47,893 bases of DNA, taken from the NCBI GenBank assembly GCA_018432315.1, contig JAHDLB010000058.1, forward strand, positions 1 through 47,893. Reading direction: 5' to 3'. A program made the translations under genes and the position numbers. Shown here piece by piece: positions 1 through 47,893 of the stretch (positions within the stretch are counted from its first letter, which is position 1; each line of letters starts with the position of its first letter). The notes beneath the pieces are model-generated. The model was not told the origin of the DNA and searched no databases. It was given only the letters and a program-made list of their open reading frames with translations. Origin of the DNA: Anaerolineae bacterium (GTDB lineage: Bacteria; Chloroflexota; Anaerolineae; Aggregatilineales; Aggregatilineaceae).

Positions 1-184
1 CACCATGGATGTGACCGGCACCATCGAACTGCCCGAAGGCGTGGAAATGGTCATGCCCGGCGACAGCGTCAACCTGAAGGTCGAATTGATCACGCCCGTG
101 GCGCTCGAGCGCGGCTCCAACTTCGCCATCCGCGAAGGCGGTCTCACCGTCGGCGCCGGCGTCATCACCGAAATCCTTGAGTAA
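1..184 (+). CDS. tuf: Elongation factor Tu, C-terminal fragment (5' end outside window)
   Basis: Only the last 60 codons are present; the reading frame begins at base 2 and ends in TAA at 182-184. The peptide contains [18 protein letters not shown] and ends [20 protein letters not shown], which matches the C-terminal beta-barrel (domain III) of EF-Tu. EF-Tu is the GTPase that delivers aminoacyl-tRNA to the ribosome. Its position ahead of rpmG, tRNA-Trp, secE and nusG is the classic bacterial order, which supports the call. The GTPase domain lies outside the window, so completeness cannot be judged. Confidence 0.96.
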
Positions 185-191
185 GCATTCG

Positions 192-219
192 AGGGCCGGG
201 CACCTATCTGTCCGGCCCT
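192..219 (+). terminator. Hairpin between tuf and rpmG without a U-tract
   Basis: AGGGCCGG (192-199) and CCGGCCCT (212-219) form a perfect 8-bp stem with a 12-base loop, starting 8 bases after the tuf stop. No T-run follows, so it is not a canonical intrinsic terminator. It may attenuate transcription or protect the tuf mRNA 3' end. The structure is seen directly; its role is inferred. Confidence 0.45.
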
Positions 220-249
220 GACTTCCCGCTCTACGGGAACAGGTGGATC

Positions 250-417
250 ATGGCAAAAAAGAAAGATGTCCGGCTGGTAATTCATCTCGCTTGCACCGAG
301 TGCAAAGAGCGGAATTACACGACGATGAAAAACCGGCGTAATGACCCGCAGCGCATCGAAAAGAAGAAATTCTGCTCGCGCTGCCGGAAACACACGTTAC
401 ACCGTGAGACGAAGTGA
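250..417 (+). CDS. rpmG: 50S ribosomal protein L33
   Basis: This 55-residue protein begins [18 protein letters not shown] and ends HTLHRETK, the usual size and sequence of bacterial L33, a small protein of the large ribosomal subunit. It keeps two Cys pairs (CTEC near residues 15-18 and CSRC near 43-46), so it is the zinc-ribbon (C+) form. The ATG at 250 is preceded by AGGTGG at 241-246, a plausible ribosome-binding site with a short spacer. It lies between tuf and tRNA-Trp, as in many bacteria. Confidence 0.96.
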
Positions 418-462
418 CCTAAGTAATCAGTGAGTTGACCGGGGTACTTTGCCCCGCCAATT

Positions 463-536
463 AGGGGTGTAGCTCAATTTGGCAGAGCAACGGTCTCCAA
501 AACCGTAGGTTGTGGGTTCGAGTCCTACCACCCCTG
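463..536 (+). tRNA. trnW: tRNA-Trp (anticodon CCA)
   Basis: A full cloverleaf can be folded. The acceptor stem AGGGGTG (463-469) pairs with CACCCCT (529-535), with discriminator G at 536. The anticodon stem ACGGT (490-494) pairs with ACCGT (502-506) around the loop CTCCAAA, giving anticodon CCA at 497-499. The T arm contains GGTTCGAGTCC. Bases 537-539 read CCT, so the 3' CCA is not fully encoded and must be added after transcription. tRNA-Trp just before secE-nusG is a common bacterial arrangement. Confidence 0.95.
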
Positions 537-562
537 CCTGATGATGACTCGCTTGCTACGTT

Positions 563-587
563 AGACACCGTCCTCGCGACGGTGTCT
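563..587 (+). terminator. Strong hairpin between tRNA-Trp and secE
   Basis: AGACACCGTC (563-572) and GACGGTGTCT (578-587) form a perfect 10-bp stem with a 5-base loop, 26 bases after the tRNA. There is no T-tract, so full termination is unlikely. A partial terminator or a processing signal for the tRNA 3' end would fit. The structure is certain; the role is inferred. Confidence 0.55.
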
Positions 588-620
588 TAGTATGGGCAAA
601 TGTACGCCGAGGAGCTGAAA

Positions 621-1106
621 GTGGCACGCACACGTACCCGCATGGACGATCACGACGAAAACACGGAACAGTCGAACGACGCTGTTCTGTCCGACAGGCG
701 GCGCCGCCGCCGGCAGCAAAACGAAGAGAGCGCCGAAACCGCGCAGCCGCTGCGCAAAGACCGCCCCACCCCCAGCTCGCGCCAGGTCAAGCCGCGCGGC
801 ACAGGCTCGACGGGCCTGGTCAACCGGATCCCGGTCGTGCGCGGCGTCGTCGCCTACTTCCGCGGCGTGGCCTCCGAGATGCAGAAAGTGACGTGGCCGA
901 CCCGCGAAGAAACCCGGCGCCTGACGCTGGTCGTGCTGGGCGTTACCATCGCGTTCTCGATCGGTCTGGGCCTGCTGTCGAGTTTCTTTAGCTGGTGGTT
1001 CCAGCAAGCGTTCCACGCTGATTCAGAAACGACGTTTCTCATCGTGGCCGCTGCCGTTGCCGTTATCGTAGGTGGCTCATACGCCGTATTACGGGATCGG
1101 ATTTGA
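621..1106 (+). CDS. secE: Preprotein translocase subunit SecE
   Basis: SecE is the small essential subunit that clamps SecY in the Sec channel. The C-terminal half carries the conserved amphipathic helix with KVTWPTREET, followed by the membrane helix LVVLGVTIAFSIGLGLLSS and a second hydrophobic stretch TTFLIVAAAVAVIVGGSYAV. About 85 N-terminal residues are charged, Arg-rich and probably disordered, so at about 161 residues it is longer than the minimal single-helix SecE. The GTG at 621 is preferred because GAGGAG (609-614) lies 6 bases upstream. An in-frame ATG at 600 is possible but has no such site. It is followed by nusG, the usual partner. Confidence 0.9.
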   Translation: MARTRTRMDDHDENTEQSNDAVLSDRRRRRRQQNEESAETAQPLRKDRPTPSSRQVKPRGTGSTGLVNRIPVVRGVVAYFRGVASEMQKVTWPTREETRRLTLVVLGVTIAFSIGLGLLSSFFSWWFQQAFHADSETTFLIVAAAVAVIVGGSYAVLRDRI

Positions 1107-1182
1107 CCCGACCGCACAAAATAGCATGGCGAAAGTGGCACTTGCACTACGTCCGACGATTTAGAAGGTTGAGGTGTTCCTG

Positions 1183-1881
1183 ATGTATGACGACGATTAC
1201 AACAACGAGGACGTAGATTTCGATCCGGAACCCGTCTATCTGGACAACGACGCCGACGACACCGAAGAGGAGTTGCCCAGCCAGCGCGGCGAGCGTCTTG
1301 GGGATGTCGCCAGTGTGCTCGGCGATTCGCTACTCGACGACAAGGAAGAGCCGGAAGACGAGCGAAAATGGTATGTCGTCCATTGCTATTCCGGCCAGGA
1401 AAACAAAGTGCGACACGCCATCGAGCAGCGCATCGAGACGATGGGCATGCAGGATAAGATTTTCGACGTCGTCGTGCCCACCGAAGAAGAAATCGAGGTG
1501 CGCGAAGGCAAGCGCCGGACCATCGAGCGCCGGGTCTTCCCCGGTTACATCCTGGTCCAGATGATCATGGACGAGGATTCGTGGTACGTGGTTCGCAACA
1601 CCCCCGGCGTGACCGGCTTCGTCGGCATGGGCAACGAGCCGACGCCGCTCCGCCCGGAAGAAGTCTCGCAGATCATGCGCCGGATGGAAGCCGAGGCGCC
1701 CAAGATCAAGGTCACCTTCCGGCCCGGCCAGAAGGTCCGCATCATCGACGGCCCATTCAACGAGTTCATCGGCACCGTCGGCGACATCGACATGGAAAAA
1801 GCCAAAGTCCGGGTGTTGGTTTCGTTCTTCGGACGCGAAACACCGGTCGAGCTCGACTTTCTACAGGTCGAGAAAGCCTGA
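1183..1881 (+). CDS. nusG: Transcription termination/antitermination protein NusG
   Basis: NusG binds RNA polymerase and links it to Rho or to the ribosome. The NGN domain runs from KWYVVHCYSGQENKV (about residue 60) to NTPGVTGFVG, with the typical RRVFPGYILVQM. A KOW domain follows (FRPGQKVRIIDGPF ... VSFFGRETPVELDF). About 60 residues ahead of the NGN domain are highly acidic (DDDYNNEDVDFDPEP), an extension absent from E. coli NusG. The ATG at 1183 is chosen because GAGGTG (1171-1176) lies 6 bases upstream; an in-frame GTG at 1174 would lie inside that site. secE precedes it and rplK follows. Confidence 0.95.
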   Translation: MYDDDYNNEDVDFDPEPVYLDNDADDTEEELPSQRGERLGDVASVLGDSLLDDKEEPEDERKWYVVHCYSGQENKVRHAIEQRIETMGMQDKIFDVVVPTEEEIEVREGKRRTIERRVFPGYILVQMIMDEDSWYVVRNTPGVTGFVGMGNEPTPLRPEEVSQIMRRMEAEAPKIKVTFRPGQKVRIIDGPFNEFIGTVGDIDMEKAKVRVLVSFFGRETPVELDFLQVEKA

Positions 1882-1910
1882 GCAGCGCCCGATTATTCTC
1901 ACGAACGACA

Positions 1911-1928
1911 GCCCCCTGTCCTGGGGGC
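1911..1928 (+). promoter_or_regulatory. Short hairpin in the rplK leader
   Basis: GCCCCC (1911-1916) and GGGGGC (1923-1928) form a 6-bp all-GC stem with a 6-base loop in the 81-base gap between nusG and rplK. No T-run follows. It could be a leader structure in the mRNA for L11 and L1, whose synthesis is autoregulated in other bacteria. I see no convincing copy of the rRNA target, so the role is open. Confidence 0.3.
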
Positions 1929-1962
1929 GCATTGTGTGTAGAGTACAAGAAGGAACAATGTC

Positions 1963-2388
1963 ATGGCTAAGAAAGTGAAAGCAGTTGTCACGCTCCAGAT
2001 CCCGGCTGGCAAGGCCAACCCCGCGCCGCCTATCGGCCCGGCACTGGCCCAGCACGGCATCAATCTGATGGGCTTCTGTAAGGAATACAACGCGCGAACG
2101 AGCACCCGCATCGGCGAAATCATCCCCGCCGAAATCACCATCTTCACCGATGGGTCGTTCCGCTTCATCCTCAAAAGCCCCCCGACCGCCTTCCTGATTC
2201 GCCGCGCGGCTGGCGTCGAAAAAGGCTCGTCCGAGCCGAATCGGGACAAGGTCGGCAAGCTCACCCGCCAGCAGGTGCGCGAGATTGCCGAAGTCAAGAT
2301 GCAAGACCTCAACGCCATCGACATCGAGGGCGCTATGCTCCAGGTCGAAGGCACCGCCCGCAGCATGGGCATTCTGATCGACGGGTAA
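1963..2388 (+). CDS. rplK: 50S ribosomal protein L11
   Basis: This 141-residue protein is full length for L11. It begins [32 protein letters not shown] (shown only as the known signature), with the proline-rich N-terminal domain that contacts thiostrepton and elongation factors. It ends in the rRNA-binding domain with [23 protein letters not shown] split around residues 90-115. L11 forms the GTPase-associated centre of the 50S subunit. AAGAAGGAA upstream of the ATG is a good ribosome-binding site. The gene sits between nusG and rplA as expected. Confidence 0.97.
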
Positions 2389-2445
2389 GACACGTTAGGC
2401 CGTGGGAGGGCTGCACGCCCACTCGCACCACAAAGGAGAAACCAA

Positions 2446-3165
2446 ATGGGTAAGCACGGTAAGAAATACCTGGACGCCGCCGCGAAGATCGACCCGGCCA
2501 CACTCTACAGCCCGGATGAAGCGGTCGCCCTGGTGAAGCAGATCGCGCCCGCCAAGTTCGACGAAACCGTCGAGCTGCACCTGCGCCTGGGCATCGATCC
2601 GCGCCACAGCGACCAGCAGATCCGCACGACCGTCATCCTGCCGCACGGCCTGGGCAAGACTGTCCGCGTGCTGGTCTTCGCCGAGGGCGAAGGTGCTCGC
2701 ATCGCGCAGGAAGCCGGCGCCGACGTCGTGGCCGACGACGAGGTGATCGCGCGGATTGCCAACGAAGGCTGGACCGAGTTCGATGTGGCGCTGGCCGTTC
2801 CGGATATGATGCGCAAGATCGGGCGCCTGGGTAAGGTGCTGGGCCGCAAGGGCCTGATGCCCAACCCCAAAGCCGGCACCCTGATCCCGCCGGAAGACAT
2901 CCCGCGCGCGATCGAAGAGGCCCGCGCCGGTCGTATCGAGTTCCGCAACGACAAGACCGCCAACATTCACGTTCCGATCGGCAAGATCAGCTTCGAGGAA
3001 GCCCAACTGCGCGACAACATGGCCGCCGTGATGGATGCCATCCGCCGCGCCCGTCCCGCCGCGGCCAAGGGCACCTACGTGCGCCGTGTGGTGTTGACCT
3101 CGACGATGGGGCCGGGCATCCGTGTCGAGCCGAACGATGCACTAGCCATGACTGTCTCAGCGTAA
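2446..3165 (+). CDS. rplA: 50S ribosomal protein L1
   Basis: At 239 residues this is normal for L1, which forms the mobile stalk at the ribosomal E site and in many bacteria represses its own operon. Typical segments are [43 protein letters not shown] and [27 protein letters not shown] precedes the ATG and is a strong ribosome-binding site. An intrinsic terminator follows about 30 bases after the stop. The common next genes rplJ and rplL are not here, so the ribosomal cluster is cut at this point. Confidence 0.97.
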
Positions 3166-3195
3166 GCCCGGCACTGCTGGCCGCTTGAGAATCGA

Positions 3196-3230
3196 GTACC
3201 GGAAGGTGAACGCCTTCCGGTACTTTTTTT
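3196..3230 (+). terminator. Rho-independent terminator after rplA
   Basis: GTACCGGAAGG (3196-3206) and CCTTCCGGTAC (3213-3223) form a perfect 11-bp stem with a 6-base loop, followed at once by seven T residues (3224-3230). This is a textbook intrinsic terminator and closes the secE-nusG-rplK-rplA transcription unit. The next start codon lies only 13 bases further on. Confidence 0.93.
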
Positions 3231-3242
3231 GGAGACTGAGCC

Positions 3243-3689
3243 GTGACCGTAACCTTCACGAACGAGGGGGACATCTTCGCAGCCGGGACGCAGGCCATCG
3301 GGCTGGCGCTGGCGGCCAACGGACAGGCCACGGCCACACCCTTCGCCACTACCCTGCACGATCGCTACCCGGTGTTCGTCAGCGAGTACGGCAAGCGCGG
3401 GCGCGCCGGGACGCTGCTACCGGGCAGCGTGTGGCTGTGGCGCGACGCGCAGCCGTGGCTGGTGGGCCTGATCGTTCGCGAGACGCCACACAGTCCCGCC
3501 CGGCTGCGCTTCATCGAGCAGGCGATCCTGGCACTCCAGCGGGACTGGCAGCGTGAAGGGCTGCGGGGCCTGGCGCTGCCCCGCCTCGCGGACCCGCCCG
3601 AATGGCGGGCGGTGCGCGACATGCTGGGCCACTACCTCGACGCGCCGCCGCTTCACATCGTGGTCTACGAACACGTGCCGGGCGGCTGA
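3243..3689 (+). CDS. Divergent macro-domain (ADP-ribose-binding-like) protein
   Basis: This 148-residue protein resembles macro domains of the TARG1/DarG type in layout. An N-terminal strand ends in GDIFAAGTQAIG, followed by a helix with RYPVFVSEYGKRGRAGTLLPGSV, a strand PWLVGLIVRE, a long helix, GLRGLALPRLADPPEW and the final strand LHIVVYEHV. Known members bind or remove ADP-ribose. Here the early Asn and the glycine-rich loop that normally cradles the ribose are weak or missing, so activity is doubtful. The GTG start has GGAG (3231-3234) 8 bases upstream. It stands alone after the rplA terminator, and no DarT-like partner is adjacent. The fold call is inference from pattern. Confidence 0.55.
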   Translation: MTVTFTNEGDIFAAGTQAIGLALAANGQATATPFATTLHDRYPVFVSEYGKRGRAGTLLPGSVWLWRDAQPWLVGLIVRETPHSPARLRFIEQAILALQRDWQREGLRGLALPRLADPPEWRAVRDMLGHYLDAPPLHIVVYEHVPGG

Positions 3690-3705
3690 GTCGCGGCCTG
3701 GGGAT

Positions 3706-4395
3706 TCAGCCGGCGACGCCTGCCGACTGGCTCCGTCCGGCCTGGACACACAGGCGCTCGCCCCCGGCGGCCAGCCAATCCTTGAGCGTGTCGCTCGATT
3801 CGACCCCGTTCTGCACGTCCGCCCACAACCCGGTTGCCCAGCGATAGTAATACTGCGTCTCGGCGGCCCAGGTGCTCCGATCGCGCTGGGTGACGCTGGG
3901 GCCACCGTTGTAGCAGGCCAGGGCTTTGCCCAGGTCCCACCCGGCGAACTGCGTCAGGCATTCGTAGAACACGCTCATCCCGCGCGCGACGTTCGTGTCG
4001 GGATTGAGCATATTCTCCCCGTTCTGAAAATGAAACGGCATCACCTGCATCAGCCCCAACGCCCCGGCGCTGGAGATCACGTTGGGGTTCCCGCACGACT
4101 CGATCTGGATGACGATGGCGATCACGTTCGGGTTGACGTGATGTTCGCGCGCCCAGCCCTCAATCTCGTCGCGCCAGTACAACACCTCGGGGCGAAAGAA
4201 TGACACCAGCGGCGCGTCCGGGTTGGCGATGCTCTGCGAATGCGAGCGGCCAAATGGCCACACCTCGACGGCGACCGCCACCAGCGCGGCGAAGACCAGC
4301 GCCGCCACCGCCCAGGTCTTGCGCCACCGGAATGCCGACGCTCGTTCGGCGCGCGGCGAAGTCTTTGGCTGCGATGTTCCCTTCCGTCGGGTCAT
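3706..4395 (-). CDS. Membrane-anchored lytic transglycosylase (SLT family)
   Basis: The protein (229 residues) has a basic N-terminus, one membrane helix (about residues 28-45), and a goose-lysozyme-like SLT domain from about residue 70. The catalytic Glu is E99 in QIESCGNP; GLMQVMP (114-120) and ACYNGGP (160-166) are the other family motifs. Such enzymes cleave peptidoglycan between MurNAc and GlcNAc to make 1,6-anhydro products. The start codon follows directly on the stop of the upstream membrane protease gene (TAA-ATG), so the two are translationally coupled. A 7-bp inverted repeat (3683-3689 and 3706-3712) spans both stops at the convergent junction with the macro-domain gene. Confidence 0.88.
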   Translation of the reverse strand: MTRRKGTSQPKTSPRAERASAFRWRKTWAVAALVFAALVAVAVEVWPFGRSHSQSIANPDAPLVSFFRPEVLYWRDEIEGWAREHHVNPNVIAIVIQIESCGNPNVISSAGALGLMQVMPFHFQNGENMLNPDTNVARGMSVFYECLTQFAGWDLGKALACYNGGPSVTQRDRSTWAAETQYYYRWATGLWADVQNGVESSDTLKDWLAAGGERLCVQAGRSQSAGVAG

Positions 4396-5550
4396 TTAGG
4401 GTTGAACCAGGTGCAGCGGATTCGGCACGAACACGAGCACGAACACAATCATGGCGGCGTATCCCAGCCAGCGGCGGCGCGGCCCCAACTGGGTGATGGT
4501 ATCGAGCGGGACGGCATAGGCCCGGCCCAGGAACATCAGCAGCAGCGTCCAGAGAATCCACGCCGAGTTGAACAGCGACAGCAGCAAGAACACGCCCAGG
4601 ATCGGATAGTAAAAGCGGTACGCCTGTTTGCCGAGCAGGGTGAAGACCACGTGACCGCCGTCGAGCTGGCCGAGCGGGATCAGGTTCAGCCCGGTGATGA
4701 ACAGGCCCGTCCAGCCGGCTTTGGCGAGCTGGTTGATGAACACGTCCTCTTGCCCGTTGGGCAGCCATTCGCCAAAGATCAGGAGCTTGGCGGCGGCGTA
4801 CAGGATCGAATCACCTTCGAGCATGTAATCCTCGGTGGGCAGCGGCTCGACGTTCGACGTCGCCAGGCCAATGATCAGGATTGGCAGCGCCACCACCAGC
4901 CCCGCCAGCGGCCCGGCAACCCCCACGTCGAACAGGATTTTGCGGTTGCGCATCGGCTCGCGGAGCTGGATGAACGCCCCCAGCGTGCCAAACCCGATCG
5001 GCGCCGGGATGAAATACGGCAGGGTCACGTTGACGCGGTGGTAGCGGGCCGCGAAGTAGTGGCCCAGCTCGTGCGTTCCCAGGATCAGGATCATGCTCAG
5101 GGCATACGGCCAGCCGCGCCACAGCACCAGATCGGTCTCCTCGCGCATCCCCGCCTCGTGGACAGCGCCCGCAAACAGCAGGCTGAGCAGCGTCATGACC
5201 AGCAGCACGGCATTCGGCCAGCGCGGGCGCGGCTTGGGCTTCACCCGCCCCTTGAGCGCCATGATCACCGGCTGGTCCTCGTCGTTGGTCGTCAACAGGA
5301 CGTGGTAATCGAGCGGCGCGAACTGCTCGTCGACCTGCTCGAACGCCGTTTCGCTGTCCAGCAGCAGCCGCCCGGTGAAACTCGCGCTGATCGGCGGCGC
5401 GGGATCGTATTCCGCCCGCTGGATATCCATCACGCCCGCGACGGCAGCCTGAAGCTGCGCGCGAACCGGGTCGGGGGCAACTGCTTCGGGGATTGCCTGG
5501 TCGGGGGATGCCGCCTGCCCCGCCGCCAGGATGGATGGTTCATTCAGCAT
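4396..5550 (-). CDS. Site-2 protease family membrane metalloprotease (M50)
   Basis: This 384-residue protein has about 110 N-terminal cytosolic residues, then several membrane helices. Helix two carries the zinc motif HELGH (H160, E161, H164) and a later helix carries NLIPLGQLDGGH (289-300), the NPxPxLDGG-like motif that supplies the third zinc ligand. This is the signature of intramembrane site-2 proteases, which cut signalling or membrane proteins inside the bilayer. No PDZ domain is visible, which fits the group of short-loop bacterial members. Its substrate is unknown. The downstream lytic transglycosylase is coupled to it, which hints at an envelope role. Confidence 0.9.
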   Translation of the reverse strand: MLNEPSILAAGQAASPDQAIPEAVAPDPVRAQLQAAVAGVMDIQRAEYDPAPPISASFTGRLLLDSETAFEQVDEQFAPLDYHVLLTTNDEDQPVIMALKGRVKPKPRPRWPNAVLLVMTLLSLLFAGAVHEAGMREETDLVLWRGWPYALSMILILGTHELGHYFAARYHRVNVTLPYFIPAPIGFGTLGAFIQLREPMRNRKILFDVGVAGPLAGLVVALPILIIGLATSNVEPLPTEDYMLEGDSILYAAAKLLIFGEWLPNGQEDVFINQLAKAGWTGLFITGLNLIPLGQLDGGHVVFTLLGKQAYRFYYPILGVFLLLSLFNSAWILWTLLLMFLGRAYAVPLDTITQLGPRRRWLGYAAMIVFVLVFVPNPLHLVQP

Positions 5551-5581
5551 CGATCGGTCCGTTCATCGGCCATCTCGTCAT

Positions 5582-6655
5582 CTACTCCGGAGTCTCACTT
5601 TCCAGCGGCAGCAGTACTTCCCAATCATCCTCGAATGCGTCGAGCGCCATGATTCCCCCGTCCCGCAGGCGCAGGTAGGTCGTCGCCACGCTCGGCTCAA
5701 CCGAGTCGGACTGGTACATGCCCTCGTAGGGTATTTCGGGCGACGTCGCCCAGCCCAGCCGTTCCTGCACGCGCGGATTGCTGCGCCACACCAGCCCGAA
5801 TCCGCGCACCGGCTGCTCCAGGCCGGGCGGGGGCGCCAGGCTGTCATCCCGCTCCGGCACGCCCTCTCCGAATTCGTCCGGATACTGTGCCCACGCCGGC
5901 GCAACGCCGTCCTCGAACACGACGTAAATCCGGTCCAGCGCCTGCACCCAGATCATACGCCCCCGCTCGAACGTCTGCTCGGCCTGCGCCGAAAACTGGC
6001 CCGCATCGGCGGGGCACGCGTCCGGCGGCGGATCGAAGAACCAGACCTCCGGGCAGCGCAGCGGGATGAGCAGGTCCTGCTCGATAGTCGCGCCGGGCAC
6101 CTCCGCCGTGAGCAAGAACCGCGCCACGTCACGGTCGGCGCGCCGCGTGGCGACCGTGATCCGGCCCGCCGCCGCCACATCCCACCGGAACAGCCGCTCG
6201 CCCTCAGCATCCACGCGGAAAATCCGCGCCCGGTCGGCGCCGCGCACGCTCCAGAACAGCGTCACGTTGTCGCCGGGAATCACGTACTCGCTGTCGGTGG
6301 TGAAATACTCGACCGACAGCCCGGCCAGCGTCGGGGCGCGAGTGGCCGTCAGCGTGAACGGGGCCGGAGTCGTGGTCGGCGCCAGCAGGCTGGTCGGCGA
6401 CGGGCCGGGCGTGGGCGTGGTCGGGCTGCGCGTCGGCTCCGGCGTGGCGCTGGCGGCGGGCGCGGTCGGGGCGCTGCTCACCGGCGCGGCGGTCGGGCTG
6501 GGCTGGGCGGTGGGCGTTTCGGTCGGCACGAACGTCACAATCGCCGGTTGGGCGTTGCCGCCACAGCCTGCCAGGACGATTCCCACCCCGATCGCTCCCA
6601 GCAGGGAACGCCAGGCACAGCGGGCAGACGAAAGGGCGCGCATCATAATGGGCAC
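5582..6655 (-). CDS. Lipoprotein with Pro/Thr-rich linker
   Basis: The N-terminus has Arg residues, a hydrophobic stretch and the lipobox LAGC (Cys near residue 31), so the protein should be lipid-anchored on the outer face of the membrane. About 70 residues of Pro/Thr/Ala-rich linker follow, then a globular region of about 250 residues. The first part (VEYFTTDSEYVIPGDNVTLFWSVRGADRAR, about 115-145) looks like an Ig-like strand set. The last part has FGLVWRSNPRVQERLGWA (about 300-317), a motif I recall from other Chloroflexota lipoproteins. GTG at 6655 is chosen because GGAG lies about 7 bases upstream. No enzyme motif is seen, and the function is unknown. Confidence 0.8.
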   Translation of the reverse strand: MPIMMRALSSARCAWRSLLGAIGVGIVLAGCGGNAQPAIVTFVPTETPTAQPSPTAAPVSSAPTAPAASATPEPTRSPTTPTPGPSPTSLLAPTTTPAPFTLTATRAPTLAGLSVEYFTTDSEYVIPGDNVTLFWSVRGADRARIFRVDAEGERLFRWDVAAAGRITVATRRADRDVARFLLTAEVPGATIEQDLLIPLRCPEVWFFDPPPDACPADAGQFSAQAEQTFERGRMIWVQALDRIYVVFEDGVAPAWAQYPDEFGEGVPERDDSLAPPPGLEQPVRGFGLVWRSNPRVQERLGWATSPEIPYEGMYQSDSVEPSVATTYLRLRDGGIMALDAFEDDWEVLLPLESETPE

Positions 6656-6701
6656 TGTCTCTCCAACTCAGGATTTCCCTACGAGGATACCACAAGAACC
6701 G

Positions 6702-8312
6702 CTATTCGGGGCCAGGCACGCCCAGCGGCGGCAGTTCGGCGGTGGCCGGGGCCCGGACCGGCAGCGCGAACGTGAACGTCGAGCCGACGGTGTCGCTGCG
6801 CACCCAGATCCGCCCGCCGTGCGCCTCGACGGCCAGCTTGCAGAACGCCAGCCCCAGGCCGACGCCGTGCGGCATGTTACGCTGCTTGACGCGCGCGAAC
6901 TTGTCGAAGATAACGCGCTGGGCTTCGGGCGGGATGCCGGGGCCGCTGTCCCGGACGCGGAGGTACACTTCGCCGTCGCTGGTGGCCGTGCTGACGGTGA
7001 TGGTGCCGCCGGGGGGTGAGTATTTGATCGCGTTGTCGAGCAGGTTGATGATCACCCGCTCGATCATGTCCTGGTCGATGTAGAGCGCCGGGAGATCGTC
7101 CGCCAGGGCGAACCGCATCTCGATCCGGTTATCATCCGCCTGGGGCCTTACCTGCTCTGCGGCGGCGTAAATCAACTCGTTCAGCAGCACGTTGGCGCGG
7201 TTGAGCAACTTCTTGCCCTCCTCCAGGCGCTGGATATCCAACAGAGAATCGATCATGCGCCGGACCTGGCGCTCGCTGCGCGTGGCGACCTGCAGCAGGG
7301 CTTTCACGTTGGCGTCGGCGCTCTCGCCGAGCAGCCGTTGCAGCGCCTGCAAGCTGCTGTACACGTTGCCCAGCGGGCCGCGCATGTCGTGATACATCAT
7401 CGCCGAGAGGTCCTGCCGCAGCCGTTCGAGCGTGAGCTGCGAGGTGATGTCGTGCTCGATCCACTGGATGGAGTCGCCTTCGGCGGCGCTGTAGACGCGC
7501 TTGGCGTAGACGTGGACCGCCCGCTCGTCCCCGTCCCTGGTCCATACCTTCGACTGGAAATGTACCTCGTGGCCGTGCGCCAGGCTTTGGAACCGGTCGC
7601 TGCCCAGCGGCCCGGTGCCCATGCGGTGCACCGCCGCGATCGTCAGGCGGAGCATCTCCTCGCGGGAATAGCCCAGAAACTCGCACGCGCGCCGGTTCAC
7701 CGCCCGGATGTGCCCCTGCAGGTCGGTGACGATGATCGGCACGATCACGTCGTCGAACAGCGTCGCGTACCGCTTTTCGGCCTCGCGCGCCGCCTCGAGC
7801 AGCAGCGCAGACGAGAGCGCCGCCGATCCCATCTCGCCGATCATGGTGATCAGGTTGACCGCGTCGGCGGTGAAATAACTCGTCGCCGGGTGGGCCAGCG
7901 TCATGACGCCGACCATATCGCCCGCGTGAGTCAGCGGCACGCACAGCGCCGAGCCGGTCTGCGGCGACAGCGGATCGCCGGGGAGCGCCAGCCACAGCGG
8001 GTTGCTCGTGATGTCGTTGACGATGATCGTCCGGTAGTTATACATCACGAACCCGGCCAGCCCGTCTTCGAGCACGAGCCGCACCGACGGCAGCGGGTCG
8101 CGGTCGCCCCCGCCCAGGGCATACGCCGCCAGCACCTGCCTGTCCTTGAGCGCGATGATGCTCGCGTATGGCGTGCCCAGCGCCTCGGCGGCGGCGTTCA
8201 AGACGCGCTTGAGCACCTCCGACGAGCTGAGGTCGGCATTCAGTTCATGCGATAACCGGTCCAGCAACGCAAGGCGCAGCGTCTGGCTCAGACGCGACTG
8301 AAGTCCATGCAT
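6702..8312 (-). CDS. Sensor histidine kinase, GAF-PAS-HisKA-HATPase
   Basis: The 536-residue protein has no membrane segment. A GAF domain lies at about residues 20-165, a PAS domain at about 175-290 (IVTDLQGHIRAVNRRACEFLGYSREEML), then a phosphoacceptor helix with H308 in YHDMRGPLGNV. The ATP-binding domain shows NLLDNAIKYSPPGG, DSGPGIP and GVGLGLAF. It should autophosphorylate in response to a cytosolic signal sensed by GAF/PAS. The ATG at 8312 is preferred because GGGAGG (8326-8321) lies 8 bases upstream; the open frame extends a little further. No response regulator is adjacent. Its kinase core closely resembles those of the two giant kinases at 24019-31246. Confidence 0.9.
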   Translation of the reverse strand: MHGLQSRLSQTLRLALLDRLSHELNADLSSSEVLKRVLNAAAEALGTPYASIIALKDRQVLAAYALGGGDRDPLPSVRLVLEDGLAGFVMYNYRTIIVNDITSNPLWLALPGDPLSPQTGSALCVPLTHAGDMVGVMTLAHPATSYFTADAVNLITMIGEMGSAALSSALLLEAAREAEKRYATLFDDVIVPIIVTDLQGHIRAVNRRACEFLGYSREEMLRLTIAAVHRMGTGPLGSDRFQSLAHGHEVHFQSKVWTRDGDERAVHVYAKRVYSAAEGDSIQWIEHDITSQLTLERLRQDLSAMMYHDMRGPLGNVYSSLQALQRLLGESADANVKALLQVATRSERQVRRMIDSLLDIQRLEEGKKLLNRANVLLNELIYAAAEQVRPQADDNRIEMRFALADDLPALYIDQDMIERVIINLLDNAIKYSPPGGTITVSTATSDGEVYLRVRDSGPGIPPEAQRVIFDKFARVKQRNMPHGVGLGLAFCKLAVEAHGGRIWVRSDTVGSTFTFALPVRAPATAELPPLGVPGPE

Positions 8313-8375
8313 AATCCCCGCCTCCCTGGCATACTCACACCCCAATATCGAGTCCAGGTTTACAGCGCTAACCTA

Positions 8376-9047
8376 TCAGGTTTTGATGGGCGGCTCCAAA
8401 TAGCGAACCGGAGCCGGTTCCAGGCATTCGCGCACACCACCGATGATCCAGTCCCGCGCGGCGCGATCGCGCTGGAAATCGACGCCGTCGGTCGGGACGA
8501 TCAGCACCGGGCAGCTATTCCACCGCTCGATCCACGCTTCGTACAGGGCATTGAGCTGGTGCAGATAGGCCGGCGAAATCTCGCGCTCGAAGTCGCGCCC
8601 GCGCAGCCGGATCCGCGACAGCAGCGTGTCCACGCTCCCCTTCAGGTAGACCAGCAGGTCCGGCGGCGGCAGGAAGGCGCGAATGCCTTCGTACAGGTCG
8701 TGATAGGCCTGGTAGTCGCGCTCGGACATCTGCCCCTGCATGTACAGGTTGTGCGCGAAGATTTCGGCGTCTTCGTACACGCTGCGGTCCTGCACCACCG
8801 AGCCGGGATGATCGACGAGCTGGCGGTGGTGCTGCAGCCGGCGCGACAGGAAAAACACCTGCGAGTGAAAGCTCCAGCGGGTCATGTCCGAATAGAAATC
8901 GGCCAGGTACGGGTTTTCGTCCACTGCCTCGTAGAATGGCTTCCAGCCGAACGCCTCGGCCAGGATGCCGGTCAGCGTCGATTTTCCAATGCCGATGTTG
9001 CCGGCGATTGCGACGAATTTCTTCTCCGGGTTCGGAAGCTGGATCAT
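8376..9047 (-). CDS. Deoxynucleoside kinase
   Basis: This 223-residue protein has the P-loop GNIGIGKST (16-24), the DRSVYEDAEIF segment typical of the Dak/Dck/Dgk family, and an Arg-rich lid RIRLRGRDFERE. These enzymes phosphorylate deoxynucleosides to monophosphates for nucleotide salvage. The exact base preference cannot be read with confidence. Its ATG overlaps the stop of the upstream kinase-MazG fusion (ATGA at 9047-9044), so the two are co-translated. Pairs of such kinases (dgk and dck) also occur in Bacillus. Confidence 0.9.
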   Translation of the reverse strand: MIQLPNPEKKFVAIAGNIGIGKSTLTGILAEAFGWKPFYEAVDENPYLADFYSDMTRWSFHSQVFFLSRRLQHHRQLVDHPGSVVQDRSVYEDAEIFAHNLYMQGQMSERDYQAYHDLYEGIRAFLPPPDLLVYLKGSVDTLLSRIRLRGRDFEREISPAYLHQLNALYEAWIERWNSCPVLIVPTDGVDFQRDRAARDWIIGGVRECLEPAPVRYLEPPIKT

Positions 9048-10069
9048 GCCTGGTCGCTTTCTGAGGGAGCGGGCGGGTGCCACTTGCGCCCCTCGTTCGC
9101 CTGCATCTTCTGCAGATACGCCTCTTCCAGATCGATGCCGGCATAGTTCGCCAGCTTGAGCACATACGCCAGCACGTCGGCCAGTTCTTCGCGGATGGCG
9201 GGCAGCGTTTCGTCCGGCCCTCCCGTCGATTGGGCGATCCATCGCTGCGCGAACGCCTTCGCCAGCTCGCCGATCTCCTCTTGCAGCCGCATGAAGTTGA
9301 AATACAGGTCGGTCGGGAAGCGCTTGTCGTCGTCGAGCCGCCGGTGAAACTGCTGGAAATCGGCCAGGCGGCGCGACGTGCCCTCCAGCGTAGCCGGAGC
9401 CGGTTTCGGCTCGGCCAGCGGCGCCTGCCCGTGATCCAGGCCCGGCAGCGCGGGCTGGCGCGGCCCCTCCCCCAGCGCGCCGCGAATCCGGTCGAAGATC
9501 GCGTCACGGTCGGCCTCGTCCCGCACGAAGTCGATCTCGTTGGTGTCGATCACCAGCACGGGCGCTGCCGTGTACGCGCCGAAAAAGGCGTCGTAGGCCA
9601 CGCGCAGGCTGTCGATGTACTGCGGGTCCATGTTGCGCTCGTAGGGGCGATCGCGGGCGGTGATGCGGTTCATCAGCGTCGCCGTGTCCGCCTTGAGAAA
9701 CACCACCAGGTCCGGCAGCGGCACGTTTTCGGCCAGCGCTTCCTGCACGCTGTAATACGTCGCCAGCTCGTCGCCGGAGAGATTCACCTGGGCGAACAGG
9801 CGATCCTTGTCGAACATGTAATCGCTGATCAGCGGGCGCGGGATCGTGGCGAGCTGGCGCTGCTGGTGGTAGCGGCTGAGCAGGAAAAAGATCTGTGTCT
9901 GGAAGGCGTAGCGCGCCCGGTCGGTGTAGAAATCGGTCAGAAACGGGTTCTCTTCGAACACCTCCAGCACCAACTGGGCGCCGATCTCTTTCTGAAACAT
10001 GCGGGCCAGCGTGGTCTTGCCCACGCCAATCACGCCTTCGACTGCGATATATGCTTGCGTTGTATTCAT
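9044..10069 (-). CDS. Deoxynucleoside kinase fused to a MazG-like NTP pyrophosphohydrolase
   Basis: The 341-residue protein has two parts. Residues 1-200 form a deoxynucleoside kinase with P-loop EGVIGVGKTT (11-20), DYMFDKDRLFAQ (83-94) and lid RITARDRPYERN. After a Pro-rich linker (about 201-230), residues 233-330 look like an all-helical MazG-type domain: EEIGE (264-268) and EELAD (294-298) give the paired ExxE/ExxD metal-binding motif. Kinases of this class make dNMP, while MazG-like enzymes hydrolyse NTP/dNTP to NMP and PPi, so one chain combines salvage and clean-up activities. MNTTQ at 10069 is taken as the start. A good promoter lies upstream at 10123-10151. Confidence 0.88.
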   Translation of the reverse strand: MNTTQAYIAVEGVIGVGKTTLARMFQKEIGAQLVLEVFEENPFLTDFYTDRARYAFQTQIFFLLSRYHQQRQLATIPRPLISDYMFDKDRLFAQVNLSGDELATYYSVQEALAENVPLPDLVVFLKADTATLMNRITARDRPYERNMDPQYIDSLRVAYDAFFGAYTAAPVLVIDTNEIDFVRDEADRDAIFDRIRGALGEGPRQPALPGLDHGQAPLAEPKPAPATLEGTSRRLADFQQFHRRLDDDKRFPTDLYFNFMRLQEEIGELAKAFAQRWIAQSTGGPDETLPAIREELADVLAYVLKLANYAGIDLEEAYLQKMQANEGRKWHPPAPSESDQA

Positions 10070-10122
10070 TTGAACTGTCCAGACACCAAGAACCACCCAG
10101 GCGGAGAGCATGTCTCTGGCCC

Positions 10123-10151
10123 AGTATACGTCCCGACGCCCGGAATGTCCA
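10123..10151 (-). promoter_or_regulatory. Sigma-70-type promoter of the deoxynucleoside kinase pair
   Basis: Read on the minus strand, TGGACA (10151-10146) and TATACT (10128-10123) are separated by exactly 17 bases, each one mismatch from consensus. The -10 box lies about 54 bases ahead of the fusion gene start. Confidence 0.65.
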
Positions 10152-10252
10152 CTTGGCGACCCGGCCCCCGCGCCCGGCGTACCGGAGTCCTACATCCAGC
10201 CCGGCCATTTGCGCTAGAATCACGTCATGAAAACGATCCGAAAGGCAGATCC

Positions 10253-10837
10253 ATGCGACGACTTACCGCGCCCGCCATCGCGCTGCTCAGCCTGCTGGCG
10301 GCGGCCTGCACCCTGACCGCCGGCCCATCGAGCGACGCCCCGGCGAGCACATCCACCATCCCCCAGGTCATCGATACGCCGGCGCCCGCCGCCACCGCCC
10401 CCACGCCGGCAGCACCGTTCGCCACCCTGGAATCCGACACCGGCCCGTATGCCGACCAGGTCGCGCTGCTCGACGGCGTGTGCTTCGAATACCTGGCGAT
10501 GCTCAGCGGCAGCCAGTGGACCTGGACATCGCCGGGCGAGCTGGCGGCGTTCTACGACGAGGTGGATGAATCCGAGCTGTGCCCGGGGCTTGTGGCGCGC
10601 GGCGCGTTCGACTTCGCAGAGTCCGCGCTGGTTGGCGCGGTCAACACGGCGACCGGCTGCGACGCGGCCCACCGCGTGATCGGCCTGGACGCGGGCACGC
10701 AAACGCTCCAACTGGCGTTCGACGTGGTGCCGGGCTGCGACTACGAGCTGGTCCAGCCGTTCCTGATCGCGGTGCCGCGCCCCCCGGAGGGGGCCGCCAT
10801 TCAGGTGGTCGTCATCGCGCCCGCCGGCCCGCCGTGA
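10253..10837 (+). CDS. Small lipoprotein of unknown function
   Basis: This 194-residue protein has a signal peptide (MRRLTAPAIALLSLLAAAC) with the lipobox Cys at residue 19, then about 45 residues rich in Ser/Thr/Pro/Ala, then a globular part of about 130 residues with several Cys residues that could pair as disulphides. AAAGG lies about 8 bases ahead of the ATG. A TAGAAT box at 10215-10220 could serve as -10, but the -35 is poor. It is divergent from the deoxynucleoside kinase genes. No family motif is recognised; an extracytoplasmic binding role is possible. Confidence 0.75.
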   Translation: MRRLTAPAIALLSLLAAACTLTAGPSSDAPASTSTIPQVIDTPAPAATAPTPAAPFATLESDTGPYADQVALLDGVCFEYLAMLSGSQWTWTSPGELAAFYDEVDESELCPGLVARGAFDFAESALVGAVNTATGCDAAHRVIGLDAGTQTLQLAFDVVPGCDYELVQPFLIAVPRPPEGAAIQVVVIAPAGPP

Positions 10838-10904
10838 GTGGTCCGGCAGGGGAAGCAGGCATATAATCGGGAGACGTGCGCCGCACCCTGCCGGAGTTGT
10901 GAGT

Positions 10905-11738
10905 ATGCAAATCGCCTGCCATGCCTGGTCCTATAACGATCTTTCGCTCGAAGACGCGGTCGGCACCATCGCCCGGCTCGGCTTCCGGTACATCGATCTG
11001 GGATCGGGCCCGCATCTCGACACCAACCGCGCGACCGCCTACCCCGAAGCGGAAGCCCAGACCATCCGCGATTTGCTGGATGAATTCGACCTGACGCTGA
11101 CCGATCTGTACCTCATGCTGCCGATGGTCAATTCGCCGGACCCGGCCCAGCGCGAGGTGCAGCTCACCCTGTTCGAGCGGCTGATCCCCTTCGCCGTCAG
11201 CCTGGGCACGCCCGGCATCACCGTCTCGCCGGGGGTGATCCACAAAGACGGGCCCGAGCACAGCCTGGCGCGCGCCATCCCGGCCCTGCTGCGGATGCTC
11301 CAGGCCGCCGAGGATACCGACCTGCGCGTTTCGTTCGAGCCGCACATGGATTCGGTCGCGCAGCGGCCCGAGCAGGCGCTGCTGCTGTTGGACGCGGTGC
11401 CCGGCCTGAGCGTGACGCTGGATTATGCCCATTTCGTCTGCCAGGGAATCGTGCGGCGCGAGGTCGAGCCGCTGATGGAGCACGTCGCCCACGTCCAGGT
11501 GCGGCAGGCCCGGCGTGGCAACCTGCAAACGCCTCACGACGAAGGCACGATGGACATCCCCCAACTGCTGCAGGACCTCCACGCGCTGGGCTACCGCGGC
11601 GCGCTGACCGTCGAATACATGACGACCTTCGGCTGGCACAGCATGAAGGCGATCAGCATCAGCAAAGAGACGGTCCGCACGCGGGACGCGCTCCGCGCTG
11701 CGCGCGCCCGGCTGGAAGCCGCCCCGGCCAGGCACTGA
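10905..11738 (+). CDS. Sugar phosphate isomerase/epimerase family TIM-barrel protein
   Basis: The 277-residue protein resembles the AP endonuclease 2/xylose isomerase-like barrel family. Strand-end residues that could bind metal are E145 (SFEPHMD), D173 and H176 (LDYAHF), H196 (HVQVRQ) and E237 (TVEYMT). Members isomerise or epimerise sugars or related polyols; the substrate cannot be told. ATG at 10905 is chosen because GGAG (10893-10896) lies 8 bases before it, although a GTG at 10899 is in frame. TATAAT at 10862-10867 is a likely -10 box. The gene ends convergently with the penicillin-binding protein gene. Confidence 0.82.
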   Translation: MQIACHAWSYNDLSLEDAVGTIARLGFRYIDLGSGPHLDTNRATAYPEAEAQTIRDLLDEFDLTLTDLYLMLPMVNSPDPAQREVQLTLFERLIPFAVSLGTPGITVSPGVIHKDGPEHSLARAIPALLRMLQAAEDTDLRVSFEPHMDSVAQRPEQALLLLDAVPGLSVTLDYAHFVCQGIVRREVEPLMEHVAHVQVRQARRGNLQTPHDEGTMDIPQLLQDLHALGYRGALTVEYMTTFGWHSMKAISISKETVRTRDALRAARARLEAAPARH

Positions 11739-11770
11739 GCGCTCCCCTCACGCCATCGAGACAGGTCAGG

Positions 11771-14323
11771 TTACTCTGCGGGGCCGGAACGCGGGCGCTC
11801 CTCGGGCGGAATCCACGTGCCCACACGGAACGGTACCGCGCCGGTAGTGAGGCTGGTGCCGTCGTCCAGATCGATCACGGCGGTGAGCTCGTGCTCGCCG
11901 GGAACCAGCGGCCACCAGTGATCGAACGGCGGCTCCTCGACCGTCGCCAGCAAATCGCCGTCCAGCCAGTAGGCGACGCGTTCCGCGTGGCTCGGCACAG
12001 CCACGGCGAGCCGGATGCGTTGTTGGTCTTCCGGCAGCAGCGGCGTCAGCCGGAAGACGGTATGCGGGTCCGGCGACAGCAGGCGCGCGGGGATGCTCTC
12101 GCCCCCGGCGATGCGCGCGCCAACCGGCGGCTGCGGGATGCCCTGGCGAATCGCCCAGTCGCGCGCTTCGGGCGGCAGGATCAGGTAGACGCGCTCCTCG
12201 CGGTCTTCGGGCGGCGTGGTCTCACCGGCCAGCAGGCCGGTCCGGCGGTCGAGCGCGAAGGGCTGGAAGAACGTGTCCGGCTCGGTGGGCACCGTCCCCT
12301 CGATGAACCACTCCCAGCGCGTCTTGGGGCAGAATTCGGTCGGCAGCAGGCCGGACAACGCGCACACCTCCGCCCGGACCAGCCCCTCAGGCGCGGCGAA
12401 TTCCAGCTCCGGCTGGCCCAGCAGCGCGCGCCGCATGAACTCGTGCCAGATCGGCCCCGCGCCGCTGATCCCGCTGACCTCGACCATCGGCGTATTGTCG
12501 GCGTTGCCGACCCACACCCCGGCCACGAGGTTGGGTGTGTAGCCCACCGTCCAGTTGTCGCGAAAATCGGTGGTGGTGCCGGTCTTGGCCGCCGCCGGGC
12601 GCGCGATGTTGAGCGCGCTCGCCGGGCCGAACGACGGGATGCGCGCCTCGTTGTCGCTCAGGATGTCCGTGATCAGGTACGCCACGCGCGGATCGATCAC
12701 CGGGCTTTCGTGCTGCGGCGGCGTCCACTCGTACAGCACCTCGCCGTGACGATCGCGTACTTCGAGAATGTAGGCAGGGTCCACGTGGTAGCCGCCGTTC
12801 GCCAGCGCGCCATAGGCCGCCGTCAGGTCGACCAGCCGCACCTCGCCGCCACCCAGCGTGAGCGACAGGTCGAGCCGGCTGGTCGCCGTCAACGTGTCGA
12901 TCCCCAGCCGGGTCACCAGCCGCACCAGGCCATCCACCCCGATATGATCCAGCGCGACCACCGCCGGGATGTTGTACGACGACGCCAGCGCCTCGCGGAT
13001 CAGCACCGGCCCGTGCTCGACCAGCCCGAAATTGGCGGGCGTGTAGCTCTCCAGCCGCCGCGTCACGAACGGCGTGCGGACATCCAGGATCATGGTCGCG
13101 GGCGTCCACGGCTCCGCCGCCTGGGGATCGAACGCGACGGCATACGTGAACGGCTTGAGCGCCGATCCGGGCTGGCGGGGGGCCAGCGCCGCGTTCACCG
13201 CGCCGTCGATGCGCTCGTCGAAATAGTCGGGACTGCCCACCATCGCCAGCACCTGCCCTGTGTGCGGATCCATCGCCACCAGGGCGGCGTTCTGCGCGTT
13301 GTGCGCCGGCGAGCCGGGCGCGGGCGTGTTCAGGCGTTCCAGGTGGCGCCGGACGGCTTCCTGGGCCGCGGTCTGCCAGTCGAGATCGAGCGACGTGACG
13401 ACCTGCAAGCCGCCCGCGTAGAGCGCGTCCGCATAATCGCGCTGAAGCTGCGTCCACACCGCCGCGACGAAATGCGGCGCCTCGATGGGGAACGGCGTCG
13501 CGGCGAAGTCGAGCGCCTCGGCGTGGGCCCGGTCGGCCTGGACCTGGGTGATGTATCCCTGTTTCGTCATCAGGTCGAGCACGACGCGCTGGCGGGCTTT
13601 GGCCGCTTCCGGATCGGTCAGTGGATTGGTGAGCGCCGGGGCCTGGGGCAGCCCGGCCAGCATGGCGCACTCGGCCAGCGTCAGGTCCGCCGCGCTCTTG
13701 CCAAAATAAGCCCGCGCCGCCGCCTCGATACCGTAGGCGAGGTTGCCGTAATACGTCTGGTTGAGGTACAGCGCCAGGATTTCGTCGCGCGAATAGCGCT
13801 GCGTCAGCCTCAGCGCGAGCACGCCCTCGCGCAGCTTGCGGCGGAGCGTCCGCTCGGCCCGCTGGTTGGGGTCCAGCAGCAGATTGCGCGCGACCTGCTG
13901 CGTGATCGTGCTGCCGCCCGCGACGACCTCCCCACCCTTGACGTTGATCCACGCCGCGCGGATCACGCCTTCCACGTCCACGCCGGGGTGTTGGAAGAAA
14001 TTCGCGTCTTCGGTGGCGACCGTCGCCTGGATCATGCAGTCCGGCAGGTCGTCCAGGCCGATCACGCGGTTGAGGCCGGTGTCCGGGTCGGCGATCTGGT
14101 ACAGCAGGCGACCCTGGCGATCGAAGATCTGCGTGCTGGGCAGGGCCAGCCCGTCGTCGAGCGCCTCCAGCCGGGGCAGACCGGCGAACAACCAGCGCTC
14201 CAGCGCCACGCCTCCCGCCACGGCGATCAGGCAAATCACGATCAGAACTTGCTGCCAGCGGGCGCGCCCGCCCCACAGCGTCCGAAAATGCCGCATACTC
14301 CACTCGCAGAAACGAACCTTCAC
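11771..14323 (-). CDS. pbpC: Bifunctional penicillin-binding protein, PBP1C-like
   Basis: The 850-residue protein has one N-terminal membrane helix (about 25-42). The glycosyltransferase domain contains ATEDANFF (E105) and GGSTITQQVARN (136-147). The transpeptidase domain has the SxxK motif S387-K390 in PGSALKPF, SYN at 449-451 and KTGT at 580-583. About 200 C-terminal residues, with LPPEARDW and a beta-rich tail, match the extra domain of PBP1C rather than PBP1A. It polymerises and crosslinks peptidoglycan outside the membrane. The start is uncertain: GTG at 14323 gives the longest form, ATG at 14296 is also possible, and TACAAT (14335-14330) may be a -10 box very close to the GTG. Confidence 0.9.
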   Translation of the reverse strand: MKVRFCEWSMRHFRTLWGGRARWQQVLIVICLIAVAGGVALERWLFAGLPRLEALDDGLALPSTQIFDRQGRLLYQIADPDTGLNRVIGLDDLPDCMIQATVATEDANFFQHPGVDVEGVIRAAWINVKGGEVVAGGSTITQQVARNLLLDPNQRAERTLRRKLREGVLALRLTQRYSRDEILALYLNQTYYGNLAYGIEAAARAYFGKSAADLTLAECAMLAGLPQAPALTNPLTDPEAAKARQRVVLDLMTKQGYITQVQADRAHAEALDFAATPFPIEAPHFVAAVWTQLQRDYADALYAGGLQVVTSLDLDWQTAAQEAVRRHLERLNTPAPGSPAHNAQNAALVAMDPHTGQVLAMVGSPDYFDERIDGAVNAALAPRQPGSALKPFTYAVAFDPQAAEPWTPATMILDVRTPFVTRRLESYTPANFGLVEHGPVLIREALASSYNIPAVVALDHIGVDGLVRLVTRLGIDTLTATSRLDLSLTLGGGEVRLVDLTAAYGALANGGYHVDPAYILEVRDRHGEVLYEWTPPQHESPVIDPRVAYLITDILSDNEARIPSFGPASALNIARPAAAKTGTTTDFRDNWTVGYTPNLVAGVWVGNADNTPMVEVSGISGAGPIWHEFMRRALLGQPELEFAAPEGLVRAEVCALSGLLPTEFCPKTRWEWFIEGTVPTEPDTFFQPFALDRRTGLLAGETTPPEDREERVYLILPPEARDWAIRQGIPQPPVGARIAGGESIPARLLSPDPHTVFRLTPLLPEDQQRIRLAVAVPSHAERVAYWLDGDLLATVEEPPFDHWWPLVPGEHELTAVIDLDDGTSLTTGAVPFRVGTWIPPEERPRSGPAE

Positions 14324-14400
14324 AGTCCCATTGTAGGCAAATCGACCCGCCGCCGAACGTCAGGCATCCGGCGCTTGCCCCACGCTTCGCCTGCGCGCCT

Positions 14401-14637
14401 TCACTCGTCCACGGCGTCGACGTCCGGCCCGGTGATTTCCAGGTCACCGTGCGCCGGATCGTACTCCACGGGCCAGCCCACCATCTCGCCCGGCTGCGTC
14501 ACGCCGAAATCGCGCGCGATATCCGCCCACAGCCCGGCGTCGATCTCCACACCGCGCAGGCCCATCCCCGTCTCGATGATCAGGGTGAGGCCCGCCCGGC
14601 CCTGCTCGACCCGCAAGATCGTCCCTTTGACCAGCAT
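14401..14637 (-). CDS. Small acidic protein of unknown function
   Basis: This 78-residue protein starts MLVKGTILRVEQGRAGLTL and ends in an acidic tail. Residues 1-40 alternate in a way that suggests a small beta-barrel; there is no membrane helix and no Cys. GGAGG lies about 5 bases upstream of the ATG, which favours this start over the longer open frame. It is divergent from rsmG and follows no operon partner. I do not recognise the family. Confidence 0.65.
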   Translation of the reverse strand: MLVKGTILRVEQGRAGLTLIIETGMGLRGVEIDAGLWADIARDFGVTQPGEMVGWPVEYDPAHGDLEITGPDVDAVDE

Positions 14638-14722
14638 GAGCGCCTCCAACGCGGTCTTCGCCGCGCCTGATTTCCTGTTATAATTGCTTCCGCGTATCCT
14701 GCTCAGCATTTTAAAAACGCCT

Positions 14723-15439
14723 ATGAAAGTCGAACGCCTGGTGCGGTGCAGCCGCGATCTGCTGGGGCTGGACTTGGGCCCCGACACGCAGCGCGCCTTC
14801 AGCCTCTACGCCGACGAGTTGCTGGCGTGGAACCAAACCACAAACCTGACGGCTATCACCGCGCCGGAAGATATCGAGATGCGCCACTTTCTGGATTCGC
14901 TCTCGGTGTCGCTGGCGATCGCGCTGACGCCCAACCTGCGCGTGATCGACGTGGGCACCGGCGCCGGGTTTCCCGGCTTGCCGCTGCGGCTCGCCTTCCC
15001 CCACATCGAACTCACCCTGTTGGAAGCCACGGCCAAGAAGACCGCCTTCCTGGAGCACATCGTCGACCATCTCAAGCTGGCGAACGTGCGCGTCATCAAC
15101 GCCCGCGCCGAGGAAGCCGGCCAGGACCCGGCCAGCCGCGAAAAATACGACCTCGTGCTGGCGCGCGCGGTCGCCCAGATGCCCACTCTGGGCGAATACC
15201 TGCTGCCCCTGTGCCGGGTCGGCGGGCGGTGCGTGGCGCTGAAGGGCGAAAACGCCGTAGCCGAAGCCCAACAGGCCGAAAACGCGCTGCGGATTCTGGG
15301 CGGGCACGTCGAGAAGGTGATCCCGGTGGAGCTTCCGCAGGTGGCCGAAACGCATTACCTGGTGGTCGTCCAGAAGATCGCCGCCACCCCGCCCCAGTAC
15401 CCGCGCCGCCCAGGGATCCCCACCAAGCGCCCGCTGTAA
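14723..15439 (+). CDS. rsmG: 16S rRNA (guanine-527-N7) methyltransferase
   Basis: At 238 residues this is normal for RsmG (GidB). It has the SAM-binding motif VIDVGTGAGFPGLPLRL (74-90), the upstream LLAWNQTTNLTAI and FLDSL segments typical of the family, and LARAVAQMPTL further on. The enzyme methylates G527 of 16S rRNA, and its loss gives low-level streptomycin resistance in other bacteria. TATAAT at 14679-14684 is a probable -10 box 38 bases upstream. The Shine-Dalgarno is weak. It is convergent with recF, with 11 bases between them. Confidence 0.94.
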   Translation: MKVERLVRCSRDLLGLDLGPDTQRAFSLYADELLAWNQTTNLTAITAPEDIEMRHFLDSLSVSLAIALTPNLRVIDVGTGAGFPGLPLRLAFPHIELTLLEATAKKTAFLEHIVDHLKLANVRVINARAEEAGQDPASREKYDLVLARAVAQMPTLGEYLLPLCRVGGRCVALKGENAVAEAQQAENALRILGGHVEKVIPVELPQVAETHYLVVVQKIAATPPQYPRRPGIPTKRPL

Positions 15440-15450
15440 CGCGCCCCGGC

Positions 15451-16671
15451 TCACGACGACGCCGGCGACACGGTCACGATCTGTCCCTGGCGCACTTCCC
15501 AGCGGGTGGCCCGCTGCAAAAACTCCGCCGTGAAGATCTCCGGCTCGGTCGTGGTCAATAGCACCTGGTTGGCGCCGTCGATGCGATCCAGCAGGTAGGC
15601 CCGCCGCGCCGCGTCCAGCTCTGCGATCACCTCGTCGAGCAGCAAGATCGGCCACTCGCCCACCACGTCGCGCATCCATTCCAGCTCGGCCAGCTTGAGC
15701 GCCATCACCGCCGTGCGGGTCTGCCCGCGCGAGCCGTACAGACCCAGGTCGTGCCCGTTGAACAACAGGCGAAGCTCGTCGCGCTGGGGGCCGATCAGCG
15801 TCATGCCGCGCGCGATCTCCTCGCCGACCGTCTCGCCCAGCCGCTCGCGGAACTGCCCCGCGATCGCCCCCGCGTCGAGCTGCCGGTTCAGGTCCAGGCC
15901 CAGCACGTCGAAGGACAACTGGCCGGTGTTGTTCGCCGTGGGCATGAAGCCGGGCTGGTAGCACAGCTCGAGGTCTTCCTCGTTCCCGGACAGGTCGCGG
16001 TGAATCTGGCGCGCCTTCACTTCCAGCTCGCGCAGCAGCCGCTGGCGCCCCGCGACCAGCACCGCGCCGGACTCGGTCAGTTGGTCGTCCCAAAACGCGA
16101 GTTCGTCGGGCGAGCCGTCGCTGTCGGCGATGCGCCGCAGCAGGGCGTTGCGCTGAGTCAGCACCTTGTCGAACGTCGCCAGCGCCTGGCAGTATTCCGC
16201 GTCGGTCTGGCACAGCGTCACGTTCATGTAGCGCCGCCGCTCGGCTGGCGCGCCCTCAATCAGCGCCATATCCTGTGGCAGAAACATCACGACGTTGATC
16301 TGGCCGATCAGGTCCATCACGCGGCGCGACACCCCGTTGACGCGGATCTCCTTGTTCAGGCGCGCCCCGTTCAGGCCGCCGTTGGCCTCGGTGAGCGTGA
16401 TCTCGATCCGGTTGAGCGCCCGGCTGGTTGTGACGACCTCCGCGCCGATCTTGGCGAACGGCAGCAGGTCCTGATCGGCGTTCCAGTTGATCAACTGCCG
16501 GTCGGACGTCGTATAGGGCGAGCGCGACGTCGCCAGGTAATAGATCGCTTCGAGCAGGCTGGTCTTGCCCTGGGCGTTGGCGCCATGCAGCAGGATCGGG
16601 CCTTCCGGCAGGGAGATTTCCAGCCGCGCGTAGTTGCGGAAGTTCTGCAGAGAGAGATGTTCAATGCGCAT
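15451..16671 (-). CDS. recF: DNA replication and repair protein RecF
   Basis: The 406-residue protein begins MRIEHLSLQNFRNY and carries the Walker A motif GANAQGKTS (30-38), the RecF segment FLPQDMALIEGAPAERRRYMN, an ABC-type signature near GSRGQTRTAVMALKLAE, and Walker B with LLLDEVIAELD. RecF is an SMC-like ATPase that loads RecA at gaps with RecO and RecR. The start is set by homology; the Shine-Dalgarno is poor. The gene lies away from dnaA, dnaN and gyrB, unlike the common oriC arrangement. A promoter lies at 16717-16746. Confidence 0.95.
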   Translation of the reverse strand: MRIEHLSLQNFRNYARLEISLPEGPILLHGANAQGKTSLLEAIYYLATSRSPYTTSDRQLINWNADQDLLPFAKIGAEVVTTSRALNRIEITLTEANGGLNGARLNKEIRVNGVSRRVMDLIGQINVVMFLPQDMALIEGAPAERRRYMNVTLCQTDAEYCQALATFDKVLTQRNALLRRIADSDGSPDELAFWDDQLTESGAVLVAGRQRLLRELEVKARQIHRDLSGNEEDLELCYQPGFMPTANNTGQLSFDVLGLDLNRQLDAGAIAGQFRERLGETVGEEIARGMTLIGPQRDELRLLFNGHDLGLYGSRGQTRTAVMALKLAELEWMRDVVGEWPILLLDEVIAELDAARRAYLLDRIDGANQVLLTTTEPEIFTAEFLQRATRWEVRQGQIVTVSPASS

Positions 16672-16716
16672 GAGTGAGGTAGCCGGGCCCGCGTCCAGAA
16701 TAGTCCAACACCGCCA

Positions 16717-16746
16717 AGTATAACGCTCCTGGCGGGCCATTCCCAA
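16717..16746 (-). promoter_or_regulatory. Sigma-70-type promoter of recF
   Basis: On the minus strand, TTGGGA (16746-16741) and TATACT (16722-16717) are separated by 18 bases in the short gap between the unknown gene at 16752 and recF. The -10 box lies 45 bases ahead of the recF start. Confidence 0.5.
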
Positions 16747-16751
16747 CCCGG

Positions 16752-17555
16752 TCAGACATCCAGCAGCAGCGGCACGCCCAGGCCAAAGGCCACGTACAGC
16801 GCGTGAAGGTACGTCTTCAGCGCCGCGATGGTCTCGTCGTCGCCCGGCTCGTACCGGGGCCGGAACGGGATGTTCGCGGCAATCCACTCGGCGGATGGCG
16901 CCAGCCCCAACTGCATGATCTGGCCGGCGTCGAGCTCCTGCGAGATCGCGCCGCTGAACTGGAGCAGCATCGAGCCGTGCGCCGGTTGGATCGGGCCGGA
17001 CAGGAAGAAAATCTCGAACACCTGATCGCCCGTGATGACGATGCCGTCGATGTCGCGCTCCAGCGGGTGAACGTTCTCCAGAAAGATACCTTCCTGGGCG
17101 CGCAGCCGGGCGGCAGCCTCGCCGGTATACCCCAGCTCGAAGATCGCCTTTTGCAGCAGCACGAACGGCAGCGGGTGATCGTTGCCCGGCAGTTGGTCGA
17201 GCAGCCAGCGCTCGCCCCGGCTCGACAGCGGATAGTTGATGCTGCCCACGCAGCCGAACGGGACCCCGGCGCGGTTGGCCGGGCACCCTTCACAGGCCGG
17301 CTCCCAGGGTGTCAGGGCTTCGGCGGCGTCGAGCAGGTCCTGCACGACGATGATCTCGACGTCTTCGCCGCCGTCCGCCGAGCGCCGGACCATCTCGAAG
17401 CCCATCTCCGACGGGGGCCGGTGATCGCCGTTGTCCCGGTACAGGTCGATGATCGCGTGCGCCCGCTCGCGCCCTTTCAGATAGCCCATCAACCCCTCGA
17501 CGGTCAGGGCGCGCTTCGGCTCGCAGTCGTAATGAATGATGTAGTCGATACCCAC
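16752..17555 (-). CDS. Unknown protein with four possible metal-ligand cysteines
   Basis: The 267-residue protein is not recognised. It has four notable cysteines: C11 (HYDCEPKR) and the cluster C88, C91, C102 (CEGCPANRAGVPFGC). CxxC plus two other Cys could hold zinc or an Fe-S cluster. The N-terminus MGIDYIIHYDCEPK looks like a first strand. The second half is more hydrophobic (QVFEIFFLSGPIQ, LHALYVAFGLGVPLLLD) but has no clear membrane helix. The start is GTG at 17555 with GGGGGTGA 5 bases before it. It precedes recF in the same direction, though recF seems to have its own promoter. Confidence 0.75.
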   Translation of the reverse strand: MGIDYIIHYDCEPKRALTVEGLMGYLKGRERAHAIIDLYRDNGDHRPPSEMGFEMVRRSADGGEDVEIIVVQDLLDAAEALTPWEPACEGCPANRAGVPFGCVGSINYPLSSRGERWLLDQLPGNDHPLPFVLLQKAIFELGYTGEAAARLRAQEGIFLENVHPLERDIDGIVITGDQVFEIFFLSGPIQPAHGSMLLQFSGAISQELDAGQIMQLGLAPSAEWIAANIPFRPRYEPGDDETIAALKTYLHALYVAFGLGVPLLLDV

Positions 17556-17637
17556 AACTCACCCCCAAAGAAGACCGCCCCACGACCAGACGGCGCAGGG
17601 CGGTACGCAGTTCTCACGAATCACGCGGCTGGCGCGG

Positions 17638-19476
17638 TCAGCGGATCGGCAGGTCGCTCACGCGCCCTTCGAACAGCCGCACGTACGCCGCGTTCACCCA
17701 GCCTTGCGTCCCCTCGAACGTGATGAGGTACCACGCGCCGTTCGTGTTGCGCCCCTCGATCACCATCTCGGTGTCCGCCGGAACCGTGCCCAGCATGTCA
17801 CCGCGCAGACTGGCGGCATTGCGCAGGTTGAGGTTGTTGAGCGCGCGACCGCGCACGGTCACCGGCTGCCCGGCCTCATCTTCCGGCACGAACACGCTGC
17901 CCGGCGGGGGCGGCGGCACGATCTCGTTGCTCACCAGCAGGTCGCTCACCTTGCCATCCAGCAGCCGGACGTAGAGCGCGCTCACCCAGCCGCGAATGCC
18001 CTGGTACTCCACCAGGTACCACGCGCCGTTGCGATTGCGCGCCTGGACAGTCACCTCGGCGCCCTGCGGAACCGACGCGATCACCTCCGCCGCGTAAGCC
18101 GACGGGCCGTCACGCAGGTTGAGCGTATCGGTCGCCTGGCCGCGCAGGGTTATGAAGCTCTCGCCTTCCGGCGGGACCGCCGCCGGTGGAGCCACGTCGA
18201 CCTCGATGCGCGGGATGTGGTCCACAAAATCGGGCTGGCCGCCGCCGGTGGTGTCCTCGTTCATAGCCGAGTCCGAGCTGTACAGGTAAACCCAGTCGTT
18301 GGTCACCCAGCCGGTCCGCGTTTCGTCCAGCTCGATCAGCAGCCACGACAGGTCGGCCACACCACCCAGGACCCGGTAATCGTCGGGATAGAAAATCTGC
18401 GCAATGGTCGGGTTGCCGAGGCCGGGGCCGGTGCGGACGTTCACGTTATCCGCCGTAACAGCCGCCCAGACGGGGATTGCCGGGCGCGCGGGCTGAGCGG
18501 GCGTGCCGCTCGTTTCCTCGTCGCCGCCCAGCAGCTCAGGGGGCAGCGTGCGTTTCTGCCAGTACAGCTTGATCCGGGCGTTTCCACCGGGATCGTAGTA
18601 TTCGACGCGCAAGACGTGCGCGCCTTCGGTCAGCTCGTACAGGTCGGCGCGGTATTCCTTGTAGGTGTCGCCCGGATTATTCCACGCCTCGATGATCTGC
18701 GTGTCGTCAACCCACATCCGCACGCCACCGTTGGCGCCCAGCACGAACTGCCACCAGCCCGACTGGTTGAACTGCACGGGCGCGGTCCACCGCGCGCTGA
18801 ACGCGTCATCCGGGATTCCGTCAGCCGGCGAGCCGGTCTGCCAATCGAATTCGACCTTGAAATCCTGGCGCGTTACCGTGGGGCTGCCGGCCAGGTCGGG
18901 CGTATTCCAGTATTCGCCCTTCCAATCGGCGGCATCACCGATCGCGTCGGGCGTGTCCGCGCCGCCGGGGTTGGTCGTCGCGCCACCGGGGCCGGTCCAC
19001 GACGCTTCGATCCGGGCAACGCCGGACGCCTCGAAGTATTCGATCCGCAGGTCGTGGTTGCCGGCGGTAAGTTGATCGACGCTCACCTCATACACGGCAA
19101 AGCCTTCGGGCGATCCCTGCCATTTATCGATAATCTGGAGCGTATCGATCCACATGCGGACGCCGTCATCGACGCCGACTCTAAATGTCCACGTGCCAGA
19201 AGTGGGGAAGAAAACCGTCTTGGTCCAGCGGGCGCTGAAGTTGTCGACCGGCACACCCTCACCGGGCGACCCGGTTCCCCAGTTGAAGTTCACCTGATCG
19301 TCCACGCGCGTGAGCACCGGTGAACCCGACAGGCTCTGGTTGTTATAATATTCGGCGTTCCACTGCGTGCCCGGGTTGGCTTCCGCCACCTGGGGGGCCG
19401 GCAGGTCGGGCACGCCGAGGCCAAGCAGAACCACGGTCATCACGACGACAAGGCCACATATGGTCAGTTTTCGCAT
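17638..19476 (-). CDS. Secreted protein with two PA14 domains and three SH3b domains
   Basis: The 612-residue protein starts with a signal peptide (MRKLTICGLVVVMTVVLLGL). Two PA14-like domains follow at about 37-160 and 184-307, each with AEYYN or GEYWN and a DDGVRMWID or NGGVRMWVD core. Three bacterial SH3 repeats lie at about 337-398, 442-507 and 538-602; the last two are close copies (LNLR..., RNGAWYL or TNGAWYL, GWV...YVRL). PA14 often binds carbohydrate, and SH3b often binds cell wall peptides. A role as a wall-associated glycan-binding protein is inference. It has its own promoter at 19523-19551 and is next to glycosyltransferase genes. Confidence 0.88.
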   Translation of the reverse strand: MRKLTICGLVVVMTVVLLGLGVPDLPAPQVAEANPGTQWNAEYYNNQSLSGSPVLTRVDDQVNFNWGTGSPGEGVPVDNFSARWTKTVFFPTSGTWTFRVGVDDGVRMWIDTLQIIDKWQGSPEGFAVYEVSVDQLTAGNHDLRIEYFEASGVARIEASWTGPGGATTNPGGADTPDAIGDAADWKGEYWNTPDLAGSPTVTRQDFKVEFDWQTGSPADGIPDDAFSARWTAPVQFNQSGWWQFVLGANGGVRMWVDDTQIIEAWNNPGDTYKEYRADLYELTEGAHVLRVEYYDPGGNARIKLYWQKRTLPPELLGGDEETSGTPAQPARPAIPVWAAVTADNVNVRTGPGLGNPTIAQIFYPDDYRVLGGVADLSWLLIELDETRTGWVTNDWVYLYSSDSAMNEDTTGGGQPDFVDHIPRIEVDVAPPAAVPPEGESFITLRGQATDTLNLRDGPSAYAAEVIASVPQGAEVTVQARNRNGAWYLVEYQGIRGWVSALYVRLLDGKVSDLLVSNEIVPPPPPGSVFVPEDEAGQPVTVRGRALNNLNLRNAASLRGDMLGTVPADTEMVIEGRNTNGAWYLITFEGTQGWVNAAYVRLFEGRVSDLPIR

Positions 19477-19522
19477 CACACTTATTCCCTGAATGTTAAC
19501 CTTCAACAGTACATGCCCCCGA

Positions 19523-19551
19523 ATTATAGAAAGTGGATCCCCATCTCGCAA
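19523..19551 (-). promoter_or_regulatory. Promoter of the PA14/SH3b gene
   Basis: On the minus strand, TTGCGA (19551-19546) and a perfect TATAAT (19528-19523) are 17 bases apart. The -10 lies 46 bases ahead of the start codon. Confidence 0.7.
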
Positions 19552-19562
19552 ACTCTGTTTGC
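19548..19562. promoter_or_regulatory. Inverted repeat overlapping a -35 box (possible operator)
   Basis: GCAAAC-TCT-GTTTGC is a perfect 6-3-6 inverted repeat. It covers four bases of the -35 element of the PA14/SH3b promoter and ends 9 bases before the stop of the upstream glycosyltransferase gene. No T-tract follows on either strand, so an operator is likelier than a terminator. Confidence 0.4.
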
Positions 19563-19571
19563 CTGACGCTT

Positions 19572-20678
19572 TCATGACGAGGGACGCGCCGCCATCTCCA
19601 GGGCTTCGATCGCCTGCTCGGCGGCGCGCTGCCACGTGAAGCGCCCGGCCTGCACGAATCCCCTGGCGATCAGGCTGTCGCGCAGCGCGCTGTCCGCCAC
19701 GATCTGTTCGATCCCCGCCGCGATGGCCCCCACGTCGCGCGGATTGACGAGCAGCGCCGCCGGGCCGGCCACTTCGGGCAGTGACGACGTCGCGCTGGTG
19801 ATCACCGGCGTGCCACAGCGCATCGCCTCCAGCACCGGGAAGCCAAAGCCCTCGTGCAGCGTCGGGAAGACCAGCGCCTCGGCCCCGCTGTACAGGGCCG
19901 CGACGTCGGCATCATCGACGTAGCCGGGCAGCACGACGCCGTGCACGCCTTCGGTCCAGCGCGGATCGTAGAGCCAGCCCTGCGGCCCGGCCAGCACCAG
20001 CCCGACGTCCGTCCCGCCTTGCGCGGCCCGCCAGCGCCCGTATGCCTGGACGATGCGCGCGATGTTCTTGCGCGGCTGGAGTGTGCCCACGAACAGCAGG
20101 TAGCGCTCCGGCAGCCGGTAGCGGGCGCGCACTGCCGCCAGCGCAGCCGGGTCGCGCACCGGGGCGAGCGACTCGTCCACGCCGGGATAGACCAGGGTGA
20201 TTTTGCTGTCGGAGATGTGATAGTGCGCCGCGATGTCGTTGGCCGTCGCCAGTGAGTCGGCCAGGATGCGCGTCGCGCGCCGGACGTTGTGCCGGGTGGA
20301 CCAGTCGAGATAGCGCCGCGAGAGGTCTGGATGCGCGCCGGGGAAGTACACGTAGCCCAGGTCGTGCACCGTCACCACGGCGGGGCCGGGAAACGACACC
20401 GGCAGCACGTGCGACGGCACGAACGTCACATCGGGCCGGTCGCGCCACAGCGCCGCCGCAAACCGGACGTGCGTCCACAGCCGGGGCCAGGGGATCACGC
20501 GCCGGTCCGCATCGGGAAACAGGTCGCCGGGCGGCTGGTCGCGGAAATAGAGCACCAGCCGGTGCGGCGTGTCTAGCGCCAGCATCGCCCGGATGAGCTG
20601 CAAAGCGTAATTCTCGGTGCCGGTCCGCTGCGCGGTAGTGGTCCGGCTGGCGTCCACCGCAATCGTCAGCGGGCGCAT
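19572..20678 (-). CDS. GT4-family glycosyltransferase
   Basis: The 368-residue protein has the two-domain layout of GT-B enzymes. The N-terminal half starts LTIAVDASRTTTAQRTGTENYA. The C-terminal half has YLLFVGTLQPRKNI, then LVLAGPQGWLYD, and the EX7E motif region FPTLHEGFGFPVLEAMRCGTPV. GT4 enzymes transfer sugars from nucleotide donors with retention, often in cell surface polysaccharide synthesis. The start is coupled to the upstream membrane protein gene (TGA, one base, ATG). Its relative at 22453 shares the same motifs. Confidence 0.92.
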   Translation of the reverse strand: MRPLTIAVDASRTTTAQRTGTENYALQLIRAMLALDTPHRLVLYFRDQPPGDLFPDADRRVIPWPRLWTHVRFAAALWRDRPDVTFVPSHVLPVSFPGPAVVTVHDLGYVYFPGAHPDLSRRYLDWSTRHNVRRATRILADSLATANDIAAHYHISDSKITLVYPGVDESLAPVRDPAALAAVRARYRLPERYLLFVGTLQPRKNIARIVQAYGRWRAAQGGTDVGLVLAGPQGWLYDPRWTEGVHGVVLPGYVDDADVAALYSGAEALVFPTLHEGFGFPVLEAMRCGTPVITSATSSLPEVAGPAALLVNPRDVGAIAAGIEQIVADSALRDSLIARGFVQAGRFTWQRAAEQAIEALEMAARPSS

Positions 20679-20679
20679 G

Positions 20680-21552
20680 TCAGGGCGATCCTGCCCGGCG
20701 GCGAAACACCAGCGGCAGCAAGCCGATCCCGATCACCGAGAACAGCAGCGGCCAATAGTCGGCCACGTCGTCGAGCACATCCTGCTCGATGGTTCCCTGG
20801 GTGACCAAAAACGCGACCGCGCTCATGACCAGGATCGTGAGCCCAAGCAGCAGCAGGCGCGCGTCGTGCAGGCGCTCGAACAGGTAGGTGACCACCAGCG
20901 CCAACCCCAGCGAGACCAGCAGCAGCGGCCACCACTCGGTGGCCTCCGGCTCGCCCTCGATCCCCAGCATCACCAGCGCGATCGATCCGGCAGCCAGCCA
21001 GATCCAGAACCCGAAAAACAACAGGCCACGCTCGTGCCGCCCAAACACGATGGCGTGGAAGATGAACGTGAAGCCCACCACCAGCACCGCGATCGCGCCC
21101 AGCGTGAGGGTGGAATAGTCCGGCAGGTCGCGGACGTCGCGCTCGCGGGCGATCAAATAGGCGCCCAGCGCGATGGCGAACAACGCCAGCGGCAGCGTGC
21201 CGATCTGCATCCGGAGCCGCCGCCGGAAGCTCTGGGCGCGCGGCTGGCGCAGGCGCTCCGTTTCATCGACGGGCGCTATCTCGCGCTCGTCAGGCTGCTC
21301 GTCGTACTCATCACCGGCGGGCTCCTCCGGCGGAAGCTCGTCCGCCGGCTCGAACGGCGCCTCCTCGGCCTCCTCCGCCTCGCCCGGTTCGTCGAAGTCG
21401 TCGAATTCATCCGGCTCCGCAGCGTCGAGGGCGTCCAGCGCCGCGTCGAAGGCCTCTTCCGAAACCAGCTCATCACTGCCCAGGGAATCGGCATCAGACT
21501 CCCATTCCTGGGGTTGATCCTCGTCCGACCACTGCTCGCGATCATCGGTCAT
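20680..21552 (-). CDS. Membrane protein with a long acidic N-terminal region
   Basis: The 290-residue protein starts with about 95 residues very rich in Asp and Glu (such as DEFDDFDEPGEAEEAEEAP) that are probably disordered. An Arg-rich patch (LRQPRAQSFRRRLR) follows, then about six membrane helices between residue 115 and the C-terminus. I do not recognise a family. GGAGG lies 9 bases ahead of the ATG, and a promoter lies at 21573-21600. It probably forms an operon with the downstream GT4 glycosyltransferase. Confidence 0.78.
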   Translation of the reverse strand: MTDDREQWSDEDQPQEWESDADSLGSDELVSEEAFDAALDALDAAEPDEFDDFDEPGEAEEAEEAPFEPADELPPEEPAGDEYDEQPDEREIAPVDETERLRQPRAQSFRRRLRMQIGTLPLALFAIALGAYLIARERDVRDLPDYSTLTLGAIAVLVVGFTFIFHAIVFGRHERGLLFFGFWIWLAAGSIALVMLGIEGEPEATEWWPLLLVSLGLALVVTYLFERLHDARLLLLGLTILVMSAVAFLVTQGTIEQDVLDDVADYWPLLFSVIGIGLLPLVFRRRAGSP

Positions 21553-21572
21553 AGGTGTATCCTCCGCCCCTT

Positions 21573-21600
21573 ATTTTAGCGGTCCCCTGCCCGAAAGCAA
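21573..21600 (-). promoter_or_regulatory. Promoter of the acidic membrane protein-glycosyltransferase operon
   Basis: On the minus strand, TTGCTT (21600-21595) and TAAAAT (21578-21573) are 16 bases apart, with the -10 about 20 bases ahead of the ATG at 21552. Confidence 0.55.
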
Positions 21601-21679
21601 CACTGGCCCAAACCCCACACAGCGGGGTACAATGCGGCTGTATCGTGATTTTCAGAGCAAAGGCAACCGTCCGGCCAAC

Positions 21680-22456
21680 ATGACCGCCCAAGCCGAAGCC
21701 CACCCGCGAGTCACTATTCTGGGCGTGCCCATCGACCCGGTGACGTTCGACCAGATGCTCGACCGCATCGCGACGTGGATCGCGGCAGGCGACCGCCTCC
21801 ACCAGATTTGCACCGTCAGCCCTGAATTCGTCATGATCGCCCAGGACAACCCGGAATTCATGTGCGTCCTTCGCACGGCGGATCTGTGCGTGGCGGACGG
21901 CGTCGGGCTGTTGTTCGCGGCGCGTTACCTGGGTCATCGCCTGCCGGAGCGCGTCACCGGGTCCGACGGCACGCCGCTGATCGCCCAGCGCGCTGCGCGC
22001 GAGGGCTGGTCGCTGTTCCTGCTGGGCGCGGGTCCCGGCGTGGCCGAACGCGCCGCCGACCGCCTGATCCGGCAGAATCCGGGCCTGCGCGTGGTGGGCA
22101 CGTGGGCAGGCAGCCCCGCCCCGGAAGAAGAAGAGGAGATCGTCGCGCGCGTCAACGCCGCCGGCGCGGACATCCTGCTGGTCGCCTACGGCGCGCCGCG
22201 CCAGGACCTCTGGATCGCGCGGAACCGCGACCGGCTCGATGTCAGCGTGGCGATCGGCGTGGGTGGCTCGCTCGATTTCGTCGCGGGCGTGGTGCCGCGG
22301 GCGCCGCGCTGGATGCGCCGGCTGGCGCTGGAATGGCTGTTCCGGCTGATGCGCCAACCGTGGCGCTGGCGGCGAATGCTGCGCCTGCCCCGGTTCGTGT
22401 GGGCCGTGCTCCGCCACCGCGAGCGCGCGATCGCCCAGGAGGGAGAACCATCGTGA
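21680..22456 (+). CDS. WecG/TagA/CpsF-family glycosyltransferase
   Basis: This 258-residue protein has the family pattern: VTILGVPIDPVTFDQML, CTVSPEFVMIAQDNPEF, LCVADGVGLLFAARYLG with the conserved Asp, RVTGSD, LFLLGAGPGVAERAA, and GAPRQDLWI near 180-190. Known members (GT26) add ManNAc or a related sugar to a lipid-linked precursor of teichoic acid or enterobacterial common antigen. ATG at 21680 is chosen because TACAAT at 21628-21633 looks like a -10 box that overlaps the earlier in-frame ATG at 21632. No Shine-Dalgarno is seen. Its stop overlaps the next gene (GTGA). Confidence 0.92.
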   Translation: MTAQAEAHPRVTILGVPIDPVTFDQMLDRIATWIAAGDRLHQICTVSPEFVMIAQDNPEFMCVLRTADLCVADGVGLLFAARYLGHRLPERVTGSDGTPLIAQRAAREGWSLFLLGAGPGVAERAADRLIRQNPGLRVVGTWAGSPAPEEEEEIVARVNAAGADILLVAYGAPRQDLWIARNRDRLDVSVAIGVGGSLDFVAGVVPRAPRWMRRLALEWLFRLMRQPWRWRRMLRLPRFVWAVLRHRERAIAQEGEPS

Positions 22457-23577
22457 CCATCTACGTTGATGTGTCCGCTGCCGTCAACAGCCGGGCCGGG
22501 CTGGGGCGCTATGCCCGGTCGCTGGCCCAGGCGTTGATCGGCGAAATGGACGCGCCCCCCACCCTGTTCTACAACCGGACCGACCAGGCGCAGGACATCC
22601 CCGAATGGGCGGCCATTCCGCGCCGTTCGATCCGGATCGGCTACAAACCCTGGCGCTTGATGATCTGGCAGGCGCAGGTCTTCCGCATCGCGTTCAACCG
22701 GCTGGTGCCGGGTGCGCGCCTGTTCCACGCCACGGAACACCTGCTGCTGCCGCTGCGCGACGTGCCCACCGTCATGACTGTGCATGACCTGATCTTCAAG
22801 CTGTTTCCGCAGCACCACAAGAAGCTGAACTACTGGTTCCTGAATGCCGCCATGCCGCTGTTCGTGCGCCGGGCGGACGCGATCATCGTCGTGTCGCAGG
22901 CCACCAAGAACGACCTGATCCGTCACTATGGCACGCCCGACAACAAGATCACCGTCGTCCACGAGGCCGCCGCGCCCCATTTCCGCGTCCCGCCGGACTC
23001 GGAAGTCGCGCGCGTGCGGGCCATCTACGACCTGCCGGACCGTTTCCTGCTGGCGGTGGGAACCATCGAGCCGCGCAAGAACCTGACCCGGCTGGCCGAG
23101 AGCCTGGCCCGGCTGCGCCAGGATCACCGCGATCTCCAGTTGATCGTGGTCGGCGCCAAGGGCTGGCTGTACGATGACTTCTTCGCCCGCCTGGAGGAAT
23201 TGGGCGTACAGGATGCCGTGCGGCTGTTGGGGTACGTGCCGGACGCCGACCTCCCGGCGATCTTCCGCGCGGCGACGGTGTACGTGATGGCGTCGCTCTA
23301 CGAAGGCGCGGGCCTGCCCGTGCTGGAGGCGATGGCCTGTGGCGCGCCGGTGGTCAGCAGCCGCGAATCGAGCATGCCCGAGCTGGGCGCCGACGTGGCC
23401 CGCTACTTCAATCCGTACGACGTCAACCACATGACGGACGTAATCGGGATGGTGCTGGACGACCCGCTGCTGCGCGACGAGATGGCCGCCGCCGGGCCGG
23501 AACGCGCCGCGCGATTCTCGTGGCAGCGCGCCGCCCGCGAGACGCTGTCCGTTTACAGGAGCATCATGCAGCCATGA
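22453..23577 (+). CDS. GT4-family glycosyltransferase
   Basis: The 374-residue GT-B protein starts with GTG (VTIYVDVSAAVNSRAGLGRYA); its GTGA overlaps the stop of the TagA-like gene and GGAGGGAGAA lies just upstream. Key segments are VMTVHDLIFKLFP, FLLAVGTIEPRKNLTRLAE, LIVVGAKGWLYDD and VYVMASLYEGAGLPVLEAMACG with the EX7E motif. It probably adds the next sugar after the TagA-like enzyme in a surface glycan pathway. It is clearly related to the glycosyltransferase at 19572. Confidence 0.93.
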   Translation: MTIYVDVSAAVNSRAGLGRYARSLAQALIGEMDAPPTLFYNRTDQAQDIPEWAAIPRRSIRIGYKPWRLMIWQAQVFRIAFNRLVPGARLFHATEHLLLPLRDVPTVMTVHDLIFKLFPQHHKKLNYWFLNAAMPLFVRRADAIIVVSQATKNDLIRHYGTPDNKITVVHEAAAPHFRVPPDSEVARVRAIYDLPDRFLLAVGTIEPRKNLTRLAESLARLRQDHRDLQLIVVGAKGWLYDDFFARLEELGVQDAVRLLGYVPDADLPAIFRAATVYVMASLYEGAGLPVLEAMACGAPVVSSRESSMPELGADVARYFNPYDVNHMTDVIGMVLDDPLLRDEMAAAGPERAARFSWQRAARETLSVYRSIMQP

Positions 23578-23594
23578 CCACAGGAGAGATTGCG

Positions 23595-24017
23595 ATGCGC
23601 GTGCGCGACGTCATGACCGCCGATCCCGTGACCGTCCAGCCCGACGACACGCTGCGCACCGTGCAGGACCGGATGAGCGCGCACGACTGCCGCCGCCTGC
23701 CGGTAGTGGACCCGGCGGGACAGTTGTGCGGGATCATCACCGACCGGGACGTGCGGCTCGCCCTCAACTCGCCGCTGGTGCTGCGCGAGCGCTGGCAGGA
23801 CGACATGCTGCTCGATCACACGCTGGTCGACGCCTGCATGACGCCCGACCCGGTCACGACTGCCCCCGACGCGCCCCTACCCGGCGCGATCGATCTACTG
23901 CTCCGGCACAAGATCAGCGGCCTGCCCGTACTGGACGGCGACCGGCTGGTGGGGATCGTCACGGTGACCGATCTGCTGCGCGCGCTGGCCCGCCTGCTCC
24001 AACCGGGCGGGAAATAG
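23595..24017 (+). CDS. Tandem CBS-domain protein
   Basis: The protein is 140 residues with two CBS motifs: VRDVMTADPVTVQPDDTL ... LPVVDPAGQLCGIITDRDV and VDACMTPDPVTTAPDAPL ... LPVLDGDRLVGIVTVTDLL. CBS pairs bind adenosine nucleotides and act as regulatory sensors. ATG at 23595 is chosen because AGGAGA (23582-23587) lies 7 bases upstream; an in-frame ATG at 23574 overlaps the preceding gene's stop and would add seven residues. There is no effector domain, so its partner is unknown. It ends one base from the convergent histidine kinase gene. Confidence 0.88.
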   Translation: MRVRDVMTADPVTVQPDDTLRTVQDRMSAHDCRRLPVVDPAGQLCGIITDRDVRLALNSPLVLRERWQDDMLLDHTLVDACMTPDPVTTAPDAPLPGAIDLLLRHKISGLPVLDGDRLVGIVTVTDLLRALARLLQPGGK

Positions 24018-24018
24018 C

Positions 24019-27000
24019 TCACCAGTCTTCTTCGTCTTCGAGCGTCCACTCGTCGAGCGCGGCCACCGGCAGCGTGAAGGCGAAGATGGCCCCACCGCGC
24101 GGGTTGTCCTCGATCCAGATCCGCCCGCCATGCGCCTCAACCGCCATCCGGCAGAAGGTGAGTCCCAGGCCGGTCCCGCGCCGCCGCCCCCGCTGGCCGT
24201 CCAACTGGGCGAAACGGTCGAACAGGCGCGTTTTGTGCTCGTCGGGAACGCCCGGGCCGGTGTCCGCCACATCGATCCGGACGAAACCCTCACCGGCGCC
24301 TGCCGCGCCGGGGGCGTGCGCGCGGATCACGACGCTGCCGCCGGTGGGCGTGTACTTGAGCGCGTTATCCACCAGGTTGAGCAGGATTCGCTCCGCCTTT
24401 TCGACGTCGGCCTTCAGCAGCGGCAGGCCGGGCGGGATGTCGGTGGAGAGCGTGATGTCCAGCTCGTCCGCCAGCGGGGCCAGGTCGTCCAGCACGGCGG
24501 CGCACGGCTCACGGAGATCGACCGGGCCGTATTCCAGCACGATCGCGCCGGTTTCCATTTTGGAGATGTCTAGCAGCGAATCGACCAGGTTCAGCATCTT
24601 GCGCACGGCGCGCGAGGCCATCTCGGTCGTTCGCTCGATCACCTGCGCCACGGACTCGTCGGGCGGCGCCACCTCGCCCAGCAGCTTGAGGCTGGTCATC
24701 ACGGCAGTGAGCGGCCCGCGCAGGTCGTGCACGATCATGCTGGACAATTCCTGGCGGGCTTGCGCCAGGCTGTACGCTTCCGTCACGTCGGTGAACACCA
24801 TCAGCAGGCCCACGACGCGGCCCGCCTGGTCGCGCACCGGGGCATCCGTCCGGTCGATGAACCGGCGCCCCGGCGCGACGATCTCGTACGTGACGCGGGC
24901 GGCGGCTCCACCCGGCTCCCACTCACCCGCCGCCAGCCCCTCGACGATGGCGGCCAACTCGTCCGGAGTCAATCCCAGCCGCTCGGCCAGGAATAGCGCG
25001 CGATCCTCGATCAGGTCCACGACCGGGCGCTGGCCGATCGCCGCCGGGTCCAGGCCCAACAGCGGCTCGACCTGGGGATTGGTGAGCGTGATCCGCCCGC
25101 TGGCATCGATCAGGATCAGGCCCTCGCGCATGCTGTCCAGGATGATCACGAGCCGGTCGCGCGCTTCCTGAATGCGATGGAACAGGCGCACGTTGTCGAT
25201 GGCGATGTGGGCCTGGGTGCCAAGCTGCGAGACGAACGACACGTCGTCCTGGTTGTATTCGCCCGCCCGCTCGCTGCCGAGCACGATCGCCCCCAGGACG
25301 GCATCACCCCGCTTGACCGGCACCGCCAGGTACGCCCGCGTCCGGTCGGTCAGCGCGGGATCGCGGTCGGTGGGCGACTCGCCGGCGATCACCAACGGCT
25401 CGCCCGCCAGAACCATCTGCGCCAGGGCACCGGCCCCAGCGGCTCCGTCCGGCGCGGCGAGATCGAGCCCACGCTGCGTCACGATCTGCAGCGCATCCCC
25501 CACGCGAAGCAGCAGCGCCCCGGCAGCGGAGTCGGTCGCCTCCATGGCGCGGCCCAGCATGATCTCGTAGATCGAGTCCAGGCTGAGCGTCGAGGCCAGA
25601 TCGCGGCTGACGACGGCCAGCGTCGAAAGCTGTTCGACGCGGCGCTGCAGCGCTTCGTCGGTGCGCGTGTAGAGCCGCGCATTGCTGATCGCCAGCGCCG
25701 CCAGGTTGGCAAAATTGCGGAACAGCTCGATCTCCTCGGCGGCGAACTGGCGAGGCTCGTCGTAATACAGCGCCAGGATGCCGAGCAGATCGTCGCCCTT
25801 CGCCAGCAGCAGCTCGACCCACGCCCGCTTGCGCTCGCGGTCGAGCCAGGGGCGCAGCGGCGCAGCGCGGCGATCTACCTGGCTGTTGGTCACGATCACG
25901 GGCTGGCGGCGGCGCGCGCCATCTTCCAGCGCGGCGAGCATCGGCTCCGGCGGCTCGACAGTGAACGCGTCGCTCAACCCGCTGTGCCGGGCGAGCATCA
26001 GGGTGCGCCGGGCGTCGTCCCACCACACGTAAACGGCGACTGCGTCGCACCCGGCCACCGCCTCGGCGGACGATCTCACGAAATCGAGAATCTGGCGCAG
26101 GTCGAGCGTGCCGCCGAGGATCGTCGCCACGTTGTTGAGCATGGCGAGCTGCATCGACCGGTCGCGCGCCTGCCCGTACAGGCTCGAATTGTCGATCGCG
26201 ATCTCGGCCTGGGCCGCGATGAGGCTGAGCAGGTGCAGATCATCGGGCGAGAAGCGCTGCCAGGGGCTGGTCGAATAGACGACCATGCAGCCCAGCGGTC
26301 GATCGGGCGCCAGCAGCGGCACCCCCAGCCAGGAATAGGCCGGGACCTGAGGCGGCGTCAGGCCCAGGGCGCGCGCCCGCCGCGGCACGTTATCGACCAG
26401 CAGCAGCGGCTTGCGCTCGTGGATGACGTGCTCGATCAGGCCGCGCTGCGTTTCGCGTGGGGGCAGCGGTTGGGGGCGCCCGCCCGCGACGTTGTGCGGG
26501 AAAAACAGCATGTCGCGGCTGGGATCGACCAGCGCCACCATGAAGTTGTTCACGCGCAGCACGTCGTTAAGCTGGCGATAGATCACGTCCAGCAAAGCGG
26601 GCAGGTCCATGTTGGCGTGCATGGCCTGGCTCACCGCCGACAGCGACGACAGCGCGAGCACCTGCTGGCGATAGCGCGCCTGCCCCTGGCTGATCACGTA
26701 CACGCCCGCCACAGCGCCCAGCAGCCCGGCGATGGTGAGGCCGAACGCGAGCGGCGACAGCGCGTGATAGGCGACCGGCCCCAGGGCGGCAAACGGCAGC
26801 GGCAGCAGAATCATGCCGGACAGAGTCTGCCAGGGCTGGTCCCCACCAGGGTGCGCGCCGCGCGATCGGGCAGGAGCCTGCCAGACGAGCAGCCCCAGGT
26901 AAACCGCGAGGAACACGGCCACCAGCGCCGCCAGGGGCAAGATATCGGCGTTGTCCAGGTAATCGAGCGGGAGACGCCCGTCGAACAGGTCGTAAACCAG

Positions 27001-27396
27001 CCCGCCCAGGTACAGGGCGAGCACGATGCGCGCCAATTGGGTGACGGCGCTACGCAGGATAGGCGCGTTCTGCCGGCGCGGGCGGGACGTCCACGGCGCG
27101 CGCAAGCTCCAGATCACGACGCCAGCGACCGAGCCGAGCGCCGCGCTCCACAGCGCCGCCGGCGCGCTGCCGCCCGTCCCCAGCGTGAGGAAGGCCATCA
27201 GGGCCCCGGTCGGCGCGGGCGAGATCAACCCCTCGGTCAGCACGGTGCCGAGGTTGAACAACAGCGCGATCAGCGCCGCGAAGAACACCGCCGCGTGAAG
27301 GTCGAACGCCCCCCCAGCCGGCACATTCGCCGCCAGCACTGCGACCGCCAGGGCCGCCGGCAGCACCACACTGGCAGCGTTTTTCATCCGGGTCAT
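24019..27396 (-). CDS. Large membrane histidine kinase with three GAF domains
   Basis: The 1125-residue protein has about eight N-terminal membrane helices (residues 6-235), then three GAF domains (about 255-420, 430-585 and 600-755), a PAS domain (about 765-880, LDSMREGLILIDASGRITLTN), and a kinase core with H890 in IVHDLRGPLTAV, NLVDNALKYTPTGG, DTGPGVP and GTGLGLTF. It ends in an acidic tail. It probably integrates several small-molecule or redox signals. ATG at 27396 is chosen because GAGGG lies 8 bases upstream. It starts 43 bases after the stop of the larger kinase and probably shares its operon. No response regulator is near. Confidence 0.92.
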   Translation of the reverse strand: MTRMKNAASVVLPAALAVAVLAANVPAGGAFDLHAAVFFAALIALLFNLGTVLTEGLISPAPTGALMAFLTLGTGGSAPAALWSAALGSVAGVVIWSLRAPWTSRPRRQNAPILRSAVTQLARIVLALYLGGLVYDLFDGRLPLDYLDNADILPLAALVAVFLAVYLGLLVWQAPARSRGAHPGGDQPWQTLSGMILLPLPFAALGPVAYHALSPLAFGLTIAGLLGAVAGVYVISQGQARYRQQVLALSSLSAVSQAMHANMDLPALLDVIYRQLNDVLRVNNFMVALVDPSRDMLFFPHNVAGGRPQPLPPRETQRGLIEHVIHERKPLLLVDNVPRRARALGLTPPQVPAYSWLGVPLLAPDRPLGCMVVYSTSPWQRFSPDDLHLLSLIAAQAEIAIDNSSLYGQARDRSMQLAMLNNVATILGGTLDLRQILDFVRSSAEAVAGCDAVAVYVWWDDARRTLMLARHSGLSDAFTVEPPEPMLAALEDGARRRQPVIVTNSQVDRRAAPLRPWLDRERKRAWVELLLAKGDDLLGILALYYDEPRQFAAEEIELFRNFANLAALAISNARLYTRTDEALQRRVEQLSTLAVVSRDLASTLSLDSIYEIMLGRAMEATDSAAGALLLRVGDALQIVTQRGLDLAAPDGAAGAGALAQMVLAGEPLVIAGESPTDRDPALTDRTRAYLAVPVKRGDAVLGAIVLGSERAGEYNQDDVSFVSQLGTQAHIAIDNVRLFHRIQEARDRLVIILDSMREGLILIDASGRITLTNPQVEPLLGLDPAAIGQRPVVDLIEDRALFLAERLGLTPDELAAIVEGLAAGEWEPGGAAARVTYEIVAPGRRFIDRTDAPVRDQAGRVVGLLMVFTDVTEAYSLAQARQELSSMIVHDLRGPLTAVMTSLKLLGEVAPPDESVAQVIERTTEMASRAVRKMLNLVDSLLDISKMETGAIVLEYGPVDLREPCAAVLDDLAPLADELDITLSTDIPPGLPLLKADVEKAERILLNLVDNALKYTPTGGSVVIRAHAPGAAGAGEGFVRIDVADTGPGVPDEHKTRLFDRFAQLDGQRGRRRGTGLGLTFCRMAVEAHGGRIWIEDNPRGGAIFAFTLPVAALDEWTLEDEEDW

Positions 27397-27439
27397 TCCC
27401 GCATCCCTCACCGGCACCCCATTCAAAGCTGTGCCAGTA

Positions 27440-30400
27440 TTATGGTTCAACCGCCGCCAATGGCAAAGTGAAACAAAACGCCGCCCCGCCTTCCGGCCCA
27501 TCTTCGACCCAGATCCGGCCCCCGTGCGCCTCGACCGCCAACTGGCAGAAGGTCAGGCCCAGACCGGTACCCTTGTGCCCGCGCAGCGCCTCGCGCTCGA
27601 GCTGGGCGAACTTCTCGAAGATCCGGCTGCGCGCGTCCGGCGGGATGCCCGGCCCGGTGTCCACCACGCGGATCAGCGCGTGCTGCCCGTCATCCGACCG
27701 CGCCGCCTCGATCCGGATCTCGCCGCCGGCGGGCGTGTGGCGCAGCGCGTTGTCGAGCAGGTTGAGCAGAACCCGGTGGACCTTCTCATCGTCGAACCAC
27801 ACGGGCGGGAAGTCGTCCGGAATGCCGTTATGCAGCGCGATGTTGGCGCCCATCGCCAGGCTGAGCACGGACGTACAGGCGAAGTCGACCGCCTCGACCA
27901 GCGACCGGTTCGCGCAGTCCAGCGCCAGCGAGTGCTGCTCCAGGCGCGAGATATCGAGCAGCGACTCGACCAGATTGAGCATGTCCTCAGTGCTGTTGCG
28001 CGCCACGTGCAGCACGTCGGTGAAAACGCCGATGTCCAGCTCGTCTTCGGCCAACAGGTCCTCGAACATCACCAGGCTGCTGATGATCGACGTCAGCGGA
28101 TTGCGCAGGTCGTGGATCACCATGCTGGAGAACTGCTCGCGCAGCAGTTGCAGGGCGCGCTCGTCGCTGATGTCGCGCCACACGAGCAGCCAGCCTACCG
28201 GCTGGTGGTCGCGATCGAGCACGGGCGTGCCGGTTTCGTAGATGCAGCGCACCTGGTCACCGCACACCTGGTCGAACTGGCGCTGCGTGACCTGCAGGGG
28301 GTGCGCGCTCACGCTCCGAATGTAGGCCTGCAGGTCGCGCAGTGAATACCCGGTCAGGTCCTCCAGACGGCGCGTTCCGACCCTGCGCAGCCAGGCGGTG
28401 ACACTCTGGCCGAAAAAGGGCGTGAGCGAGATGCCGAGCATGGTTTCGGCAGCGGGATTGGCGCGCAGCAGCCGCCCACTGGCGTCGAACAGCAGCATGG
28501 CCTCGCGCGTCGAGTCCAGGATGGCCTGGAGCTGGTCGCGCCCGGCGCGAATCTGTTGGACCAACCGGGTGTTTTCGATGGCAACGGCGGCCTGATTTGC
28601 CAGCACGTCCAGGGCCTGGATCTCGTTCTGGGTGTAATACACGGGGTCCGAAAACTCGACCAGCAGCGCCCCCATGACCTGCCCGGCCCGCTGGATCGGG
28701 ATGCAGGCCAGCGCCTCGAACGGATCGGACGGTAGATCGGGATGGGCCGGCAGCGTGAAAAACTCGGTCGAGTAGACCGGCTGCCCGCTCGCCACGACTT
28801 GCGCGGCCAGGGCCAGCCGGTCTTCGCCATGATGCGGAACGCCCGCCGGCGGCCACGCGGCGGCGCATTCCAGATCGCGGCGGTCCGGGTGGCGCAGATA
28901 GAGGCTCACGCGGCGCGCACGCGTAATGTGCCCGGCGCGCTCGGCCACCGCGTCGACCACTGACGGCAGATCGAGCGCCGCCAGCAGGCGCAGCGACAGC
29001 GTCCGCAGGCTGACCAGCGTCTCGATCTGGCGGTGGCGCTCGTCGAACAGGCGCGCGTTTTCGATGGCGATCGCGGCGTGCTCGGCCAGCGTGGTCACGA
29101 ACCGCACGTGCGACTCGGTGAACGCGTTCGGGCGCGGATCCTCGAATTCGAGCGCGCCGATCGCCCGGTCGTCGCGCACGATCGGGACGCACAGCGCGGA
29201 CCGCATGCCCGGCGTGCGCGGGACCCCGTTGGGGACGGCGGTGGTATCGGCCAGGACGACCGGCTTGCGCGTGCCCAGCACCCGCCCCACGATGCCCTCG
29301 CCCACGCGCCCGCCTTGCGCGCCCGCGTACCGGTCCCCCTGAGCGTCCAGCCGGGCCACCACGGCGTAACGTTCGGCGTCGACGAGCAGCGCGCACCGCC
29401 CCAGCGTCGCGTCGATGGCCGACATGGTCGCGGCCAGGACGTCATACGCAATCGTCTGCACGTCGAGCGCCGCCGACATCCGGCGGGAAATGACCTCGAT
29501 CGTCGACAACTCGATGACGCGCTCTTGCAGGCTGGCGTCGGCGCGGCTGTAGCGCACCGCGTTGTGCAGAGCCGATGCCGCCTGGTGCGCGATCCCCTCG
29601 ATCAGCCGGACCTCGCGGGATGTCAGAGGGGCGTCCGGGCGCTCCCACAGCGCGATCGCGCCGACCGGCCAGTCGTGCATAACGAGCGGGAACAGGTGCA
29701 GCCCTGGGGGCAGGCCCGACTCTCGTGGGTCCGGATCGCCCGCCAGCGTCGTATCGAGCAGCTCGCCGCGCTCGGACAGTAGCCGCTCCGCGAGCGCCTG
29801 CCCGTCGCCGGGCGTGGCGGCCAGGACGCGCAGCGGTTCATCGCTCCCCCAGCCGAACAGCGCCGTCGCGCGCACGTTCACCGCGTCGCTGACGCCCTCG
29901 ACGACCGCCCGGGCGACGCTCTCGAGGTCCAGCGAGGCATTGAAGGCGCGAAACGCGGCGACCAGTTTGTTCAACTCGCCCGTCGCCACGCGTGATTCGT
30001 GGTATAACCGCGCGTTCCGGATCGCCACCGCCGCCTGGGCCGCCACGGTGGACAGCAGGTCACGGTCGGCTTCGCTGTAGGCGTTTTCGCGCTCGCGGTG
30101 TTCCAGGGCCAGCGCGCCGATCACCTGATCCTGCACGATCAGCGGCACGCCCAGAAACGACGCCGGCACCGTTCCTTCCGGCTGTAAGGCGCGCGCCGCC
30201 GCGCGGTCTTTGACCAGAATAGGGCGGCACTCGCGGATGGCCCGGTCGAGGAGATGCGGTCCCAGCCGGCGCTCGTTCCAGGTCTGAGGGCTGCCGTCGA
30301 CCATGATCAGGGGAAAGCTGACGCGCTCGCCGTTCTCGTCGTAAAACGCGATAGCGAACGTGGTCACCTCACACAGCGTCCGAACCTGGGTGTAAATCGT

Positions 30401-31246
30401 CTGGAGCAGGCGCTCGGGCGACAGGTCGGAGGTGATCGCCTGGCTGATGCGGTTGAGCGTCGCCAACTCGTCGAGCCGGCGCTGCATCGTCTGGCGTGAC
30501 GCCCAGATGCGATACGCGGCATGCAGACCGGCCACGATCCCGAGAACGATCACGCCCAACGTGACCGGCTCGCCAGCATACGTGTGATAGAACAGCGCCA
30601 GCACGACCGCCAGCGGCAAGGGCAGCAGTCGGGACAGGGTCAACCCGGCGTCGGTGTGAGCGGCGGCAATCGCGCGGACACGCCCGCGGGCAACGGGGAT
30701 GGCCCGCGCCAGGCTCACGACGTGCAGCGCGGTGAAATATCCCGCAAACGACGCGCCCAGCGGAACCAGACTCGCGCCTGTCAGCGAGACCAGCGGGACG
30801 TCGCCCCCCGCCCACCGGAACGCTCCCCAGGCCGCCAGCGCTGCGGCGCCGTACAGGCCGGTCAGCGCCAGCGCATCCAGCGCATGGGCGCGCGCCGTTT
30901 CTAGGTCACGGCGGCGAATGAGCCGGATGGCGAAGACCAGCACCAACCCGAACAGAATGGCCGCCACCGCGCCGGACGGGCCGAGCGCCAACACGGCGCC
31001 CAACACGGGTGCCGGTGAAAAATCGATCGCCCGGCTGGGGGACAGCTTCGCCGGCATCATCTGGAGCAGCGCAAACATGCCGCCCAGCATGATCAGTCCC
31101 CACCCCCACGATGCCCCGCGCGGCCATCCGTGCGCCAGCCCCAGTATCACGGTGGCACTCGCCAGTCCGGCGTCGAACAAGACCTGGCGGCGCTGCCGCC
31201 CGCGGCGGGCTGAAAGAGTGTGAGGGCCAGCAAGCGGAAAGATCAT
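27440..31246 (-). CDS. Very large membrane histidine kinase with four GAF domains
   Basis: The 1268-residue protein has about six to eight N-terminal membrane helices (residues 20-255), then four GAF domains (about 285-415, 430-580, 600-760 and 775-925), a PAS domain (about 930-1035, DSTREAMLLFDASGRLLRANPAAE) and the kinase core with H1045 (VIHDLRNPLTSI), NLLDNALRHTPAGG, DTGPGIP and GTGLGLTF. GAF domains often bind cyclic nucleotides, haem or other small ligands, but no ligand-binding Cys or His can be assigned. The start is the ATG at 31246. The 145-base AT-rich gap to the next gene holds the divergent promoters. Confidence 0.92.
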   Translation of the reverse strand: MIFPLAGPHTLSARRGRQRRQVLFDAGLASATVILGLAHGWPRGASWGWGLIMLGGMFALLQMMPAKLSPSRAIDFSPAPVLGAVLALGPSGAVAAILFGLVLVFAIRLIRRRDLETARAHALDALALTGLYGAAALAAWGAFRWAGGDVPLVSLTGASLVPLGASFAGYFTALHVVSLARAIPVARGRVRAIAAAHTDAGLTLSRLLPLPLAVVLALFYHTYAGEPVTLGVIVLGIVAGLHAAYRIWASRQTMQRRLDELATLNRISQAITSDLSPERLLQTIYTQVRTLCEVTTFAIAFYDENGERVSFPLIMVDGSPQTWNERRLGPHLLDRAIRECRPILVKDRAAARALQPEGTVPASFLGVPLIVQDQVIGALALEHRERENAYSEADRDLLSTVAAQAAVAIRNARLYHESRVATGELNKLVAAFRAFNASLDLESVARAVVEGVSDAVNVRATALFGWGSDEPLRVLAATPGDGQALAERLLSERGELLDTTLAGDPDPRESGLPPGLHLFPLVMHDWPVGAIALWERPDAPLTSREVRLIEGIAHQAASALHNAVRYSRADASLQERVIELSTIEVISRRMSAALDVQTIAYDVLAATMSAIDATLGRCALLVDAERYAVVARLDAQGDRYAGAQGGRVGEGIVGRVLGTRKPVVLADTTAVPNGVPRTPGMRSALCVPIVRDDRAIGALEFEDPRPNAFTESHVRFVTTLAEHAAIAIENARLFDERHRQIETLVSLRTLSLRLLAALDLPSVVDAVAERAGHITRARRVSLYLRHPDRRDLECAAAWPPAGVPHHGEDRLALAAQVVASGQPVYSTEFFTLPAHPDLPSDPFEALACIPIQRAGQVMGALLVEFSDPVYYTQNEIQALDVLANQAAVAIENTRLVQQIRAGRDQLQAILDSTREAMLLFDASGRLLRANPAAETMLGISLTPFFGQSVTAWLRRVGTRRLEDLTGYSLRDLQAYIRSVSAHPLQVTQRQFDQVCGDQVRCIYETGTPVLDRDHQPVGWLLVWRDISDERALQLLREQFSSMVIHDLRNPLTSIISSLVMFEDLLAEDELDIGVFTDVLHVARNSTEDMLNLVESLLDISRLEQHSLALDCANRSLVEAVDFACTSVLSLAMGANIALHNGIPDDFPPVWFDDEKVHRVLLNLLDNALRHTPAGGEIRIEAARSDDGQHALIRVVDTGPGIPPDARSRIFEKFAQLEREALRGHKGTGLGLTFCQLAVEAHGGRIWVEDGPEGGAAFCFTLPLAAVEP

Positions 31247-31391
31247 TCACATATCACGTTGGCTGTGGACATCACGCAGAAACCGGAATTAAGCCTTTAT
31301 CAATACTCTATCACACAACACACAAGCCAACAAACCATACTATCCGGCAGATCGCGCAGCAAACCGTTATAATAGATGAGGGAGGAGCACT

Positions 31392-32318
31392 ATGACGACA
31401 TTACCCGATTTCTACCATCCCGAGAGCGTCGGTGCGTTGTACGTACCCGGTGTCGAAGCGGCCATCAGCCAGGGACAGGCCGCCGGCCTGCCCCCCGCCA
31501 GCGCCGACGAACTGCGCACGATTCTGCTGCTGGTCGATCCGCAGGTGGATTTCATCCACGCCAACGGCGCGCTCAGCGTGCCCGGCGCCGTCGATGACAC
31601 GCGCCGCACGATCGAATGGATCGTGCGCAACGCCGAGCACATCACGGCCATCGCCGCCTCGCTCGACAGCCACATCCCCACCCAGATCTTTTACCCGACG
31701 TGGTGGGTCGACAGCGCCGGAAACCATCCGGAGCCGTTCACCGTCATCACGGCGGAAGACGTGGAGCACGAGCGCTGGCGCCCGGTGTTCGATCCGCGCT
31801 GGTCGCTGCACTATGTGCACGCGCTGGAGACGAAATCCAAGAAGGAACTGATGATCTGGCCGTACCACACCATGATCGGCACGCCCGGCCACTCGATCAC
31901 GCCCGCGCTGTACGAGACGATCGCGTACCATTCGGCGGCGCGCCACTCGCAGCCGAACTTCCTGACCAAAGGCTCGATTCCCAAAACGGAGCATTACTCG
32001 CTGTTGGAGCCGGAGGTCAAGGTTCACGACCACCCGCAAGGCAGCCTGAACCTCGGGTTCCTGCAGATGCTGAACGATTACGACCGGATCTACGTGGCGG
32101 GACAGGCGAAGAGCCACTGCGTGTTGGAGACGCTCACCTCGGCGGTGCGGCATTACGAGCAGCAGCCGGATGCGCTGGCGAAATGGCACATCCTGATGGA
32201 CTGCACCTCATCCGTCGCGCACCCGGAGATCGATTTCGACGCGATGGCGAACCGGGTCCTGGAGGAATACGCCGGCCTGGGGCTGCACCTCGTCCGCTCG
32301 ACCGATCCCGTCGGCTAG
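31392..32318 (+). CDS. Isochorismatase/nicotinamidase-like cysteine hydrolase
   Basis: The 308-residue protein fits the cysteine hydrolase fold. The catalytic Asp is probably D49 (LLVDPQVDF), the Lys K193 (LTKGSIPK) and the Cys C243 (AGQAKSHCVLE). D92-x-H94 (SLDSHIP) resembles the metal-binding DxH of nicotinamidase. Nicotinamidases are usually nearer 200 residues, so this long form with an N-terminal extension may have another amide substrate. GGAGGAG lies just before the ATG. TATAAT at 31368-31373 is a clear -10 box giving a very short leader. The stop shares CTAG with the stop of the methyltransferase gene on the other strand. Confidence 0.86.
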   Translation: MTTLPDFYHPESVGALYVPGVEAAISQGQAAGLPPASADELRTILLLVDPQVDFIHANGALSVPGAVDDTRRTIEWIVRNAEHITAIAASLDSHIPTQIFYPTWWVDSAGNHPEPFTVITAEDVEHERWRPVFDPRWSLHYVHALETKSKKELMIWPYHTMIGTPGHSITPALYETIAYHSAARHSQPNFLTKGSIPKTEHYSLLEPEVKVHDHPQGSLNLGFLQMLNDYDRIYVAGQAKSHCVLETLTSAVRHYEQQPDALAKWHILMDCTSSVAHPEIDFDAMANRVLEEYAGLGLHLVRSTDPVG

Positions 32319-33061
32319 CGCCGCGCGACTTTCTCGACCACGAGCAGGTGCGACAGGCCAAAGACGCGCAAGGGCGTGCGTTCCAGGGCATACAACACGG
32401 CGCGCAGCGCGCGCCCTAACCGCGGAAAGCGCCGCACGATGTTGTCGTAGCCCCCGAAGATCCGGGTGTGCGTCACGATTCGCACCGGCAGATCGTCAAA
32501 CAGGCGGCGCACCTGCCGCGCCGTGTAGGTGCGCACGTGGGGCGCCAGCTTGTCCCGCCAGCGATCGGGCAGGTAGTTGATCAGGGGCGTGTTGCCGAAA
32601 TGGTATTTGCCGCGCCAATAATGCCCGTGCTGCTCGACCGGGTACCAGCGGTTGGGGCAAAACAGGACGATCCGGCCACCCGGCTGGAGGGTCCGCACCA
32701 TCTCGGCCACCGCCGCGCGATCGTCGGCCACGTGCTCGATCACCTCGTTGGACAGGATCGTGTCGAACAGGTCCGCCCGGTACGGCAGCGCCTCGGCAGC
32801 GGCGACCAGCGCGTGCGGCGTGTCCGCCTGGGCCTCTTTGACGCGCGCCTCTTCCAGGTCGAACGCCTCGACGTGGGGGGAATAGTGCTGCCGGATCTGG
32901 CTGCTGTACGCGCCCACGCCGCAGCCCGCCTCGAGGATCACGGCGTCGTGCAGCCGCGCCCACCGGGCGATCATGCGCAGGCGGCGATCCTGGCCGGACC
33001 GCCACACGTAACTCGGCTCGCCGCGCGCCGCGGCCAGCGTCGATGGCTCGTGGGCGGTCAT
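32315..33061 (-). CDS. Class I SAM-dependent methyltransferase
   Basis: The 248-residue protein has motif I ILEAGCGVGAYSSQI (about 42-56), an acidic residue after strand two (VEAFDLEE), ALPYRADLFDTILSNEVIEHV and LQPGGRIVLFCPNRWYPVEQHGHYW. This is the Methyltransf_11 type often found beside glycosyltransferases, but the target is unknown. Its ATG overlaps the stop of the upstream acetyltransferase gene (ATGA at 33061-33058), so they form an operon. The C-terminal 90 residues are basic and hydrophobic. Confidence 0.9.
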   Translation of the reverse strand: MTAHEPSTLAAARGEPSYVWRSGQDRRLRMIARWARLHDAVILEAGCGVGAYSSQIRQHYSPHVEAFDLEEARVKEAQADTPHALVAAAEALPYRADLFDTILSNEVIEHVADDRAAVAEMVRTLQPGGRIVLFCPNRWYPVEQHGHYWRGKYHFGNTPLINYLPDRWRDKLAPHVRTYTARQVRRLFDDLPVRIVTHTRIFGGYDNIVRRFPRLGRALRAVLYALERTPLRVFGLSHLLVVEKVARR

Positions 33062-33591
33062 GGCGCCGTCTCGCCATCCGGACGCAGGCGCGCCATGAGG
33101 TACGAGTCGACGTATTGCCCATCGCGAAAAGCGTACTCGCGCAGCGTGCCCTCGCGCTCGAACCCGAATTTTTCGTAGAGCGCGACCGCCGGGGTATTGT
33201 CCGGAAACACTTCCAGCTCGATCCGGCTGATGGCGAGCCAGTTCTCGGCCAGGTCAATCGCCGCCGCCATCAACGCGCTGCCCACGCCGCGCCCGTGAAA
33301 ATCCGCGTGGACCATCATGCCCAGCGAGGCCACGTGCGCGCGGCGGCCCGTGCCCACGTGCAGCCCCAACAGCCCCACCACCTGCTCGTCGACGACGGCG
33401 ACCAGCCCGTGCATGTCGGGCGGCTGGTTTTCGGTCCGCTCGCGGATGGCATCCCGCGACTTGTACGGCACTTGCAGCGTCCCGTAAATCACCTCGGGTG
33501 CGGCCTGGATCGCGGCGATGTCTTCCCAGTCGTCCGCCTCGACGCCCCGGATGGTGATGTCCGGCCTGGGCGCGCTACGCTTCTTGCTCAT
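33058..33591 (-). CDS. GNAT-family N-acetyltransferase
   Basis: The 177-residue protein has the GNAT core: VAVVDEQVVGLLGLHV, then VASLGMMVHADFHGRGVGSALM (motif A, acetyl-CoA pyrophosphate loop) and NTPAVALYEKFGFEREGTLREYAFRDGQYVDSYLM. The ending is typical of RimJ/RimL- or PhnO-like members that acetylate amines or protein N-termini. GGGAGG lies about 6 bases before the ATG at 33591. Its 5' end overlaps the next GNAT gene upstream by 17 bases, and its 3' end overlaps the methyltransferase. Confidence 0.93.
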   Translation of the reverse strand: MSKKRSAPRPDITIRGVEADDWEDIAAIQAAPEVIYGTLQVPYKSRDAIRERTENQPPDMHGLVAVVDEQVVGLLGLHVGTGRRAHVASLGMMVHADFHGRGVGSALMAAAIDLAENWLAISRIELEVFPDNTPAVALYEKFGFEREGTLREYAFRDGQYVDSYLMARLRPDGETAP

Positions 33592-34144
33592 GCTGCCCTC
33601 CCTCGCCCTGGCGGTGAGCCAGCCGCGCCAGCAGGCACCCATCCGCCAGCCGCCCGGCGCGGATCGCGTAGCGGCGCAGGGTCGCTTCCACCACGAAGCC
33701 ATGCGCCTGGACCAGCGCCAGCGCGCGCGTGTCCTCGGCAAAGACCAACGTCTCGATCCGCCGCAGGCCGAGCCACCCCTCGCCCAGGTCGAGCGTGGCC
33801 TTCAGCAGGCTGGCTTCCTCCTGGCTCCCCGCCATGTCCGGATGCGCGATCAGCGTGAGCCGGGCCACGTGCCGCCGGCGGGGGCGAGCTTGCACCTCCA
33901 ACCACGCCGCGCCCACGATACGCTTGCGCCCGCTGGGCAGGCCCGTCTCGGCGATCAGCACGTGCGTGTTGGCCGGCGGGCTGGCAAACCGGTCGCGGAA
34001 GGCGTCTTCCGACACATAGGGCAGCTCGCTCGTGTTGAGCGCCACCTCGTTGAGGCTCAGCAGGGCATACAGGCTCTCCCAGTCGTCGCCGTTCTGCCCG
34101 CGAATGATCAGGCTGGACGATTCGCTCACACGCAATTTCTCCAT
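33575..34144 (-). CDS. GNAT-family N-acetyltransferase (divergent)
   Basis: The 189-residue protein is a second GNAT related to its neighbour: both have IRGxxxDDWE near the start, HVARLTLIAHPDM in the place of motif A, and a RIETLVFAEDTRALALVQAHGFVVEATLRRYAIRAGRLADGCLLARL-type ending (shown in the sequence around 33610-33740). The acetyl-CoA loop is altered: the usual RGxGxG reads AGSQEEAS, so CoA binding may be weak. ATG at 34144 is likely by homology. It appears to be a tandem duplicate that has diverged. Confidence 0.82.
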   Translation of the reverse strand: MEKLRVSESSSLIIRGQNGDDWESLYALLSLNEVALNTSELPYVSEDAFRDRFASPPANTHVLIAETGLPSGRKRIVGAAWLEVQARPRRRHVARLTLIAHPDMAGSQEEASLLKATLDLGEGWLGLRRIETLVFAEDTRALALVQAHGFVVEATLRRYAIRAGRLADGCLLARLAHRQGEGGQHEQEA

Positions 34145-34210
34145 AGGGTGCACCGCGCCCCAGTAGCTTACCGCGCCCGGCGGCATCCGCCAAGACACCG
34201 ACCCGCGATG

Positions 34211-34239
34211 TTGCCGGGGCCCACCGGCTTGGCTATAAT
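34211..34239 (+). promoter_or_regulatory. Promoter of the GT2-GT39 operon
   Basis: TTGCCG (34211-34216) and a perfect TATAAT (34234-34239) are separated by exactly 17 bases, about 43 bases ahead of the glycosyltransferase start. Confidence 0.68.
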
Positions 34240-34282
34240 GGCGCCCCAGCTTAGCCAGCCTCTGACACGTGAGGGCGTTCTA

Positions 34283-34972
34283 TTGAGCATGAAACTCTCA
34301 GTCATCATTCCCTGCTACAACGAGAAAGACACGGTTGCCACCGTCATCGAAAGGGTCCGGAAAGTCGGCCTGGCGCACGAGATCGTGGTGGTGGACGACG
34401 GCTCTACCGACGGCTCCCGCGACATCCTGGCGAGCATCGATCCCCAAGACGACCTGAAGATCATCCACCACCCGTACAACCAGGGCAAGGGCGCCGCCGT
34501 CCGCACCGGATTCAACGCGGCGACCGGGGATATCTTGCTCATTCAGGACGCCGATCTCGAATATGACCCGCGCGAATATCCCGTGCTCCTCCGCCCGATC
34601 GAAGAGGGGATCACTCAGGTGGTCTATGGCTCGCGCTTTTTAGGCGGCCCGCGCAAAGCGATGTTCTTCTGGAACATGGTCGCCAACCGGACGCTGACCT
34701 TCATCACCAACCTGCTCTACAACGCCATCCTCAGCGACATGGAAACGTGCTACAAGGTGTTTCGCGCCGAGGTCGTCAAGGGCATCCCGCTGCGGTCGCG
34801 CCGCTTCGACTTCGAGCCGGAGGTCACGGCCAAGGTGCTCAAGCGCGGCTACCGCATCTACGAAGTGCCGATCTCGTACAACGGGCGCGAATGGAACGAA
34901 GGCAAGAAAATCTCGTGGAAAGATGGCGTGATCGCGCTGTGGACTCTGCTCCGGTATCGCGTCACCGATTGA
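34283..34972 (+). CDS. GT2-family glycosyltransferase (dolichyl/polyprenyl phosphate mannose synthase-like)
   Basis: The 229-residue protein has the GT-A fold start LSVIIPCYNEKDTV, VVVDDGSTDGSRDIL, NQGKGAAVRTGF and the DxD motif in IQDADLEYDP, followed by YGSRFLGG. There is no C-terminal membrane helix. Such enzymes load a sugar on polyprenyl phosphate. TTG at 34283 is a likely start because GAGGG (34271-34275) lies 7 bases upstream; ATG at 34289 would shorten it by two residues. It overlaps the next gene (TTGA), a GT39-like enzyme that could use the lipid-linked sugar. Confidence 0.92.
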   Translation: MSMKLSVIIPCYNEKDTVATVIERVRKVGLAHEIVVVDDGSTDGSRDILASIDPQDDLKIIHHPYNQGKGAAVRTGFNAATGDILLIQDADLEYDPREYPVLLRPIEEGITQVVYGSRFLGGPRKAMFFWNMVANRTLTFITNLLYNAILSDMETCYKVFRAEVVKGIPLRSRRFDFEPEVTAKVLKRGYRIYEVPISYNGREWNEGKKISWKDGVIALWTLLRYRVTD

Positions 34973-36444
34973 TCCCCACCCGCCAACGGGCCAGCTATCG
35001 AACACAGTCGTGGGCGTCGGTCTTCGCACCGGCGCTCGTGATTCTGACCGGCCTGCTGCTGCGGATCGGCATGCTGGGCGTCGACGCCCGCTTCCACCCG
35101 GACGAGGCGCTTTTCGCCGCCCAGGCCCGGCTGATCCCCCAGCACGGCGACCTGCTGCTGCGCGAAACCGACCTGGACAAGCCCCCGCTCACGATGTACG
35201 TCACGGCGCTGTCGTTTGCCGCGCTCGGCCCGACCGAGTTCGCGGCGCGCCTGCCCAACGTCCTGGCGAGCGGGGCGAGCGGGGCCGCGCTGTACGCCCT
35301 GGGCCGGTCGCTGTACCGGCGGCGGGCGGTCGCGCTGGCGGCGGCCCTGCTGTGGAGCCTGTCGCCGTTTGGCCTGGCGTTCGCGGCCACGGCGTTCACC
35401 GACGTGCAGGCGACGCTGTGGGTCCTGATTGCGGCGCTGCTCGCCGTCCGCGGGCGGTGGGGCGGGGCCGGGATCGCCGCCGCGCTGATCGCCGCCAGCA
35501 AGCCGACCGCGCTGCTGTTCTTGCCGCTGATCGCGGCGCTGGGCGTGGCGCGCGAGGCATCGCCGGACTGGCGCCCCGGCGACGTTCTCCAGCGGCTGGG
35601 TCGGTTTGCCGCCCCGCTGGCGGCAGGGCTGGCGCTGCTCGTCCTGTGGGACGCCGCGCGCGCGCCGCGGAGCTTTTGGGAGCTCGGCTTCGAGCGCAAC
35701 AACCCGGGGCGGTTCGTGCGCTCTGATGAAGTATGGCCGCGGCTGGGGCGCTGGCTGCGCTGGCTCGACCACGCGACCGGCAGCCGGGCGCTCAACGTCG
35801 CGCTGGTGACCGGGGCGGCAGTGGGCGCTGCCGGGCAGGCGCTGCGCGGGCGCGACCGCCGGACCCTCATCGACTGGCTGATCGGCGGGTTCGCGGTGGC
35901 GTTCCTCGGCTGGCACTGGCTCGTCGCGTTCAACACCTACGACCGCTACCTGCACCCGCTGATCCCCTTCGCGCTGCTGCTGGCGGCACGCGTCCTGGTG
36001 ATGGCCTGGGATCGCCTCGGGCCGCGCCCGGTCGCGCGCGCCGCGCTGGTCGCGGTCGTCGGGGTGGCCCTGCTGCCCGGCGCCGCCGGGGCGCTGCGGG
36101 GTGATGCGCCAATCGGCGGCGACCGGGGCCAGCACACCGGGATCGACGCGCTGGCCGACGCCATCGACGCCGGGCTGCGTGGCGAGATCGTCTACGATCA
36201 CTGGCTGGGGTGGGAGCTGGCCTACTACCTGGGCGCGGAACCGGCGGCCCTGGTGCTGTATACCCCCCTGCCCGAAGCCCTGGCCGCCGACATGGCCGGG
36301 CAGGAACACCCGCGCTACTTCGTCGCGCCCTCGCCCGCGCAGGCCGCGCCGTGGATCGTCGCGCTGGACCGGGCAGGCGTCACGTCCCAGGTCGCGTACC
36401 ACGACCCCGCTCACGGATTCGTCATCTACCGGCTGGAACACTAG
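34969..36444 (+). CDS. Membrane glycosyltransferase, GT39/ArnT-like
   Basis: This protein of about 491 residues has roughly ten or more membrane helices. After the first helix comes DARFHPDEALFAAQARLI, where the HPDE acidic pair matches the catalytic first loop of protein O-mannosyltransferase- and ArnT-like (GT-C) enzymes; later KPPLTMYVTAL is also typical. It would move a sugar from a polyprenyl carrier to a target outside the membrane. The start is uncertain: TTG at 34969 overlaps the preceding stop (TTGA) and gives a complete first helix, but no Shine-Dalgarno is seen. The upstream GT2 enzyme could supply its donor. Confidence 0.85.
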   Translation: MIPTRQRASYRTQSWASVFAPALVILTGLLLRIGMLGVDARFHPDEALFAAQARLIPQHGDLLLRETDLDKPPLTMYVTALSFAALGPTEFAARLPNVLASGASGAALYALGRSLYRRRAVALAAALLWSLSPFGLAFAATAFTDVQATLWVLIAALLAVRGRWGGAGIAAALIAASKPTALLFLPLIAALGVAREASPDWRPGDVLQRLGRFAAPLAAGLALLVLWDAARAPRSFWELGFERNNPGRFVRSDEVWPRLGRWLRWLDHATGSRALNVALVTGAAVGAAGQALRGRDRRTLIDWLIGGFAVAFLGWHWLVAFNTYDRYLHPLIPFALLLAARVLVMAWDRLGPRPVARAALVAVVGVALLPGAAGALRGDAPIGGDRGQHTGIDALADAIDAGLRGEIVYDHWLGWELAYYLGAEPAALVLYTPLPEALAADMAGQEHPRYFVAPSPAQAAPWIVALDRAGVTSQVAYHDPAHGFVIYRLEH

Positions 36445-36505
36445 GCGCTCGCCCGCCGCCCGGTTATATTCTGAGAGGACTCTGTACATATTGAGGAGTA
36501 GCTAG

Positions 36506-37972
36506 ATGAGTCACGCTGACTCAACGACCAAGACGACCATTGTCATTTTCGGCGCGTCCGGTGATCTCACCGAGCGCAAGCTGATCCCGGCGCTGTACAG
36601 CCTGCACCTCAAGGACCGCCTGCCCGACGGGCTGGAGATCGTCGGCATGTCGCGCACCGAGTATTCACACGAGCAGTTCCGCGAGCACCTGCGCGCCCGG
36701 GCCGAGGCGTACGCGGGCGAGGCATCGACGCCTGACGCGTGGGACGCGTTCGCCCGGCGCATCTGGTACCAGCCCGGCGACTCGAAACAGGCGGAGGACT
36801 ATCGCAAGCTCGACGCGATGTTGGCCGAGCGCGAAAACGGCCCGGCCAACCGGCTGTACTACCTGTCGGTGGCGCCCTCGCTCTACGGCCCGATCGTCCA
36901 GCAGCTCGGCGACAACGATATGGCCCACGCATCCGGCGGCTGGCGGCGCGTGGTGGTCGAGAAGCCGTTCGGCCACGACCTGGCGTCGGCGCACGAACTG
37001 AACGAGGTGATCCACGCCGTTTTCGACGAGGATCAGGTGTACCGCATCGACCATTACTTGGGCAAGGAAACCGCGCAGAACATCCTGTTCTTCCGCTTCG
37101 CCAACACGATCTTCGAGCCGGTGTGGAACCGGAACTACGTCGATAACGTCCAGATCACCGTGGCCGAAGAGGTCGATATTGGCCACCGCGCCGACTTCTA
37201 CGACAAGGCGGGCGTGCTGCGCGACATGTTCCAGAACCACCTGTTACAACTGCTGGCGCTGATCACGATGGAGCCGCCGTACGCCTTCACCGCCGACGCG
37301 CTGCGCAACGAGAAGGTGAAAGTGTTCAACTCGATCCGGCCCATTCCCTGCTCGGATACCGTGCTGGCCCAGTACGAGGGCTACCGCGACACGTCCGGCG
37401 TTGCCCCGGACTCCCGCACACCGACCTATGCCGCGCTGAAGCTGATGATCGACAACTGGCGCTGGCAGGGCGTCCCGTTCTACCTGCGATCGGGCAAGGC
37501 GCTCGACCGCAAAGTGAGCGAGATCGTGGTCGAGTTCACGTGCCCGCCGCACATGATGTTCCAGTTGGAGAGCGACGAGTGCTTCTCGCCCAACGTGCTG
37601 TCGCTGTGCATCCAGCCCGACGAGGGCATTCACCTCACCTTCGAGGCCAAACAGCCCGGCTCGGCCCAGGAAACGCGCTCGGTCGAGATGGAGTTTCACT
37701 ACCGCTCGTCGTTCGGCGATGGCACGCTGCCGGATGCCTACGAACGCCTGCTGCTCGACGCGCTGACGGGCGACGCGTCGCTGTTCACGCGCAGCGACGA
37801 AATCGAGACGGCGTGGCAGTTGATCGATCCGGTCATTGCCGGGTGGGAAACGCCCGACGCCCCGCCGCTGGTGAGCTATCGACGCGGGCAGCAGGGCCCC
37901 AAAGAGGCCGAGGCATTCCTGGCCCGCGACGGGCGATTCTGGCGGCAGGGCTGCATAGAGCACGGAGAATAA
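36506..37972 (+). CDS. zwf: Glucose-6-phosphate 1-dehydrogenase
   Basis: The 488-residue protein is full length. It has the NADP-binding GASGDL (16-21), EKPFG (152-156) and the substrate motif RIDHYLGKE (180-188), plus [11 protein letters not shown]. It oxidises glucose 6-phosphate to 6-phosphogluconolactone, making NADPH at the entry of the oxidative pentose phosphate pathway. GAGGAG lies 9 bases before the ATG, and TATATT at 36465-36470 may be a -10 box. pgl follows after two bases, which fits co-transcription of consecutive pathway steps. Confidence 0.97.
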
Positions 37973-37974
37973 GC

Positions 37975-38709
37975 GTGGCCGAACGACTCATCTTCCCCGA
38001 CCTGGACAGCCTGGCGCAGGCCGCCGCCGAGATCGTCGTGACCAGCGCCCAGGCGGCCATCGCCGCGCGCGAGCGCTTCAGCATCGGGCTGTCCGGCGGA
38101 TCGACGCCGCGCCCGCTGTACGCGCTGCTCGCCAGCCCGGCCTACGCCCCCCGCATCGACTGGCCGAACGTGCACGTCTTCTGGGGTGACGAGCGCTGCG
38201 TCCCGCCCGATCATCCGGACAGCAACTACCGGATGGCCCGCGAAACGCTGCTCGATCACGTCCCCCTGCTGCCGGACAACATCCACCGGATGCCCGGCGA
38301 GCGCGATCCGGAGGCGGGAGCGGGCGCATACGACGCCCACCTGCGGTTGTTCTTCGCCGCCGACGGCGAGGACGTGCCGCGCTTCGACCTGCTGCTGTTG
38401 GGCATGGGCGGCGATGCGCACACCGCCTCGTTGTTTCCCGGCACTGCCGCGCTGGGCGAAACCGATCGCTGGGTTGCGGCGAACTACGTCGAGAAGCTGG
38501 GCGCGTGGCGGCTCACGCTCACGCCGCCGGCCCTCAACGCCGCCGCCGAGATCGTGGTGCTGGTCAGCGGGGCGGACAAAGCGGATGCGCTCGACGCGGT
38601 TCTGAACGGCCCGACCGATCCCGGCCGGTACCCGGCGCAACTGCTCCAGCCCGAAAACGGGCGGCTGCGCTGGCTGGTCGACCGGGCGGCGACCCGGCAG
38701 TCAGGATGA
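37975..38709 (+). CDS. pgl: 6-phosphogluconolactonase
   Basis: The 244-residue protein is of the DevB type: LSGGSTPRPLYALLA near 40-53, VHVFWGDERCVPPDHPDSNYRMA, and LLLLGMGGDAHTASLFPG with the catalytic His region. It hydrolyses the lactone formed by the upstream Zwf. The start is GTG at 37975 with GGAG (37964-37967) 7 bases before it. The stop overlaps the end of the hydrogenase maturation protease gene on the other strand by nine bases. The next enzyme of the pathway (Gnd) is not in the window. Confidence 0.95.
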   Translation: MAERLIFPDLDSLAQAAAEIVVTSAQAAIAARERFSIGLSGGSTPRPLYALLASPAYAPRIDWPNVHVFWGDERCVPPDHPDSNYRMARETLLDHVPLLPDNIHRMPGERDPEAGAGAYDAHLRLFFAADGEDVPRFDLLLLGMGGDAHTASLFPGTAALGETDRWVAANYVEKLGAWRLTLTPPALNAAAEIVVLVSGADKADALDAVLNGPTDPGRYPAQLLQPENGRLRWLVDRAATRQSG

Positions 38710-39210
38710 GAGAATCGCGGCGAGATCGTCCACGACCTGGGCAGCGACGGCCCGCATGGTGTCCGACAGCGGCGCATCGACCCGGTTGTGAACCGGCTGG
38801 AGGCCGAGCAGGGCCACGTCGCAGCCCAGCTCGTGAGTGAGGTACTTGGCGAGGATGTGCAGCGGCAGCGTGTGCGTCGAGGCGCTGAGGCCGGTGGTCG
38901 CCTGCCAGGGCACCAGCCGGACCGTCCCCGGCGCGGCGCCCATCTGCGCCGCATCGACGATCAGCACGAGATCGGGCCCGAACGCGCGCAGCCGCCCCGT
39001 CTGGTTTTCCGGGGCGGGACCCGCCTCGATCACCTGGAGCCGGTCCTGCCCGGCCAGGCGCTCCTCGAGCGCCCGCGCCACGGCCAGGCCGGCCCCGTCG
39101 TCACCGTTCAGTTCGTGGCCGACCCCCAGGATCGCCACGCGCGGCGGTCGCTCAGTCGGCAGCCGCTTCAAGCTCTGGCGGAGTTGTTCCGACCAGGACG
39201 GACTGGACAT
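38701..39210 (-). CDS. Hydrogenase maturation protease, HycI type
   Basis: The 169-residue protein matches the [NiFe] hydrogenase endopeptidase family: VAILGVGHELNGDDGAG (25-41, D38 expected to bind nickel), LIVDAAQMGAAPG (D86) and STHTLPLHIL (H113). It cuts the C-terminal tail from the catalytic subunit after nickel insertion. It is the last gene of the hydrogenase operon. The longest form starts at ATG 39210 and overlaps the ferredoxin gene by 59 bases; an in-frame TTG closer to the fold start is possible. It ends convergently inside the end of pgl. Confidence 0.92.
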   Translation of the reverse strand: MSSPSWSEQLRQSLKRLPTERPPRVAILGVGHELNGDDGAGLAVARALEERLAGQDRLQVIEAGPAPENQTGRLRAFGPDLVLIVDAAQMGAAPGTVRLVPWQATTGLSASTHTLPLHILAKYLTHELGCDVALLGLQPVHNRVDAPLSDTMRAVAAQVVDDLAAILSS

Positions 39211-39574
39211 CCGCGTCGTCTCCGTAATAGACGTCGAAGCCTTGCTTGCTCAGCGCGGCCAGCTCCCACTCGTCGTTCGCCATTTGCAGGCATCCCTGGC
39301 GGCAGCTTTCCACGCACTGGCCACAGAACGTGCAGCGGTCGATATGATAGCGGAAGACGAACCGCTTGGCTTTCTTGTCCAGCACGATGATCTCGATCGC
39401 GTCCGCCGGGCAGTCTTTGGCACACAGGGCGCACCCGGTGCATTTTTCCAGGTTCCAGTGAAGCTGGCTGCGCAGTTGATCGGGTGCATCCAACCGCTGG
39501 AACGGGTATTTCTCCGTCGCGGGCGAGCTTACCAGTGATTCCAGTGCGTCTTTCCACATCGTCATCAGTTTCAT
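39152..39574 (-). CDS. Hydrogenase iron-sulphur subunit, NuoI-like (two 4Fe-4S)
   Basis: The 140-residue protein has two 4Fe-4S motifs: C45, C48, C51, C55 (CTGCALCAKDCP) and C81, C84, C87, C91 (CTFCGQCVESC). This is the pattern of NuoI, HycF and MbhN, which carry electrons between ferredoxin and the proximal cluster in the NuoB-like subunit. The last 40 residues are acidic and might help dock ferredoxin (inference). The start overlaps the NuoH-like stop (ATGA). Confidence 0.93.
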   Translation of the reverse strand: MKLMTMWKDALESLVSSPATEKYPFQRLDAPDQLRSQLHWNLEKCTGCALCAKDCPADAIEIIVLDKKAKRFVFRYHIDRCTFCGQCVESCRQGCLQMANDEWELAALSKQGFDVYYGDDADVQSVLVGTTPPELEAAAD

Positions 39575-40485
39575 GCAATTACCCCTTCCCACAGGATCAA
39601 GGCCAGGAATTGGACCAATACCAACAGCGCTCCATAGCGCCACCACAGGCCCACCGTCTGGTCGATGCGCAGGCGCGTCAGCAGCGTCTGGACACCGGCC
39701 AGCCCGACCAACAGGGCCAGAGTCTTCACGGCGAACCACAGCGGGTTCGTCACGCCGCCCAGGTAGAACGCCGCCACCAGGGTGAGTCCCACCACCAGCT
39801 CGACGCCTTTACCCAGGTGAAACAAAGCCAGCCCGCGCCCGCTGTACTCGGTGAGCGCGCCGGCTACGATCTCCGTTTCGGCTTCCGGCGCGTCGAACGG
39901 GGGCAGCTCCAGCTTGCCCATCAGCCCGATCAGCGCGACAGCGAACCCGATCGGCTGAGTGAGGATCAGCCAGTGGCCGGCGGCGTAGTCGGCGATCGTG
40001 CTGATGCGCCAGCTCCCCGCGACGATGGCCGGTCCCAGCAGCGCCAGCAGAAACGGCGCTTCGTACGAGAACAACTGCGTCAGCGTGCGCGTGGCGCCCA
40101 ACAGCGAGAAGCGGTTGAGCGTGTTGGCGCCCGCCAGCCCCATGCACAACGTCAGCAGGCTGAGCATGTAGATCGTCACGATCAGGTCGCCCGAAAAACT
40201 GAATGACGGCGCCAGGCCGAACACCGGCACGTACAGCACCGCCGTCAGCGCGCCCGCCAGCGCGATCACCGGCAGCACGACGAACAACTGCGCGTTGACG
40301 CCGTCCGGCACGACCTCTTCCTTCGCCAGCAACTTGACGGTATCGGCCAGCGGCTGGAACCAGCGCGGCCCGACCCGGTTCTGGAAGCGGGCGACCAGCT
40401 TGCGATCCACCCACTCGTAGAGCATCCCCGCCAGCAGGATGAACACCCCGCCGGGGAAAATAACTAATGCAAATACGGCACTCAT
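39571..40485 (-). CDS. Hydrogenase membrane anchor, NuoH-like
   Basis: The 304-residue protein has about eight membrane helices and the NuoH/HycD family signs: FQNRVGPRW (35-42), E142 in SYEAPF, PPFDAPEAETEIVAG (195-209) and EYSG (213-216). It holds the peripheral arm in the membrane and, by analogy with complex I and Mbh, begins the ion path. ATG at 40485 overlaps the large-subunit stop (ATGA), and its own stop overlaps the next ATG. Confidence 0.94.
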   Translation of the reverse strand: MSAVFALVIFPGGVFILLAGMLYEWVDRKLVARFQNRVGPRWFQPLADTVKLLAKEEVVPDGVNAQLFVVLPVIALAGALTAVLYVPVFGLAPSFSFSGDLIVTIYMLSLLTLCMGLAGANTLNRFSLLGATRTLTQLFSYEAPFLLALLGPAIVAGSWRISTIADYAAGHWLILTQPIGFAVALIGLMGKLELPPFDAPEAETEIVAGALTEYSGRGLALFHLGKGVELVVGLTLVAAFYLGGVTNPLWFAVKTLALLVGLAGVQTLLTRLRIDQTVGLWWRYGALLVLVQFLALILWEGVIA

Positions 40486-41660
40486 CGGTAGTACTCGATT
40501 CCATACTCCCGCAGGTCGTCCCACGTCCAGTGGGCCCCTCGCCCCGCCGGGTCGCGGACGACGATCATCCGGTCGTTACACGAAAAGCACGGGTCGATGC
40601 CCGCCAGGATCATCGGCATGTCGGCCAGTTGGTGGCCCACCGCCAGCGTGAGCACCGACGCCATGTTCGGCAGCGTGGGCGTGCGCACTTTGACCCGCTC
40701 GGCGGTGTCGGACCCGTTGCTCTTGATGAAGTAGAACAGCTCGCCGCGCGGCGCTTCCACGCGGCTGATCGTCTCGCCCTCTTTGATGCGGCGCGGCATC
40801 CGGACCGTCAGCTCGCCTTCCGGCAGGTCGGCCAGGATGGCGCGGATCACGCGATACGTCTCGAACAGCTCCTGCACGCGCACGATGAAGCGCGCCTCGA
40901 GATCGCCCGCCGTGGCGGTGATCAGTTCGACCGGGTAGCGGTCGTACGCGGCATACGGCGCGTTGAGGCGCACGTCGCGCGCCACGCCCGACGCGCGCGC
41001 CGTCGGCCCGACGACGCCCAGCTTCTCGGCGACGTCCTTCGTCATCACGCCGATCCCGCGCGTGCGGCGCAGGAACATCACATCGCTCGTGACCACGGTC
41101 AGGTAGTGACGGGTGCGGTCTTCCAGGTGTTCCAGCCCGGCGAGGATCGCGTCGGTCTGCCGGGCGTCGATGTCGCATTTCACGCCGCCCAACACGTTCG
41201 CCGAGTAGTTGACGCGGTTGCCGGTGAGACCTTCCAGCAGGTTCATCACGATTTCGCGGTCGCGCCAGCTATGCATGAACAGCATATCGAACCCGGCCTC
41301 GTGCGCGGCCACGCCCAGCCACAGCAAATGGCTGTGAATGCGCTCCAGCTCGGCAACCAGCGAGCGGATCGCCTGGGCGCGCGGCGGCGCCTCGACCCCG
41401 GCCAGCCGCTCGACGCCCAGGCAGTACGCCGTCGCGTGGACGTGCGAGCAGATCCCGCAGATGCGTTCCAGCAGGTACAGCGTCTGGACCCAGTTGCGGC
41501 CCTCGGTGCCTTTTTCGATGCCGCGGTGCACGTAGCCCAGCCGGAGCGATGCGCCGGTCACCACCTCGCCATCGACCGAGAACTCGAAGTGTCCCGGCTC
41601 TTTCAGCGCGGGGTGCTGCGGCCCGATTGGAATGATGAACTTCTCGCCCTTAGCTGGCAT
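40482..41660 (-). CDS. [NiFe] hydrogenase catalytic large subunit, group 4 (NuoD/HycE-like)
   Basis: The 392-residue protein resembles NuoD but keeps the full Ni-Fe site. The N-terminal motif is RICGICSHVH (C68, C71) and the C-terminal motif is DPCFSCNDR (C358, C361). After R364 come 28 residues starting MIVVRD; in E. coli HycE the cut by HycI also falls between Arg and Met after DPCLSCTDR, so the same cut is predicted here. It reduces protons or oxidises H2. ATG at 41660 is preferred because AGGTG lies 6 bases upstream; ATG at 41675 would add five residues. It overlaps the NuoC-like gene. Confidence 0.96.
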   Translation of the reverse strand: MPAKGEKFIIPIGPQHPALKEPGHFEFSVDGEVVTGASLRLGYVHRGIEKGTEGRNWVQTLYLLERICGICSHVHATAYCLGVERLAGVEAPPRAQAIRSLVAELERIHSHLLWLGVAAHEAGFDMLFMHSWRDREIVMNLLEGLTGNRVNYSANVLGGVKCDIDARQTDAILAGLEHLEDRTRHYLTVVTSDVMFLRRTRGIGVMTKDVAEKLGVVGPTARASGVARDVRLNAPYAAYDRYPVELITATAGDLEARFIVRVQELFETYRVIRAILADLPEGELTVRMPRRIKEGETISRVEAPRGELFYFIKSNGSDTAERVKVRTPTLPNMASVLTLAVGHQLADMPMILAGIDPCFSCNDRMIVVRDPAGRGAHWTWDDLREYGIEYYR

Positions 41661-42108
41661 GATCGGCACCTGCATCTTTCATCTCGAAATCCTTGCGCAG
41701 CGGGTATACCCCGGCGGGCCAGTCGTCGGGCAGAAACAGGCGGTCGCTGTTGGGCGTGCCCTCGACCTCGATCCCGAACATCTCCATCAGCTCGCGCTCG
41801 TAGAAGCTCACCGACGGGATGATCGCGTACACGCTGGGCACACGCGCATCGTCGCGCGGCACCGGGACGCGCAGCGTCACCACCACCGCTTCGGAGCAGA
41901 AGTGATACAGCACCTCGAACATGCCCGCCTCTACACCCTGGTCCAGCCCGGTGATTGCCGCCAGGTAGCCCCAGCGCGCATCGATCAGCGACTGCACCGC
42001 CGCCAGCAGATTCTCGCGCGGCACGACCGCATCCAGGCGCCCCGGTTCGGGCTGGGCGGTATCGGTGGCCCAGGTGGTCAACAACGGAGTCGCAGCTTCA
42101 ATCGTCAT
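41650..42108 (-). CDS. Hydrogenase subunit, NuoC-like
   Basis: The 152-residue protein matches NuoC and the N-terminal part of HycE: LAAITGLDQG, FEVLYHFCSEAVVVTLRVPVPRDDARVPSV, and FYERELMEMFGIEVEGTPNSDRLFLPDDWPAGVYPLRKDF, which is the family hallmark (positions about 41660-41800). It braces the large and small subunits. In HycE this part is fused to the catalytic subunit; here it is a separate gene, as in Mbh-type enzymes. It sits directly before the large-subunit gene with a short overlap. Confidence 0.93.
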   Translation of the reverse strand: MTIEAATPLLTTWATDTAQPEPGRLDAVVPRENLLAAVQSLIDARWGYLAAITGLDQGVEAGMFEVLYHFCSEAVVVTLRVPVPRDDARVPSVYAIIPSVSFYERELMEMFGIEVEGTPNSDRLFLPDDWPAGVYPLRKDFEMKDAGADHAS

Positions 42109-42129
42109 GATGGCATCCCCTGCCCCCGG

Positions 42130-42651
42130 TCACGAGGACGGCTCCAGAACGCTGGCCGCCAGCGGCGGCTCGCTCGCCCGCTCCGGGGCGCCGTCGGCTT
42201 TCAGGCTGCCGAGCAGCTTGACCAGCCCATCGATGATCGCCTCCGGGCGGGGCGGGCAGCCGGGGATGTAGGCATCCACCGGGATCACCTGGTCGATGCC
42301 GCCCATCACGTTGTAGCAGCCCTGGAACGCCCCGCCGGTCAGCGCGCACGAGCCAACGGCCACCACGAATTTCGGCTCCGGCATTTGCTCGTAGATGCGG
42401 ATCAAGCGCTCGCGCGCCTGCCGCGTGACCGGGCCGGTGCAGATCAGAATGTCGGCGTGGCGCGGGCTGCCCTGGAGCTTGACGCCGAAGCGCTCCATGT
42501 CATAGCGCGGGGTCAGCGTCGCCAGAATCTCGATGTCACAGCCGTTACACGAGCCGCTGTTGAAGTGGATAGCCCACGGTGAATTGATCCGCGCCCACGT
42601 CTTGAGCTGGTCCATGACGGACTGCCAGGTATGTTCCAGAGGGTTATTCAT
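42130..42651 (-). CDS. [NiFe] hydrogenase small subunit, NuoB-like
   Basis: The 173-residue protein binds one proximal 4Fe-4S cluster, with predicted ligands C35 and C38 (GSCNGCDIE), C102 (GSCALTGG) and C132 (PGCPPRPEA). The CxxC spacing is that of group 4 hydrogenases; complex I NuoB has adjacent Cys residues instead. It passes electrons between the NuoI-like protein and the Ni-Fe site. ATG at 42651 is chosen because AAGGA lies 7 bases upstream; the open frame begins slightly earlier. Confidence 0.95.
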   Translation of the reverse strand: MNNPLEHTWQSVMDQLKTWARINSPWAIHFNSGSCNGCDIEILATLTPRYDMERFGVKLQGSPRHADILICTGPVTRQARERLIRIYEQMPEPKFVVAVGSCALTGGAFQGCYNVMGGIDQVIPVDAYIPGCPPRPEAIIDGLVKLLGSLKADGAPERASEPPLAASVLEPSS

Positions 42652-42691
42652 CACCACGTCCTTATCGCCGCTAACCAACCGAACGAGAGTT

Positions 42692-43006
42692 TCAGCCGAG
42701 GATCAGCGCCAGCAGCGCGACCATCAGGCCCACCAGATACACGCCGGACATCCCCGACAGATCGCCCGTGCCCAACACCAACACGCCGAGGTGCAGCACG
42801 GCAAAGAACAGCGCGATCAGGAAGAATGGCCGGTAGCCGGGGACCGCCGGGCGCGTCGGCGGCGCTTCGCCGCTGGCATACGTGCTCGTCTTGGCCGCCG
42901 AAGCCCTTACTTCGCCCGCCAGCATCCGGCCAAAGCCGGAGAGCAGCGCCACCAGCGCCAGATACACCACGAATGCCACCGGCGGCGCGAGCAGAATCGA
43001 TTCCAT
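42692..43006 (-). CDS. Small membrane subunit resembling NuoA
   Basis: The 104-residue protein has three likely membrane helices. The loop after helix one ends in KTSTYASGE, which aligns with KxxPYECG of NuoA, and the next helix begins YRPFFLIALFFAVLHLGVLVLG where NuoA has the FDVE motif. Both NuoA hallmarks are altered (Cys to Ser, FDVE to LHLG). The call therefore rests on layout and position rather than on conserved residues. NuoA closes the quinone-site side of complex I, so loss of these residues fits an enzyme without quinone. ATG at 43006 follows GGGGG by 5 bases. Confidence 0.7.
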   Translation of the reverse strand: MESILLAPPVAFVVYLALVALLSGFGRMLAGEVRASAAKTSTYASGEAPPTRPAVPGYRPFFLIALFFAVLHLGVLVLGTGDLSGMSGVYLVGLMVALLALILG

Positions 43007-43015
43007 CACAACCCC

Positions 43016-44512
43016 CTAACCCATTCCAAAGGTCGCCAGCAGGGCATCGCCTGCCGGGCCGGACAGCCACCGCAGCAGACCCGGCCACACGCCCACGACG
43101 ATCACCGCGAGGCTCAGCGCCACCACCGGCACCGTCATCAGCGCGGGCAGCGGCTGGCCCTCCCGGACCGCCGCCGACGGTTTTTGGCGGTACACCGCAT
43201 TCACCAGCGGCGCGTAATAGGCCAGCGAGAGCACGCTGTTGAGCGCGGCAAACACGACCAGCGCCTCGATCCAGCCGTTGCGCGTCTCGAACCCGGCCAT
43301 GAAAATCTGCCACTTGGACATGAACCCGGCCAGCGGCGGCAGCCCGCCGAGGCCCAATACTGCCAGGCTGAGGCCCAGCGCCGTCAGCGGGTAGCGGCTC
43401 GCCGCGCCGTCCAGGTCCGCGACGGTCAGCGGGCGGTGATCGCCGGTCGCGGTGTGCAGCGCGTACAGCAGCGCGCCCGCTGCCAGAAAGGCGAGGCCCT
43501 TCATCAGGCCGTGGTTGAGCATGTGAAACAGGCTGCCCTGGGCGCCCGCGGACTCCTTCGCGTACAGCGCGATGCCCAGGCCGAGCAGCATGTAGCCGAC
43601 GTGGCTCAGGCTCGAATAGGCTAGCAACCGCTTGACCTGCGTCTGGCGCAGCGCCATCAGGTTCCCGGCCAGCATGTTGAGCGCGCCGAAGGCCATCAAC
43701 AGCTCGCCCCACGACGCCGACACGCCCGCCAGCGCGCCCAGCGCCCGCAGCAGCGCGACCAGCCCGGCCTCGATTACCACGCCGGACAGCATCGCGCTGA
43801 TCCCGCTCGGTGCCTGGGAATGGGCATCGGGCAGCCACGTGTGCAGGGGCACCAACGCCACTTTGACGCCGAACCCGATCACGAACAAGGCGCCCGCCGC
43901 CAGCATCATCCGCGAGTCCGGAGCGGCTTCGCGAATGGCGGCCAGGTCGAGCGTGCCGGTTTGCGACAGCACCAGCGCGATGCCGAGCAGCACCATCACC
44001 GAGCCGGCGGCGCTCTGCACCACGTATTTGACGGCGGCTTCCAGCGAGGTGGGCTGCTCGTGGTGGAATACGACCAGCAGGAACGACGCGACGGCCATCG
44101 CCTCGAACCATATCCACAAGTTGAACAGGTCCGCCGCGCAGCCCAGGCCGATCATCACGCCGATCATGGCGAGCAGCGACGCGTAGTGCTTCTCCTGGTC
44201 GGACTCGGCGGCCAGGTACGGCCCCGAATACAGCACGACCAGCGTGCCCAGCGCCAGCGACAGCGCCGCCAGCAGCAGGCCCAGCGCGTCCAGGCGCAGC
44301 GCGACCGTGCCCAGCGTCACCGCCTCCGGCCCGTTCGCGTCCAGATCGAACGCCGCGAACGCGAACGGCACCCACGTCACGACCAGCGCCGCCAGCGCCA
44401 GCCAGCGCACGGTCTGCTCGCCGCGTTTGAGCAAGCGTCCCGCCAGGTATACCAGCGGCGACGCGACCAGGGGCAAAACGATCATCCAGGTGAATGCAGT
44501 CATATCTCTCAT
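43016..44512 (-). CDS. Antiporter-like membrane subunit, NuoN/MrpD-like
   Basis: The 498-residue protein has about 14 membrane helices and belongs to the proton-translocating subunit family. E137 (WIWFEAMAVASF) and K217 (GFGVKVALVPLHTWLPDAHSQAP) are the paired Glu and Lys of the ion channel. It should move protons or sodium when driven by the hydrogenase arm. It overlaps the NuoL-like gene (ATGA at 44512-44509). An in-frame ATG three codons later is an alternative start. Confidence 0.93.
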   Translation of the reverse strand: MRDMTAFTWMIVLPLVASPLVYLAGRLLKRGEQTVRWLALAALVVTWVPFAFAAFDLDANGPEAVTLGTVALRLDALGLLLAALSLALGTLVVLYSGPYLAAESDQEKHYASLLAMIGVMIGLGCAADLFNLWIWFEAMAVASFLLVVFHHEQPTSLEAAVKYVVQSAAGSVMVLLGIALVLSQTGTLDLAAIREAAPDSRMMLAAGALFVIGFGVKVALVPLHTWLPDAHSQAPSGISAMLSGVVIEAGLVALLRALGALAGVSASWGELLMAFGALNMLAGNLMALRQTQVKRLLAYSSLSHVGYMLLGLGIALYAKESAGAQGSLFHMLNHGLMKGLAFLAAGALLYALHTATGDHRPLTVADLDGAASRYPLTALGLSLAVLGLGGLPPLAGFMSKWQIFMAGFETRNGWIEALVVFAALNSVLSLAYYAPLVNAVYRQKPSAAVREGQPLPALMTVPVVALSLAVIVVGVWPGLLRWLSGPAGDALLATFGMG

Positions 44513-46254
44513 CCCACCGCCAGCACGACCAGCACGACGACGAACCCGGCCACGATCCCCAGCACGTTCCAGTTCAGGTAACCGGTCTGCGTGGTCCGCA
44601 GCGCCTCAGCGGTTCGCGCGGTGCCATCGACGATCTGGCGATTGAGCCAATTGAATCCGAAATCCGCGGCGGCGGCCTGCCCCACCTGGGGGACCGCCTC
44701 GCCGATCCAGGCCAGCCGGTCGCGGAACCACCACGCCAGCAGGCCGAGCGCCACCACGAGCAGCGCGACCAGCGTCGCCGGGGCGGTGACGATCTCCTCC
44801 AGCAGCGCCCCCGCCGGCTCGACGTGCAGGCTGTGGAACGGCAGACTGTCTTCGAGCAGGTCGCCGAACGCACCCACCAACAGCCACGTCGTCGCCGTGC
44901 CCACGGCCAGCGCGCCCGTCGCCACGCGCATCATCAGCCCGGCGTCGTGAACGTGATCGCGGCGCCGCGATTTGCCGAAGAACACCAGCCACACCATGCG
45001 GAAGGTGTACAGCGCGGTGAGCCCTGCCCCGGCCAGCATGCCGCCATACGCCCAGGCGGGACCGTCGTGCAGGCCGTGCTCCAGGATCAGCTCTTTGCTC
45101 CAGAACCCGTTGAGTACCGGCAGGCCCGCCAGCGCCAGCGCCCCGACGATGAACACCGCCCGGTTGAACGGCATCTGCCGCCCCAGGCCGCCCATCTGGC
45201 GCATGTCGCGCGTGCCCACCGCGTGGATCACCGCGCCCGCGCTCAGGAACAACAACGCTTTGAACACCGCGTGGCTCAGCAGGTGGAACTGGCTGGCGAA
45301 GACCGCGCCCACGCCCACCGCGTACACCATGTAGCCCAACTGGCTGATCGTCGAATAGGCCAGCGCGGCCTTCAGATCGGTGGCAAACAGGGCCATCAGC
45401 GCGGCCAGCAGGGCCGACACCACCCCGACCACGACCACGGCGGTCGTCCAGCCGGAGACCCCCTCGAACACCGGGTAGAACCGCGCCAGCAGATACACGC
45501 CCGCGTTGACCATCGTCGCGGCGTGGATCAGCGCGCTGACCGGCGTGGGCGCTTCCATCGCGCCCGGCAGCCAGGTGTGAAACGGCACCTGGGCGGACTT
45601 GGCCGCCGCAGCCGCCAGGAACCCGAACGCCAGCACGGCCAGCACGCCCGACGGCAGTTCCTGGTGACGGCTCAGCAGCGTGCTGATCTGGTAGTCGCCC
45701 AGGTAGACGTAGGCCACCAGCGCCCCGGCCAGCATCCCCACGCCGCCGACCTGGGTGATGATCAGTGCCTTGATGCCGCCCGCGACGGCCTTGGGATCGT
45801 CGTTATAGAATGAGATCAGGGCATACGAGCACAGCGCCGTGATCTCCCAGAAGATGAACAGCAGCAACAGGCTGCCGCTGAGCGCCAGCCCGGCCATCGC
45901 GCCGATGAACAACAGCACCAGCGTGTAGTAGCGGCCCAACTGCGCCTCGCCATGCATGTAGTCCACCGAGAAAATCACGGCCAGACCGCCGACAACCGTC
46001 GCCACCGCCGCCAGGAAGACGCCCAGGCCGTCCGGCACGAAGGTGAAATCGCCGAACGCGCCGCCGACCGCAATCCGCAGCTCGACCGCGCTCGACGTCG
46101 AGCCGATCAGCAGCAGGGCGGCCAGCGCCGCCGCCAGCGCGAACCCGACAGCCAGCCGGTGCTGCACCTGCGGGCGCCGGTCGCCGGTCAGCCAGACGGC
46201 CAGCGCGCCCAGCCAGGGCAGTCCCATCGTCATAATAATCAACACATCCGCCAT
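44509..46254 (-). CDS. Antiporter-like membrane subunit, NuoL/MrpA-like
   Basis: The 581-residue protein has about 14-16 membrane helices. E137 (FIFWEITALCSYALIS) and K219 (AAAKSAQVPFHTWLPGAMEAPTPVSALIHAATMVNAG around positions 219-250) are the channel residues. A last helix at the C-terminus follows a soluble, amphipathic stretch; it looks like the short form and not like a full NuoL with a long lateral helix. The operon thus codes for two antiporter modules, like Mbh and Hyf. It starts 3 bases after the NuoK-like stop. Confidence 0.94.
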   Translation of the reverse strand: MADVLIIMTMGLPWLGALAVWLTGDRRPQVQHRLAVGFALAAALAALLLIGSTSSAVELRIAVGGAFGDFTFVPDGLGVFLAAVATVVGGLAVIFSVDYMHGEAQLGRYYTLVLLFIGAMAGLALSGSLLLLFIFWEITALCSYALISFYNDDPKAVAGGIKALIITQVGGVGMLAGALVAYVYLGDYQISTLLSRHQELPSGVLAVLAFGFLAAAAAKSAQVPFHTWLPGAMEAPTPVSALIHAATMVNAGVYLLARFYPVFEGVSGWTTAVVVVGVVSALLAALMALFATDLKAALAYSTISQLGYMVYAVGVGAVFASQFHLLSHAVFKALLFLSAGAVIHAVGTRDMRQMGGLGRQMPFNRAVFIVGALALAGLPVLNGFWSKELILEHGLHDGPAWAYGGMLAGAGLTALYTFRMVWLVFFGKSRRRDHVHDAGLMMRVATGALAVGTATTWLLVGAFGDLLEDSLPFHSLHVEPAGALLEEIVTAPATLVALLVVALGLLAWWFRDRLAWIGEAVPQVGQAAAADFGFNWLNRQIVDGTARTAEALRTTQTGYLNWNVLGIVAGFVVVLVVLAVG

Positions 46255-46257
46255 GAT

Positions 46258-46563
46258 TTACCCTCGCAGGTTGGACAGCGCTTTGACGTCCAGCGTGCCC
46301 ACCAACCGCTTGACCTGAACGGCCAGCGCCAACCCCACCACCGCCACGACCGTATCCGCGACGATCACGGTCACGGCCAGGCTTTGTCCCAGGTTGATCT
46401 GCCCGCTCGCCTGCCCCGCGGCGACCAGCGCCAGCAAGGCCCCTTTCACCAGGATTTGCAGCGCGATCACAACCTTGATCAGGTTGCGCGTGATCAGCAG
46501 GCCGTACAGACCCGCGCCCAGCAAACCCAGAACGCCGAGGGTGACCCAATTCAACGCACTCAC
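46258..46563 (-). CDS. Small membrane subunit, NuoK/MrpC-like
   Basis: The 101-residue protein has three membrane helices. GLYGLLITRNLIKVVIALQILVKGALL and the later VADTVVAVVGLALAV (positions about 46320-46520) match the MrpC, HyfE and NuoK family, which has buried acidic residues in the ion path. Only the Asp in VADTVVAV is clearly placed inside a helix here. It overlaps the first gene of the operon (ATGA at 46563-46560). Confidence 0.9.
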   Translation of the reverse strand: MSALNWVTLGVLGLLGAGLYGLLITRNLIKVVIALQILVKGALLALVAAGQASGQINLGQSLAVTVIVADTVVAVVGLALAVQVKRLVGTLDVKALSNLRG

Positions 46564-47153
46564 GCGTGTATCTCCTCCACTTCAGCCGGGGCTGGATCGA
46601 CCACGGCGGCCCCGGGCCGGTGACCGTTGCCGCTGGCGGCAGCGGACGGGCGCTCGCGTTCCTCTTTGCCTGCCAGCGCCTGCCGCTGCGCGCTCGTGTG
46701 TCGCTCCTTGAGCAGCGTCACCAGGCACAGCACCCCGCTGAAAATCAGCACGATCTGCACCAGCACATCCAGGGCGCGGTCGCTCCACAGCACGGACTCG
46801 AAGGTCGCCTCGGCTGCCGCGACGCCGGTTTCCTCCAGCGGCAGGATCATCCACCCTAACAGCCCGGCGAACAGGGCGATGAGGCCCAACGCCAGCCAGT
46901 TCGGCAGGAATTCGCGCTCGGTCAGGCCGTCGTCCCCGGCGATACTGATGGCGAACACGAACAAGACCGTCACCAGCCCCGCGCCGACGCTCAGCTCGAT
47001 GACCGCGATCTGGTGGGCGCCGAGGCGGTAGAGCAGGATCGAGACCAGCGCGCTCACCCCGGCGAGCCACAGCGCCGACGACAACAATTGAGTTGCACGA
47101 ATAGCCCGGACCGCACACAGTACAGTCCCGGCCACAAGTACCGCATCTATCAT
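46560..47153 (-). CDS. Membrane subunit MbhD-MbhE-like (NuoJ-like)
   Basis: The 197-residue protein is the first gene of the hydrogenase operon. Residues 1-75 resemble the MbhD/DUF4040 type (AIRATQLLSSALWLAGVSALVSILLY, then LGAHQIAVIELSVGAGLVTVLFVFAIS), and residues 85-150 add further helices ending WSDRALDVLVQIVLIFSGVLCLVTLLKER, so this looks like an MbhD-MbhE fusion equivalent to NuoJ. The C-terminal 45 residues are soluble, with Ala, Pro and Glu. The Shine-Dalgarno AAGGA lies inside a palindrome next to the ATG. Confidence 0.82.
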   Translation of the reverse strand: MIDAVLVAGTVLCAVRAIRATQLLSSALWLAGVSALVSILLYRLGAHQIAVIELSVGAGLVTVLFVFAISIAGDDGLTEREFLPNWLALGLIALFAGLLGWMILPLEETGVAAAEATFESVLWSDRALDVLVQIVLIFSGVLCLVTLLKERHTSAQRQALAGKEERERPSAAASGNGHRPGAAVVDPAPAEVEEIHA

Positions 47154-47171
47154 TTGTGAGATCCTTCACAA
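47154..47171. promoter_or_regulatory. CRP/FNR-type palindrome enclosing the ribosome-binding site of the hydrogenase operon
   Basis: TTGTGA-GATCCT-TCACAA is a perfect 18-base palindrome with half-sites TGTGA-N6-TCACA, the consensus form of CRP sites in other bacteria. It touches the ATG at 47153. On the mRNA strand it reads TTGTGA-AGGATC-TCACAA, so the Shine-Dalgarno AGGA is in the loop of a possible 6-bp hairpin. Either protein binding or RNA folding could control the operon. The sequence is seen; the role is inferred. Confidence 0.5.
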
Positions 47172-47473
47172 TTGAATTCTGCCCAGATCGTAAAGCTTTG
47201 ACCTCCAAATCCACAGTGCAAGAAGTCATGTAGAGCGGTGACGTTCTTCCTGTTGCTTAAGCCAGTTATACTATACGGGATAGCACAATGAACTATAATT
47301 GTTATAGTCTACTCGTACTAATTCAATAATGTTTGATGGTTATGGGTTTGCGGCAGCACAAACGCGTCCGGCTCCGCCCAATTCGAGTCATATCCTGTCA
47401 ATCGGTTGCGCAACAGCCCGTTGAACACTAAACTTGTGGTGCATTTTGCTGCGGATTAGAGGAGACAGTCACC
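47172..47473. other. AT-rich divergent intergenic region
   Basis: About 300 bases separate the hydrogenase operon from the solute-binding protein gene. The region is much richer in A+T than its neighbours and has no credible open frame. It holds the 17-base inverted repeat at 47292-47308, and TATAGTATAAC on the minus strand near 47267-47277, which could be a -10 region for the hydrogenase operon. I cannot fix a good -35 for either direction. Confidence 0.5.
47292..47308. promoter_or_regulatory. Perfect AT-rich inverted repeat (possible operator)
   Basis: ACTATAA-TTG-TTATAGT is a perfect 7-3-7 inverted repeat in the middle of the divergent region. A related TTATACTATA lies about 24 bases to its left. 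It may be an operator for either gene. No regulator gene is adjacent. Confidence 0.4.
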
Positions 47474-47893
47474 ATGTTGAGGAACAAAACAACAGTTGTT
47501 TTCATTCTGATTACCCTGCTGGCGATCAGCCTCGCGCCAGCTTCGGCTGCGGGCCCCGTCTACCCGGACCTGCCGGACCTGGGCGGCGAGGAGATCGTGA
47601 TCGCGGTCGAGAACCTGTACACACCCTTCCAGTTCGAAAACCCCAGCACCGGCGAGATCATGGGCTACGAATACGACATGGTCGAGGAGTTGTGTGGGCG
47701 GATCAACTGCACACCGGTCTATGAGACGACCAGTTGGGAAGTCATGATCTCTTCGGTGGGCGAAGCCCAGTTCGACATGGGCATGACCGGCATCAGCATC
47801 TACCCCGAGCGCATGGAAGTCGTCGACTTCAGCGACCCGTACATCAACCTCGACCAGTACCTGCTGGTCCGCGCCGGTGAGGACCGCTTCGCC
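47474..47893 (+). CDS. Solute-binding protein family 3 (amino acid ABC transporter type), cut by window end
   Basis: The first 140 residues are present. A signal peptide (MLRNKTTVVFILITLLAISLAPASA) is followed by EIVIAVENLYTPFQFENPSTGEIMGYEYDMVEELCGRI and later MISSVGEAQFDMGMTGISIYPERMEVVDFSDPYI, the hallmark pattern of periplasmic-binding-protein-like family 3 (around 47594-47850). Such proteins deliver amino acids or similar solutes to an ABC transporter. There is no lipobox. GGAG lies about 10 bases ahead of the ATG. The rest of the gene and the transporter are outside the window. Confidence 0.9.
   Translation, partial: MLRNKTTVVFILITLLAISLAPASAAGPVYPDLPDLGGEEIVIAVENLYTPFQFENPSTGEIMGYEYDMVEELCGRINCTPVYETTSWEVMISSVGEAQFDMGMTGISIYPERMEVVDFSDPYINLDQYLLVRAGEDRFA

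Follow-up and report, generated by a model that had tools for sequence, protein, structure and literature searches.

The minus strand of the window (the whole stretch of 47,893 nucleotides that was analysed) carries two adjacent deoxynucleoside kinase (dNK) genes, the first of which continues into a MazG domain (Table 1). This first gene is a single unbroken frame, from an ATG at 10069 to a stop codon ending at 9044, and a sequence-only reading of the DNA had claimed that a full dNK and a MazG-like domain share its chain. In hmmscan searches of Pfam both domains indeed exceed their cut-offs, the kinase (PF01712) with 135.4 bits against a curated cut-off of 27 and MazG (PF03819) with 32.3 bits against 22 (E 1.2e-7, residues 261-322); the protein reaches the cut-off of no NCBIfam model. 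The P-loop, the DYMFDKDRLFA stretch, the lid, EEIGE (264-268) and EELAD (294-298) are present as that reading described them, its Pro-rich linker falls at residues 203-231 and is predicted to be disordered, and the next gene is the second dNK that it had named, whose start overlaps the fusion stop. Its ExxE and ExxD motifs of the MazG part are also there, with the refinement that ExxD is E295-D298 and that the Pfam-detectable part spans about 60 residues.

Table 1. Features of the fusion gene and its neighbour (window coordinates)
Feature	Position	Strand	Remarks
dgk-mazG fusion gene	9044..10069	-	341 aa, stop included in coordinates; relatives begin at the same Met region
Deoxynucleoside kinase domain, Dgk type, residues 8-196	9482..10048	-	PF01712 135.4 bits; similarity to B. 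subtilis Dgk
P-loop EGVIGVGKTT, residues 11-20	10010..10039	-	E11, G15, G17, K18 invariant (45 sequences; 75 survey genes)
Dgk-type motif DYMFDK, residues 83-88	9806..9823	-	D83, Y84, K88 constant in 75 survey genes
Presumed lid RDRPYER, residues 139-145	9635..9655	-	R139, R141, R145 invariant (45 sequences); R139 replaced by His in 1 of 75 survey genes
Disordered Pro-rich linker, residues 203-231	9377..9463	-	pLDDT < 50
MazG (all-alpha NTP pyrophosphohydrolase) domain, about residues 232-331	9077..9376	-	PF03819 at 261-322; four predicted helices
EEIGE, residues 264-268	9266..9280	-	E265, E268 correspond to Glu119, Glu122 of M. tuberculosis MazG, by motif spacing only
ELAD, residues 295-298	9176..9187	-	E295, D298 correspond to Glu138, Asp141 of M. 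tuberculosis MazG, by motif spacing only
ATGA overlap, fusion stop / P0002 start	9044..9047	-	4 bases; identical in B. subtilis dgk-dck
dck-type deoxynucleoside kinase P0002, 223 aa	8376..9047	-	PF01712 175.6 bits

Domains of the fusion and its operon

In the kinase half, G15, G17, K18, E36, R139, R141 and R145 are filled and invariant across 45 sequences; these residues belong to the P-loop, the active-site Glu and the lid arginines. The motifs of the whole protein are mostly conserved in a 12-sequence alignment. An AlphaFold2 model, built on a 45-sequence alignment of the window and locus proteins, has a mean pLDDT of 85.3 and a pTM of 0.58, with confident kinase and C-terminal helical parts, and in the MazG part helices are predicted with high pLDDT at 235-249, 255-282, 289-310 and 314-326. 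The structure matches listed for the model are kinases, none of which confirms the fold of the MazG half. Among them, human deoxyguanosine kinase (2ocp) shares the kinase fold (Z 22.9, rmsd 2.0 over 195 residues, 24% identity) and is tied with human dCK and other dNKs, but its match is confined to the kinase part. Giardia intestinalis deoxyadenosine kinase (8puu) is the best PDB sequence match for both window kinases and the best Foldseek match for the fusion, and like the fusion it combines a dNK fold with terminal extensions; these extensions, however, are short and not MazG, and a tetramer was shown for that enzyme.

The MazG half shares with M. tuberculosis MazG and DCTPP1 the PF03819 profile, the spacing of the Mg-ligand motifs and sequence matches to DCTPP1, and differs from them in being a single domain fused to a kinase and in the loss of its ligands in many relatives. 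Its best PDB sequence matches, of comparable strength, are SSO3215 (1vmg) and 2q73, both hypothetical proteins, and dCTP pyrophosphatase 1. The fusion has one MazG stretch and not the two of two-domain bacterial MazG. According to the accessible part of PMC10014863, four residues of M. tuberculosis MazG bind Mg2+ and the metal is needed for activity, while in E. coli MazG only three residues bind it. Judged by motif spacing, E265, E268, E295 and D298 of the window protein occupy the four ligand positions, and the lack of metal ligands that would have told against the hydrolase in the sequence-only reading is not seen here.

The kinase part of the fusion (P0001) is more similar to B. subtilis Dgk (131 bits, 34% identity) than to Dck (110 bits), and P0002 more similar to Dck (174 bits) than to Dgk (125 bits). 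Both motif stretches fit this assignment, DYxxxK in the fusion kinase and Dgk versus DRSxYED in Dck: B. subtilis has DYHIYK in Dgk and DRSIYED in Dck, and the window kinase has DYMFDK. This Dgk/Dck identity of the pair, as in Bacillus, had escaped the earlier reading. The fusion kinase thus belongs with the Dgk subgroup, being nearer to Dgk than to Dck, carrying DYxxxK and standing before a Dck-type gene. The B. subtilis genes were taken from an annotated plasmid record (NZ_AP028966.1), and the deoxyguanosine specificity of their Dgk is that of the annotation. B. subtilis dgk-dck shares with the window the gene order, a Dgk type followed by a Dck type, and the 4-base overlap, but the B. subtilis Dgk stops after the kinase whereas that of the window continues into MazG. 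These similarities and the matching overlap lead us to conclude that, to judge from its sequence, the window holds a dgk-dck salvage operon in which a putative pyrophosphohydrolase domain was added to Dgk.

Across the window's family, 15 of 17 loci have ATGA at the dgk stop. A second same-strand dNK starts at most 200 bases downstream of 47 of the 75 genes in the survey described below, and for the other 28 none was seen within that distance in the downstream DNA examined. Around the operon (8000-10900), no RNA element reached the gathering threshold. Downstream of the operon, a minus-strand ORF at 6702-8345 resembles, by eye, a histidine kinase that has a sensor part. The window genome also encodes, on another contig, a third protein of the dNK family, about 205 aa long and scoring 170.7 bits (G000 C35:168595-169137, L002).

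Distribution of the fusion and state of its MazG domain

Dozens of genomes of Anaerolineae, a class of Chloroflexota, share this open frame although each was assembled separately, and full-length single-frame homologues from so many separate assemblies show that the fusion is due neither to chance nor to assembly error. An artefact of assembly or gene calling is highly improbable: nothing in the window speaks for it, one relative (G042) does have the parts on different contig ends, and against it stand single open frames in many assemblies and true stop codons at the ends of all 75 survey genes. The assembly error splitting the two genes in relatives, named in the earlier reading as a possible refutation, was rejected. 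Internal stops had hinted at split genes in G027, G033, G038, G043 (f4) and G045 (f8), a candidate that we rejected; in all five genes (L028, L027, L029, L024 and L026) the match closes with that stop codon, leaving the fusion unbroken.

Among near genomes, 50 of 61 match the whole protein, matches to one domain only being counted in. The window's own family comprises 18 genomes. In 11 of them the fusion has all ligands (G002 among them, where the start of the contig truncates the gene), 4 carry a full-length tail that has lost ligands, G012 has a truncated tail, G005 lacks an extension and G009 yielded no kinase; of the 17 genomes in which the gene was found, 6 have changed ligands or no MazG domain. 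The intact fusion persists across several families of Anaerolineae, and Longilinea arvoryzae (L108) has the kinase without MazG. The best 80 loci of a contig search are titled Chloroflexi or its subgroups, many of them Anaerolineae; because one of the two patterns searched lies in the MazG part, this set favours fusions. Outside the class, a phylum sample of 121 genomes (E <= 1e-30) gave ten matching genomes: the match in G185 is as strong as that of the Dgk type (3e-59), and its frame, at 204 aa, could not accommodate the fusion; the other nine matches are weaker (E 5e-31 to 7e-33).

A phage origin was rejected, with no relative in viral contigs and with 122 matching phage records of which none covers 80% at one place, as was a plasmid fusion, the only one of 55 matching records to cover 80% of the query doing so with two separate genes. 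Outside Chloroflexota, a pairing of neighbours was seen on Streptomyces sp. NBC_01304 plasmid NZ_CP109056.1 (L231, 1539-3352), where a nucleoside 2-deoxyribosyltransferase gene is followed by that of a small P-loop kinase, thymidylate-kinase-like by eye, adjoined by a separate 100-aa MazG-like gene; the kinase and MazG-like genes are annotated as hypothetical. Each half of the fusion is a known family and the operon is of a known type; we found no report of a dNK-MazG fusion in the titles and abstract openings of the open-access papers that our searches listed, and a database may well include the architecture.

Because selecting for MazG was to be avoided, we surveyed 120 Anaerolineae genomes with residues 1-199 alone (E <= 1e-50); 75 genomes match and 45 do not, and the 75 genes consist of 30 loci from the search and 45 that were fetched. 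At the twelve kinase positions checked, 72 of the 75 genes are identical, with Thr19 of the P-loop replaced by Ser in two and Arg139 by His in one. All five acidic MazG positions are present in 18 genes, an extension of at least 45 aa with at least one of the five changed is found in 33, and a shorter end or no extension in 24. When positions are matched to M. tuberculosis MazG by motif spacing, the four Mg2+ ligands E, E, E and D are kept in 20 genes and an acid stands at each in 22, while 31 keep the extension with a changed four-ligand set; by a hand count, the three-ligand version (265, 295, 298 = E, E, D) is present in 22. That only 20 of the 75 keep all four ligands implies that hydrolysis is dispensable in many relatives. 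The fusion first read from the sequence is real and conserved, but the 55 survey genes with changed ligands or no MazG domain count against a generally important hydrolase.

Fifteen of the 33 altered extensions match the MazG profile of intact members and 18 short tails do not; Pfam MazG (E <= 0.01) detects both intact members scanned and none of the seven ligand-less ones. One clade has short C-terminal tails of 75-90 aa (L119, L121, L127, L130, L131, L142, L188, L191, L196, L198). Its single tails miss the lineage MazG profile and, pooled with L109 and L094, match it; in one comparison the pooled short tails of one clade reached an hhalign probability of 96.4 against the MazG profile. Short-tail group B matches the profile by itself (hhalign probability 93.7), and groups A, C, D, E, F and G, each taken alone, gave no hhalign match to it. 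Beside unfused dgk, the lineage MazG profile found a separate MazG gene at none of 24 survey loci within about 1.3 to 1.5 kb downstream.

Selection on the tail and losses on the kinase tree

Tail dN/dS was estimated by the Nei-Gojobori method for pairs that were not saturated, many of which have dS near or above 1. Intact tails range from 0.018 to 0.448 (21 of 30 pairs usable), with 0.095 between the window and its nearest relative found (L001/L005). Altered tails range from 0.052 to 0.507, all below 1 (14 of 18 pairs usable), in a class that includes L052/L058, where the first Glu of the motif is changed and all four ligands are kept. Some ligand-less full-length tails are tightly constrained (L184/L193, 0.052; L096/L173, 0.090; L016/L017, 0.120), and other altered tails are loose at 0.40-0.51 (L185/L189, 0.507; L078/L111, 0.504; L119/L130, 0.455; L188/L190, 0.432). 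In L185/L189 (family f34) the kinase stands at 0.054, and the tail is apparently in near-free decay on a tightly constrained kinase. In 14 ligand-less proteins Q233, G261, A314-N315 and L321-E322 (L193 numbering) are invariant, and AlphaFold2 run on the ligand-less alignment alone predicts long helices with high confidence. Constraint, invariant residues and predicted helices together indicate that loss of the metal site is not loss of the domain.

Such tails could also mean that the extension chiefly serves the kinase as a module for oligomerisation or for allosteric sensing of nucleotides, with catalysis ancestral and optional and the domain a pseudoenzyme in many lineages. The lowest dN/dS values, the invariant residues and the persisting helices all speak for this, as does the Giardia deoxyadenosine kinase, in which, according to the accessible part of PMC11662666, N- and C-terminal extensions form a tetramer and their absence raises the KM for deoxyadenosine about 50-fold. 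We nevertheless regard it as a rather doubtful account of the whole, since the window keeps all four ligand positions, which structure alone would not demand, the other altered tails are loose (0.432-0.507), 24 of 75 genes are without the extension, and the helices of the ligand-less tail are a model prediction.

On a quick maximum-likelihood tree of 145 kinase domains and 8 outgroup kinases, whose rows include the fusion-favouring best 80 loci and whose counts exclude L222 (cut at a contig end), the ligand state changes 18 times when gain and loss are free. A single gain requires 20 losses, or 21 if Asp for Glu is scored as a loss; when branches below 70, 80, 90 and 95 SH-aLRT are collapsed and adjacent losses pooled, 17, 14, 10 and 6 remain. 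Among the early branches are several unfused lineages, some of them titled Anaerolineaceae. The fusion may therefore have originated within Anaerolineae after their split; support in this part of the tree is moderate. Losses this numerous and the disordered linker between the domains would also be expected if the fusion were a historical accident of co-expression, its two enzymes independent, uncoupled and easily lost by drift. This is improbable given that altered tails all stay below a dN/dS of 1 where usable, some of them very low, and that the intact fusion is kept in several families of the class.

Proposed function and significance of the fusion

The findings are best explained, with a probability of about 0.58 for the explanation as a whole, by a salvage Dgk that carries an active MazG pyrophosphohydrolase and is coupled with it; we infer the activities, the substrates and the coupling. 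The fusion would provide a dgk-dck operon for deoxynucleoside salvage with its Dgk-type subunit, to whose C terminus a one-domain MazG is flexibly tethered. Its kinase would use ATP to convert a salvaged deoxynucleoside into a purine dNMP, most likely dGMP, and its MazG domain, with Mg2+, would cleave (d)NTP into (d)NMP and pyrophosphate. Since both halves would yield (d)NMP, the chain would couple salvage to the clearing or capping of triphosphates that salvage raises, and the findings fit the putative sanitation role of the sequence-only reading.

This explanation is supported by the kinase residues and the four ligand positions, which are filled in the window and in the alignments of intact relatives. 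Further support comes from the profile scores of both domains, the Dgk/Dck assignment with its overlap, the PDB sequence matches of the MazG half and the neighbouring kinase and MazG-like genes on the Streptomyces plasmid. Given the filled metal site and the purifying selection on the tail, the MazG domain of the window probably hydrolyses (d)NTPs to (d)NMP and pyrophosphate. In other relatives the tail probably has a non-catalytic role or is decaying from one. Catalysis in some lineages and structure in others can both be true. Two observations count against the coupled salvage enzyme: the ligands are changed or missing in most survey homologues, and the fused MazG is not the only one of its genome, which has a two-stretch MazG frame on contig C29, a one-stretch frame on C52 and a MazG-like frame on C50.

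A tentative evolutionary reading is that a catalytic MazG captured by an Anaerolineae deoxyguanosine kinase turned non-catalytic, regulatory or oligomerising, many times independently. The relatives might then form a series, itself still speculative, in which a kinase that hardly changes carries first an active fused pyrophosphohydrolase, then a helical tail without ligands and finally no tail. To our knowledge, such repeated erosion of a hydrolase on a nearly constant kinase is undescribed.

Salvage kinases and house-cleaning pyrophosphohydrolases meet the same dNTP pool from opposite ends, and a chain that holds both would couple salvage and house-cleaning directly. The repeated loss of metal ligands in relatives makes the purpose of the tail a testable question, and intact, ligand-less and absent MazG on the same kinase offer a test of the domain's use in catalysis, assembly or regulation. 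The series of relatives shows how a fused enzyme domain may turn into a pseudoenzyme.
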